Below, piece by piece: positions 1 to 45,981 of a stretch of 45,981 nt of DNA (within the stretch, counting starts at the first letter, position 1; each line of letters starts with the position of its first letter). Location of the stretch: the NCBI GenBank assembly GCA_947625185.1, contig CANQNJ010000009.1, positions 1-45,981 on the forward strand, read 5' to 3'. Origin of the DNA: an uncultured Clostridia bacterium. GTDB lineage: Bacteria > Bacillota > Clostridia > Christensenellales > CAG-314. The notes under the pieces are model-generated. The model worked only from the letters and a program-made list of their open reading frames with translations, made no database searches and had not been told where the DNA came from. The translations under genes were made by a program, and so were the position numbers.

Positions 1-112
1 TCGTCACAACTCTCGCTTGACGTTACCGCTTGTGCAAGCACAAGCGGTGCCAACGTCGCTTGGTTGTTCCTCTCCCCATCAAGTCTCCTTTGTCGACTTG
101 ACGTGGACCCCA
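1..112. repeat. Structured dispersed repeat, copy 1 (cut by window start)
   Basis: The first 60 bases are essentially identical to 38873-38932, so this is one of two copies in the window. It folds as a three-tier stem: ACAAC/GTTGT (6-10 with 63-67), GACGTT/AACGTC (20-25 with 53-58), and a perfect 10-bp arm CCGCTTGTGC (27-36) with GCACAAGCGG (39-48) around a two-base loop. A second hairpin, CAAGTC/GACTTG, lies near 80-100 and is followed by a T-run near 113-119. The second hairpin differs in sequence between the copies but keeps its pairing. Function unknown. Confidence 0.8.
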
Positions 113-119
113 TTTTTTT

Positions 120-306
120 AACGAGGTCGGGCTATGTTTTGAAATTACTCTACACATGTACAATTAAAAGGCGCTCCTTCAAGCGGAAGGGGAGCTGTCG
201 AACGAAGTGAGACTGAGGGGTTTGACCTCTTTGAAAACATCCCCCCCCGCAAGGGCTGCATTCCGACATTTTTCACAGAACCGAAAATAAGTCAAAAATA
301 CAATAT
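120..306. other. Intergenic, no gene; purine/C-rich repeat-like text
   Basis: No coding sequence is convincing here. The segment near 171-262 (GGAAGGGGAGCTGTC, later a run of eight C) resembles interspersed intergenic repeats that I associate with gut Clostridia genomes. That resemblance is from memory and was not searched. The 62-codon minus-strand frame crossing it has no ribosome binding site and runs through the terminator at 308-338. Confidence 0.4.
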
Positions 307-307
307 G

Positions 308-338
308 GGGCGGAAAATTTCCGCCCTGTTTTATTTTT
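308..338 (+). terminator. Intrinsic terminator
   Basis: Perfect 9-bp stem GGGCGGAAA (308-316) and TTTCCGCCC (318-326), followed by a T-rich tail (TGTTTTATTTTT). It probably ends a transcript that enters from left of the window. Confidence 0.75.
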
Positions 339-446
339 AGGAGAGTTTGCGGCGGGATATAGTGCAATGCCGTTCGCGTTCTTCGGCAAGCGGCGCGTAA
401 GCCGCGTATATCGGTTGCAAGACGTTTTCGGAGAGCAATTTCTCTA

Positions 447-475
447 TTGTAATGCGCGACGAAGTGTGGTATAAT
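447..475 (+). promoter_or_regulatory. Sigma-A-type promoter for the MFS gene
   Basis: TTGTAA (447-452), 17-bp spacer, TATAAT (470-475). The MFS start codon lies at 505 with GGAG just upstream. Confidence 0.75.
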
Positions 476-504
476 GAAATATATTCTTTTTGCAGGAGAA
501 ATTT

Positions 505-1983
505 ATGTCCGAATTGGTAGTAAAGAGATCCAACAAGTTGGGCGCGCGCGTCTGGACGTCGATAATCGTCTTCGGTTTGATGGGACAGCTTGCCTGGATG
601 GTGGAGAATATGTATTTCTCCACATATATTCAAAAGCAGATTACCACCGAAGGGTGGGCTACGAGCGCAACGGTGGCTGCAAGCGCTGTCGTGGCGGCGT
701 TGGTTACGATATTCGGCGGAGTGCTGTCCGACCGATTGGGCAAACGCAAGGTCTTTATAAGTTGGGGATACATAATATGGGGCGTAGTTACCGCAAGTTT
801 CGCTTTCTTCGGCAACGAACACTTTTCAGCGGCGGATGTCGTATGGGCAGTCACTATTTTCGTTATTATGGACTGCGTTATGACGGTGTTCGGTTCCATA
901 TCCAATGACGCCGCTTTCAGCAGTTGGGTAACGGACGTTACGGATATTACCAATCGCGGATTTGTGGACGTTATTCTGTCGATAATGCCCGTAGCGGCAC
1001 TTATGATAATATTCGTCGGCTTCAACGGCTTGACGGAGAACGGTCATTGGACGTGGTTTTTCATTATTCTCGGCGGTATGACGGCGCTTTCGGGCGTGGC
1101 GGGATTGTTTTTGATCAAGGACAGCCCCAAGTTAAAGCCTGACAAGTCGGGCAAATATTTGTCGGAGGCGGTGTACGGTTTTCGCCCGAGCAGTATCCGA
1201 AAGCATAAGATGATATACATATGCCTCATCGGGATGATGCTTTCCGGACTTGCAATGCAGTTGTGGCAGCCTTATATGATAATGCTCTTGCAGTACACGT
1301 TGGGTTTCGGAGGCAACTTTGTATTGCCTCTTGCCGCAGTTATACTGCTCTCCGCCGTTATGGCTGTCGTAGGCGGCAAATTGATGGACAAGTTCGGCAA
1401 GGACAAGTTCTTCTATCCCGTTGCGGCGGCAGGCGTAGTAGGCGGTGTGCTTGTATATGTCGTCAAGTTTGTCAACAACAATATGGCGGCGACGTATGCG
1501 CTGTTCATTGTAGGCGGCACATTGGTAGAGGGCGCTTCGTTGCTTTCGGCGGGTCTGTTCAATGCCACCGCGCGCGACTATACTCCCGCGGAGAAAGCCG
1601 GGTGCTTTCAAGGAGTGCGCATAATCATCTTCGTCACCTTGCCTATGATTATCGCAAGCATATTCTGTCCGCTTATCATCAAGGGATTCGGTCCCGAGAT
1701 AACACAATTCGGAGTATCGCCCGCTCAGGGATACTTTCCTATTCCCGACGTGCCGGACGGTTACAAATTGCAAGATAACGTCTACCCCTTTGAACTGTTC
1801 CTGTTCTCTGCCGTGGTCGCCGCTCTGATGTTTATCCCCACCTATTTCGTGCAGAGAGAAAACAAAAAATTCCGCGCCGCCAAGCTGTCCGAGATCGGTG
1901 CAGACGTCAACGGTACGGCTATCGACGGATCTGCCGATGAGAGTGAGCTTCCTTCAAGCGAACGTTCGGACGACGGCGATTGA
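505..1983 (+). CDS. MFS transporter
   Basis: A 492-residue polytopic membrane protein of the major facilitator superfamily, about 12 hydrophobic segments, predicted to move a small solute across the cytoplasmic membrane. The cytoplasmic loop between helices 2 and 3 carries the MFS motif A (GGVLSDRLGKRK, about residues 70-82). The N-terminal stretch WMVENMYFSTY resembles the sugar-cation symporter (GPH-like) branch, but the substrate cannot be read from sequence. The C-terminus ends in a hydrophilic acidic tail of about 35 residues. The frame is open from a TTG at 490, but AGGAG directly precedes ATG 505, so 505 is the start. It is monocistronic between its own promoter and the next gene's promoter. 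Confidence 0.85.
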   Translation: MSELVVKRSNKLGARVWTSIIVFGLMGQLAWMVENMYFSTYIQKQITTEGWATSATVAASAVVAALVTIFGGVLSDRLGKRKVFISWGYIIWGVVTASFAFFGNEHFSAADVVWAVTIFVIMDCVMTVFGSISNDAAFSSWVTDVTDITNRGFVDVILSIMPVAALMIIFVGFNGLTENGHWTWFFIILGGMTALSGVAGLFLIKDSPKLKPDKSGKYLSEAVYGFRPSSIRKHKMIYICLIGMMLSGLAMQLWQPYMIMLLQYTLGFGGNFVLPLAAVILLSAVMAVVGGKLMDKFGKDKFFYPVAAAGVVGGVLVYVVKFVNNNMAATYALFIVGGTLVEGASLLSAGLFNATARDYTPAEKAGCFQGVRIIIFVTLPMIIASIFCPLIIKGFGPEITQFGVSPAQGYFPIPDVPDGYKLQDNVYPFELFLFSAVVAALMFIPTYFVQRENKKFRAAKLSEIGADVNGTAIDGSADESELPSSERSDDGD

Positions 1984-2026
1984 TATCGGGTTTTGATCGA
2001 AATTTGCATTAAATGCCTGCAAAAAG

Positions 2027-2055
2027 TTGTGCAATTTGCCTTTTTGCGTTACAAT
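2027..2055 (+). promoter_or_regulatory. Promoter for the small membrane protein gene
   Basis: TTGTGC (2027-2032), 17-bp spacer, TACAAT (2050-2055), 17 bases before the ATG at 2073. Confidence 0.65.
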
Positions 2056-2072
2056 AAACGAAGGTGAACGAT

Positions 2073-2507
2073 ATGAATGAGTCTTTGCTTGTATTTTTGG
2101 TGGTATTTGTTACGTTGGTATGTTCCGTATGCACGGGATTGTTGACGCCGTTGCGCCAACGTTTTTCCAAGGTGGATCCTCGGTATTTTCGCAGGGTAAA
2201 GGTGCGCTTTCCGTCCTTTATGTTTGCGGGGATTGGCGACAAATCGAGTACGGGCAACGTGAAGACATACGGCGTGATAACGCCCATGTTCGTCTTGCAC
2301 ATAATAGGCTACATTCTCACGATTGCGCTGTGGATAGCCGTTCCCGTATTGTATCAATACGGCGTCGATCTCACCGAACTTTGGGCAGCGCCTCTTGCCG
2401 CGGCATTGTTGCAGACGGTGTTGGTGGTGGTAACGGAAGCCGTGTGCTTAAATATCTCCCGTAAACGGGCAAGCGAGGGCGATCCCGAACAGTCCGATGC
2501 GGCGTAA
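2073..2507 (+). CDS. Small integral membrane protein, unknown function
   Basis: 144 residues with about three predicted membrane segments: residues 1-25 (LLVFLVVFVTLVCSVCTGLL), about 75-97, and about 104-128. Between the first two is a basic, presumably cytoplasmic stretch with RRVKVRFP. I do not recognise the family. The frame is open from a GTG at 2064, but AAGGTG is better placed as the ribosome binding site for ATG 2073. It has its own promoter and a terminator at 2535, so it is a single-gene unit. Nothing in the context assigns a role. Confidence 0.7.
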   Translation: MNESLLVFLVVFVTLVCSVCTGLLTPLRQRFSKVDPRYFRRVKVRFPSFMFAGIGDKSSTGNVKTYGVITPMFVLHIIGYILTIALWIAVPVLYQYGVDLTELWAAPLAAALLQTVLVVVTEAVCLNISRKRASEGDPEQSDAA

Positions 2508-2534
2508 AATCTACGTTATATATAAGCAATATTT

Positions 2535-2559
2535 GGGGCGATTATTCGCTCCTTTTTTT
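2535..2559 (+). terminator. Intrinsic terminator
   Basis: GGGGCGA (2535-2541), four-base loop, TCGCTCC (2546-2552) with one mismatched pair, then seven T. Confidence 0.7.
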
Positions 2560-2848
2560 CTGTATTCCGCGTGTAAAATGTGCAACGATGCCGTTCGTGT
2601 CGAACGTGGTAATCCGTCGACGGGAAATCTCGTATCTCGGACAAATTCGGTCAAAAGGAAAGTCTTTCTGTTCGGTGTTAGTGCCCAACCGAATATAATC
2701 GAAAACCAAACGTCGTGAATTTATCATATAACGGCTGCTTTTCATATATTCGTTAAAGGATCGTTCAATGCGCTTGTGCAGTAGTATCGCCGAAAGAAAT
2801 GGCGAAAAGCAAAAGTTCGGCGATTGTTGTACGGAATACCTCAGGTTG
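2560..2848. other. Intergenic region, no supported gene
   Basis: Two short opposing frames (67 and 73 codons) cross this stretch, but both run through the terminator and have no ribosome binding site. The only structure I see is a perfect 8-bp inverted repeat TCGCCGAA (2787-2794) and TTCGGCGA (2815-2822), just upstream of the glycosyltransferase promoter. It could be an operator or a hairpin. Confidence 0.4.
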
Positions 2849-2877
2849 TTGACGGCACTCGGGCGAGATGTTATAAT
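2849..2877 (+). promoter_or_regulatory. Strong promoter for glycosyltransferase 1
   Basis: TTGACG (2849-2854), 17-bp spacer, consensus TATAAT (2872-2877). Leader of about 26 nt to the ATG at 2910. Confidence 0.8.
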
Positions 2878-2909
2878 AAATAAAAATAAGTAAACGTAAG
2901 AGTTTGTTT

Positions 2910-4286
2910 ATGCAGATAATATCGGATTATTTTCAATCTATGTCTATATGGGATATTGTATCTTTTACTGTGTCGGCGGCAATCTCTTTGTTGATGCTGT
3001 ATCAGATAGTGTATATCGTTATAGGACTTTTTGCTCGTATCAATTATCCCGAAGCCAAGGAAGATCACAACTACGGGATAGTGATATGCGCTCGCAACGA
3101 ACAGAGCGTTATCGGACAATTGATAGACAGTATACGTAAGCAGGATTATCCGCAGGACAAGTTGCGCATATTCGTCGTCGCCGACAATTGCGACACTGAG
3201 GACGCTACTGCGGCAATAGCACGCGATATGGGATGTGAGGTTTTCGAGAGATGCGATCCCGAACGCGTCGGCAAAAGTTTTGCGTTGGATTTTATATTTC
3301 GTCGTATTGCAGAGGACTATCCCTGTTACGATCCGGACGGGTGGTTTGTTTTCGATGCGGACAATCTGTTGGACGGCAACTATATCAAGGAAATGAACAA
3401 ATGCTTCGACGCAGGCAATAAGATCGTTACTTCCTATCGCGACAGTAAGAACTTCGGCAGTTCGCTTTGCAGTATGGGCGCGTCCGTTCATTTTATACGC
3501 GAATGCCGTTTTGTGCATACCGCACGCAACGTTTTGAATGTTTCCACGCACATCAGCGGCACGGGTTTTTTGGTTTCAAGCGATATTCTCGATATACGAA
3601 ACGGTTGGAAGTACCGTCGTATGACAGAGGACGTGGAGTTCTCCATAGACAAGATCGTCCACGGCGAGAAAATTGCCTACTGCGACAGCGCAATATATTA
3701 CGACGAACAACCCACAAGTTGGAAACAGACGTATCGTCAGCGTATTCGTTGGCAGAAAGGTTCCTATCAAGTGGCGGCGGGGTATACGTGCAGGTTGATC
3801 AAGAATATGTTCAATACTGGCAAATTCGTCTTTTATGATATGGCGGTGTATTTTACGGTGTCGCTGTTGATTACATTCTGGCTATTGGTCGGTTTTATTG
3901 TCGGCAACGTTACTGTGGGGATGAATGCCGCGTCAGACGGCGCAGCAGCAGTTGCAACGGCAATTGCCGTAAATACCGCCTACAATCTGGTAACATATTA
4001 TTTGGGATTGTTTGTATACGGTTCTCTTGCCGTTATCAAGGATTGGAAACGAATCAAAGCTCCCGGAAGCAAAAAGCTCGCGGCGATATTTGCCTATCCT
4101 ATATTTATGATTTGTTTGTTTCCTGTCGTATTTTTGGGATTGTTTGCAAAGGCAATGTGGAAACCGATTATCCATACACAGGATGTTTCCATCGAGCAAC
4201 TTACTGTGGATGAAAGAGCGCAACTGCCCGTGCTGCATGCCGAGCAAGATGTCGCGACGGAAGCGGCGGATTCGGAAATAGAATAA
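2910..4286 (+). CDS. Membrane-anchored family 2 glycosyltransferase (processive-type)
   Basis: 458 residues. An N-terminal membrane segment (about 10-35) precedes a cytoplasmic GT-A domain that uses nucleotide sugars: ICARNE (about residues 56-61), VVADNCD, the metal-binding FDADN near 147, TED near 238 and the acceptor-site QRIRW near 276. At least two or three C-terminal membrane segments follow (about 308-335 and 355-430). This layout is shared by polysaccharide and N-glycan synthases of the IcaA/BcsA/hyaluronan synthase kind, so transfer to a cell-surface glycan or lipid carrier is likely, but the sugar is unknown. The frame opens at a TTG at 2904; ATG 2910 is preferred although its Shine-Dalgarno is weak. 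A clear paralogue lies convergently at 4357-5742. Confidence 0.85.
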   Translation: MQIISDYFQSMSIWDIVSFTVSAAISLLMLYQIVYIVIGLFARINYPEAKEDHNYGIVICARNEQSVIGQLIDSIRKQDYPQDKLRIFVVADNCDTEDATAAIARDMGCEVFERCDPERVGKSFALDFIFRRIAEDYPCYDPDGWFVFDADNLLDGNYIKEMNKCFDAGNKIVTSYRDSKNFGSSLCSMGASVHFIRECRFVHTARNVLNVSTHISGTGFLVSSDILDIRNGWKYRRMTEDVEFSIDKIVHGEKIAYCDSAIYYDEQPTSWKQTYRQRIRWQKGSYQVAAGYTCRLIKNMFNTGKFVFYDMAVYFTVSLLITFWLLVGFIVGNVTVGMNAASDGAAAVATAIAVNTAYNLVTYYLGLFVYGSLAVIKDWKRIKAPGSKKLAAIFAYPIFMICLFPVVFLGLFAKAMWKPIIHTQDVSIEQLTVDERAQLPVLHAEQDVATEAADSEIE

Positions 4287-4296
4287 GACGTTATAT

Positions 4297-4327
4297 AAAA
4301 CAGTCGAGCCGTACGCTCGACTGTTTT
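4297..4327. terminator. Bidirectional terminator between convergent glycosyltransferases
   Basis: Perfect 13-bp stem: AAAACAGTCGAGC (4297-4309) and GCTCGACTGTTTT (4315-4327), five-base loop, A-tract and T-tract on opposite sides. It can serve both flanking genes. Confidence 0.85.
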
Positions 4328-4356
4328 GTATTTGGTTTGAATTTACTATTTGATAT

Positions 4357-5742
4357 TTATTCGGCGTTGCCGTCGTCGCGTGCGCAAGAGGCAATGTTGT
4401 CACCGCCCACAAGTCGAATGCCGTCCACCTTTATGTCGGCGTCGTGCGGTATCGGTTTCCAACCGAGGTTTTTGCAAAAAAGCGAAACAAAGTCGATTAT
4501 CGGAACCAGCGCTTGGAAAACGGGAAAAAGCAATACCGTCGCGAGCTTGTTGCCGAAATTAGTCTTTGGCATACGCTTACCGGCTACTATCATTATTAGC
4601 ACCGCATACAAAGTCAATCCTACATACGCAAGTGCGGCGCCGATCCCCGTAAATATCAGGTTGTTGATCAGTACCTGTACGATATCGCCGTTAAATACGG
4701 GACACAAAGCAAGCAACGTCAGCTGTACCAAAGCGTTAAATATGGTTATCACGCTCATTGGCAGAATATTGATAAATATGTCGTATACCGATCCGTGATG
4801 CTTTGTTTTGGGATTAAACAGCGCTTTCAATAATTTACCGCCTCTCGTAACGGATACGAGTAAATGTCCTCTTGCCCAACGCAGCCGTTGCCTGAGCATT
4901 ATTTTTATGCCGGTGGGTTGTTCGTCGTAGAACATCGCTTCGTCGCAATATTTGATTTTGTTGCCGCGCAGTATCTGATCGGCTGTAAATTCCCAATCTT
5001 CGGTCAGCGAGACGTATGGCCATATTCCGTCTTTGACGACATTACTGCTTATCACATAGCCCGTACCCTGTATGCGAGTGGAACAGTTAAGCAATGTTCT
5101 TCCTCTCGCCTCTGCAAAACACCCTTGCAAGAACATAACGCCGTAACAGCCTGACAGCGCATTGTCGCCGAAATTCTTCGTGTTGCGCAGAGAAGTAACC
5201 ACTTGCTTGCAATCGTAATAAACAAACGCATCGTTCATTTTGTCGAAGTAGTCGGGCATAACGACATTGTCGGCATTGAACAGAAAGAATCCGTCAAATG
5301 TCTTTACGTCGTAATCCCTGTGTATACAGGCAAACAGATACTTGAAAGCATATCCCATCGTACATTCTTCCGGATTGTTGTATTCATATACTGTTGCCCC
5401 TGCGGTGCGCGCGGCATCTGCGGTTGTATCGGTACAATTGTGTGCTATGACAAATATTGTCAACTTGTCTTGCGGATAATTGCTTGTTTTTATGCTCTGT
5501 ATCAGATTGCATACAACTTTTTCTTCATTTCTGGCAGGAATGATTATTCCGTATCTCAACTTTTTGTCAGTGGAGGGAAATTTCTTTCGCGCGAATATTC
5601 CTACAATGGCAAATATCACAAAGTGAACCGTAAGCAGACCTATAACTATGCTTACAGCCAAATTGATAAAATTTACCCAGTCTATGTAAGACCAATTGCC
5701 GATATTTTTATAATGATCTGCTAATTGTTTGAATATATCCAT
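4357..5742 (-). CDS. Membrane-anchored family 2 glycosyltransferase, paralogue
   Basis: 461 residues with the same architecture as the gene at 2910: an N-terminal membrane segment (about 24-50), GT-A core with IIPARNEEK, VIAHNCTD, FNADN (metal site, about residue 153), LTED and QRLRW, then C-terminal membrane helices. Long stretches align with the neighbour (for example the ISSNV/VSSDI and YDEQPT blocks), so this is a diverged duplication. Predicted to build or modify a surface polysaccharide from a nucleotide sugar. It lies 94 bp downstream of tex on the same strand with no convincing terminator between, so it may be co-transcribed with tex. Substrate unknown. Confidence 0.85.
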   Translation of the reverse strand: MDIFKQLADHYKNIGNWSYIDWVNFINLAVSIVIGLLTVHFVIFAIVGIFARKKFPSTDKKLRYGIIIPARNEEKVVCNLIQSIKTSNYPQDKLTIFVIAHNCTDTTADAARTAGATVYEYNNPEECTMGYAFKYLFACIHRDYDVKTFDGFFLFNADNVVMPDYFDKMNDAFVYYDCKQVVTSLRNTKNFGDNALSGCYGVMFLQGCFAEARGRTLLNCSTRIQGTGYVISSNVVKDGIWPYVSLTEDWEFTADQILRGNKIKYCDEAMFYDEQPTGIKIMLRQRLRWARGHLLVSVTRGGKLLKALFNPKTKHHGSVYDIFINILPMSVITIFNALVQLTLLALCPVFNGDIVQVLINNLIFTGIGAALAYVGLTLYAVLIMIVAGKRMPKTNFGNKLATVLLFPVFQALVPIIDFVSLFCKNLGWKPIPHDADIKVDGIRLVGGDNIASCARDDGNAE

Positions 5743-5836
5743 ATTGCATCGTTCGTTTAATTGCTTTTTTGATAACGCTGTTTAAGCGATTCGATAGTCC
5801 GTTCGTTTGTCGTTTATGCACGAAAGCAATTCTTTA

Positions 5837-7981
5837 TCAGATTTTCATAGAGAGCGATATTCTCTTCTTGTCGAGGTCTACGGACAGCACCTTGACGTCG
5901 ACGACGTCGCCCACCTTGACTACTTCGAGCGGGTGCTTGACAAACTTTTTGGAGGTCAATTGCGATATGTGTACCAAGCCGTCCTGGTGTACGCCGATGT
6001 CTACGAACACGCCGAAGTCTATCACGTTGCGGACGGTGCCTTTAAGTATCATTCCTTCTTTGAGATCCTTCATCTCCAATACGTCGTGGCGAAGGATCGG
6101 TTTGGGCATTTCGTCGCGAGGGTCGCGGGCGGGTTTTTCCAATTCAGCCACGATATCGCGCAACGTCGGTTCGCCGATGTCGAGTTCGCGCGATAGCTTC
6201 TCATAGTTTATATCGGTGCGGCTTAGCCCCGCCAGGTTGCCGATATTCTCCGGCGATATGTGCTGCAATTTCATAAAGCGAAGCGTCGCCTCGTAGCTTT
6301 CGGGGTGGACGCTTGTGGCGTCGAGGAAGTTGTCGCCGTTTGCTATCCGCAAAAATCCCGCACACTGTTGAAATGCTTTTGCGCCCAGCTTGTCCACGTT
6401 GAGCAGTTGTCGTCTGTCGGTAAAACGTCCGTGCGCTTCGCGGTAGGAGACGATATTCTTGGCTATCGCCGAAGATATGCTGGATATGTATTGCAGCAGC
6501 GGAGCGCTTGCCGTATTGAGGTCTACGCCCACCTTGTTGACGCAGTCTTCCACCACGCCGTTAAGCGCTTCGCCCAGCTTCTTTTGGTTCATATCGTGTT
6601 GGTATTGACCGACGCCTATCGACTTGGGGTCGATTTTTACCAATTCGGACAGCGGATCCTGCAATCTGCGGGCAATGCTTGCGGCGCTGCGTTGTCCCAC
6701 GTCGAACTCCGGAAATTCTTCCGTGGCGAGCTTGCTTGCGGAATATACGCTTGCGCCCGCCTCATTGACGATAACGTATTGAACGGGCAGTCCCGTTTCG
6801 CGCAGCAGATCCACGATTATCTGTTCGCTTTCGCGCGACGCGGTGCCGTTGCCCAACGATATCAGAGAAACGTTGTATTTTTTGATGAGAGCTTGCAGCG
6901 TAAGTTTTGCGCGGGCGATCTTTTCGGGAGTGGTGGGCGCGGTCGGATAAATTACGGTCGTGTCCAATACCTTTCCCGTAGCGTCCACAACGGCAAGTTT
7001 GCAACCCGTGCGGAAAGCGGGGTCCCATCCGAGTACGACTTTGCCGACTATCGGCGGCTGCATAAGCAGTTGTTCGAGATTTTTGCCGAATACGGAGATG
7101 GCGCCGTCCTCGGCTTTTTCGGTGAGCATATTGCGTATTTCGGTGGCGATGCTCGGCTCTATCAGGCGCGTATAACTGTCCGCAATTGCACGTTTGAGCA
7201 GTTCGTCGGTATACCGATTGTCGCAGGTGACGACGTGGCGCACCAGGTAATCGTTGATCAGTTCCGTCGGAGCGGCAACTTTTACGGTGAGGATCTTCTC
7301 CGCTTCTCCGCGATTTACGGCAAGCACGCGATACCCTTGTATCTTTTCGAGAGGCTCCTCGAAGTCGTAGTAGTTGTCGTACACCGTTTTGACGTCGGGC
7401 TTCTTGGCGGCGGACGTCAGCTTGCCGAGACGGTAAGTCAGGTCGCGGATAGCCGTGCGGTATTCGGCGTTGTCGCTTATAAATTCGGCGATGATATCCA
7501 ACGCTCCGTTTATCGCGTTCTCAACGCTGTCGACGCCTTTGTCGGGATCGACATATTGTTCCGCGACGGTTTCTACGGGGACGTCCGTCATTTGCAACAA
7601 GATAATGTTGCTCAGCGGTTCCAATCCTTTTTCTTTGGCGATAGTCGCGCGCGTTCTGCGTTTGGGACGGTAAGGACGATAGAGGTCGTCAACGGCGACC
7701 TGCGTTTCGGCGGCTTCTATTTCCGCGCGCAGTTCGTCGGTCAGTTGTCCTTGTTCGTCTATGCTTTTGAGCACTTGCGCTTTCTTCTCTTCGAGATTTC
7801 GCAGATATGTCAAACGTTCGTTAAGTTTTCTGAGTTGCTCGTCGTTGAGTTCGCCCGTAGCTTCCTTGCGGTAACGGGATATGAACGGTATGGTATTGCC
7901 GTCGTCTATCAGGTTTACGGCGGCGTCTACCTGCCACTTTGCAACGTTTAACTCTTCGGTGATTTTTTGATTGATGTCCAT
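5837..7981 (-). CDS. Tex-family RNA-binding transcription accessory protein
   Basis: 714 residues, the usual Tex length. In order: N-terminal Tex helical domain with NDEQLRKLNERLTYLRNLEEKK; a YqgF/RNase H-like domain starting at LGWDPAFRTGCKLAVVD; helix-hairpin-helix repeats (LNTASAPLLQYISSIS, VDKLGAKAFQQCAGFLRI); and a C-terminal S1 domain beginning at LKEGMILKGTVRNVIDFGVF and ending KKRISLSMKI. Tex binds nucleic acid and affects transcription; in other bacteria it is linked to stress tolerance and toxin expression. AGGAG lies a few bases before the ATG and a sigma-A promoter is at 8008-8036 on this strand. No family feature appears to be missing. Confidence 0.95.
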   Translation of the reverse strand: MDINQKITEELNVAKWQVDAAVNLIDDGNTIPFISRYRKEATGELNDEQLRKLNERLTYLRNLEEKKAQVLKSIDEQGQLTDELRAEIEAAETQVAVDDLYRPYRPKRRTRATIAKEKGLEPLSNIILLQMTDVPVETVAEQYVDPDKGVDSVENAINGALDIIAEFISDNAEYRTAIRDLTYRLGKLTSAAKKPDVKTVYDNYYDFEEPLEKIQGYRVLAVNRGEAEKILTVKVAAPTELINDYLVRHVVTCDNRYTDELLKRAIADSYTRLIEPSIATEIRNMLTEKAEDGAISVFGKNLEQLLMQPPIVGKVVLGWDPAFRTGCKLAVVDATGKVLDTTVIYPTAPTTPEKIARAKLTLQALIKKYNVSLISLGNGTASRESEQIIVDLLRETGLPVQYVIVNEAGASVYSASKLATEEFPEFDVGQRSAASIARRLQDPLSELVKIDPKSIGVGQYQHDMNQKKLGEALNGVVEDCVNKVGVDLNTASAPLLQYISSISSAIAKNIVSYREAHGRFTDRRQLLNVDKLGAKAFQQCAGFLRIANGDNFLDATSVHPESYEATLRFMKLQHISPENIGNLAGLSRTDINYEKLSRELDIGEPTLRDIVAELEKPARDPRDEMPKPILRHDVLEMKDLKEGMILKGTVRNVIDFGVFVDIGVHQDGLVHISQLTSKKFVKHPLEVVKVGDVVDVKVLSVDLDKKRISLSMKI

Positions 7982-8007
7982 ATGTTTCTCCTTACAAACC
8001 TGACTCT

Positions 8008-8036
8008 ATTGTATCAAATAATCCGTCAATTTGCAA
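8008..8036 (-). promoter_or_regulatory. Promoter for tex
   Basis: On the minus strand, TTGCAA (8036-8031), 17-bp spacer, TACAAT (8013-8008), about 26 nt before the ATG. An alternative TTGACG overlaps but is spaced only 10 bp from the -10. Confidence 0.7.
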
Positions 8037-8102
8037 ATGCCTGTTTTGTAAAAATTTTATAATGAAAAAATACTCGGCAAGTTACTTAATAGACGATAAA
8101 AG

Positions 8103-8142
8103 TAACGCCTTCCGTCGGAATGTCCTTACGGAAGGCGCGTTA
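8103..8142 (-). terminator. Hairpin downstream of glyS
   Basis: CGCCTTCCGT (8106-8115) pairs perfectly with ACGGAAGGCG (8128-8137), extended by TAA/TTA. On the minus strand it is followed by a short T-rich tract (GTTACTTTTATC), so it can act as the glyS terminator. Confidence 0.65.
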
Positions 8143-8163
8143 TATGTCGGTATATACGGTTTA

Positions 8164-9552
8164 TCAGTAAATGAAAATTCTCTTTTTGAGATAGGCTTTC
8201 AATTCCGTCACGGGTACGCGTTCCTGCTGCATACTGTCGCGGTCGCGTACGGTCACGCATCCGTCGTTTTCCGTGTCGAAGTCCACCGTTATGCAATACG
8301 GCGTGCCGATCTCGTCCTGTCTGCGGTAACGTTTGCCTATGCTGCCCGCCTCGTCGTAGTCGCAGGTGAATTCTTTGAGCAGATCGTTGTAAAGTTCCGT
8401 TGCCGATTGCGACAGCTTCTTGGACAGCGGCAGAACGCAAGCCTTGAAGGGGGCAAGCTCGGGGTGCAGGTGCAGTACCACGCGCGTATCGCCTTCGCCG
8501 ACGACCTCTTCGTCATAGGCATTGACGAGAAACGCAAGAAAAGCTCTGTCCGCTCCGAGACTCGGCTCGATGACATATGGGATATATCTTTCGCCCGTGA
8601 TCGGGTCGGTGTAGTCAAGCGTTTCTCCGCTGACTTCCGAGTGGCGGGACAAGTCGTAGTCCGTTCTGTCGGCGATACCCCACAATTCGCCCCAACCGAA
8701 GGGAAACCTGACTTCGAAATCGGTAGTGGCTTTGCTGTAAAAGCACAATTCGTCCTTGTCGTGATCTCTCAGGCGAAGATTTTCTTCCTTCATACCGAGA
8801 TGGAGCAGCCAATCTTTGCAGAAGTTTTTCCAATAGTCAAACCATTCCAAATCCGTGCCCGGCTTGCAGAAAAATTCCAATTCCATCTGCTCGAATTCAC
8901 GCGTACGGAAGATGAAGTTGCCGGGAGTTATCTCGTTGCGGAAGGACTTGCCTATCTGTCCTATGCCGAAGGGCAGCTTTCTGCGAGTGGTGCGGCACAC
9001 GTTCTTGAAGTTGACGAATATCCCCTGCGCCGTCTCGGGACGGAGGTATACTGCGGACGCGCTGTTCTCCGTTACGCCGATAAATGTCTTGAACATCAGG
9101 TTGAACTTGCGTATGGGCGTAAAGTCGCACTTGCCGCATACGGGACAATGGATCTGATGTTCCGCTATGTATTGGCTCATCTGTTCGTTGGTCATAGACG
9201 CGACGGTGGAGGGCAGGTCGTGCTTGGTCTGATACTCTTCGATAAGATCATCGGCGCGGTATCTTGTCTTGCAGCCTTTGCAATCGATGAGCGGATCGGA
9301 GAAGCCGCCTATATGACCGCTTGCCTCCCAAGTTTTCGGGTTCATCAGTATAGCCGAGTCCAATCCGACGTTGAGCGGATTTTCCTTGACGAACTTGCGA
9401 TACCATACTTGTTTTATATTGTTCTTCATCTCAACGCCCAGCGGACCATAGTCCCAGGAGTTGGAAAGACCGCCGTAAATTTCACTGCCGGCGTACACGA
9501 ATCCGCGACCCTTGCATAAATTTACCAACTTGTCCATTGTAAGTTCTGCCAT
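8164..9552 (-). CDS. glyS: Glycyl-tRNA synthetase, dimeric type
   Basis: 462 residues. Class II synthetase of the single-chain homodimeric (archaeal/eukaryotic/Gram-positive) type rather than the two-subunit GlyQ/GlyS type. Visible are the N-terminal [24 protein letters not shown] block, a zinc-knuckle-like CxxC pair (CKGCKTRY and CPVCGKCDF), motif 2 [25 protein letters not shown], motif 3 [14 protein letters not shown], and the C-terminal anticodon-binding domain. It charges tRNA-Gly for translation in the cytoplasm. GGGAG precedes the ATG and a near-consensus promoter lies at 9582-9610. It sits upstream of tex, which has its own promoter. The symbol follows usage for the single-chain form (glyQS is also used). 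Confidence 0.95.
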
Positions 9553-9581
9553 AAATTTTCTCCCTGTTTGATTGTGCTATA

Positions 9582-9610
9582 ATTGTAGTTTCACAACGGG
9601 ATTTTGTCAA
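9582..9610 (-). promoter_or_regulatory. Promoter for glyS
   Basis: On the minus strand, consensus TTGACA (9610-9605), 17-bp spacer, TACAAT (9587-9582). It is divergent from the promoter at 9624-9652. Confidence 0.85.
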
Positions 9611-9623
9611 GTAAAAAATTACC

Positions 9624-9652
9624 TTGCGCATATTTGGGTTATATGGTATACT
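9624..9652 (+). promoter_or_regulatory. Promoter for the Bax-inhibitor-like operon
   Basis: TTGCGC (9624-9629), 17-bp spacer, TATACT (9647-9652), about 50 nt upstream of the ATG at 9706, which has GGGAGG as ribosome binding site. Confidence 0.7.
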
Positions 9653-9705
9653 GTATAGGTAAAAATGTTGACACTTAACAAAACTTCGGCTTTTGGGAGG
9701 TATTT

Positions 9706-10527
9706 ATGTTCAGCAGATACGGCAATCCGTCAATGCGCCGTTGGGTGCGCAGAAGCGCTCGCGGCGAAATGGCTGTGGAGAGCAATCCCGCCACCTATCG
9801 GGGAGTCACGGGCAAGAGCGTATTTCTGGTATTGCTCACGATAGGCGTGGCGATAGTTACGGAGCTTTTGTTGTGGTTTACGTTGTACAGGGTCTCCGCG
9901 GGCGAGATAGAACCGGACAGACTTGTACGTCTGATACTGATAGGCGTGGCGATAGCAGGAGTTGCCGGCGTAGTTATGCTTGTCGGCTCGATAGTGCTTA
10001 TTTTCAACGTCGGCGCAGCCAAGTTTATCGGTCCGCTGTACAGCGTTATGCAGGGCGTCTTTCTCGGGACGATAGCGGGTTTTCTCAATCTGTACGTCCC
10101 CGGAGTATCGCTTGCGGCGCTGCTCGGCACGGGCATAGTGTTTGCGATGTGCCTCGTTTTGTACAAGCTGTTGGGCGCGCGCATAAGCAGCCGTTTTGCA
10201 ACGGGTCTGGTGATAGCCATGCTCAGCTTTGTGTTGGTGGAATTGATCTGCGTGCCGATAGTGTACTTTCTGGCGGCGGGCAGCAACAATCTGACTTTGC
10301 TTCTGGGAGTGCAGGCGGGACTTGCCCTGTTCTGCGTGGTATTTGCCACGATAACGGTTTTCTGGGATATTCAGAATATCGACTATATGGTGCAGGCGGG
10401 CATCGACAGAGAGTACGAATGGCTGCTTGCATACAGCCTTACCACAAGTTTGATTTATCTTTATATGGAGATTCTGGAACTGATAGTGCGCACGTTGGCA
10501 TTATTTGCCGTTTCCGGGAGAAAGTGA
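9706..10527 (+). CDS. Bax inhibitor-1/YccA-like membrane protein
   Basis: 273 residues with about seven hydrophobic helices after a 45-residue basic N-terminus. The N-terminal pattern (FSRYGNPSMRRW, then ATYRGVTGKSVFLVLLT) is that of the Firmicutes branch of the Bax inhibitor-1/YccA family, whose members are integral membrane proteins; some leak calcium or interact with FtsH. The late segment WDIQNIDYMVQAGIDREYEW with a conserved acidic D/E pattern before the last helix also fits. It is the first gene of a two-gene operon, three bases before the DUF2804 gene. The biochemical role in this organism is unknown. Confidence 0.8.
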   Translation: MFSRYGNPSMRRWVRRSARGEMAVESNPATYRGVTGKSVFLVLLTIGVAIVTELLLWFTLYRVSAGEIEPDRLVRLILIGVAIAGVAGVVMLVGSIVLIFNVGAAKFIGPLYSVMQGVFLGTIAGFLNLYVPGVSLAALLGTGIVFAMCLVLYKLLGARISSRFATGLVIAMLSFVLVELICVPIVYFLAAGSNNLTLLLGVQAGLALFCVVFATITVFWDIQNIDYMVQAGIDREYEWLLAYSLTTSLIYLYMEILELIVRTLALFAVSGRK

Positions 10528-10530
10528 TAT

Positions 10531-11532
10531 ATGATCGAGATATTAAACAAAGAGCAGCTTCTCGACGCGCACGGCAAATTGCGCGTCGCAGGTTATTCGA
10601 AACATATGAATTTTCTGCTCGACAAGAAGTGCGTACATTCGCACCGACTTAAAGAGTGGGATTTCTATCAAATCCACTTCGACGGGCGGTATGTGTTGCA
10701 GCTTACCTTGGGGCACGTCTCCTATGCTATGCAGGCGGCTGCTACTCTCATCGACCTTGCAAGCGGCGAGAAACACGGCATAGGTAAGTTTTGTCCCGTG
10801 CGCGCTTCCTTCCGACGCTCGATGCCGACCAATCCGGAAGTGGCGCATACGTTGCAATATTTCTCCCGCAATATGCACGTCCAATTTGAGACGACGGATA
10901 AGTTTCGCAGACTTGCTTTGACCGCCAACGACTATAAAGGTATCAAGGCGGAAGTAAATCTTATGCTTACCAACGTCAGCAAGTCCAAGGAGAAGATGGT
11001 TATCGCCACACCCTTTGACAAAGATGATCAATGGTATCTCAATTACAAAGAGAATTGCTTTGCGGTCAACGGTTATGTGCGCATAGAGGACGTCGCTTAT
11101 CAGATAAAGAACGGCTTCGGTCTGTTGGATTGGGGCAGGGGCGTATGGCCTTATCGCCACAAATGGGTGTGGGGCAACGGCGGTACGGTCGTCGACGGCA
11201 AGAACTTCGGCTTCAATATCGGTTGGGGCTTCGGCAACACGTCGGCGGCAACGGAGAATGCGTTTTTCTACGATAACAAGCTGTACAAGCTGGGCGAAGT
11301 GCAGGAGATATTGACGGGAGATACATATCGGTATATCGATCAGGACGAGAGATTCGTATTCAAGGCGGAGCCTATCTTTGACAACTATACCAAGCTCAGC
11401 GCTTTTTTGGTGTACAACAGATGTCATCAGGTATTCGGCAGGTGGACGGGCTACGTTGTTTTGGACGACGGCACCAAGTTGCAAATACCGCCCTTTGTGG
11501 CTTTTTGCGAACACGCCGACAACCAGTGGTGA
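10531..11532 (+). CDS. DUF2804 family protein
   Basis: 333 residues, soluble, no signal peptide. It matches the DUF2804 pattern: N-terminal LLDAHGKLRVAGYSKHMNF, HRLKEWDFYQI, then the tryptophan-rich central block LLDWGRGVWPYRHKWVWGNGG and GFNIGWGFGNTSAATENAFFYD, ending FGRWTGYVVLDDGTKL. The family is beta-rich and has no assigned biochemical function that I know of. The ribosome binding site GGGAG overlaps the end of the preceding gene, so the two are translated from one message. No odd features. Confidence 0.85.
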   Translation: MIEILNKEQLLDAHGKLRVAGYSKHMNFLLDKKCVHSHRLKEWDFYQIHFDGRYVLQLTLGHVSYAMQAAATLIDLASGEKHGIGKFCPVRASFRRSMPTNPEVAHTLQYFSRNMHVQFETTDKFRRLALTANDYKGIKAEVNLMLTNVSKSKEKMVIATPFDKDDQWYLNYKENCFAVNGYVRIEDVAYQIKNGFGLLDWGRGVWPYRHKWVWGNGGTVVDGKNFGFNIGWGFGNTSAATENAFFYDNKLYKLGEVQEILTGDTYRYIDQDERFVFKAEPIFDNYTKLSAFLVYNRCHQVFGRWTGYVVLDDGTKLQIPPFVAFCEHADNQW

Positions 11533-11609
11533 GCGGCGGCGCGTCCGACCTTGTTCGCCGCAAGAGGCAATACTAATGCGCGTGTGAGAATTTACGTATA
11601 ATTTGGATC

Positions 11610-11665
11610 TGTGAGAAATATTGGGTTAAAGAAGTGAATGAAATATAGAAGCCGACTTCTGTATT
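11610..11665 (+). repeat. 60-bp dispersed repeat, copy A
   Basis: The core reads GTGAATGAAATATAGAAG then CCGACTTCTGTATT (11634-11665). Related copies lie at 26519-26558 (B) and 39501-39535 (C). The core contains the interrupted palindrome AGAAGccgaCTTCT. It lies beside a decayed IS30-type transposase end. Confidence 0.7.
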
Positions 11666-11713
11666 AAAGCGGAATTTGAGCGCGTGTCGCGGTGAATTGT
11701 CAAACTAAGTGCA

Positions 11714-11779
11714 TTACTTTGAAAGAAATTCGTCAAATAAATTTATCGGTTTTCGGTAGTTTAATACTTTCTTTGGTCT
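11714..11779 (-). pseudogene. C-terminal scrap of an IS30-family transposase
   Basis: The minus-strand frame encodes 21 residues ending at TAA (complement of 11714-11716), including KKVLNYRKPINLFDEF. This matches the characteristic C-terminus of IS30-family transposases (pattern RPRK-LGYKTP-ELF). Nothing upstream in any frame looks like the catalytic DDE core, so only the tail survives. The adjacent segment 11691-11713 (GGTGAATTGTCAAACTAAGTG) has the look of an IS30-type terminal repeat. Confidence 0.6.
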
Positions 11780-11823
11780 GGCGATCCACATAACCCCGAC
11801 ATTTGGCATTGAACCGATAATTT

Positions 11824-11852
11824 AAGGACCTTGAAATCGCTTCAAGGTCCTT
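11824..11852. terminator. Terminator between convergent DUF2804 and SGNH genes
   Basis: Perfect 12-bp stem AAGGACCTTGAA (11824-11835) and TTCAAGGTCCTT (11841-11852) with a 5-base loop. It has a short T-run on the plus side. An outer imperfect pairing (TTATCGGTT near 11742-11750, AACCGATAA near 11812-11820) frames the transposase scrap. Confidence 0.75.
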
Positions 11853-11866
11853 TTGCATTGGATTTG

Positions 11867-12523
11867 TTACCGTCTCGGGTAGTTGTCCTTCAAAAAACTT
11901 ACGATGAGCGGGGCGAGTACCTCGCGATGGAAACGTGCGGACGGATGCAGACCGTCGCCGTAGTAACCCGCTTCGTCGTATTCTCGGGAGAAATCCGCCA
12001 ACGTTGCCGTATCCAACACGGGTATGCCGTAATTGGCGCATACTTCGCATATAGCATTGCAAAAAGATCGGAATACGGTCTCGTCGTCTTTGTCTCCGAA
12101 GAGCTGCATTTTCAGCGGCGTCATAAAGAACACGAAAGCGTCGGGATACTTTCTTTTCAAACCCGCGCAGAGTATGTTCAGCGCGCCGTAAAAGGTGTAC
12201 TCGGTATCGTCGCCCGCTTGTCCCAGCAAGCCGCCCCTTCCGAAATCGTTGATCCCGCCCATAACGGATACGATGTCGGCGTCGCACATATCGGCATATC
12301 TTTTGCACATAGGCATATATGCGTCGCCCGTTCGGTTGTAGGTCGCAACAGTGGAACCGTTTATTCCGTAGTTGATTACCGAGCGCAGGTTCAACGCTTG
12401 CTTTACCAATTCGCAATACGGTTCGTAGATGCGTTCGCAATCTCTTGTTCCGTCCAACGCGAATGTGATGCTGTCCCCCAAAGCCGCATAGCGCAGACTA
12501 TTCCAAATAGATATATCTTTCAC
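11867..12523 (-). CDS. SGNH/GDSL-type hydrolase
   Basis: 218 residues, no signal peptide, so cytoplasmic unless exported otherwise. SGNH esterase blocks are visible: block I AALGDSITFALDG (about residues 13-25, Ser nucleophile), the Gly/Asn blocks INYGINGST and MGGINDFGRGG, and block V GDGLHPSARFH with the catalytic Asp and His. Members hydrolyse ester bonds in lipids or acetylated carbohydrates; the substrate here is not predictable. The start is a GTG at 12523 preceded by AAGGAG at good spacing. Monocistronic, convergent with DUF2804. Confidence 0.85.
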   Translation of the reverse strand: MKDISIWNSLRYAALGDSITFALDGTRDCERIYEPYCELVKQALNLRSVINYGINGSTVATYNRTGDAYMPMCKRYADMCDADIVSVMGGINDFGRGGLLGQAGDDTEYTFYGALNILCAGLKRKYPDAFVFFMTPLKMQLFGDKDDETVFRSFCNAICEVCANYGIPVLDTATLADFSREYDEAGYYGDGLHPSARFHREVLAPLIVSFLKDNYPRR

Positions 12524-12660
12524 GGTAAACTCCTTGTCAAGGATAATATTTTATGTTCGGTTTCTCTGCAAATAAGCCGTTATTTGTGATATTTTGTCGC
12601 AATAAGTAATAATATGTTTCCATCGCGCATTTAATATAGCATAAAAAAGCGGAGCGGATG

Positions 12661-12909
12661 ATGAAACAATACATACGCGAAAGAGTGACGGAGATAGCCG
12701 ACTATCTGATAGCGCACAGATGTACAGTACGCGCGGCGGCGGATGTGTTTTGCGTGAGCAAGTCTACCGCTCACAAGGATCTTGCCGAGCGTTTGCCGCG
12801 CGTGGATCCCGAGCGTTACAAGCGTATCGCCGCAATACTTGCCGACAATTGGAACGAACGGTATATACGCGGCGGCGAAGCCACCAGACACAAGTATATG
12901 TCACGATAA
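12661..12909 (+). CDS. spoIIID: Sporulation regulator SpoIIID
   Basis: 82 residues, the family's usual length. The entire chain is the helix-turn-helix DNA-binding protein SpoIIID: N-terminal MKQYIRERV, the recognition region AAADVFCVSKSTAHKDLAERLP (about residues 25-46), and the C-terminal RGGEATRHKY basic segment. In model spore formers SpoIIID acts in the mother cell, switching transcription from sigma-E to sigma-K programmes. Two ATGs are adjacent (12658, 12661); GGAG at 12651 is better spaced for the second. A strong terminator follows. I could not identify a clear sigma-E promoter upstream. Confidence 0.93.
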   Translation: MKQYIRERVTEIADYLIAHRCTVRAAADVFCVSKSTAHKDLAERLPRVDPERYKRIAAILADNWNERYIRGGEATRHKYMSR

Positions 12910-12917
12910 TAAGCAAT

Positions 12918-12952
12918 GGGGTAGAAAAAAATCTACCCCGTTCGTTTTTTTT
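12918..12952 (+). terminator. Terminator after spoIIID
   Basis: GGGGTAGA (12918-12925) and TCTACCCC (12932-12939) with an A-rich loop, then GTTCG and eight T. It lies immediately before the convergent DUF697 gene's stop and probably serves both. Confidence 0.85.
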
Positions 12953-12953
12953 G

Positions 12954-14033
12954 TTATACGGCGGTCGCCTTGGTTGTGCGTTTTTTGTTGCGCAATTCCT
13001 GCTCCAATTCGCCGCAGGCTTGTTGCAGCTCTTCCTGACTTTCCGATACGTCGATGCCGTCGAGTATGTTTTGCAGGCGATATTCCGTAGTAAGATATCT
13101 TATTGTCTGATAACCTATCACCGTTGTCAATGTGCCGTTTGCAAGACCCTGCACGCTGCTGTCCACAATGGCGGCGATGGCATTGCCGAGGATGGGGATA
13201 CCCTTTACCGCCGAGCCCATCGTCTGTACAACGCTGTGACCTATGTTCATACCGCCTAAGCCGTATGCTATCAATGCGTTTTGCAGTACTCTGCCCACTA
13301 TCCGGGCGAGTCGGGCGTCGGACGGGCGGAAACCGTACAGAAATACGATATCCTTTATCAGTTGCAGATTGAGGAAAACCACCAACGCCGTATCCACCTT
13401 GGCTGTTTGAGACAGAGCGGAGTAGGCGGCGCATTTGAGACTGCTTCTGAATATAAGATCCTTGGCGGATCTCTTTACGGAGCCTTGATATAATTCCGTC
13501 AGACAGCTTTTCAGCTTTTCTTCGTCTCCTACTTTGAGGGCAATGGCGAGTCTGCCTACCACCTCGGCGTCATACCAACCTACGCCGTCCACTTTGCTTG
13601 TGAGGTCTATTATTTTTTCGGAAATTTCGTGGCGCAGTTTCTTGTTGTGACGTTGAGCTTCCTTGGCGGTGTAGGCGTTGACGTTGGTGACGAAAGCGCC
13701 CGTTTTGAGTATCTTGACCAACGGCACGACGAATACGCAGATAAACAGTACCACGCATGCCGCTCCGACGCCGTAACCGGCGTATTCGTTTATTTCGTAT
13801 ACGCGCATCGTCAGGAAGAACAGGCATACGAACAGCAACACGCCTACAAGACTTGCGCCCATCCACAGCAGCAGACGCGCGCCTCTCGCGTTCTGTCTGC
13901 GGGTGTATTTTTGTTCGTATTCGTATATGGTCATTTTGCGCGGCGTTTTGTCCTTATCCGGTTTAGACGCCTTTGTCGTGCCTGTGAGTTGTTTCGGCGC
14001 TTCCGCGTCGGGTCTTTCGGTGTATTTGTCCAT
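12954..14033 (-). CDS. DUF697 domain membrane protein
   Basis: 359 residues. A hydrophilic, lysine-rich N-terminus (about 1-55) is followed by two membrane helices (about 57-80 and 88-112), a mostly helical middle, and a C-terminal DUF697 region (ALIAYGLGGMNIGHSVVQTMGSAVKGIPILGNAI, VIGYQTIRYLTTEYR). DUF697 occurs in GTPase-associated membrane proteins such as the YcjF group, but no GTPase is adjacent. The start is ATG 14033, with AAGGAG a few bases upstream; the frame continues open to 14105 but without a ribosome binding site. It lies 19 bases after the ttcA-like gene and is probably co-transcribed. Function unknown. Confidence 0.75.
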   Translation of the reverse strand: MDKYTERPDAEAPKQLTGTTKASKPDKDKTPRKMTIYEYEQKYTRRQNARGARLLLWMGASLVGVLLFVCLFFLTMRVYEINEYAGYGVGAACVVLFICVFVVPLVKILKTGAFVTNVNAYTAKEAQRHNKKLRHEISEKIIDLTSKVDGVGWYDAEVVGRLAIALKVGDEEKLKSCLTELYQGSVKRSAKDLIFRSSLKCAAYSALSQTAKVDTALVVFLNLQLIKDIVFLYGFRPSDARLARIVGRVLQNALIAYGLGGMNIGHSVVQTMGSAVKGIPILGNAIAAIVDSSVQGLANGTLTTVIGYQTIRYLTTEYRLQNILDGIDVSESQEELQQACGELEQELRNKKRTTKATAV

Positions 14034-14052
14034 AAGTACTCCTTTTGGTGTA

Positions 14053-14775
14053 TCAATCGTAGGGTTTGAGCCACAGATTGTATCTTTCCGGGTGCATGAT
14101 GGCATTGGCGAATTTCTCTTCTATGCCGGGACACTCCTTGGATAGCAGTTGCAGCAATTGCTTCATATGCTCTCGCTCGGTGTTGCGGTTGGCGGGGCAG
14201 GGACTTGTCACGACGGGCAGATCTTTCGCAAATCCGACGATGTCCCGTTCGGCGATGTAGATCATCGGACGTATCAACGTTACGCCGCTTCGCGACATAT
14301 AGCTGACGGGTTGGAATGTGTTGAGTCGCCCTTCATAGAACAGGCTCAGCATAAATGTATCCACGACGTCGTCGCGGTGATGTCCCAGCGCCAATTTGTC
14401 GAATCCCCGTTTCGTTATCTCGCCGTTCAGCGCGCCGCGTCGCATCTTGGCGCACAGGCTGCACGGATTGCTCTCCTTGCGTATGTCGAAGATTATCTGC
14501 GCGATGTCCGTCTTTACGCAGCTGTATTGCACGCCGAGACTGTCGCAATAGCGTTGAACGGGATCGAATAGTCCGTCCGCGAAACCCATATCCACGGTGA
14601 CGGCAAGCAAATCGAAGGGTATGTCGAAGTGGCGTTGAAATGCCGCAAGCAAAGTCAACAACGTCATACTGTCCTTGCCGCCCGATACTCCGACAGCCAC
14701 TTTGTCGTGCGGCAGTATCATACGGTAGTCGTTTATCGCCCGCCGAAAGGGCGACAGAAGTTTGTTGATTTCCAT
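14053..14775 (-). CDS. ttcA: TtcA-like tRNA 2-thiolation enzyme (PP-loop ATPase)
   Basis: 240 residues from the ATG at 14775. It has the PP-loop SGGKDSMTLL (about residues 33-42) that adenylates the target base, the CSLCAKMRRG cysteine pair, and ALGHHRDDVVDTFMLSLFY, all diagnostic of the TtcA/TtuA family that replaces a tRNA oxygen by sulfur using an iron-sulfur cluster. A further cysteine lies in TSPCPAN. E. coli TtcA thiolates cytidine 32; the shorter Clostridia-type proteins are annotated alike but the target position is less certain. The frame is open upstream to 14820, but the promoter occupies that DNA, so the start is 14775. There is no Shine-Dalgarno: the mRNA is probably leaderless. 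Confidence 0.85.
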   Translation of the reverse strand: MEINKLLSPFRRAINDYRMILPHDKVAVGVSGGKDSMTLLTLLAAFQRHFDIPFDLLAVTVDMGFADGLFDPVQRYCDSLGVQYSCVKTDIAQIIFDIRKESNPCSLCAKMRRGALNGEITKRGFDKLALGHHRDDVVDTFMLSLFYEGRLNTFQPVSYMSRSGVTLIRPMIYIAERDIVGFAKDLPVVTSPCPANRNTEREHMKQLLQLLSKECPGIEEKFANAIMHPERYNLWLKPYD

Positions 14776-14781
14776 AATTTT

Positions 14782-14810
14782 ATTGTACATTGCACGGCGT
14801 TTTTTTGCAA
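14782..14810 (-). promoter_or_regulatory. Promoter giving a leaderless ttcA mRNA
   Basis: On the minus strand, TTGCAA (14810-14805), 17-bp spacer, TACAAT (14787-14782). Only six bases separate the -10 from the ATG, so the expected start of transcription is the A of ATG. Confidence 0.65.
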
Positions 14811-14837
14811 GTTTTTTCAAAAATTATTTCAAAGCTA

Positions 14838-14866
14838 TTTACAAAATAACGGATAAATGGTATTAT
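14838..14866 (+). promoter_or_regulatory. Promoter for the rubredoxin-like/rubrerythrin operon
   Basis: TTTACA (14838-14843), 17-bp spacer, TATTAT (14861-14866), 30 bases before the ATG at 14897 with GGAG as ribosome binding site. I see no convincing PerR box. Confidence 0.65.
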
Positions 14867-14896
14867 TATCAAAAATCGAAAAAAGGAGAAATTACC

Positions 14897-15007
14897 ATGA
14901 AATGGGTTTGCAATGTTTGCGGTTATGTTCATGAAGGCGACACGCCTCCCGAGATTTGTCCTCTTTGCGGAGTCGGCGCAGAAGAATTCACCAAGGTGGA
15001 AGACTGA
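14897..15007 (+). CDS. Rubredoxin-like mini-protein
   Basis: 36 residues, shorter than normal rubredoxins (about 52). It has the two iron-binding knuckles CNVCGY and CPLCGV separated by EGDTPPEI. It is nearly the same as the N-terminal domain of the rubrerythrin encoded next ([20 protein letters not shown]), so it resembles a free-standing copy of that domain. Predicted to hold one Fe(SCys)4 centre and pass electrons to the rubrerythrin for hydrogen peroxide reduction. Strong ribosome binding site AAAAGGAG. A GCGCAA/TTGCGC hairpin (about 15018-15037) lies between the two cistrons and may set their relative expression. Confidence 0.85.
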   Translation: MKWVCNVCGYVHEGDTPPEICPLCGVGAEEFTKVED

Positions 15008-15061
15008 ATACCCGTCGCGCAAGGGGATAATTGCGCTTAATAATATTGAGGAGATGAAATT

Positions 15062-15604
15062 ATGAAATATGTTTGTTCGGTTTGCGGTTATGTATACGAA
15101 GGCGACACGCCTCCCGAAAGATGTCCTCAGTGCCGTGCGCCGCAGGAAAAATTCGTTGCGCAGGACTCCGGAATGAGTTGGGCTGCGGAACATGCGGTGG
15201 GCGTTGCAAAGGGCGTGCCTCAGGATATAATCGACGATCTTCGCGCCAACTTCAACGGAGAGTGCAGCGAAGTGGGTATGTATCTCGCTATGAGCCGCGT
15301 GGCATTCCGCGAGGGGTATCCCGAGATAGGTCTCTATTGGGAGAAAGCGGCCTATGAAGAAGCGGAACACGCCGCCAAGTTTGCGGAACTGCTGGGCGAA
15401 GTCGTCACCGACAGCACCGCGGAGAATCTTCGCAGACGTATCGAGGCGGAGAACGGAGCCACTATGGGCAAGACTCAACTTGCCAAGCGCGCCAAGGAAT
15501 TGGGCTTGGACGCAATCCACGATACCGTTCACGAAATGGCTCGCGACGAAGCCCGCCACGGCAAAGCCTTCCTCGGATTGTACAACCGTTATTTCAAGAA
15601 ATAA
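15062..15604 (+). CDS. rbr: Rubrerythrin, reverse domain order
   Basis: 180 residues. The rubredoxin-type iron site is N-terminal (CSVCGY, CPQCRA, residues 5-25) and the four-helix ferritin-like diiron domain follows, with ligands in [24 protein letters not shown] and [13 protein letters not shown]. This domain order is that of reverse rubrerythrins, which act as NADH-linked peroxidases protecting anaerobes from hydrogen peroxide and oxygen. Two ExxH motifs are intact. It follows the rubredoxin-like gene by 54 bases, with its own GAGGAG ribosome binding site. Cytoplasmic. Confidence 0.95.
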
Positions 15605-15617
15605 ATACGTTTTCTCG

Positions 15618-15889
15618 GGTATTTATGTAAGAGGTTTGCCGTGAAATGCGAGCCTCCTACGAGGTTGAGTCCGATCATATATTTGCCGCTGATTGTGATT
15701 TCGATATTGCCGTTGTTCTCATAGAAGTTGCCACGAGAATTCGATCAATCACAATATTGCTCACTGATTATGCTGTTCCAATTTCCGTCCATACCAAGGA
15801 ATGCAATGGAGAAACGGTCTTCCTTCATAAAGTGGAATTGACTACTGTATGTTTTGAAATTTTGTCGGAGCTTTGAGCGGGAGCTGTCA
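15618..15889 (-). pseudogene. Gene remnant with an in-frame stop, unknown family
   Basis: On the minus strand a single frame reads like real protein over about 85 codons: MKEDRFSIAFLGMDGNWNS, then ISEQYCD, an in-frame TGA near 15743, then SNSRGNFYENNGNIEITISG and KYMIGLNLVGGSHF. It has no start codon with a ribosome binding site, and its base composition is more AT-rich than its neighbours. I do not recognise the family. Most likely a decayed, transferred fragment rather than a gene with recoded TGA. Confidence 0.45.
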
Positions 15890-15911
15890 ATCTACGAAAT
15901 CCGTATCGACG

Positions 15912-15952
15912 AATAAGCGCGTATCCCATAGAATCGGGATCGCGCTTATTTT
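15912..15952. terminator. Bidirectional hairpin terminator
   Basis: AATAAGCGCG (15912-15921) pairs perfectly with CGCGCTTATT (15941-15950); an inner CCC/GGG pair extends it. A and T tracts are on opposite sides. It lies between rubrerythrin and the convergent ygjV-like gene. Confidence 0.7.
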
Positions 15953-16027
15953 GGTATAGGGCATAGATATTTGCCGTAAGGACTTGCCGAGCGAAAGCAT
16001 TCGGGATCGCCTCGGACGTCAAGGCGT

Positions 16028-16354
16028 TTATTCGTTTTGCGAAGCGTCGGACGCGTTGCCGTCGCTTTCCGTACCGACAGTATCCGCTTGCGAGCGCTTT
16101 GCCTTTTTCCCGGCGAGGTAGTCTTTTACGAGGAATACGACATGTACGACTATCAGCGCCGCGTTCATAAAAGCGGTAGAGTAGGCGGGCAACAATATGC
16201 CGTAAATGACGAACGCTATACATCCGCATATATTTATGAGGCGCGTAATGGTCTGTTTGCTGAAAAGAAACGACACCAAAACAAACGCCGAAGCGATTAT
16301 GCCGAGCCATTCGTTTTTGAGAATTTCGACGAAGGTTACTCCGAGGATAAACAT
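16028..16354 (-). CDS. YgjV-like inner membrane protein
   Basis: 108 residues with three predicted membrane helices in the first 80 residues (including LGIIASAFVLVSFLFSKQTITRLINICGCIAFVIYGI split over two helices), then a charged tail. The LVSFLF and RLINICGCIAFVIYG blocks match the YgjV family of small membrane proteins. Function is not established; it is not a known transporter. AAAGGAG lies at good spacing before the ATG. It follows the GNAT gene by 90 bases on the same strand and may be co-transcribed. Confidence 0.7.
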   Translation of the reverse strand: MFILGVTFVEILKNEWLGIIASAFVLVSFLFSKQTITRLINICGCIAFVIYGILLPAYSTAFMNAALIVVHVVFLVKDYLAGKKAKRSQADTVGTESDGNASDASQNE

Positions 16355-16444
16355 ATAAATCTCCTTTTTTTCTTTTGGTTTGCTGTATTTATACCTATTT
16401 AATTTTTCTTGCCGCCGATGCGTCGCAGCAATCGCGGCTGACGG

Positions 16445-17164
16445 TCAATCCTTTACGATAAGAAAGTAATCCGCTCTGCCCGCCTTGACGAGGTTGTATT
16501 TGGCGGCGAGGTTCATCGACGCGACGTTGTCCGACACGATGTACGCGTACGGGATATCGCCCTTGTCTATCACCGCGTTGCACAGCGCGGTCATCACTTC
16601 GAGCGCGTAACCCTTGTGACGGTATTCCGGCACCGTGTACAGCATTCCGAGACTTTTTTCTCGGTGACAGAGGCACCAACAAACGGGTTCTCCGTCTATG
16701 CAGACAGCCGCCGACGGATGTATTTCAAGGCATTCTCTTACTTCGTCCAACGACGGTCGGTAGTGAGTTCCGTCGGATATTATCTGCGCGTATTTTGGGG
16801 ACATGGGGTGGATTTCGCATATATTGCGATGGGGCAAGGGCTTGCCGTTCCAGATATGCAATATGCAATGGGTCTCCCATTCGTAACGGTATTTGCCGCG
16901 CAGATGTTCCGTTATCTGCGGTACTACTCCGCATAGTTCCGTTTTGCCGTGCAGATTGTCCGTTACGGCGTCTACAAAGGACATATCCTGCGTGAAGAAA
17001 CAGGTCTTGTGAACGTCGTCCACATCGGCTATCAAGGCATAGCTGTCGCCGCTGTTCCATATCGTCACTTTGTCGGTATACGAACAATACCCCTCGAAGA
17101 TAAGTGTTTCGGGGCGCGATTTGAATAATTGCAGCAGTTGCGGAGATGGGGATAAGGTTTTCAT
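16445..17164 (-). CDS. GNAT-family N-acetyltransferase
   Basis: 239 residues. The C-terminal half carries the GNAT acetyl-CoA site in its FR47-like form: LGMLYTVPEYRHKGYALEVM (about residues 173-192) with the pyrophosphate-binding RHKGYA loop, then YAYIVSDNVASMNLAAKYNLVKAG. The N-terminal half (about 1-130) is a second, degenerate GNAT-like fold, as in many two-domain members. It transfers an acetyl group from acetyl-CoA to an unknown amine. The promoter at 17218-17246 leaves a leader of about 45 nt that contains a perfect 14-bp palindrome. No clear Shine-Dalgarno precedes the ATG. Confidence 0.8.
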   Translation of the reverse strand: MKTLSPSPQLLQLFKSRPETLIFEGYCSYTDKVTIWNSGDSYALIADVDDVHKTCFFTQDMSFVDAVTDNLHGKTELCGVVPQITEHLRGKYRYEWETHCILHIWNGKPLPHRNICEIHPMSPKYAQIISDGTHYRPSLDEVRECLEIHPSAAVCIDGEPVCWCLCHREKSLGMLYTVPEYRHKGYALEVMTALCNAVIDKGDIPYAYIVSDNVASMNLAAKYNLVKAGRADYFLIVKD

Positions 17165-17184
17165 AAAAATCGTTGAAGTTTTGC

Positions 17185-17246
17185 CGTCCGTACGGACGCG
17201 GTATAAATATTTTTTATAGTATAGCAGAAATCGAACAGATAATCAA
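17185..17246 (-). promoter_or_regulatory. Promoter and palindrome upstream of the GNAT gene
   Basis: Minus strand: TTGATT (17246-17241), 17-bp spacer, TATACT (17223-17218). Downstream of the -10, the perfect 14-bp palindrome CGTCCGTACGGACG (17185-17198) lies in the untranslated leader, where a repressor could bind or an RNA hairpin form. Confidence 0.6.
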
Positions 17247-17311
17247 TAGTTTTGCGCGATGTCGGACAAAATAACTTTGTATCCGCCGCCGTGCAATATC
17301 GGACGCGCAAG

Positions 17312-17340
17312 TTGACACAATTTGTAAAATTTGGTATATT
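17312..17340 (+). promoter_or_regulatory. Promoter giving a leaderless PHP mRNA
   Basis: TTGACA (17312-17317), 17-bp spacer, TATATT (17335-17340), then six bases and the ATG at 17347. The geometry is the same as at the ttcA-like gene; no Shine-Dalgarno is possible. Confidence 0.7.
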
Positions 17341-17346
17341 TATCAT

Positions 17347-18159
17347 ATGAAATGCGATCTGCATCTACATTCGGATATGTCCGACGGCAAATTCAGTCCC
17401 GAGACGCTTGTGGATATGGCAAAGCAAAGGGGTCTGGACTGCATTTCCGTAACGGATCACGACAACTTCGAGGGCACGCGCCGTGCGCGCGCATATGCAC
17501 GCGAGGCAGGTATCAAGTATGTCGTCGGCGCGGAATTGTCCTCCGTCTCGGACGGCATCGACGTGCATATACTCGCCTACAACGTGGATATAGACGATCC
17601 TTCGCTCGCCGCGGCTATGGCTCCCGTAACGGAACTTCGTGACAAGCGCAACCAAGCCATCGCGCTCAAACTTGCGGAGCACGGTATGCCCATAGACCTC
17701 GACGGATTGAAGGCGCACGGGTTCGTGGGACGTCCCGTCATCGCGCGCGAAATGGTACGGTTGGGATATTGCAAGGACGTCGCGGAGGCGTTTGATAAAT
17801 ATATCGGCGCAGACAAGTGCTGTTATGTCCGGACCAAGCGACTTACCCCCGTCGAGGCGATAAAACTCACTTTGCAATTCGGAGGAATACCCGTGTTGGC
17901 TCATCCCAAGCAACTGCATATCGACAACCGACGGTTTGAAGATTTTCTCAAACCGCTTGTTGCGGCGGGACTTTCCGGTATCGAAGCGGAATATTTTGCA
18001 CACAATATCAACGAGCGTAGTTTCTACAATCGGATGGCGAGGAAATACAAACTTATCGTCACGGGCGGAAGCGATTTTCACGATTACGTCCACGGAACGG
18101 AGATAGGCGCCAAACATTTCTCGCCCAACGGATACACTCGTAAGGTATTGGGTATATGA
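17347..18159 (+). CDS. PHP-domain phosphoesterase
   Basis: 270 residues, a complete PHP domain. Metal-binding motifs are DLHLHSDMSDGKF (residues 4-16), VTDHDNFEG (about 36-44), the conserved histidine in PVLAHPKQL (about 182-190) and GGSDFHDYVHG near 238-248. Relatives of the YciV/TrpH (RNase AM) group hydrolyse 3',5'-nucleoside bisphosphates or short RNA 5' ends; either is possible. The stop overlaps the start of the VanW gene (ATGA), so the two are translationally coupled. The start at 17347 sits six bases after the -10, so translation is probably leaderless. Confidence 0.85.
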   Translation: MKCDLHLHSDMSDGKFSPETLVDMAKQRGLDCISVTDHDNFEGTRRARAYAREAGIKYVVGAELSSVSDGIDVHILAYNVDIDDPSLAAAMAPVTELRDKRNQAIALKLAEHGMPIDLDGLKAHGFVGRPVIAREMVRLGYCKDVAEAFDKYIGADKCCYVRTKRLTPVEAIKLTLQFGGIPVLAHPKQLHIDNRRFEDFLKPLVAAGLSGIEAEYFAHNINERSFYNRMARKYKLIVTGGSDFHDYVHGTEIGAKHFSPNGYTRKVLGI

Positions 18160-19388
18160 AGAAGATATTGATTGTTTTGATTTTTGCGCTCGCAATTTCG
18201 GCGAGCGTTTTTGTTTGCGACAAGGCATTTGCCGAGGAGGTCAAGCCCTGGAACGTCGTATTTACGGTGAAGTACGGCGACGACGCGTACAGCTACGATC
18301 TCAGCAGGGAGATATCGGAAACGGATGAAGCGGAGAATCGCGGTTTTTACCTCGGCGCGAGGGCAAAGCGCGCTTGCCGCGATCGATTGCTTGCGCTCGG
18401 CTTGCCGGAACAAGCGGTCTACAACTATATTTTACCCGATTTCGACGGCATACTCCGTCACTTTGACTACGTCAATTGCGACAGAGAGGACGCGTCCGTC
18501 CGATTTGACAAAAACGGCTTCTCTTACCGAAACGGACGGGACGGAGCGGCGATAAATATTTCCGAGTTGTTCGACGCGGCGCTCGAATCGCGGGGCAATC
18601 GCATAACGATCAATTTGCCTGTCGTAACGGACAAAGCGGTGACGACGGAGGACCTCAAACGCAACACCGTATGCCGCGGAAGTTTCGGTACGTCATTCGG
18701 CAGCAGCGGTTCCAATCGCAGTCACAACATCGCTTTGGCGGCAAGCGCTCTCAACGGCGTTACGGTGGGCGTCGGCGAAACTTTCTCCTTCAACAAGACG
18801 GTGGGCGCCCGAACGGAAGCCAACGGGTACAAAACCGGCAAAATCATACTTGACGGTCACTATACCGACGGCGTAGGGGGAGGCGTGTGTCAGGTATCCA
18901 CGACGCTGTACAACGCTTTGCTGCTTGCGGGCTTTGTGCCCGACGCGGTACAGCATTCTCTCGTGTCGAGTTACGTCAAGGCGGGGTTCGACGCCATGGT
19001 CAGCTACGGAAGCGCCGATCTGACATTCACCAACGATACCGACCATCCGATATACATTGCGTCCTCTGTTGTAAACAAGCGAATAAGTTTCACGGTGTAC
19101 GGGGAGTCAAATCCGTACAAGATAGTGCGCGAAAGCGTGGAAACGCGCGACAAATTCGCCACGTCGTACATCGTCGATCCCGACAAATATCCCGAACTGC
19201 TGTATACCGACCAGACCAAGGTGGTGGTGGGCGGTTCGGACGGGGTAAAAACCAAGTCTTACCTCAAATATTATCTCGACGGAAAGCTCGTGGCTACCAA
19301 ACTTATACGCACCAACAGCTACAAGCGCGTAGATGCGGTCGTCGCTCGCGGATATATCGAACGAGAAACCGCAGCCGCACAGCCATAA
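18156..19388 (+). CDS. VanW-family exported protein
   Basis: 410 residues. Residues 1-27 form a signal peptide (KKILIVLIFALAISASVFVC, then AFA before EEVK). The C-terminal half is the VanW domain: SHNIALAASALNGVTVGVGE, FSFNKTVGART, and the hallmark GVGGGVCQVSTTLYNALLLAG with its conserved cysteine. VanW accompanies some vancomycin-resistance clusters but is widespread in spore formers without resistance; its activity is unknown and cell-envelope work is inferred. Nothing here points to glycopeptide resistance. Expressed with the PHP gene through a 4-base overlap. Confidence 0.85.
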   Translation: MKKILIVLIFALAISASVFVCDKAFAEEVKPWNVVFTVKYGDDAYSYDLSREISETDEAENRGFYLGARAKRACRDRLLALGLPEQAVYNYILPDFDGILRHFDYVNCDREDASVRFDKNGFSYRNGRDGAAINISELFDAALESRGNRITINLPVVTDKAVTTEDLKRNTVCRGSFGTSFGSSGSNRSHNIALAASALNGVTVGVGETFSFNKTVGARTEANGYKTGKIILDGHYTDGVGGGVCQVSTTLYNALLLAGFVPDAVQHSLVSSYVKAGFDAMVSYGSADLTFTNDTDHPIYIASSVVNKRISFTVYGESNPYKIVRESVETRDKFATSYIVDPDKYPELLYTDQTKVVVGGSDGVKTKSYLKYYLDGKLVATKLIRTNSYKRVDAVVARGYIERETAAAQP

Positions 19389-19414
19389 ATCAAAATAAAA
19401 TTATCTTAATATAA

Positions 19415-19485
19415 TTGCTTTATGCCGTCAAATCAAGTATAATTATACTACCAAATTGTGCGCAAACAGGTTTGACGGCTTTTTT
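19415..19485 (+). promoter_or_regulatory. Terminator with a dnaB promoter in its loop
   Basis: GCCGTCAAA (19424-19432) pairs with TTTGACGGC (19471-19479), followed by six T: a terminator for VanW transcripts with a 38-base loop. The loop holds the perfect palindrome AGTATAATTATACT (19436-19449). TTGCTT (19415-19420), 17 bp, TATAAT (19438-19443) would start dnaB transcripts inside the hairpin so that they lack its left arm. Confidence 0.6.
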
Positions 19486-19508
19486 GCGCGACGACAAAGG
19501 AGAACACA

Positions 19509-21041
19509 ATGCCGGTCAGGAAGGAACAGACGACGTTACCCGTCACAATGCCTAACAGCGTCGAGGCGGAGCAGAGCATACTTTGCTGCATACTGCGCGA
19601 CGAGGTGTTTCAGGCGGATATCATCGCGGCGCTGAACCAAGACGATTTTTACCAGAACAACCACGCGGTCATATTTGCCGCAATGAAAGAGATCAATTCG
19701 GAGTTGACCCGTTTCGGCGAGGAGAGCAGAGCCGCCACCGTCAATATAGCGTCTCTCGTGGATCATCTGCGCCGCAACGGCAAATTGGCGGACGTCGGCG
19801 ACATAGACTACATAACCAGACTGTACGACTTCCTGCCCAGCACAGCCAACTACAAGGAATATCAGAATATCGTCATACGCGCGTCCAAGATGCGCAAGCT
19901 CATTCGCATATGCAGCGACGTCGTGCAGAAAGCGAGGAGCGCTTCCTCTGCGGAAGAGGCTATCACCTTTGCCGAGGAAGAGATATTCAAGCTGTCACAG
20001 GGCGGATCCAACGGCGGACTCGTATCTTTGTCCGAAGCGACGGGCGCGGCATTGCTGCAAATCAACGACAGATTCAAGAATCCCGGACAGTTCCGCGGGA
20101 TACAGACGGGTTTCCGTCGGTTTGACCGCCTTACCAACGGATTGCACGGCGGAGAACTCATTGTATTGGCAGCCCGTCCCGGCGTAGGTAAGTCGGCGCT
20201 GGCTATGAACATCGTGGAACACGTCGCCAAGCAGGGCAAGACGGTTGCGGTATTCAGTCTTGAAATGTCCAATCAACAGCTCATCGAACGTTTGCTGTCA
20301 AGTATGTCCACCGTACCGTTGGAATATATCAAGAGCGGACAGCTGCCGGGCGGAGTTGCTGATCTCGCCAAGCTACGCGTGGCACAGGATACCATTTGCG
20401 CCACGATGAGCTTGTACGGCAACGATTACGCCAACATTCAACCCTCGGAGATAGCCTCTCAATGTCGCCGTCTGAAAGCGCAGAAAGGGTTGGATCTTGT
20501 GGTGATAGACTACATTCAGCTTATGGGCGACAACGAGGGAGGCAAGGATAACAACCGTCAACAGGTAGTAGCCAACATTTCTCGTTCGCTCAAATTGCTT
20601 GCCAAGGAATTAAACGTCCCCGTTATCGCGCTTTCGCAGTTAAAGCGCGACGCCGAGATAAGAAACATCAAGGGCAAGGAAGGCGGCGGAGAGCCCGTAC
20701 TCAGCGATTTGAGAGAGTCGGGCGCCATCGAGCAGGACGCGGATATCGTACTGTTCATTCACAAAGACGCCGAGTCCGCAGGCACGGGAAAGTTCAGTCT
20801 CATCATCGCCAAGCACCGTAACGGCGAGACGGGCAATATGCCCATCTATTGGTTGGGCAAGATCGTTCGCTTCGTAGACGAAGATTACCTCAACAGAAAC
20901 GGCATACGCATTTCTTCCGCCGAGCAGACGGAGCAAACGAATGCGGAAGGAAGCGAATCCGACGCCGAACCGATAGGCGAACCCGAGTTCTCGGAGGAAG
21001 AGGACGGGGCTTTCATCAAAGACGACAAGTCGGATAACTGA
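19509..21041 (+). CDS. dnaB: Replicative DNA helicase DnaB
   Basis: 510 residues. The N-terminal helical domain (PNSVEAEQSILCCIL, about 14-28) that contacts primase is followed by the RecA-like core: Walker A AARPGVGKSALAMN near residue 225, Walker B LDLVVIDYIQLM near 335, and the arginine-finger region LKRDAEIRNIKG. LRESGAIEQDADIV and KHRNGETG complete the family pattern. It unwinds DNA ahead of the replisome as a hexamer. The C-terminus has an acidic extension of about 45 residues, not conserved. AAAGGAG precedes the ATG. It is followed by glnS 19 bases later. Confidence 0.95.
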   Translation: MPVRKEQTTLPVTMPNSVEAEQSILCCILRDEVFQADIIAALNQDDFYQNNHAVIFAAMKEINSELTRFGEESRAATVNIASLVDHLRRNGKLADVGDIDYITRLYDFLPSTANYKEYQNIVIRASKMRKLIRICSDVVQKARSASSAEEAITFAEEEIFKLSQGGSNGGLVSLSEATGAALLQINDRFKNPGQFRGIQTGFRRFDRLTNGLHGGELIVLAARPGVGKSALAMNIVEHVAKQGKTVAVFSLEMSNQQLIERLLSSMSTVPLEYIKSGQLPGGVADLAKLRVAQDTICATMSLYGNDYANIQPSEIASQCRRLKAQKGLDLVVIDYIQLMGDNEGGKDNNRQQVVANISRSLKLLAKELNVPVIALSQLKRDAEIRNIKGKEGGGEPVLSDLRESGAIEQDADIVLFIHKDAESAGTGKFSLIIAKHRNGETGNMPIYWLGKIVRFVDEDYLNRNGIRISSAEQTEQTNAEGSESDAEPIGEPEFSEEEDGAFIKDDKSDN

Positions 21042-21060
21042 TCGTAAAGGACGCATAATT

Positions 21061-22701
21061 ATGGACGAATCTAAAAATTTTATCGAGGATATAATAGACG
21101 CCGATCTGAGCAGCGGCAAAGTAACGGAGGTGTATACTCGTTTTCCTCCGGAGCCGAACGGATATCTACACATCGGTCACGCCAAGAGCCTGTGCATCAA
21201 CTTCGGCATTAAAGCCAAGTACGGCGGCAAATGCAATCTCCGTTTTGACGATACCAATCCGAGCAAAGAGGACGCCGAATACGTCGAATCCATCAAGTCG
21301 GATATACGTTGGTTGGGTTTCGAGTGGGACAAGCTGCTGTTTGCCAGCGATTATTTCGACGTGATGTTCGACTGCGCCGTCAAGCTGATAAACAAAGGAC
21401 TTGCTTATGTCAGCGACGAGAGCGCGGAGGAGATACGTCAACGCCGCGGCACGTTGTACGAGCCGGGCATCGAAAGCCCCGATCGCAACCGCAGCGTTGA
21501 GGAAAATCTGAAATTGTTTTACGAAATGCGGGACGGCGTGTATCCCGACGGCGCCAAGGTGTTGCGCGCCAAGATAGATATGGCGTCTCCCAACCTCAAT
21601 ATGCGCGACCCCGTGATATATCGGGTGCTGCATGCCTCTCATCACAATACGGGGGACAAATGGTGCATATATCCGATGTACGACTTCGCTCACCCGATAG
21701 AGGACGCGTACGAAGGGATAACGCATTCCATATGCACGTTGGAGTTCGAGGATCACCGTCCGCTGTACGATTGGGTGGTGCGCGAATGTGAGTTTCCTCA
21801 GCCGTTGCCGCAACAGATAGAGTTTGCCCGTCTCAACATAACCAATACCATTATGTCCAAGAGATATCTCAAAAAACTTGTGGACGAAGGCAAGGTTATG
21901 GGTTGGGACGATCCGCGTATGCCTACGTTGTCCGGCATACGCCGCAGAGGGTATCCGCCGGAAGCCATTCGCGATTTCTGCGAACGCATAGGCGTATCAA
22001 AAGCCAACAGCGAGGTGCAGGAAAGTTACCTCGAATCCTGCGTGAGGGAGAACCTCAACCGCACCGCAGACCGCGTTATGGTCGTGTTCGATCCGTTGAA
22101 AGTGGTGCTTACCGATTACGAAGGCAGCGAAGAACTTTCCGTAGAGAACAACGCTATGGCGGAAGTACAGACTTACCGCTCGGTACCTTTTTCCAAGGAA
22201 ATATACATTGACCGAAGCGACTTCGAGTTGACTCCGCCGCCTAAGTACTATCGGCTTAAACCGGACGGATACGTTCGTCTTAAAGGCGCATACATAATAC
22301 ATTGCGACCAAGCCGTTACGGATGATAACGGCAACGTTACGGAATTGAGATGTTCCGTCGTCCCCAATTCCAAATCGGGCGAAGATACTTGCGGCATCAA
22401 GGTAAAGGGCGTTATTCAGTGGGTGGACGCGTCCACCTGCGCAGACGTCACCGTTCGCAAGTTGCAGAGCCTGCTGACGGACGTCAAGGACGGCGTAACG
22501 GACTTCAACGAACGCTTCAACGCCGACAGTATGCGGATAGTTACCGCCAAAGCGGAGCGCAGTCTGCTTTCCGCCAAAGCCGGGGACCGTTTCCAATTTA
22601 TGCGCGTGGGTTACTATGTGTTGGATCGCGACAGCCGTGACGACAAGTTGGTATTCAACGAGATCGTCGGGCTGCGAGACAGTTTTAATCCCGCAAAGTA
22701 A
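21061..22701 (+). CDS. glnS: Glutaminyl-tRNA synthetase
   Basis: 546 residues, close to the length of E. coli GlnRS. Class I signatures: HIGHAK near residue 37 and the KMSKS-equivalent MSKRYL near 264. RFPPEPNGYLHIGHAKS and the discriminating FDDTNPSKEDAEYVESI are GlnRS rather than GluRS features. The C-terminal beta-barrel anticodon domain (VHRK-like VTVRKLQSLL, RAERSLL-like) is complete. Many Bacillota lack GlnRS and make Gln-tRNA through GatCAB, so its presence narrows the lineage and may reflect an old transfer. Same strand as dnaB, 19 bases on, probably co-transcribed. Confidence 0.95.
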   Translation: MDESKNFIEDIIDADLSSGKVTEVYTRFPPEPNGYLHIGHAKSLCINFGIKAKYGGKCNLRFDDTNPSKEDAEYVESIKSDIRWLGFEWDKLLFASDYFDVMFDCAVKLINKGLAYVSDESAEEIRQRRGTLYEPGIESPDRNRSVEENLKLFYEMRDGVYPDGAKVLRAKIDMASPNLNMRDPVIYRVLHASHHNTGDKWCIYPMYDFAHPIEDAYEGITHSICTLEFEDHRPLYDWVVRECEFPQPLPQQIEFARLNITNTIMSKRYLKKLVDEGKVMGWDDPRMPTLSGIRRRGYPPEAIRDFCERIGVSKANSEVQESYLESCVRENLNRTADRVMVVFDPLKVVLTDYEGSEELSVENNAMAEVQTYRSVPFSKEIYIDRSDFELTPPPKYYRLKPDGYVRLKGAYIIHCDQAVTDDNGNVTELRCSVVPNSKSGEDTCGIKVKGVIQWVDASTCADVTVRKLQSLLTDVKDGVTDFNERFNADSMRIVTAKAERSLLSAKAGDRFQFMRVGYYVLDRDSRDDKLVFNEIVGLRDSFNPAK

Positions 22702-22721
22702 GCGGAAGATCCCGTTTAATC

Positions 22722-22750
22722 TTGACAACGGACGCAAAATAGTATATATT
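22722..22750 (+). promoter_or_regulatory. Promoter for the zinc-ribbon gene pair
   Basis: Consensus TTGACA (22722-22727), 17-bp spacer, TATATT (22745-22750), 32 bases before the ATG at 22783. Confidence 0.8.
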
Positions 22751-22782
22751 GATAAGAAGTAGTTTACAAGGATTTCAGACAA

Positions 22783-23601
22783 ATGAAAGTGTGTAAATAC
22801 TGCGGTGAAGTCAACGTCAACGATTCGTTGTACTGCGTCAACTGCGGTCGATCCAACTTCATAATACGCGAGGACTTCCTCTGTCCGCGTTGCGGCGCCG
22901 TCAACGACAAGTCGTATACGCATTGTATCAATTGCGGCTCGGCGCTCGCCGATACGTCCGCGGGCGAAGGATATACCCCCGTCCCCGTCAATCTCAAAGC
23001 GGAGTTGTCCACGGATTACGCTCCGGGGTCGATGTCCATTCCTTCCGAGATGGCGCGTTGTCCTCATTGCGGAGCGCTTGTTCCCATCACGGCGATATTC
23101 TGTCAGAAATGCGGCGTAAGCGTCGCCAATCTGCACAGTCACAGAGTGGTGGAACGCAAGGTATGTCCGCATTGCGGCAGGCTCAACAAGTTGGAAGCGG
23201 ACCTTTGCACATACTGCTTCGGATCCTTGATAAATGCCGAGACGCAGCAGCTGCAAGTCACTCACGAAAGTCACAACCTCGGCGACCTGACGGTAAGGCA
23301 AGCTTATCTCGAAGGAGTCGGCGGCAAGAACGTTATTTGTCCCAATTGCGGTACTCTCAACCCCGACGACGAACCGTTCTGCGTCAATTGCGGACTCAAA
23401 TTGGAAATCGAGGAAATCAAAAAGTACTGCCCCAATTGCGGCGCGGAGAACCCCGCAGAGAGCGTATTCTGTTCCAAGTGCCGTCACAGTTTCGAGGGGG
23501 AGACTCCCGACAGAATGGAGAATTGGACGTGTCCCACTTGCGAACATGTCAACGAAAAAGACGATTTGTTTTGTCCCAATTGCGGACAAAGGAGAAATTA
23601 G
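22783..23601 (+). CDS. Seven-zinc-ribbon protein
   Basis: 272 residues built almost wholly of zinc ribbons of the CxxC-x(10-13)-CxxC type: CKYC/CVNC, CPRC/CINC, CPHC/CQKC, CPHC/CTYC, CPNC/CVNC, CPNC/CSKC and CPTC/CPNC, seven in all, in double-zinc-ribbon fashion with two linkers (about residues 55-85 and 155-180). No membrane segment or catalytic domain is visible. Such proteins usually act as protein- or nucleic-acid-binding scaffolds. It is followed nine bases later by a second ribbon protein with a membrane part, whose ribosome binding site overlaps this stop codon, so the two are very likely partners. Function unknown. Confidence 0.8.
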   Translation: MKVCKYCGEVNVNDSLYCVNCGRSNFIIREDFLCPRCGAVNDKSYTHCINCGSALADTSAGEGYTPVPVNLKAELSTDYAPGSMSIPSEMARCPHCGALVPITAIFCQKCGVSVANLHSHRVVERKVCPHCGRLNKLEADLCTYCFGSLINAETQQLQVTHESHNLGDLTVRQAYLEGVGGKNVICPNCGTLNPDDEPFCVNCGLKLEIEEIKKYCPNCGAENPAESVFCSKCRHSFEGETPDRMENWTCPTCEHVNEKDDLFCPNCGQRRN

Positions 23602-23610
23602 GAGGTGCCT

Positions 23611-24534
23611 ATGGGCGCTAACAGCTACAATATATGTCCGCGTTGCGGCAACAGCAACTCTTTGAGCGCCAAATACTGTTCGCGTTGCGGCGGACAGCTC
23701 AAAGTCCCCGAAGAGCCTGTGGTATGTCATAAATGTCACACGCGCAACAGTCCTATGGCGAATTTCTGCCGAAACTGCGGCGCCGAACTCAAAGTGGGCT
23801 ATCAGACCAAGATATGCCCCAAGTGCGGCAAGGAAGTGGACGCTCACGACAATGTATGTACTTGCGGTTACTCTTTCGTGACCTTACAGCAGACGGCTCC
23901 GTCCAAGAATCCTCTTCCGGCAGGAGCGGTCCCCGTAAGTTCTTACGGAAAGTCCAAGAAGGTCTATATAACCAAGGGCGGTAGAGCGTGGGCTATCGTC
24001 GCGTTGATAGTGCTGATGCTATTTGCATACTACATTCTTATGCCGAGCAACTCCGGCGAGCTTTCGCTGAGACCCTCCGCGCTTAACGGCTTCGACAAAG
24101 GCATAGCTATCGACGGGATAACGCTGTACGGCGGCAACTACCTGTATATGTTGTTTGCCGCAATGGGAAACGGCGGACTTGCAACCATCGGAAGCGCCAA
24201 CGTACTCATCGCGGTGCTTGTGGCAATGACGGCGATAGCGATGATAGCGCAGTTTGCGGTATCCTTTGTCCGCGCCGTAACGGGCAGACGTCCCAAGCGT
24301 TTCGGTTGGTATTATCTGGCAATGTTCTGCATTACGTTGATAGCGGTAGGACTTATCACGTTGTTCAACAACATTACGGTCGATTCTGCGTTTATGCAGA
24401 GCGTGGCGGGAGCGTTCCGTCTGCCGGAAGGCGCAATCCTCGGCAATGCTTTGTGGGCTATCCCGCTGTATAATCTGCTGTTTTTCCTGCTGTTCCTTGC
24501 GTCGAAGGCAAGATATCTGAAAGAGAAGAAATAA
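23611..24534 (+). CDS. Zinc-ribbon membrane protein
   Basis: 307 residues. Three N-terminal zinc ribbons (CPRC/CSRC, CHKC/CRNC, CPKC followed by CTCG, about residues 7-85) lead through a basic linker to a membrane domain of about four or five helices (about 125-145, 185-215, 230-255, 280-300). The third ribbon has a shortened second knuckle. ATG 23611 follows GGAGG directly and is preferred over the upstream GTG at 23605. With the preceding seven-ribbon protein it forms a two-gene unit carrying ten ribbons, one soluble and one membrane-bound. Role unknown; a membrane sensor or scaffold is a guess. Confidence 0.75.
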   Translation: MGANSYNICPRCGNSNSLSAKYCSRCGGQLKVPEEPVVCHKCHTRNSPMANFCRNCGAELKVGYQTKICPKCGKEVDAHDNVCTCGYSFVTLQQTAPSKNPLPAGAVPVSSYGKSKKVYITKGGRAWAIVALIVLMLFAYYILMPSNSGELSLRPSALNGFDKGIAIDGITLYGGNYLYMLFAAMGNGGLATIGSANVLIAVLVAMTAIAMIAQFAVSFVRAVTGRRPKRFGWYYLAMFCITLIAVGLITLFNNITVDSAFMQSVAGAFRLPEGAILGNALWAIPLYNLLFFLLFLASKARYLKEKK

Positions 24535-24566
24535 CGCGATTCAAACGCAATTGAAATAAATAAACA

Positions 24567-24625
24567 ACCAAACCCGAGAAAGACCATAATGTCCTGTTTG
24601 AAGTTGTGGTCTTTCGTAATGTTTG
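24567..24625 (+). promoter_or_regulatory. Long hairpin in front of alaS
   Basis: GAAAGACCA (24578-24586) pairs with TGGTCTTTC (24607-24615), and the outer CCAAAC/GTTTGG (24568-24573, 24620-24625) extends it. No T-run follows, so it is a weak terminator candidate; it may instead fold in the alaS leader. I see none of the conserved T-box sequence. Confidence 0.45.
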
Positions 24626-24641
24626 GACACAGAGGTAACAA

Positions 24642-26429
24642 ATGAATATTACATCACAAGTTTTGAGAGAAAAATTTCTCGGTTTTTTCAAAGAGCGCGG
24701 TCATACGGTGATCGCTTCGGCAAGTCTCATCCCCGAGAATGACCCCAGCGTATTGTTCACCACCGCGGGAATGCACCCCTTGATACCGTATCTGTTGGGG
24801 CAAAGGCACCCTGCCGGGCGCAGATTGACCGACGTGCAGAAGTGCGTGCGTACGGGCGACATCGAAGAGGTGGGAGACGACAGTCACCTGACGTTCTTCG
24901 AGATGTTGGGCAATTGGTCGTTGGGCGATTACTTCAATCACGAATCCATCGCTTGGAGTTACGAATTTCTTACGAGCAAGCAATATCTCGGGTTAGATCC
25001 CGACCGACTGTCGGTAACCGTTTTCGCGGGAGACGACGACGCACCGCGCGATGAAGATTCCGCCAAGGTGTGGGAGCGGTGCGGTATCCCCAAGGAGCGC
25101 ATCTTCTTCCTCCCCAAGAAGAACAATTGGTGGATAGCGGGGACTACGGGACCGTGCGGTCCGGATACGGAGATATTCTGGGATACGGGCAAACCCGCGT
25201 GTTCCGATCACTGCGACCCGTCCTGCGATTGCGGCAAGTATCTGGAAATATGGAACAACGTCTTTATGCAGTTCAACCGTCAGGCGGACGGCACATATTT
25301 GCCTCTCGAACAGAAGAACGTCGATACGGGTATGGGATTGGAGCGTACAGTGTGCGTTCTCAACGGTATGAAATCCGTTTACGACATAGACCTGTTTAAG
25401 GGCGCTCTCGACAAGATACAGGAACTGTCCGGAAAAAAATACGGCGACGACCCCAAGATCACGAGGGCGATGCGCATAATAGCCGATCATGTACGCACGG
25501 CGACTTTCCTCATCGGCGACCCCGTGGGAGTCGTTCCGAGCAACGTCGATCAGGGATATGTACTGCGCCGTCTTATTCGCAGAGCGGTGCGTATGGCAAA
25601 TACTCTCGGTATGCCCAAGGGCAGTATAGCCGAGATAGCCAAGGTATACATCGACGTGTATCGCGACGTGTATACAGAGCTGCGGGACAACGCCGCCAAG
25701 ATCGCGGACGAACTTAACAAGGAAGAAGAGCGTTTCAGCAAGACGCTTGTAGCCGGTGAGAAGGAATTTATGAAGGTAATTTCTCACATACCCGGCAATG
25801 TGGTCCCCGGCGGTACCGCTTTCAAGCTATACGATACTTTCGGTTTTCCCGTGGAAATGACGGTGGAATTGGCTGCGGAGAACGGCTACACAGTGGACGT
25901 AGAGGGCTTCAAACAGAAGTTTGCCGAACATCAAGCTAAGTCTCACGCGGGCAGCGAGCAACGCTTCAAGGGCGGAATGGCGGAAGGCGGCGGCATAGAG
26001 ACGACGCACCTGCACACCGCGACGCACCTCTTGCAGGCTGCGCTCAGACGCGTATTGGGCGACGAAGTCAAGCAGAAGGGCAGCAACATAACTCCCGAAC
26101 GTCTGCGGTTCGATTTCAGTTTCTCCCGTCCGATGACTGCGGAGGAGATAGCCGAGACGGAACGCCTCGTAAACGAAGCCATAGACAGACATCTGCCCGT
26201 CACCTGCGAGGAAATGCCCATCGAGGACGCTCGCAAGACAGGCGCGATCGGTCTGTTCGGAGACCGTTACGGCGAAGTGGTAAAGGTGTACACAATGGGG
26301 GATTTCAGCAAGGAAATATGCGGCGGACCGCACGCCGCCAATACGGGGGACCTGGGACATTTTGTCATCACCAAGGAGCAATCCTCTTCGGCAGGCGTAA
26401 GACGTATCAAGGCGGAACTGCATAAGTAA
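24642..26429 (+). CDS. alaS: Alanyl-tRNA synthetase, short form lacking the C-terminal domain
   Basis: 595 residues against about 870 for standard AlaRS. The class II aminoacylation core (FTTAGMHPLIPYLLG, FFEMLGNWSLGDYF, TGPCGPDTEIF, NVDTGMGLERTVCVLNG) and helical tRNA domain are complete. The editing domain follows: HTATHLLQAAL (about residues 455-465) and CGGPHAANTGDLG near 559, where common AlaRS reads CGGTH. The chain stops just after the editing domain, so the DHHA1/C-Ala part that aids tRNA binding and joins editing to aminoacylation is absent. The stop is followed by a strong terminator, so this is a natural short form, not a broken gene. Confidence 0.9.
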   Translation: MNITSQVLREKFLGFFKERGHTVIASASLIPENDPSVLFTTAGMHPLIPYLLGQRHPAGRRLTDVQKCVRTGDIEEVGDDSHLTFFEMLGNWSLGDYFNHESIAWSYEFLTSKQYLGLDPDRLSVTVFAGDDDAPRDEDSAKVWERCGIPKERIFFLPKKNNWWIAGTTGPCGPDTEIFWDTGKPACSDHCDPSCDCGKYLEIWNNVFMQFNRQADGTYLPLEQKNVDTGMGLERTVCVLNGMKSVYDIDLFKGALDKIQELSGKKYGDDPKITRAMRIIADHVRTATFLIGDPVGVVPSNVDQGYVLRRLIRRAVRMANTLGMPKGSIAEIAKVYIDVYRDVYTELRDNAAKIADELNKEEERFSKTLVAGEKEFMKVISHIPGNVVPGGTAFKLYDTFGFPVEMTVELAAENGYTVDVEGFKQKFAEHQAKSHAGSEQRFKGGMAEGGGIETTHLHTATHLLQAALRRVLGDEVKQKGSNITPERLRFDFSFSRPMTAEEIAETERLVNEAIDRHLPVTCEEMPIEDARKTGAIGLFGDRYGEVVKVYTMGDFSKEICGGPHAANTGDLGHFVITKEQSSSAGVRRIKAELHK

Positions 26430-26449
26430 TAACCCGTTAATTGCAAATA

Positions 26450-26494
26450 AAACGTAACGTAGAAGCTTTTCCGCTTGCAGCGTTACGTTTTTTT
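26450..26494 (+). terminator. Terminator after alaS
   Basis: AAACGTAACG (26450-26459) pairs perfectly with CGTTACGTTT (26481-26490), inner AAGC/GCTT, then a T-run. Confidence 0.85.
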
Positions 26495-26518
26495 GTTGCT
26501 CTATGTCATATGTCGGGT

Positions 26519-26558
26519 AAGAAGAGGTGAATGAGATATAGCAGTCGACTTCTGTATT
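26519..26558 (+). repeat. 60-bp dispersed repeat, copy B
   Basis: Core GTGAATGAGATATAGCAG then TCGACTTCTGTATT, related to copies A (11634-11665) and C (39501-39535). It is preceded by TTTTTTGTTGCTCT directly after the alaS terminator; the same string follows the rpsI terminator at 29816. Confidence 0.7.
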
Positions 26559-26606
26559 TCGTTTGCTTCGGCGCTCCGATATTTATTATAAAGTCGTTTT
26601 GCGGCG

Positions 26607-28661
26607 TCAGCATTTTACGTCGAATAATATTTCTCCGTAGGAGGGCAATGCCCATATGTTTGCGGGGCACAGCTGTTCCATTTTGTCTATGGGTATGCGC
26701 AGTCTGTCGAGAGCGGGGATAATTCCGTCGCGGCAGCAAACGGCTTGCTCCGTCGGGTCGTCGACGGAATCTTTCAGCGCAAGTTGACGTTGAAGATTTT
26801 TCAGACGCATATGGGCGGATCTCAGCAGGGCGGTCAGCTTTTCCACTACGGCAAGCTCCGTTTGACAGTCGCACCCCAGCGCGCTTTTGCTTTGCGCTGT
26901 TTGCGACAGATCGCGGATATATTTCTCCACCGAACCGAATATGTTCTTGCATATACAGACGGCTGTCCTGCCCTCGGCGCATACGGTGTTGACGTAATCT
27001 TCCGACATTATCTGTTGCCGAGCGGCTATTTCACGACGTGTCAGCACGCCATGCCGCGCAAGCACGTTGACGTTGCGGGCATTGGTAAGAGCAAGCGTCG
27101 CATCCGGGCAGGAGTAACTTTTGAGACTGCGCAGTTTTGCCTCCGCCGCCCATTCGGGAGAATAGTTGTTGCCGTCGAATATTATGCGTTTGTGTTTGGC
27201 AAAGGTCTCGCAGACGATCTCCCCGACGCTTTTGTATACGTTGGGAGCGTGTTCCAATCTGTCGGCAAACTGCCTCAGACTCTCGGCGACGGCGACGTGC
27301 AGAGCGGTATTTACGTCCGCGACGGAGGCGGAACTGCCCACCGAGCGGAACTCGAATTTGTTGCCCGTAAAGGCAAAGGGAGAGGTGCGGTTGCGATCGG
27401 TATTTTTAGGCATTTCGGGCAAAATATCCACCCCATATCGCCATTTTCCGTTGGTTGCAATGCTTATTGCCCTGCTCAGAGGCGCCCCGAGAAATACCGT
27501 CAGCACGTTGGGCGGCGCTTCGTAACCGCCCAGACGGCAGTCGTTGCCGTGAGAAGATATCGCGGCGAGAAGCAGCTCCGAGTAATCGTCTACGGCTTTG
27601 ACGACGGCGGCGAGCATCAGCAGAAATCGCGCGTTTTGCCGAGGAGTATCGCCCGCCTCCAACAGGTTGTCGTCGGTATCGGTCATCATCGACCAATTGT
27701 TGTGCTTGCCGCTGCCGTTTATGTAGCGGAAGGGCTTCTCGTGCAGCAGACAGGTCAGTCCGTTGTCGTCGGCGGCGCGTTTAAGCACGTCCATAGTCAG
27801 TTGATCGTAGTCGCTTGCCAGATTGGCTCTGGTATAGCAGGGTGCAAGTTCGCATTGGTGCGGCGCCACCTCGTTGTGTTCCGTCTTGACGACTATTCCG
27901 AGCTTCCACAGCTCCTCGTCCACCGTCTGCATAAAGCGCGTTACGCGGCTGTTAGGCGGACGGAAGTAGTGGTCGTCGAATTCCTGTCCCTTGGGAGGTC
28001 TTGCGCCGAACAGCGTTCTGCCCGTGTACACGAGATCGGCGCGTCTGAGGTACATCTCCTTATCCACGAGGAAGTATTCCTGCTCGGCTCCTACCACGCC
28101 GTAAACGTGACGGACGGATTCTCCGAGCGCGCGCAGCACGCGTACCGCCTGTATATCCAACGCTTTGCAGCTGCGCAACAGCGGCGTTTTTTTGTCCAAT
28201 ACTTCGCCGCCCGCTCCGCAGAAGGTACAGGGTATGTACAGACAGCCGTCTTTGATAAACGGATAGCTTGCGCAGTCCCAACGGGTAAGTCCGCGCGCTT
28301 CGTATATGTGGCGCATACCTCCGCTGGGAAAACTGCTTGCGTCCCCTTCGCCATTTGCAAGTTCTTTTCCGCGAAATTTCAGCACGGCGTCGTAGTTTTT
28401 GTCTATGGAGAACAGGCAATCGCGTTTGCCCGCAGTACAGTTATTGAGGGGTTGAAACCAATGCGTATAGCGAGTGACGCCCTTGGACAGCGCCCAATCG
28501 CACAGCGCCTCGGCATATACGTTCAATTCTTTTTCCGGCACATCCGTATAGTTGTCGCGCGCATACGCAACGGCTTTGCAAACATATTTCGGAAGGTTCC
28601 GCATCTTGCCGTCGTCGAAAACGTTGTCGGCAAAGGGAACGCCGTTACTCAGACATTTCAT
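26607..28661 (-). CDS. glnN: Glutamine synthetase type III
   Basis: 684 residues, the length of the GSIII (GlnN) type, distinct from GSI and GSII. Motifs include THWFQPLNN, SFPSGGMRHIYEARGLTRWD, VVGAEQEYFLVD, TEHNEVAPHQCELAP, NGSGKHNNWSM and SSHGNDCRLGG, covering the ATP and glutamate sites. It makes glutamine from glutamate, ammonia and ATP in the cytoplasm. The frame is open to 28706, but that ATG lies within the promoter; ATG 28661 has AAGGAT 7 bases upstream. It stands alone on the minus strand, divergent from rplM. No TnrA/GlnR-like site was recognised. Confidence 0.93.
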   Translation of the reverse strand: MKCLSNGVPFADNVFDDGKMRNLPKYVCKAVAYARDNYTDVPEKELNVYAEALCDWALSKGVTRYTHWFQPLNNCTAGKRDCLFSIDKNYDAVLKFRGKELANGEGDASSFPSGGMRHIYEARGLTRWDCASYPFIKDGCLYIPCTFCGAGGEVLDKKTPLLRSCKALDIQAVRVLRALGESVRHVYGVVGAEQEYFLVDKEMYLRRADLVYTGRTLFGARPPKGQEFDDHYFRPPNSRVTRFMQTVDEELWKLGIVVKTEHNEVAPHQCELAPCYTRANLASDYDQLTMDVLKRAADDNGLTCLLHEKPFRYINGSGKHNNWSMMTDTDDNLLEAGDTPRQNARFLLMLAAVVKAVDDYSELLLAAISSHGNDCRLGGYEAPPNVLTVFLGAPLSRAISIATNGKWRYGVDILPEMPKNTDRNRTSPFAFTGNKFEFRSVGSSASVADVNTALHVAVAESLRQFADRLEHAPNVYKSVGEIVCETFAKHKRIIFDGNNYSPEWAAEAKLRSLKSYSCPDATLALTNARNVNVLARHGVLTRREIAARQQIMSEDYVNTVCAEGRTAVCICKNIFGSVEKYIRDLSQTAQSKSALGCDCQTELAVVEKLTALLRSAHMRLKNLQRQLALKDSVDDPTEQAVCCRDGIIPALDRLRIPIDKMEQLCPANIWALPSYGEILFDVKC

Positions 28662-28677
28662 TGTTTTATCCTTGTAT

Positions 28678-28706
28678 ACAATATGAATTTCGGCGTAAAA
28701 TTGCAA
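28678..28706 (-). promoter_or_regulatory. Promoter for glnN
   Basis: Minus strand: TTGCAA (28706-28701), 17-bp spacer, TATTGT (28683-28678). Its position excludes the upstream ATG as start. Confidence 0.55.
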
Positions 28707-28736
28707 CTTTAATGCGGTTTAATTCCACTCATTTGC

Positions 28737-28888
28737 TTGACAATAAGGGATACTGTTTGTATAATAAAAAGGCTGTGGACAATTCGGCGCGGGTATTTTA
28801 AGCTCTGCCCCGTCTAAACCGCATTTCCACTGGCGGTAATTGTTCAACCGTGAACAGCGACACAATCTTAAATTTCAGGAGTAAAATA
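28737..28888 (+). promoter_or_regulatory. rplM promoter and structured leader
   Basis: Consensus TTGACA (28737-28742), 17-bp spacer, TATAAT (28760-28765). The leader of about 115 nt can pair ACAATT with AATTGT across an inner ACCGC/GCGGT hairpin (about 28819-28841). This fits an autogenous L13-type ribosomal leader, but I could not match it to the known L13 leader consensus by eye. Confidence 0.6.
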
Positions 28889-29323
28889 ATGGTAAAGACT
28901 TTTATGGCTAAGAAAGAAGCCGTTGAAAGAAAGTGGTATGTAGTCGACGCCGCGGGCAAGCCCCTCGGACGCGTTGCAAGTCAGGTGGCGGCGGTGCTTC
29001 GCGGAAAGCATAAGCCCACGTTCACGCCGCATGTTGATTGCGGCGATCACGTCATCGTCATCAACTGCGACCAAGTAGTATTGACGGGCAACAAGCTCAC
29101 CAAGAAGATGTATGTTCGCCGTTCTCCGAGACCCGGACACCTCAAACAAACGCAGTATGCCAAGCTTATGGCGGAGAGAAGCGACTTCGCTATGATGCAC
29201 GCGGTAAAGGGTATGCTTCCGCACAACAGTCTCGGCAGAAAGATGCTCACAAAGCTCCGCGTCTACAAGGGAGCAGAACACAAACACGAAGCACAACATC
29301 CCGAAGTGCTGACGTTGGACTAA
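28889..29323 (+). CDS. rplM: Ribosomal protein L13
   Basis: 144 residues. Hallmarks are [35 protein letters not shown], the [21 protein letters not shown] block, and [33 protein letters not shown] component of the 50S subunit. The start is ATG 28889 with AGGAG; the open frame begins earlier at 28850 in the leader. It has its own strong promoter and forms the conserved rplM-rpsI operon with the S9 gene 14 bases downstream. Confidence 0.97.
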
Positions 29324-29337
29324 GGAGGGTATGACAA

Positions 29338-29748
29338 ATGGCTAAGGCAAAAGCATCCAAGAAAGTTCAGTTCTGGGGAACAGGCAGAAGAAAGAAGTCT
29401 ATCGCTCGCGTGAGACTGATCCCCGGCGGAAACGGCACGATCACCATCAACAATCGCGATATAGATCAATATTTCGGACTTGACACCTTGAAGTACATCG
29501 TACGTCAACCTTTGAACGCCACCGACACGCTCGGCAAGTATGACGTTGTGGTCAACGTTTGCGGCGGAGGTTACACGGGTCAGGCAGGCGCGATCCGCCA
29601 CGGCATTTCGCGTGCGCTCGTCGTTGCGGGAGAGGACAAGGCGGTTCTCAAAAAGAACGGCTTCCTTACGCGCGATCCGCGTATGAAGGAACGCAAGAAA
29701 TACGGTCTCAAAAAGGCTCGTAAAGCGCCGCAATTCAGCAAACGTTAA
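29338..29748 (+). CDS. rpsI: Ribosomal protein S9
   Basis: 136 residues. Hallmarks are [53 protein letters not shown] and the basic C-terminal tail ending SKR that reaches the ribosomal P site. A component of the 30S subunit. AAGGAGG ribosome binding site. It is the second gene of the rplM operon, closed by a terminator at 29797. Confidence 0.97.
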
Positions 29749-29796
29749 CGTTTGCGCGTTGCGCCTATCGGGCGACCCATATTACAGCGACAAATT

Positions 29797-29821
29797 AAGA
29801 CGGCTTTTTGCCGTCTTTTTT
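29797..29821 (+). terminator. Terminator of the rplM-rpsI operon
   Basis: AAGACGGC (29797-29804), T-rich loop, GCCGTCTT (29810-29817), then a T-run. Confidence 0.85.
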
Positions 29822-30098
29822 GTTGCTCTGTGAGAAATAGCAGAGTATAGTAGCGAACGAATTGCGGAAGTCGGCTCTATGACAAAGCGAAAGTTCCGTT
29901 GCGATTGGCGACCAGGTTTTTTTATTTTCCGATAGAGATTTTTTCCGTTAGATTTTTGTCGATAATTATATGAGGGCGTCGGCAAGGGCGCGAGAGGGTT
30001 TGCGTTCGGTCGGCGTCGGACCTCGTCTGTGTTGCATATTTGCAAACGTCAAGCGTTGTCATACGGTCGGTGTCCGTCCGACATTTGTCGCTATATAA
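29822..30098. other. Intergenic region upstream of the recombinase
   Basis: No gene found. After the terminator comes TGTTGCTCTGTGAGAAATAGC, similar to the flanks of the 60-bp dispersed repeats, then GGAAGTCGGCTCTAT (29866-29880), which resembles the repeat core in reverse orientation. It may be a degenerate fourth copy. A GTCGG/CCGAC pair lies near 30066-30082. Confidence 0.35.
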
Positions 30099-30115
30099 AC
30101 AATATCAGATATTGT
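30099..30115 (+). promoter_or_regulatory. Operator-like palindrome before the recombinase
   Basis: ACAATATC (30099-30106), one base, GATATTGT (30108-30115): a perfect 8-bp inverted repeat, 53 bases before the recombinase start and overlapping possible -10 sequences (TATATAA, TATTAT). It may bind a repressor, or the recombinase itself. Confidence 0.5.
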
Positions 30116-30168
30116 ATTATATGTGCAGACGCCGTTTGCGTCGGAAAATAACAAAAGGAGTAACGAAA

Positions 30169-31092
30169 ATGTTGTACAAACAATGGTTGAACGAGTGGTT
30201 GGAACTGTACGTCAACGTTTCCACCAAGGAAAGGACTTATATCAAATATCGGCAACAGGCGAGGAAATATATTCTGCCTGCGCTCGGCGATTACGACGTG
30301 AGCGAACTTACGGCGGTGGAGTTGCAAAAATTCTCCGTTTCGCTTGCCGAACGGGGTCTTTCGGGCAATACTGTCAACGGCATAGTGTCCATACTCAAAT
30401 CGTCGTTGAAAAAGGCAGTCGCGCTCGGCATAGCGGACAAGCAATTTGCCGACTCGATAGTACGTCAACGACAGCGCGCGGGCAAAGTAACCTGCTTTTG
30501 CATGCCGGAACAGAAGAAGATCGAAAAATACGTTCTGGAACACAACGCGCCCAATTTATTCGGCATATTACTCAGTCTCTATACAGGTCTGCGCATAGGC
30601 GAGCTGCTTGCCCTGCGATGGGAGGATATCGACTTGAAAAAAGGCACCGCGGCGGTCACGAAATCCTGTCACGACAGTTGGCAAAACGGGCACTACATCA
30701 AGGTATTCGATACGACCAAGACGCAGAGTTCGGAACGGATAATTCCCCTCCCGAAGCAGATAGTGGACTATATGCGACGCATCAAGAAGCAGACCAAGAG
30801 CCAATTCGTCGTGATAGGCAGGACGGCGTACGGCGCGCAAATACGCTCGTATCAGCGAACATTCGGCAACCTGCTGCACAAGCTGCACATTCCGCACAAA
30901 GGTTTCCACGCGTTGCGGCATACGTTTGCCACACGCGCGTTGGAAGTGGGCATGGACGTCAAGACGTTATCGGAAGTGTTGGGGCACAAGAACCCGATGA
31001 TAACGTTGCAGCGGTATGCACATTCGCTTATGGATCACAAGACGGCGATGATGAACAGGGTCGGACGGCTGCTTTTGAGTCCCGTGCAATAG
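30169..31092 (+). CDS. Tyrosine recombinase (phage integrase family)
   Basis: 307 residues. An N-terminal core-binding SAM-like domain (about residues 1-90) precedes the catalytic domain with the full active-site set: Arg in LYTGLRIGELLALRWEDI (about 140), the beta-hairpin Lys region near TKTQ, HALRHTFATR near 246, LGHKNPMITLQRYAHS with catalytic His near 270 and Tyr near 282. It breaks and rejoins DNA at specific paired sites. No excisionase or phage gene is nearby; instead a 25-bp inverted repeat enclosing promoter-like DNA lies just downstream, which suggests a DNA invertase role at 31157-31344. The start is ATG 30169 with AAAGGAG; the open frame extends to 30040 without a ribosome binding site. 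Confidence 0.9.
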   Translation: MLYKQWLNEWLELYVNVSTKERTYIKYRQQARKYILPALGDYDVSELTAVELQKFSVSLAERGLSGNTVNGIVSILKSSLKKAVALGIADKQFADSIVRQRQRAGKVTCFCMPEQKKIEKYVLEHNAPNLFGILLSLYTGLRIGELLALRWEDIDLKKGTAAVTKSCHDSWQNGHYIKVFDTTKTQSSERIIPLPKQIVDYMRRIKKQTKSQFVVIGRTAYGAQIRSYQRTFGNLLHKLHIPHKGFHALRHTFATRALEVGMDVKTLSEVLGHKNPMITLQRYAHSLMDHKTAMMNRVGRLLLSPVQ

Positions 31093-31123
31093 CGGTTGCG
31101 ATATATTTTTCGGCACAAATAAA

Positions 31124-31153
31124 CGACGGCGGCAAATTGTTTTGCCGCCGTCG
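31124..31153. terminator. Strong terminator between recombinase and invertible segment
   Basis: CGACGGCGGCAAA (31124-31136) pairs perfectly with TTTGCCGCCGTCG (31141-31153). It insulates the recombinase from the segment at 31157-31344 in either direction. Confidence 0.8.
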
Positions 31154-31156
31154 CTA

Positions 31157-31181
31157 TGTACATAGATTAAGCAGATATATG
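31157..31181 (+). repeat. Left inverted repeat of the putative inverton
   Basis: 25 bp, 23 of which match the complement of 31320-31344. The core TTAAGCAGATATAT (31167-31180) is perfect. The site is itself symmetric: GTACATA (31158-31164) and TATGTAC (31178-31184) flank the centre, as expected for a tyrosine-recombinase core site. Confidence 0.85.
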
Positions 31182-31319
31182 TACTTATATATCGTATATT
31201 ATCTCATTATATTCAAAAAGTCAACATTCGGAAACGTTTTTTTCGATAAAAATTGCAAAAAAATCTGTAAAAGATGACAAATTCCGCGTTTTGTATGTAT
31301 AAACGAATATTTTTCGCAC

Positions 31320-31344
31320 CATATATCTGCTTAATATCTGTACA
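31320..31344 (-). repeat. Right inverted repeat of the putative inverton
   Basis: Complement of 31157-31181 with two mismatches; perfect core ATATATCTGCTTAA (31321-31334). The outer GTAC-bearing arm is kept (TATCTGTACA), while the inner arm is degenerate compared with the left site. Confidence 0.85.
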
Positions 31345-31407
31345 AAAAAAACCGTACATATGTACATAGAAAAAATGCCTGTATTATACGGCGAACGGAG
31401 GTTTGAT

Positions 31408-34400
31408 ATGTATACAGCAAACAAACCTAAATACAAACGCGGATTTACCATGGCGGAACTCGTCATCGTGGTGGCGATCATTGCCATACTTTCGTGTATT
31501 GCAATCGTATTTATCAATCCGCAAGACCTCTCGTATACGGAATACAATCGCAGCGCGGAAGCGATAGCTACGGCGGTGCAGAATCGTCTTACGGAGATAC
31601 GCAATTCCGGCGATATGGCGCAGTTGCGGGCTTTGGGCGAAAGCGCAAGCAAAAGCGGTATTGTCGCAACGGCGGGCGAAGCGTCCGGCTCTGCCGTCAA
31701 AGGCGGATACCGATATGTATTCAATTATGAAGTAGTCGAAGGCGCCATCGTCAAGAAAGACATCAGCTACATTCTGCCTTTCGGCACTATCGAATACAAC
31801 CTGTCGCAGCATTACTTTGCCATCGGTTTCCAAGCGGATACAGGTATGGTAGGAGAAGTATTTTATTCCGAGCAGCCGATAGGCGATTGCTCCGTAAGCT
31901 ATCTGCTCTCCCTTTCCGGCGACGAACCGGAAAAGCAAGCCGCAAGGAAAGCCGAAAACGTTGGCTATTACAAGGGTACGGTAGACGCGCAGGAAGTGGC
32001 TTTTGCCAACCTTCCCACGCCGCAGCTTACCATTGTCAACAGCGAAGAACTCACATTGAACATTTATTTGCCCGCGGTCAAGCAGTTGCAGGATATGGGC
32101 AAGCAGATAGGTATCCTCGTATCTCTTTCCGACAAGAACGGAAAAATATATTCGGAAAAAAAGCTTGAATATTCCGACACGGCGATCTATTCCACCTATC
32201 CTCTGGGTGATGCCGCCGCCGACAATGTCGACCCCTCCAAGCCGTCAGTTGTGTCGCAGGAGATAACTTCCGGCACGACATATAAGATAATTCTCGATAC
32301 CGTCAAGAAATGCAATACCCTCGACTTGCAGAACAAACTCGGCGCGGAGGGCAATCCTTCTCAGGCAAGCGATACTCCGCCCAAGGGCAAATTCGAAGAT
32401 TGGGCAAAGAAGTCCGCAGCTTACGACGAAGGCATATTCGAGTTGGGCGACAACTCCGTAATTACCGTTACGGTCTATTGCCTGTACAGCGAAGGTGATT
32501 CGCACTATAACGAAAACAATCCCGTTGACCCCACCTATATCCCCCGTTCGGCTTCCGTCACTTTCAACGGTTGGTTCGACAATTACAACAGTAGTTCGGT
32601 GGATATTTCCTGCGGCAGACATCTGCAAAACCTGGGCAATATGACCGTAATGCAGTCGGCGCTTCAAGCGCAGCTCCCCACGGTGGAAGAACATGACGGC
32701 GTGTACACCTACGGCAACTACAACTACGGTATGGCAAAGACCTACACCGACGGAAGCAGTCACGCGTCTGAATCGGTGGATTACGACACGTTGAGTGAAA
32801 AGTACGACCGCCGCAAAGACGTGAAGAGTATCAGCAAGGCAAATCAAATCAACGCGATAGACTTCGATTGCGAAGAGTGGAAAGAAAACGGCAAGCGAAT
32901 ACCGTTTACTCCCGTCAATCTTCCTCACGATTTCTATTACTACGGCAACTATCTTACGATAAATCACCTGTATGTCGACGCTCCCTTCTATGCGGGGCTG
33001 TTCGGCTATGTCTATCATCCGCGTCTCTACGATATTCTGCTTGTCAATCCGTCCGTCAATTCGCAGATGCCGGCGCGTCTTGCGGAGTTGTACGAAATGG
33101 GCGTGGGAGCGCTTGTCGGCACCTCGCGCAATTCTTCGCACATCAATAACTGTCAAGTGTATATGACGCAGGAGGACGGCACTTATCACCCCGACAAATA
33201 TCGCGTTACGGGCGAAGGCTATGTTGGAGGTCTTATCGGCTTCTGCGAGGATGAGGATCTTGAAAGCTGTTCCGCATCCGTATATACCGGATATGCCAAG
33301 GGTGCCACCAAGACGGTAGACGGCGTAGAGGTCTCCGTTTCTTCAAAGTATGTAGGCGGGTTGATCGGCGCCATATCCGGCGACAGCACGATACAAAACT
33401 GCTATGCCGCGGGCAACCTTTCGGGACAGTATGTAGGCGGACTTGTCGGTTTTATCGTCGAGGATAGCGATACCTCCGGCGACGACTATCGCATATCCAC
33501 CTGCTACACGGCAGGGCATATCGAGTATGCCTCCGAGCAGGCTGCGGGCATTCTCGGCTGCGTTCGCGAGTTGGCGGGCAATGCAAAGTCCGCTTTGAGC
33601 ATTTACAACAATTATTGCGCAATCATCTACGGAGAAAAGCAAGGAAGCGGCTACGCGTGGACTGCCACCAAGAAAGAGGGCGGTTCGGACGTACCCGTCC
33701 CCATCTACGGCACCTTTAAGGGCGACGGCTACGAATGGCTGCGTACGGAAACGCTCGGTTTCAGCGACACCTATCTTACGGGCAAATATGCGGGCAAAAC
33801 ATTTTTTGCCGGCGCGGTATTTGCCAACGACAACAGAAATTACTATATCGCGCAGAACAATATAAATTATAGCAGCAGTCCCTACTATACGGCGATGAAG
33901 AATGTAGTAGAGCAGTTTCTCAAAGACATCTCCGACGCCAAGGGAAACGTCACCCTTCTCGAACAAAAGATCAAGGCTGCGCAGGATCAGATAGTCTGGC
34001 TCAAAAAAATGCAAACTCTCGAACAGCTCAAAGAGGCTATGGAAAATATCCTCTACGAGGTGGAAAACGAAACAGGCTTGGATCCTGACGGCGATCCGTA
34101 CAACGAGGGCGGATTTTACGAATATCCCGATAATAAGGGTAAAATTTATTTCGATACGAGTCGCGCCAGGGTAGAGGGAAAAGAAAGAGAAACAAGCCAT
34201 ACTTACGAAATAATGACTCTTTTGCAAGCTTTGCACGTCATATACGACGGAACGTATACCGACAGTACGGGTACGCATACTGTCACGATGACATACGGAG
34301 GCAGCGACAGCGCCAAGCAAAAGCTGAACAGTTACGGTATCTATACATTTATGGATTACTACAACTTCCTCAACAAGACGTACGGCGAACTTGTGAAAGA

Positions 34401-35814
34401 GGGCGCAACGGAAGCGGAAAAAACAGCGGCTCGTCAAAAGCTCGTCGACATTCTCGGCGACAACACGACGGAGACATATGAAGAGGCTAATGAAAAAGGC
34501 GTGATGGAAACGCACAATTTCTACGAAAAGGGATTGTTCTACCGACACTTCTATTCCGACCTCCTTTATCGGCTCATCAACAAGGCAAAAGATTACTACC
34601 AGGAAAATGCGAAAGACAATACGGGCGAGTTGATCTACCGCCATTTCCGCGATCTTGTTGAAAGCAGATTCCTTTACGTCCTCGTCGATCTTGGCATTTC
34701 GCCTACGGAGCGCGACAATTTTTTGAACAACGTCAAGAAAGCCGAAGTGCAAAAAGCCATCGACGCGATGACGGACTATCTCACTATTTGCGACGAATGG
34801 AAAGGACCGATGAAGAGTTATGCTGCCGATGCGAAGGGGTATATCACCAGCGCCAAGACAGCTCTCGAAACTCTGCTGAAAGATCTTGACGATCCGACCA
34901 TCACGACGGAAAAACTGCAAAAGGACATTGACGCCGCCGACACGCCCCTTGAATCTCTGTATGATTTACTCGACGCTCACAAGGCGGCAAATCAAAGCAC
35001 GGATACGGGCGATTGGGACGCTGTGGACAAAGACGGCACCAAGGGCGATATGCGTAAACTACGCGATCCCGTCGCAATTTATTGTAGAAATATCGCTTTG
35101 TGCGTAGCCTCGGCAAATTCCGGCGTGGAGAACGCTCTCGAAGAGCTTGCGGCAAAGCTTGTTCAACATACGGATGCGGCAACTGCCGTTGATGAATTTA
35201 CGAAAAATGTAAATACCTACCTCGGCGAGGCGTGGGGATACGCGGATTCCGGACATATGCTCAGAGACTCCGAGGAGCTTCGCAATGCCGCACGCGGATT
35301 CGTTTACGGCAGAGAGGTCGATTCGGAACGGGAGAGTTCTCTCGGTTTTATGTATGATTACCAGAACGACCATTCCGGAAATCCCTACACATTTACCCAC
35401 GACGCATACGTTGACGGTGACAACGGCATTTACAACAACGTATTTCCCTATACGGAGAACGCTTTCACAAGTTACTATCCCTTACCCTTTGTGTACGGAA
35501 TGAAAGTGGAAGGTTCCGAGTTCCGTGCGTCCTATGTGCTGTTCCATTATGGCGATTGGCTGACCGAGGATCTGTGGGTCAACAGCACGATAAACTATCA
35601 CACCGATTATCCCGAAATTGCCGACTTTGATGGCGAGCCGATAGTATTGCCGTCCGAGCTTGTTACTGCGTCCGATGCGGAGACTTTTGAACCGGACGAC
35701 GTCGATATTAGAGCGCGTGACGAGGATATAGATACTCCCTTCTACTTCGAGGGTTGGTATATGGACGCGGCATTGACTATACCGTACAGCAACGAATATT
35801 ATCAACAAAGATAA
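31408..35814 (+). CDS. Giant prepilin-signal surface protein with GLUG-like repeats (5' part of a frame-split gene)
   Basis: 1,468 residues. The N-terminus is a class III (type IV prepilin) signal: a basic leader, then KRG cleaved before FTMAELVIVVAIIAIL (Glu at +5), then a pilin-like helix. Residues about 100-560 are extracellular-looking. GLUG-type repeats follow (VTGEGYVGGLIGF near 600, SSKYVGGLIGAI near 645, GQYVGGLVGF near 672). About 830-1330 is mostly charged helix. The end resembles an InlB/Listeria-Bacteroides repeat (FYFEGWYMDAALTIPY) and is cut by TAA at 35812; the missing strand (KTFDLYAKW) continues in the +1 frame. ATG 31408 has CGGAGG upstream. First gene of a pseudopilin operon beside the inverton. 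Confidence 0.8.
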   Translation: MYTANKPKYKRGFTMAELVIVVAIIAILSCIAIVFINPQDLSYTEYNRSAEAIATAVQNRLTEIRNSGDMAQLRALGESASKSGIVATAGEASGSAVKGGYRYVFNYEVVEGAIVKKDISYILPFGTIEYNLSQHYFAIGFQADTGMVGEVFYSEQPIGDCSVSYLLSLSGDEPEKQAARKAENVGYYKGTVDAQEVAFANLPTPQLTIVNSEELTLNIYLPAVKQLQDMGKQIGILVSLSDKNGKIYSEKKLEYSDTAIYSTYPLGDAAADNVDPSKPSVVSQEITSGTTYKIILDTVKKCNTLDLQNKLGAEGNPSQASDTPPKGKFEDWAKKSAAYDEGIFELGDNSVITVTVYCLYSEGDSHYNENNPVDPTYIPRSASVTFNGWFDNYNSSSVDISCGRHLQNLGNMTVMQSALQAQLPTVEEHDGVYTYGNYNYGMAKTYTDGSSHASESVDYDTLSEKYDRRKDVKSISKANQINAIDFDCEEWKENGKRIPFTPVNLPHDFYYYGNYLTINHLYVDAPFYAGLFGYVYHPRLYDILLVNPSVNSQMPARLAELYEMGVGALVGTSRNSSHINNCQVYMTQEDGTYHPDKYRVTGEGYVGGLIGFCEDEDLESCSASVYTGYAKGATKTVDGVEVSVSSKYVGGLIGAISGDSTIQNCYAAGNLSGQYVGGLVGFIVEDSDTSGDDYRISTCYTAGHIEYASEQAAGILGCVRELAGNAKSALSIYNNYCAIIYGEKQGSGYAWTATKKEGGSDVPVPIYGTFKGDGYEWLRTETLGFSDTYLTGKYAGKTFFAGAVFANDNRNYYIAQNNINYSSSPYYTAMKNVVEQFLKDISDAKGNVTLLEQKIKAAQDQIVWLKKMQTLEQLKEAMENILYEVENETGLDPDGDPYNEGGFYEYPDNKGKIYFDTSRARVEGKERETSHTYEIMTLLQALHVIYDGTYTDSTGTHTVTMTYGGSDSAKQKLNSYGIYTFMDYYNFLNKTYGELVKEGATEAEKTAARQKLVDILGDNTTETYEEANEKGVMETHNFYEKGLFYRHFYSDLLYRLINKAKDYYQENAKDNTGELIYRHFRDLVESRFLYVLVDLGISPTERDNFLNNVKKAEVQKAIDAMTDYLTICDEWKGPMKSYAADAKGYITSAKTALETLLKDLDDPTITTEKLQKDIDAADTPLESLYDLLDAHKAANQSTDTGDWDAVDKDGTKGDMRKLRDPVAIYCRNIALCVASANSGVENALEELAAKLVQHTDAATAVDEFTKNVNTYLGEAWGYADSGHMLRDSEELRNAARGFVYGREVDSERESSLGFMYDYQNDHSGNPYTFTHDAYVDGDNGIYNNVFPYTENAFTSYYPLPFVYGMKVEGSEFRASYVLFHYGDWLTEDLWVNSTINYHTDYPEIADFDGEPIVLPSELVTASDAETFEPDDVDIRARDEDIDTPFYFEGWYMDAALTIPYSNEYYQQR

Positions 35815-37030
35815 TGCACTCAACGGCAACGAGTCGAAAACTTTCGATCTTTACGCCAAGTGGATAACCAAGCCTTCGCTTACGTTTTACGCAGGCGACT
35901 TGAAGGGCAGTTCTGGACTTATTAACATAACTGTGGACACGACTATGACGTTAGATGTCCTGAATAACGACTCAAAAGTAAGCAATAAAGACAACTCTTA
36001 TCAAAAGTACACCGTCTGGCTCAAACCGGGGCAAAATGTGACGATCTCCGTAAAAGGATCTTATTACTACAATTTAACGTACAACGAAGATGGTCCTGTA
36101 TTGGAAAAAGGCAGCGAACCAATTTACATCATCGACAGTTTGACGATTGTCAGCCCGACGGAATTTACGGGTACGGCGCCTTGGTTTGATGAGAGTAATA
36201 TCGTCAAGGAAAAAGGCACGGTAACGTTTAGCGTGCCCGCAAAAGCAACGACCGCCGACAACTATGAGTTGACGCTTTCTGCTGAATTAGGTAGTGGTGA
36301 CGGCGGACCTCAAATTAATATATGCCTTGCCGAAGGGACTATGATCAGAATGGCGGACGGCAGTTTGAAGTCGATAGAGACTCTCGAAGTCGGCGATATG
36401 GTGCTTGCATTCAATCATCTCAGCGGCAGATACGAGGCGACGGCGCTGTTGATGACTCCGCATACGGAGTTGGGCGCCAAGTTGTACAACGTCACGACGC
36501 TTAGCTTTTCCGACGGGTACAAGCTGCGTATAGTGGGCGAACACGGGCTGTTCGACCGCACGCTTAACAAGTATGTATTTATAAATGAAACCAATTACAG
36601 TCAATATATCGGGCATAAATTCAGCGCGGTAAGCGTATCGGGCAGCATTGTCGAGGATAGAGCGGTTACGCTCGAAAGCGTTTCAGTGGATGGAGAAATT
36701 ACCAGGATATATTCGCCCATCACCGAAAATCACCTCAACATCGTAGCCGATGATTTGCTCACAGTAACTTCTATGATGGGCTACGGCGACGCAGTTGTAA
36801 ATATCTTCGCCTACAACGCGGATATGAGCTTCGATCTTGAACAAATGAATGCCGATATCTTGAAGTACGGCGTATACGGTTATGACGACTTTGCCGACCT
36901 GTTGCCGCAGGAAGTGTGGGATAAGGTTCCGCTCGGCATAATGAAAGTGGCTGTCGGCAAAGGACTTATTTCTTACGAAGAAGTAAGACAGATAGTCATT
37001 TATATTTACGAAAACGGCTATTTGTCTTAG
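35777..37030 (+). CDS. Hint (intein-like) domain continuation of the giant prepilin protein
   Basis: This frame is open from 35777. The sequence INKDNALNGNESKTFDLYAKW completes the InlB-like repeat begun in the other frame, so this is probably the 3' part of the gene at 31408 after a one-base frame break at about 35795-35811; the joined product would be about 1,870 residues. No ribosome binding site supports separate initiation (a TTG at 35900 is possible). A Hint domain begins at Cys 36323-36325 (CLAEGTMIRMADGSLKSIETLEVGDMV, block A) and has the block-B histidine in RIVGEHGLFD and a late ENHLNIVADDLLTVTS segment without the terminal His-Asn of splicing inteins. The chain then ends in about 70 helical residues. 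Cleavage without splicing is plausible but unproven. Confidence 0.65.
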   Translation, partial: LYRTATNIINKDNALNGNESKTFDLYAKWITKPSLTFYAGDLKGSSGLINITVDTTMTLDVLNNDSKVSNKDNSYQKYTVWLKPGQNVTISVKGSYYYNLTYNEDGPVLEKGSEPIYIIDSLTIVSPTEFTGTAPWFDESNIVKEKGTVTFSVPAKATTADNYELTLSAELGSGDGGPQINICLAEGTMIRMADGSLKSIETLEVGDMVLAFNHLSGRYEATALLMTPHTELGAKLYNVTTLSFSDGYKLRIVGEHGLFDRTLNKYVFINETNYSQYIGHKFSAVSVSGSIVEDRAVTLESVSVDGEITRIYSPITENHLNIVADDLLTVTSMMGYGDAVVNIFAYNADMSFDLEQMNADILKYGVYGYDDFADLLPQEVWDKVPLGIMKVAVGKGLISYEEVRQIVIYIYENGYLS

Positions 37031-37045
37031 GCAGGAGAAATGGAT

Positions 37046-37900
37046 ATGTACAAATTTATAAGTAAACCCAATGTCAGACGCGGCGCGTCGATAATGATTG
37101 CGCTCATAATTTTCTTGATATGCGCGCTTCTCGGGGCGTCGGCATTTATGATGGCGGCGACCAACGTGGGGAGATATGCTCATCTCGACGATCAGCAATA
37201 CTATTCCGTATCTTCCGCGGCGCTTATGATAGTGGATATGTTGGACGATCTTACATTTACGTCAGGCACCGGCGATACTGCGTCCCACCCGATAACGTAC
37301 ACCTACGAGCGTAATTGGAATTACACCGGCGGAGCGCATCAGGAAACGGACAGTTACAAGCTGACTATCCCCGAGGGACATCTCGGAAATTTAGCACACG
37401 CAAGTACGTTGAGAAGCGGGTTGAAGGGCCTCGAAACAATTATACTTTACCAATGCGACAAACTCGTGCCGTACCTCAACGTCCCCGAGGAGTGGTACGA
37501 AAAGATCAAGGATCAGCCCGACGCATTGACGAGACCGACCCCGGATCAGATCCCTTCCGTCAGCTATGAGTTTACGGTCAAGGTGCAGGACAGCAAGGGA
37601 CAAGAGGACAGCAAATACGGTACGGTCAATTGCAAGTTTGTAATGAACGCCAACTACGACATCTTGCTTACCTTCAACGGCGGCGACAAAGAATATGCGA
37701 TAACCGTCTATTGGGTGGCAGACGTAAGTACGACGATAGCGACGGACAATCCCAAGTACGTTTATGCGGACGGTGAAGCCGTGGATGAAAACGGTCACTA
37801 TTTGAAGGGTTCGATGACTCAACTGCGCACGCTCAACGTCACGGTTAAGTGGGACAAGAAAAACGTAACTATTTCAAGAGGAGAGGCGATAAATGCGTAA
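37046..37900 (+). CDS. Pilin-like membrane-anchored protein (PilX-like)
   Basis: 284 residues. A basic N-terminus (KPNVRRGAS) leads into a single hydrophobic helix (IMIALIIFLICALLGASAFMMAATN, about residues 16-40), then a mainly extracellular domain. The pattern resembles PilX/minor-pilin N-termini more than a canonical G-FTxxE prepilin signal, since the Glu at +5 is absent. The AGGAG ribosome binding site is spaced for ATG 37046 rather than 37040. It is the third member of the operon; its stop overlaps the next gene's start by eight bases. A minor pilin or assembly-priming role is inferred. Confidence 0.65.
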   Translation: MYKFISKPNVRRGASIMIALIIFLICALLGASAFMMAATNVGRYAHLDDQQYYSVSSAALMIVDMLDDLTFTSGTGDTASHPITYTYERNWNYTGGAHQETDSYKLTIPEGHLGNLAHASTLRSGLKGLETIILYQCDKLVPYLNVPEEWYEKIKDQPDALTRPTPDQIPSVSYEFTVKVQDSKGQEDSKYGTVNCKFVMNANYDILLTFNGGDKEYAITVYWVADVSTTIATDNPKYVYADGEAVDENGHYLKGSMTQLRTLNVTVKWDKKNVTISRGEAINA

Positions 37901-38204
37901 ATTGATGGGTAGATCGAGACGGAACAAAGGCGAATCTTTTGTGGAAATATTGATAGCTATATTGATAGTCGCATTCGGCTGCGTGATACTTGCCACGCTG
38001 TATTCTTCCGCTATGGACCTCAACTTGACCGCCGCAAAGAAAGACGACGCGTTTTACGACTCCGTATCGCAAACGGAGCAGATGTTCGACAATGGGACAA
38101 AAACAGGCGAAGAAAAAGCTATCATAGAGGGCGAGAACGGCGACAGTGTGCGTGTTACAATAGAAACTTACGGCGACGATGACAACGCCGCATACAAGAG
38201 GTGA
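37893..38204 (+). CDS. Minor pseudopilin
   Basis: 103 residues. A type IV prepilin-like N-terminus: basic leader RSRRNKG followed by ESFVEILIAILIVAFGCVILATLYSSA, with Glu at +5 from the Gly. The mature domain is short (about 65 residues) and acidic. Likely processed by a prepilin peptidase, not encoded in this window. It overlaps the preceding gene by eight bases and lies eight bases before the next, so it is tightly coupled in the operon. Comparable to PilV/GspI-type minor subunits, but identity is too low by eye to name. Confidence 0.7.
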   Translation: MRKLMGRSRRNKGESFVEILIAILIVAFGCVILATLYSSAMDLNLTAAKKDDAFYDSVSQTEQMFDNGTKTGEEKAIIEGENGDSVRVTIETYGDDDNAAYKR

Positions 38205-38211
38205 CGCCGCA

Positions 38212-38751
38212 ATGAAGAAGATTTTACGCACCAAGGGCTTTACGTTGGCAGAGGTATTGATAGCCACGGCGATACTTGCCGTATTTGCCTCTATGGCGAT
38301 ATTCGGGACGTCGGCGCTGCTCGGCTCGGACTTGAAGATGATGTCCGTCTCCAAGGCGGCGGTACTCGGCTCGGACGCTTTGAAGGTGATTGCCAACGAA
38401 ATTCGTTTCGGCAAAGATTTTGAATTGAGCAACGGCACGATAAAATACAACAGCACCTCATACGGCGACAATTGCACGATAAAGTTGGACACCGATGGAC
38501 AGTTGACGATAGTGCAAACGCCTCGCGTGCCGTCCGGCGACAGCAGCAGTAAGACGTTTCTTCCTATCGGGTCGGCGGCATATGACGAGGTGAGGATATC
38601 CTCTGTTGTTTTTGACGTCAAGGTAAGCGAGAAGGATAAGAGCAGACAAATAATATCTTGCACGCTTTCCGTCACTTCCGACGGAACCAATACGCTTTGG
38701 CAAGAGACATTGACCGTCGTTCCGCTCTATCAGAAAACGAGTTATAAATAA
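38212..38751 (+). CDS. Pseudopilin with canonical prepilin signal
   Basis: 179 residues. Canonical class III signal: KKILRTKG cleaved before FTLAEVLIATAILAVFASMAIFG, then an alpha-1 helix and a beta-rich C-terminal domain of about 130 residues. It resembles GspJ/PilW-type minor subunits in size. The start is ATG 38212 with AAGAGG at acceptable spacing; the frame is open to 38179 inside the previous gene. Last gene of the operon, closed by the terminator at 38772. No ATPase, platform protein or prepilin peptidase is encoded here, so the assembly machine must be elsewhere. Confidence 0.8.
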   Translation: MKKILRTKGFTLAEVLIATAILAVFASMAIFGTSALLGSDLKMMSVSKAAVLGSDALKVIANEIRFGKDFELSNGTIKYNSTSYGDNCTIKLDTDGQLTIVQTPRVPSGDSSSKTFLPIGSAAYDEVRISSVVFDVKVSEKDKSRQIISCTLSVTSDGTNTLWQETLTVVPLYQKTSYK

Positions 38752-38771
38752 CAACTTTTATTCTTATCGAG

Positions 38772-38800
38772 AAGCCCGTACTTGTTTGCGGGCTTTTTTT
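38772..38800 (+). terminator. Terminator of the pseudopilin operon
   Basis: AAGCCCG (38772-38778), ten-base loop, CGGGCTT (38789-38795), followed by a T-run. Confidence 0.85.
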
Positions 38801-38872
38801 CGTCCATTCAAGTCTGTACGGTTGACTGCGCGACCGACCCCTGACGGGGCGCAAGCGCACACTTGAATGGAC

Positions 38873-38985
38873 TTCGTCACAACTCTCGCTTGACGTTACC
38901 GCTTGTGCAAGCACAAGCGGTGCCAACGTCGCTCGGTTGTTCCTCTCCCGCACAAGTTTCATTTTTCAACTTGTGCGGTACCCTT
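38873..38985. repeat. Structured dispersed repeat, copy 2
   Basis: Nearly identical to window bases 1-67, then diverging into a hairpin that differs in sequence but not in fold: CCGCACAAGTT (38948-38958) with AACTTGTGCGG (38968-38978) here, CAAGTC with GACTTG in copy 1. It holds the same CCGCTTGTGC/GCACAAGCGG stem (38899-38908, 38911-38920). Confidence 0.8.
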
Positions 38986-39205
38986 GAAGCCGAGGACACC
39001 TCGGCTTGCATTATTTATACTTTCGGCGGGGAGTCGCATGCCCCGCCCTAAGTATAGGGGCAATCTTGTATCATATTACAAAAGCCTCCCTTTCTGCCCC
39101 TTTGAGGGGCATAAGGACGAAGGACGAGAAAGGCAATCTCCACGGTGTGGAGTCGCCCGTCCTGAGTGCAAGGATGCGCTATTTCTAAGACGCATCCGCA
39201 GCATT

Positions 39206-39330
39206 GGGACCACCGATAGGTGGTGGAAGGGTTTGATAGGGTGAATTTTATTAAATTCCCGACCTTAACTTGCCGTTTTGCGGCAAACTTCACCATCTTC
39301 CCGTCAGTCCCTTCCACCGCAAGCGGTCCC
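39206..39330. repeat. Long imperfect inverted repeat
   Basis: Left arm 39206-39245 (GGGACC, then GGTGGAAGGG, then GGGTGAA) pairs with right arm 39289-39330 (TTCACC, CCCTTCCACC, GGTCCC), about 40 bp each, around a 43-base centre with its own GCCG/CGGC pair. It looks like a palindromic mobile repeat. Confidence 0.7.
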
Positions 39331-39409
39331 CCTTCCCTTAGTCGTAATATATTTTATTGCACGATACAATCTATGCACGACGAAGGGACGGCTTTATATG
39401 TGCGGCTTA

Positions 39410-39564
39410 CAACCTTATATCTGCGGATAGGAGTGTGTGGTCGGGCACCTTGTAACACCACGAGCAACTGTCAGAGTCTCTTATGGCACAATGTCAAGGT
39501 AAAAGAGAATGAGATACACAAGCCGACTTCTATATCAATGCTGAATTTTCGGCATATAAGGTTG
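39410..39564. mobile_element. MITE-like segment carrying 60-bp repeat copy C
   Basis: Terminal perfect 11-bp inverted repeats CAACCTTATAT (39410-39420) and ATATAAGGTTG (39554-39564) bound 155 bp without a gene. Inside is repeat copy C (39501-39535: GAGATACACAAGCCGACTTC). A second imperfect pairing, GGCACAATGTCAA near 39485 with TTGACTATTTTGTGCC (39562-39577), overlaps the right end and the -35 of the next promoter. Confidence 0.45.
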
Positions 39565-39590
39565 ACTATTTTGTGCCGTTATAGTATAAA
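39562..39590 (+). promoter_or_regulatory. Promoter for the membrane protein at 39641
   Basis: TTGACT (39562-39567), 17-bp spacer, TATAAA (39585-39590). The -35 lies in the right end of the repeat segment, so the element appears to supply part of this promoter. Confidence 0.65.
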
Positions 39591-39640
39591 TAATATTAAC
39601 GGCTTCGTTGAGATCGCGGACGTCTGCCAAAGGAGGACAT

Positions 39641-40354
39641 TTGTTTAGCGCAGATTATTGGTATATAGGTTTTTTGACGCTATTGGTGTTGTCTATGCAG
39701 GTGTTTGCCGTGCTGTTTCTCGCGCGGCACAAATGGGCGTCCCGTATCGTGCTGTGGTGCATAGCGGCGTATATATTGGCTATGCAGATACTCGATCTGA
39801 CAAGGGGCTTTTTCAATATCGCCTTTTCTACGTTCGCTTTCTGGCTATTTATTGCGGGTACGGTAATACCTTGGCGCCCGATTAAGGCGGCGGCAGCCTA
39901 TTGCGCGCTGCTTGCGGGCGGTATCTACACCTCGGGATATCTGCTGCGCCCCGAATTGCTCACTCATATGGGGACGTTCGGCATAGCTTATATGGCGGGC
40001 TTCCTTACTCACGATCTGCTTATCGTAGGGGCAATGCTGCTGTTGAGCCTGTTTGAAGTAAAGAAATACGACGCGGCGGTCGTCGGCGGCGTGCTTGCCG
40101 TGGCGATAGTCTTTACGGAGCTTGGCGAGCATGTGTTTCATATGAAGGGTATCAACGCTTTTCTGATAGGAATGATAGAGGGTACGGCGTTGAAGCAAGA
40201 ACTCTTTACAGATATCGAACTTACTTGGTGGTGGTATATATTGTGGTATATCGTTATGGCGGCGTTGCTGTGGGGCGTGTGGGAGCTTATGTGCTTTATC
40301 AACAGACGTTTGCTCAGATACGGCAACGTTCTGCCCGGTAAACTTGTGTGGTGA
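39641..40354 (+). CDS. Integral membrane protein, unknown function
   Basis: 237 residues, about seven hydrophobic segments (for example GFLTLLVLSMQVFAVLFLAR, FAFWLFIAGTVIPW, AYMAGFLTHDLLIVGAMLLL, WWWYILWYIVMAALLWGVW). The start is a TTG at 39641, placed ideally after a perfect AAAGGAGG; no ATG nearby has a comparable site. The shape recalls the YwaF/TIGR02206 group of small membrane proteins, but I cannot confirm this by eye. Its promoter is partly provided by the repeat segment upstream. It ends 85 bases before the flavoprotein gene; no clear terminator lies between. Confidence 0.7.
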   Translation: MFSADYWYIGFLTLLVLSMQVFAVLFLARHKWASRIVLWCIAAYILAMQILDLTRGFFNIAFSTFAFWLFIAGTVIPWRPIKAAAAYCALLAGGIYTSGYLLRPELLTHMGTFGIAYMAGFLTHDLLIVGAMLLLSLFEVKKYDAAVVGGVLAVAIVFTELGEHVFHMKGINAFLIGMIEGTALKQELFTDIELTWWWYILWYIVMAALLWGVWELMCFINRRLLRYGNVLPGKLVW

Positions 40355-40439
40355 GCGTCAATATCGTCTTTTTTCGGGCAACATATTACAATTTGCGCAG
40401 CGCAATATTTGCTAAACTTGTGCAATACAAAGGAGAACT

Positions 40440-41342
40440 ATGAAGAAGATAGCAATTATCGGCGGCGGAGTCGCGGGACTGTCCGCCGCAATATACGCGT
40501 TGAGGAGCGGCGCCGAAGTGACGCTGTTCGAGCAATTCGGCTTGGGCGGCTTGGCGGCGACTATCGACAAGATAGAGAATTATCCGTCCTATTCCGCCGT
40601 GGAGGGGTGGAAACTTGCAAGCGATATGTCCGCTCAGGCAAAGGCATTGGGACTTAAAACCGTCCGTCAAAAGGTGCTTTCTCTCGTAAAGAGCGACGGC
40701 GGATTCGACGTCGTAACAGCCAACGGGCAATATGCGTTTCCCGCGGTGGTGGTTGCGACGGGTACAAGTCACAACAAGCTGGGCATAGAGGGCGATTACG
40801 TCGGTCACGGCGTAAGCTATTGCGCCACCTGCGACGGAGCCTTTTTCCGCGGTCGTCCTGTGGCTGTGGTGGGCGGCGGCAAGACGGCGGTCAGCGAGGC
40901 AACCTACCTTGCGGATATTTGCAGCGACGTGTATGTCGTCACGTCCCGAAGTGAACTCGACGCCGAGCAGAAGGCAACGGAGAATCTGTTTGCGCACGGC
41001 AACGTCCATCCGCTGTACAATACCTCGGTATCGGGGATAGTGGGACAGGACGGCGAAGTTGCCGCGATAGAACTGTTTGCGGACGGCAAGGTGGACAGAT
41101 TGAATGTATCGGCGGTATTTATAGCGACGGGAGCAGTACCCGTAACGGACTTTATCCGCCTGGACGTAGAGAAGTCGTCGCGCGGTTACATTGTCGTCGA
41201 CGGCAGATGCGAGACGAGCGTCAAGGGGCTGTTCGCCGCGGGCGACGTGACAGACGGCAGCCTCAAACAGATCGTTACGGCGTGCGCCGACGGAGCTAAG
41301 GCGGGATCCTTTGCCGCGGCATATTCCGCCACGGTCAAATAA
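40440..41342 (+). CDS. Thioredoxin-reductase-like flavoprotein
   Basis: 300 residues with the thioredoxin reductase layout: FAD-binding GGGVAGLSAA (residues 8-17), the redox-active CATC near 128-131, a second dinucleotide motif VVGGGKTAVSEA (about 142-153), and the FAD-closing ATGAVP and GLFAAGDVTDGSLKQIVTACADG. The NADPH-specifying HRR-type motif of classical TrxB is absent: the equivalent position reads VTSRSELDAEQ, and GGGKTA replaces GGGDSA. It may therefore use another electron donor, as in ferredoxin-linked or NADPH-independent relatives. Cytoplasmic. AAAGGAG precedes the ATG. Lone gene; its thioredoxin partner is not in the window. Confidence 0.85.
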   Translation: MKKIAIIGGGVAGLSAAIYALRSGAEVTLFEQFGLGGLAATIDKIENYPSYSAVEGWKLASDMSAQAKALGLKTVRQKVLSLVKSDGGFDVVTANGQYAFPAVVVATGTSHNKLGIEGDYVGHGVSYCATCDGAFFRGRPVAVVGGGKTAVSEATYLADICSDVYVVTSRSELDAEQKATENLFAHGNVHPLYNTSVSGIVGQDGEVAAIELFADGKVDRLNVSAVFIATGAVPVTDFIRLDVEKSSRGYIVVDGRCETSVKGLFAAGDVTDGSLKQIVTACADGAKAGSFAAAYSATVK

Positions 41343-41406
41343 ACAAAACGTAAGAAATATATACGGCTGTACCGAAGAAGAAAAATAAATTACGGAGAAT
41401 AAGTTT

Positions 41407-42708
41407 ATGAATTTTTTCGGTACGGACGGAATACGCGGAACGTATGGCAGTACCTTGAAAGATAGTACTGCCTTTTTGCTCGGCAAGAGCCTTGCATTGC
41501 TCGGCGAATGCCCGATAATAGTAATTGCGCGCGATACCAGACAGTCGGGCGACAGCCTGTTTACCGCGCTTGCGCAGGGCGTGTACTCGGGCGGCGGCAA
41601 CGTCATCAACCTCGGAGTGCTGCCCACCAACGCCGTGGGGCACTTCGTGCGCAAGTTGGGCGGAGATTACGGCGTTATGATAACGGCAAGTCACAATCCG
41701 CCTTCGGACAACGGCTTGAAAGTATTTGACCGTTACGGGGTAAAGCTGTGCGCCTCCAAGCAGATAGTCGTGTCGCGTATGATGGCAAGTCTTATCAAGG
41801 AACGCGCAAGCGACGGCAAGATATACGAACCGGTATTCTACGATATAGACAATATTTACGCGGACGACGTTCTGCGCGCCGTCAACGTGCGTTTGCGCGG
41901 GGTGAGGATAGCGTTGGACTGCTGTTACGGCGCCGCATACCATGTCGCGCCGCTTGTATTTGCCAAGGCGGAAGCGGACGTCGCGGCTTATTGCAATCAG
42001 AACAACGGCGCGGAGATAAACGTAAATTGCGGCGCCACCCATCCGGAATTTCTCGCGGAAAAGATGCGATCGAACAATTGCGAATTGGGCTTCGCGTTTG
42101 ACGGAGACGCCGACAGACTGACGGTGTTCGAGGGAACGGAGCAAGTATCCAACAACAGGATATTCTACGCCTTTGCCAAGTATCTCAAAGAGCAGGGCAA
42201 GCTGCATTCCGATACGGTATGCGGCACGGTGCTGACAAACGGCGGAGTGGAGCAGGCGCTTAACCGTCTGGGCATCGGACTCGTGCGAGCGGCGGTGGGG
42301 GATACCAACGTGTTTGACAAGATGGTGGAGCTGTCGCTCGGCTTCGGCGGCGAAGAGAGCGGACACTATCTGATAACCGATTGCGCCACAAGCAGCGACG
42401 CAATCATCAACGCTTTGCTTGTGTGCCGTATCTTTGCGGAGAAGGGCAGTATTCTCCGATATACCGTCGAATGCGTTGACAAGCCATACGCCAGCGCGAC
42501 TATCCCGATAACGCGCGCCAACAGCAAGCTCGCCACGGAACGCAGCCTTGCCGCCGCGTCGGATAGGATAACGGCGCTGTATCCCTCATGCAGAGTAGTG
42601 CTTCGTCGAAGCGGCACGGAGAATGCCGTCCGCGCGTATCTCGAAGGCGAACAGTCCGCCGAAGCTATGAGCGCGGTGGTCGCTACTTTTGCACAGGAAG
42701 TAAAATAA
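41407..42708 (+). CDS. glmM: Phosphoglucosamine mutase
   Basis: 433 residues. Alpha-D-phosphohexomutase family with GlmM features: N-terminal FGTDGIRGTYG, phosphoserine loop ITASHNPPSDNG (Ser near 95), metal-binding DGDADR near 231-236, sugar-binding GGEESGHYL near 317, and the phosphate-binding RRSGTENAVRAYLEGE near the C-terminus. It converts glucosamine-6-phosphate to glucosamine-1-phosphate for UDP-GlcNAc and peptidoglycan synthesis. GGAG precedes the ATG. A strong terminator follows at 42716. GlmM works with GlmS and GlmU, which are not in this window. Confidence 0.93.
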   Translation: MNFFGTDGIRGTYGSTLKDSTAFLLGKSLALLGECPIIVIARDTRQSGDSLFTALAQGVYSGGGNVINLGVLPTNAVGHFVRKLGGDYGVMITASHNPPSDNGLKVFDRYGVKLCASKQIVVSRMMASLIKERASDGKIYEPVFYDIDNIYADDVLRAVNVRLRGVRIALDCCYGAAYHVAPLVFAKAEADVAAYCNQNNGAEINVNCGATHPEFLAEKMRSNNCELGFAFDGDADRLTVFEGTEQVSNNRIFYAFAKYLKEQGKLHSDTVCGTVLTNGGVEQALNRLGIGLVRAAVGDTNVFDKMVELSLGFGGEESGHYLITDCATSSDAIINALLVCRIFAEKGSILRYTVECVDKPYASATIPITRANSKLATERSLAAASDRITALYPSCRVVLRRSGTENAVRAYLEGEQSAEAMSAVVATFAQEVK

Positions 42709-42715
42709 TTTATCT

Positions 42716-42755
42716 CACCCCATATGCGCAAATTGTGTATATGGGGTGAAAAAAT
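42716..42755 (+). terminator. Terminator after glmM
   Basis: CACCCCATAT (42716-42725) pairs perfectly with ATATGGGGTG (42739-42748) and is followed by AAAAAATTT. The A-tract rather than T-tract on this side makes it weaker on the plus strand. Confidence 0.65.
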
Positions 42756-42834
42756 TTACTGTCGGCGCGTATTTTGCGACAAACGCGCACAAATTTCTTT
42801 TTATTTTTTTATTGTAATGGACGATTTTTTTTGT

Positions 42835-42863
42835 TTGACTGTACGGTATTATTTTGTTAGAAT
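42835..42863 (+). promoter_or_regulatory. Promoter for thyA
   Basis: TTGACT (42835-42840), 17-bp spacer, TAGAAT (42858-42863), about 50 bases before the ATG at 42914. Confidence 0.75.
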
Positions 42864-42913
42864 AGCTTTATCATAAGCCGCGCGACGGCAAGACGTTACG
42901 GAAGAGGTTGCAT

Positions 42914-43744
42914 ATGAGCAGAGCCGATGAAATATTTGTCAGTAACATCAAGGAAATATTGCAATACGGCGTCACCGACGAGGGGACAGACGTCAGACCT
43001 CATTGGGCGGACGGAACGCCTGCTTACACGCGCAAACGCTTTTGCATAGTCAATCGCTACGATCTTCAACGCGAATTTCCTATCCTGACACTCAGACGTA
43101 CGGCATTTAAGTCCGCGATAGACGAATTGCTGTGGATCTGGCAGAAGAAATCCAACAACGTTCACGACCTCGGCAGTCACATATGGGACAGTTGGGCGGA
43201 CGAAACGGGCAGTATCGGCAAGGCGTACGGCTATCAGTTGGGCGTCAAGAGCAAATATCCCGAGGGACAATTCGATCAGGTGGATCGCGTACTGTACGAT
43301 CTCAAACATCACCCTCTGTCCCGACGCATAATTACCAACATTTACGTCCACTCCGATCTCAGCGAGATGCACTTGTATCCGTGCGCCTATTCGGTAACGT
43401 TCAACGTATCCGGCAACAAGCTCAACGCCATACTCAATCAACGCTCCAACGATATGGCTGTCGCCAACAATTGGAACGTGGTGCAATATGCGGTATTGGT
43501 GCATATGTTGGCGCAGGTAAGCGGATTGCAAGCGGGAGAATTGGTTCACGTCATCGCAGACGCGCACGTTTACGACCGTCACGAGCAATCCGTCCGCAGA
43601 CTGATCGCAGGCACGCCGCACCCCGCGCCTAAGTTTGTCATTAACAAAGACGTTGCCGATTTTTATGAGTTTACTTTGGACGACTTCGCCCTCGAAGGAT
43701 ACGAGTTCGAGCCGTTTAACGAGAAATTCGAAGTGGCAATCTGA
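42914..43744 (+). CDS. thyA: Thymidylate synthase
   Basis: 276 residues. Classical folate-dependent ThyA: FPILTLRRTAFKSAIDELLWIWQ, catalytic Cys in YPCAYSVTF near 156, QRSNDMAVANNWNVVQYAVL, and DAHVYDRHEQ. It methylates dUMP to dTMP using methylenetetrahydrofolate, yielding dihydrofolate that the DHFR encoded next reduces. ATG 42914 is chosen over the TTG at 42908 because GGAAGAGG is well placed for it. Not the flavin-dependent ThyX type. Gap of 136 bases to the DHFR gene, with a stranded AAAAGGAG in between. Confidence 0.95.
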   Translation: MSRADEIFVSNIKEILQYGVTDEGTDVRPHWADGTPAYTRKRFCIVNRYDLQREFPILTLRRTAFKSAIDELLWIWQKKSNNVHDLGSHIWDSWADETGSIGKAYGYQLGVKSKYPEGQFDQVDRVLYDLKHHPLSRRIITNIYVHSDLSEMHLYPCAYSVTFNVSGNKLNAILNQRSNDMAVANNWNVVQYAVLVHMLAQVSGLQAGELVHVIADAHVYDRHEQSVRRLIAGTPHPAPKFVINKDVADFYEFTLDDFALEGYEFEPFNEKFEVAI

Positions 43745-43880
43745 CAGCGTCGGCGCACCGCGCGCATAGCGTCAATATAGCGAAGGCGCCGAGCAATCAA
43801 AAACATATTAAAAATAAAAGGAGCGCCGAGTCTATCCGACCGACGAACGTTTGGGCGAAAAAAATTATTACAGGTGACAT

Positions 43881-44363
43881 ATGAAATCGATAGTCGTTGT
43901 GGACAAAAATTGGGGGATAGGTAAGCGCGGGGGACTGCTGTTTCGGCTCAAAAAGGATATGGAGTTTTTCCGCAGGACCACTCTCGGCAAGACGGTGGTA
44001 ATGGGCGCCAATACGTATGCGAGTTTTCCGCACGGCGCCTTGCCGAACAGAACCAATATCGTGTTGGACGATAGCGGCAGACAATATCCCGACGCGGAGA
44101 GCGTAACCTCCGTCGAAGAGTTGAAGAAACTGCTGAGCCGATACGACGGCGACGACGTCTTTGTGATCGGAGGTGCAAGCGTATATGCGTTGTTGCTTGA
44201 TTGCTGCGACGAGGCTTTTGTTACCAAGGTGGACGCCGACGGAGAAGCGGAATTGTTCTTTCCCGATTTGGACGGCAAAGAGGATTGGCAGCTTGTCGAG
44301 CAGAGCGATCCCGTGGACGACAACGGCTATGAGATACGTTTCTGTCGTTATGCGCGGGTCTGA
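43881..44363 (+). CDS. folA: Dihydrofolate reductase
   Basis: 160 residues, typical length. N-terminal SIVVVDKNWGIGKRGGLLFRLKKDMEFFRRTT contains the folate site; GKTVVMGANTYASF and PNRTNIVLD bind NADPH; DVFVIGGASVYALLL is the conserved GG-X-(V/I)-Y block. The acidic residue expected near position 27 is found in LKKDMEFF. It regenerates tetrahydrofolate after ThyA and is the target class of trimethoprim. AGGTG precedes the ATG. The thyA-folA arrangement is a common functional pair. Confidence 0.93.
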   Translation: MKSIVVVDKNWGIGKRGGLLFRLKKDMEFFRRTTLGKTVVMGANTYASFPHGALPNRTNIVLDDSGRQYPDAESVTSVEELKKLLSRYDGDDVFVIGGASVYALLLDCCDEAFVTKVDADGEAELFFPDLDGKEDWQLVEQSDPVDDNGYEIRFCRYARV

Positions 44364-44448
44364 CAGGGCGGTTCGATGCAGTCGGGCACCGATTGCTGCG
44401 CGATATCCGTACGCGAGAGCGACAGGCGCATTTGTCCGCTGAAATCAG

Positions 44449-44477
44449 TTGTATAAAGTTGAATTGTATGCTATAAT
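44449..44477 (+). promoter_or_regulatory. Promoter for the MATE gene
   Basis: TTGTAT (44449-44454), 17-bp spacer, consensus TATAAT (44472-44477). Transcription would begin near 44484. Confidence 0.75.
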
Positions 44478-44482
44478 AACAG

Positions 44483-44514
44483 ACGGTTGTCGCTTTCGGC
44501 AACCGTTTGTTTGT
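44483..44514 (+). promoter_or_regulatory. Leader hairpin before the MATE gene
   Basis: A 10-bp stem ACGGTTGTCG (44483-44492) and CGGCAACCGT (44497-44506) with loop CTTT and one G-T pair, followed by TTTGTTTGTG. It lies at the very start of the expected mRNA, 13 bases before the ATG, where an SD should be but none is seen. It could be an attenuator, a stabilising 5' hairpin, or a terminator for upstream transcripts. Confidence 0.55.
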
Positions 44515-44519
44515 GTATT

Positions 44520-45981
44520 ATGAAAGAAATCACCGAAGAAAACGTTAGCGTCGAGCAATCCCAATCGGGAGAATATCAACTTCAATCGGACAAGATGCGC
44601 AACACCAAGATAGGCAAATTGCTGCTGACTATGAGTCTGCCGGCGATCATATCTATGTTGGTGCAATCGATGTACAATATCGTAGACTCGCTGTTCCTCA
44701 CGGGCATAAATTATATCCCCGCGGGATATGCCGGCAAAGCGATAGGACAGGACAGTTTCAACGCTGTAAGCATCGTTATGCCTATGACGATGATAGTTGT
44801 GGCAATAGGTATAGGCATAGGCGTCGGAGCCAACGCATACATCGCCCGCAAATTGGGCGAGGGCAACCGCGCTCACGCCGACAAAGCAGCCAAGACGGCG
44901 ATAGTGATGGTTATCGTCAGTTGGCTGTTGATGGTGTCGTTGGCGTTTGCCGTGTCCAAGCCGTTTATGCGCGCTTTCGTCAACGACGACAACGCCTCCG
45001 ATATCGATTACGTCGTCAATCAGGGCGCGCTGTATCTGGAAATATATATGGTAGGTTCGATAGGCGTGATTATGGATATCACCTGCGCGCGTATGCTGCA
45101 AGCTACGGGCAATATGAAGATACCTATGATAACGCAGCTTGTCGGAGCCGTAACCAATATCGTTTTGGACGCCGCCTTTATCGTAGGCTTCAAGTGGGGC
45201 GTATTGGGAGCTATCCTCGCCACCGTTATAGGTCAATGGGCTGCTGCGGGCATCGATATCGCTGCATTTTTCCTCAAAAAGCAGGACGTGTCCATCTCTC
45301 TGAAAGGTTTCCGCCCGCAGAAGAAATATTTTTTCCGTATATTTAAGATCGGTCTGCCGGCATTCGTTATGAATGCGATGAATTCCGTCGTCACGATCAT
45401 ACTCAATATTATGCTGCGCAAGTATGCCAACGGTATAACCGTGCTGTCGGCGTACTTCAAGGTGCAGTCCTTTGTGTTTATGCCCGTGTTCGGGTTGATG
45501 CAGGGCGCTATGCCGATAATGAGTTACAATTACGGCGCCAACGAGAAGAAGCGTTTCAACGATACTTTTAAGCTGGGTCTGTATATAGCTCTCGGCGTTA
45601 TGGCGGCGGGAACGCTGCTGTTTCAACTCTGCCCCGAATTGCTTATGTCCGTATTCAAGAGCAAGGCGCTATCGGAGGGACAGCTGCAAGAAGAACTTGA
45701 CGAAGCCAACCGAATACTCGTCGCCGAGGGCGCGTACGCCTTCCGCGCCATAAGCATAGCCTTTATCCCTGCGGCATTCAGCATACTTGTGATTAATATG
45801 TTGCAGTCCATCAATTGCCCCGTATCGAGCTTGCTTATGAGCCTGTCGCGACAGCTGATATTCCTCATACCGTCGGCGATACTGTTCAATTATCTGTGGC
45901 AACAGCAAGGCATATGGTTCTGCTATCCCGTGGCGGAAGTGATGTCCCTTATAGTTTATTCGCCGTTTGCCGTCCACGATT
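44520..45981 (+). CDS. MATE-family efflux transporter (3' end outside window)
   Basis: 487 codons are present and the gene continues past the window edge. After a 30-residue polar N-terminus come KMRNTKIGKLLLTMSLPAIISMLVQSMYNIVDSLF and further helices, the MATE pattern; GIGIGVGANAYIARKLGEGN and LSAYFKVQSFVFMPVFGLMQGAMPIMSYNYGA are typical second-half and linker signatures. These proteins export drugs or metabolites with Na+ or H+ antiport. The DHFR gene lies upstream on the same strand, but this gene has its own promoter. No Shine-Dalgarno precedes the ATG; a stable hairpin lies there. Confidence 0.85.
   Translation, partial: MKEITEENVSVEQSQSGEYQLQSDKMRNTKIGKLLLTMSLPAIISMLVQSMYNIVDSLFLTGINYIPAGYAGKAIGQDSFNAVSIVMPMTMIVVAIGIGIGVGANAYIARKLGEGNRAHADKAAKTAIVMVIVSWLLMVSLAFAVSKPFMRAFVNDDNASDIDYVVNQGALYLEIYMVGSIGVIMDITCARMLQATGNMKIPMITQLVGAVTNIVLDAAFIVGFKWGVLGAILATVIGQWAAAGIDIAAFFLKKQDVSISLKGFRPQKKYFFRIFKIGLPAFVMNAMNSVVTIILNIMLRKYANGITVLSAYFKVQSFVFMPVFGLMQGAMPIMSYNYGANEKKRFNDTFKLGLYIALGVMAAGTLLFQLCPELLMSVFKSKALSEGQLQEELDEANRILVAEGAYAFRAISIAFIPAAFSILVINMLQSINCPVSSLLMSLSRQLIFLIPSAILFNYLWQQQGIWFCYPVAEVMSLIVYSPFAVHD

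Follow-up and report, generated by a model that had tools for sequence, protein, structure and literature searches.

A candidate promoter-inversion cassette with its own tyrosine recombinase ahead of a pilin-like operon in an uncultured Clostridia bacterium

INTRODUCTION

Invertible promoters that work with tyrosine recombinases are well known. In E. coli, the fim switch (FimB/FimE) is a promoter-bearing invertible segment which lies beside the recombinase genes and controls fimbriae, and in Bacteroides the recombinase Mpi flips the promoters of surface loci, one recombinase serving many switches. The invertible fim segment is 296 bp long (PMC5903667). C. difficile has several switches under RecV, among them the flagellar and cwpV switches; the flagellar one is located in the 5' leader, downstream of the promoter, and works through Rho (PMC7446863, PMC5903667). 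In Clostridia of the human gut, inverton group 139 has been linked to an adjacent tyrosine recombinase of invertase group 35 (PMC11892184).

Here we describe a locus within a 45,981-nt stretch of DNA from an uncultured Clostridia bacterium, referred to below as the window. As in fim, a promoter-bearing, putatively invertible segment lies beside a recombinase, although the segment is shorter, the pilins are of the type IV class and the recombinase falls outside the FimB/FimE families by the NCBIfam cut-offs. Promoter flipping for surface loci is a likeness to Mpi, but here there is about one recombinase per switch. The likeness to RecV is the inversion of a short intergenic segment by a tyrosine recombinase, phase-varying surface structures; in contrast to RecV, the promoter itself would flip here, and each switch is adjoined by its own recombinase (PMC7446863, PMC5903667). 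Compared by description, group 139/35 is likewise a Clostridia inverton with a nearby tyrosine-type recombinase, the detection there being read-based (PMC11892184).

RESULTS

An intact recombinase and two inverted core sites

The gene at 30169..31092 (plus strand) encodes a tyrosine recombinase of 307 aa, the putative invertase of the switch, and it is intact (PF00589, E 7.7e-27, together with PF14659). Residues R142, H247, R250, H273 and Y283, the positions expected of catalytic residues, are invariant across 18 relatives. The best solved relative is the Int protein 6en0 (E 5e-28). Against the NCBIfam models for FimB/FimE-like tyrosine-type DNA invertases, NF007371 and NF007370, the protein scores below the curated cut-offs (26.3/222 and 19.7/221 bits), and it also misses those for XerC, XerD and XerA (69.2/335, 51.4/330 and 76.4/220 bits).

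The 25-nt arms which an earlier note had placed at 31157-31181 and 31320-31344, complementary at 23 of 25 positions and enclosing 138 nt, were reproduced exactly. The repeat scores 19, and scores of at least 18 are absent from shuffled sequence (20 shuffles of each of 120 downstream flanks); at such strength and spacing it is not a product of chance. The GTACATA/TATGTAC symmetry noticed earlier is also genuine and reflects the symmetry between the two arms of a 10-7-10 core site. Both repeats are in fact full tyrosine-recombinase core sites, in which two inverted 10-nt arms flank a 7-nt spacer, and the spacer, TAAGCAG, is identical in the two. The left site (31158..31184) consists of the outer arm GTACATAGAT, the spacer at 31168-31174 and the inner arm ATATATGTAC. 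The right site (31317..31343) is inverted, with the inner arm CACCATATAT, the spacer at 31327-31333 as CTGCTTA, the reverse complement of TAAGCAG, and the outer arm ATATCTGTAC. Read in the same sense, the two are GTACATAGAT-TAAGCAG-ATATATGTAC and GTACAGATAT-TAAGCAG-ATATATGGTG. The right site has degenerate arms (GTACAGATAT, CACCATATAT), which could lower the flipping rate of the window copy. The DNA predicted to be exchanged on inversion is 31175..31326, that is, the inner arms and the 132-bp interior. A third, unpaired half-site, GTACATAGAA, is present at 31362..31371 on the plus strand, 18 nt beyond the right core site, and matches the left outer arm at 9 of 10 positions.

Within its own genome the segment is single-copy, with a weak match only, at a paralogous cassette on contig C21. 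An exact 13-mer on contig C12 was considered as a further site and rejected as chance, since it has no arms. No Rfam match was found in the window.

Promoter orientation and terminator

The candidate minus-strand promoter described earlier, TTGACT-17-TAATAT (31196..31224), matches the consensus at 9 of 12 positions and is the sole sigma-70-like match in a scan of 29700-31600. Because 3.4 matches are expected by chance in a scan of that length, the weight of the call comes from two other points: the promoter is conserved in L010, the closest relative, and its position is family-typical, the -10 ending 21 nt from the spacer. In L010 the same promoter has the same orientation. The only promoter of the segment thus points left, away from the pilin operon, and the earlier description of the window as showing the OFF orientation holds.

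One element needs to be reassigned. The hairpin at 31122..31155 had been taken for the terminator of the recombinase gene; however, the U-tract belongs to the minus strand, and this intrinsic terminator (a 15-pair stem followed on that strand by TATTTGTGC) therefore faces the OFF promoter. It would stop the OFF transcript before an antisense run into the recombinase gene.

The pilin operon and its genomic setting

To the right of the segment, the putatively switched operon begins with a Shine-Dalgarno sequence, GGAGG (31397..31401, plus strand), and a pilin-like gene (31408..35814, plus strand) whose 1468-aa product carries a prepilin N-methylation motif (PF07963) and a GLUG motif. It is followed, also on the plus strand, by an ORF with a Hint-like segment (CLAEGTMIRMADGSLKSIETLEVGDMVL; 35900..37030; below Pfam cut-offs), by a module gene for a protein with an N-terminal hydrophobic segment (37040..37900), conserved in genomes G011 and G003, and by a gene for a second pilin-like protein (38179..38751; PF07963). 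The Hint-like, self-processing segment has no match in the equivalent modules of G011 and G003.

The recombinase is neighboured by rplM-rpsI on one side and by the pilin operon on the other. In the relatives L160, L161 and L168, the gene after rpsI is the membrane-protein gene found at 39608 in the window, and in L168 trxB comes next. In the window, ∼9.7 kb (29840-39546), comprising recombinase, switch and pilin operon, is inserted between rpsI and the membrane-protein gene. G011 and G003 carry the same module at a distance from rpsI; elsewhere in the genus, no genome has a close copy of its first pilin gene. From gene order, then, the recombinase-switch-pilin module was gained in its entirety. 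Pilus machinery is present in the genome, as judged from two type II/IV secretion ATPases encoded in tandem on contig C41.

A recurrent cassette with shared geometry

The window locus follows a layout that recurs among relatives: a tyrosine recombinase of 300 aa, a core site, ∼110-150 bp with one promoter, an inverted core site and the target gene. In a survey of 120 recombinase relatives (450 bp downstream, spacings of 60-300 bp), inverted repeats scoring at least 15 were found in 38/120 downstream flanks, 2/109 upstream flanks and 0.04% of shuffles. With a detector that requires two core sites with identical, inverted spacers, paired sites were found downstream of 52 of 117 relatives, versus 0.2-0.6% of shuffles. 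The recombinases which have a cassette are strongly clustered on the tree and do not form one clade.

Judged from the aligned loci, identical spacers are accompanied by helical phasing, a fixed promoter position and an OFF-facing terminator. By consensus scoring, each cassette has one dominant promoter (best score at least 14 in 43/47, against 7.8% of shuffles), directed away from the target (OFF) in 32 of the 47, toward it (ON) in 14 and unclear in one. Whichever way it points, its -10 ends at a distance of 21-25 nt from the spacer in the majority of cassettes, and RNA would therefore start just inside the core site. Between recombinase and left site, leftward terminators are present in 21/36 cassettes and rightward ones in 4/36 (shuffled, 7%).

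The distances between sites cluster ∼10.3 bp apart, at 137-142, 146-150, 158-162 and 166-168 (R 0.69; null 0/5000), and the window, with a spacer-to-spacer start distance of 159, belongs to the 158-162 cluster. Relatedness was considered as the source of this phasing and set aside: the signal survives clustering at an identity of 65% (n=25, null 0/2000) and of 55% (n=14, null 0.8%) and loses significance at 50% (n=8, null 15%). Such spacing would follow from a requirement that the two sites come face to face on a loop whose length is near the persistence length.

An arm in plus orientation, 16-19 nt beyond the right site, is seen at a match of at least 8/10 in 18/46 cassettes, against a background of 0.6%. 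An effect of arm composition was rejected as the explanation, as other offsets average 0.6% with a maximum of 4.3%. This third half-site makes the two sites unlike, and our leading guess for its role is control of bias or rate. In L012, L020, L021, L022 and L076 an extra minus-strand half-site lies ∼15-17 nt inward of the right core site and mirrors the outer one.

The genome of the window contains four cassettes with four spacers (C9 TAAGCAG, C21 TAGTCTA, C2 TAGTATA, C58 TAGTTTA), and other genomes observed with two cassettes likewise have two different spacers each. With a spacer of its own, each switch would be protected against recombination with the others in its genome.

Some members depart from the layout. 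The cassette L097 has unmatched spacers, as a locked or decayed relative. In L043 (G012:C20) and L070 a single core site lies ∼45-80 bp past the recombinase stop, with left and right outer arms joined and the invertible segment gone, as if recombination between the two sites had excised it and left a scar. In L044 (G021:C2) a single core site after the recombinase runs into a protein-coding frame, without a promoter segment; this may be gene shuffling by a recombinase of the same type, or else a misassembly.

Targets of related switches

Pilin-like targets with a prepilin motif lie behind L009, L010, L012, L067, L074, L076 and L081, and behind L039, a paralogue in the genome of the window. Other targets include lipoprotein-like proteins, N6/N4 and EcoRI-type adenine methylases, a restriction-type helicase, an ABC ATPase, a glycosyltransferase, a TetR regulator and an amylase. 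Similar switches stand ahead of DNA methylases in L022, L023, L029 and L095, two of them EcoRI-type, which suggests phase-variable methylation or phage defence in the order. A conserved target operon, found in L202 and L203 and including a 204-aa protein which starts MAEK/MAQK and has an RSHRARVKQAN-like sequence, lies behind the switches of several species in both orientations, and also in L048 and L049.

Inversion among sister cassettes

Comparison of sister cassettes shows inversion between species and, judged from contig breaks, within samples. Between L040, from the genome of the window (C2), and L050, from another species (G005), the left and right flanks align directly at 95% and 92% identity, while the interior reaches 85% identity only after flipping, against 55% in direct alignment. 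The outer arms remain in place and the inner arms are swapped between sites, which puts the crossover within the spacer. In a second group, the interior of L028 and L025 is flipped relative to L048.

The contigs carrying L025 (G004), L047 (G018) and L041 (C58 of the genome of the window) break identically near the switch, exactly 77 nt past the first base of the right repeat (its inner edge). A repeat of 7-20 bp alone is insufficient to break an assembly at k=77, and the exact 77-nt break therefore marks a de Bruijn branch at that k, as expected where two orientations meet. In G004 another contig begins with the identical 77-mer, and in G018 another finishes with it, each leading into the target operon; a contig bearing the right flank of C58 was not found in its genome. 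Inferred thus from assembly rather than read mapping, the breaks indicate that both orientations are present within samples. L013 was considered as a further case and not counted, its contig stopping 82, not 77, nt past the repeat and having no partner contig.

The flipped arrangement which the earlier note had proposed to look for in related genomes was found among related cassettes. The search did not yield it for the window locus itself: with one representative genome per species, no flipped copy was found, and L010 is oriented alike. The window contig runs unbroken through the switch, so that no mixture of orientations is visible for this copy.

DISCUSSION

The promoter flip-switch is almost certainly real and a member of a recurrent family in uncultured gut Clostridia, and very probably the window segment and its adjacent recombinase form a self-contained phase-variation cassette. 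The proposal that the recombinase drives a promoter switch is supported at family level, by both orientations, contig breaks and identical paired spacers. This has to be set against the view that the enzyme serves a mobile element or phage as its integrase, with the repeats as attachment site. The recombinase does belong to the same superfamily as the Int protein 6en0, with phage and plasmid integrases at 30-36% identity, and the ∼9.7-kb module does interrupt a pair of genes that are neighbours in relatives. However, no further core site in the window exceeds 18/27 matches, hence the far end of the module lacks one; phage or conjugation genes are absent among the window proteins tested, and the check for an attachment to phage or ICE revealed no such genes adjoining the recombinase. 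The viral contigs scanned contained no relative, and phage and viral collections gave distant integrases only, or nothing. As an integrase would have no need of paired inverted sites or a promoter at fixed spacing, we regard this explanation as very unlikely.

The extra half-site within the 5' leader could also be understood if the repeats were operators, bound by the recombinase or another protein as a repressor without any inversion, but natural inversion with crossover in the spacer, together with the branch-type contig breaks, requires recombination in the family, and we give the idea almost no credence. A different matter is whether the window lineage carries a real cassette that was once a switch and is now locked OFF. 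The unbroken window contig and the degenerate arms of the right site are in keeping with such a copy, and locked or decayed relatives exist (the unmatched spacers of L097, the single hybrid site of L043 and L070). Yet the spacers are identical, the recombinase is intact with every catalytic position retained, and phasing, promoter position and third half-site have all been kept; a locked switch is thus unlikely.

In the phase-variation cassette that we favour, the recombinase would bind the two inverted 10-7-10 core sites just past its own gene, synapse them across a loop of ∼150 bp and exchange strands inside the 7-nt spacer, flipping the only promoter of the segment. When OFF, the promoter would read left into the terminator. 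After the flip it would be located at ∼31277-31305 on the plus strand, with transcription starting at ∼31312, and the ON transcript would pass through the right core site and enter the pilin operon at 31408. We infer that the window copy flips, that the adjacent recombinase is responsible and that the promoter is active; the third half-site may help the recombinase to distinguish the two sites, or may regulate switching. Going further, and tentatively, the family may represent a portable plug-in switch, with one dedicated, spacer-addressed recombinase each, helically phased synapsis of a tight loop, and a leader half-site which breaks site symmetry and sets switching bias or rate, several mutually orthogonal copies per genome being placed before pilins, lipoproteins, DNA methylases and transporters. 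We think this fuller picture possible, though somewhat doubtful as a whole.

Whilst promoter inversion is familiar, the architecture of the cassette looks like a new variation. Helical phasing, the third half-site and the OFF-facing terminator are not reported for group 139/35 in the accessible part of its description (PMC11892184), and no descriptions of the three were found in the open-access literature, where helical phasing paired with DNA inversion was found only for the serine recombinase Hin.

The findings indicate that uncultured gut Clostridia phase-vary pilins through compact one-gene switches, and the same kind of switch stands before DNA methylases, lipoproteins and ABC transporters. 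With a geometry this well conserved (10-7-10 sites, ∼10-bp spacing steps, a fixed promoter position and a third half-site), such switches can be found, and their state read, from sequence alone. Loop phasing and site asymmetry in inversion by tyrosine recombinases become directly testable, and the use of a different spacer by each cassette of a genome suggests that these genetic switches are mutually orthogonal.
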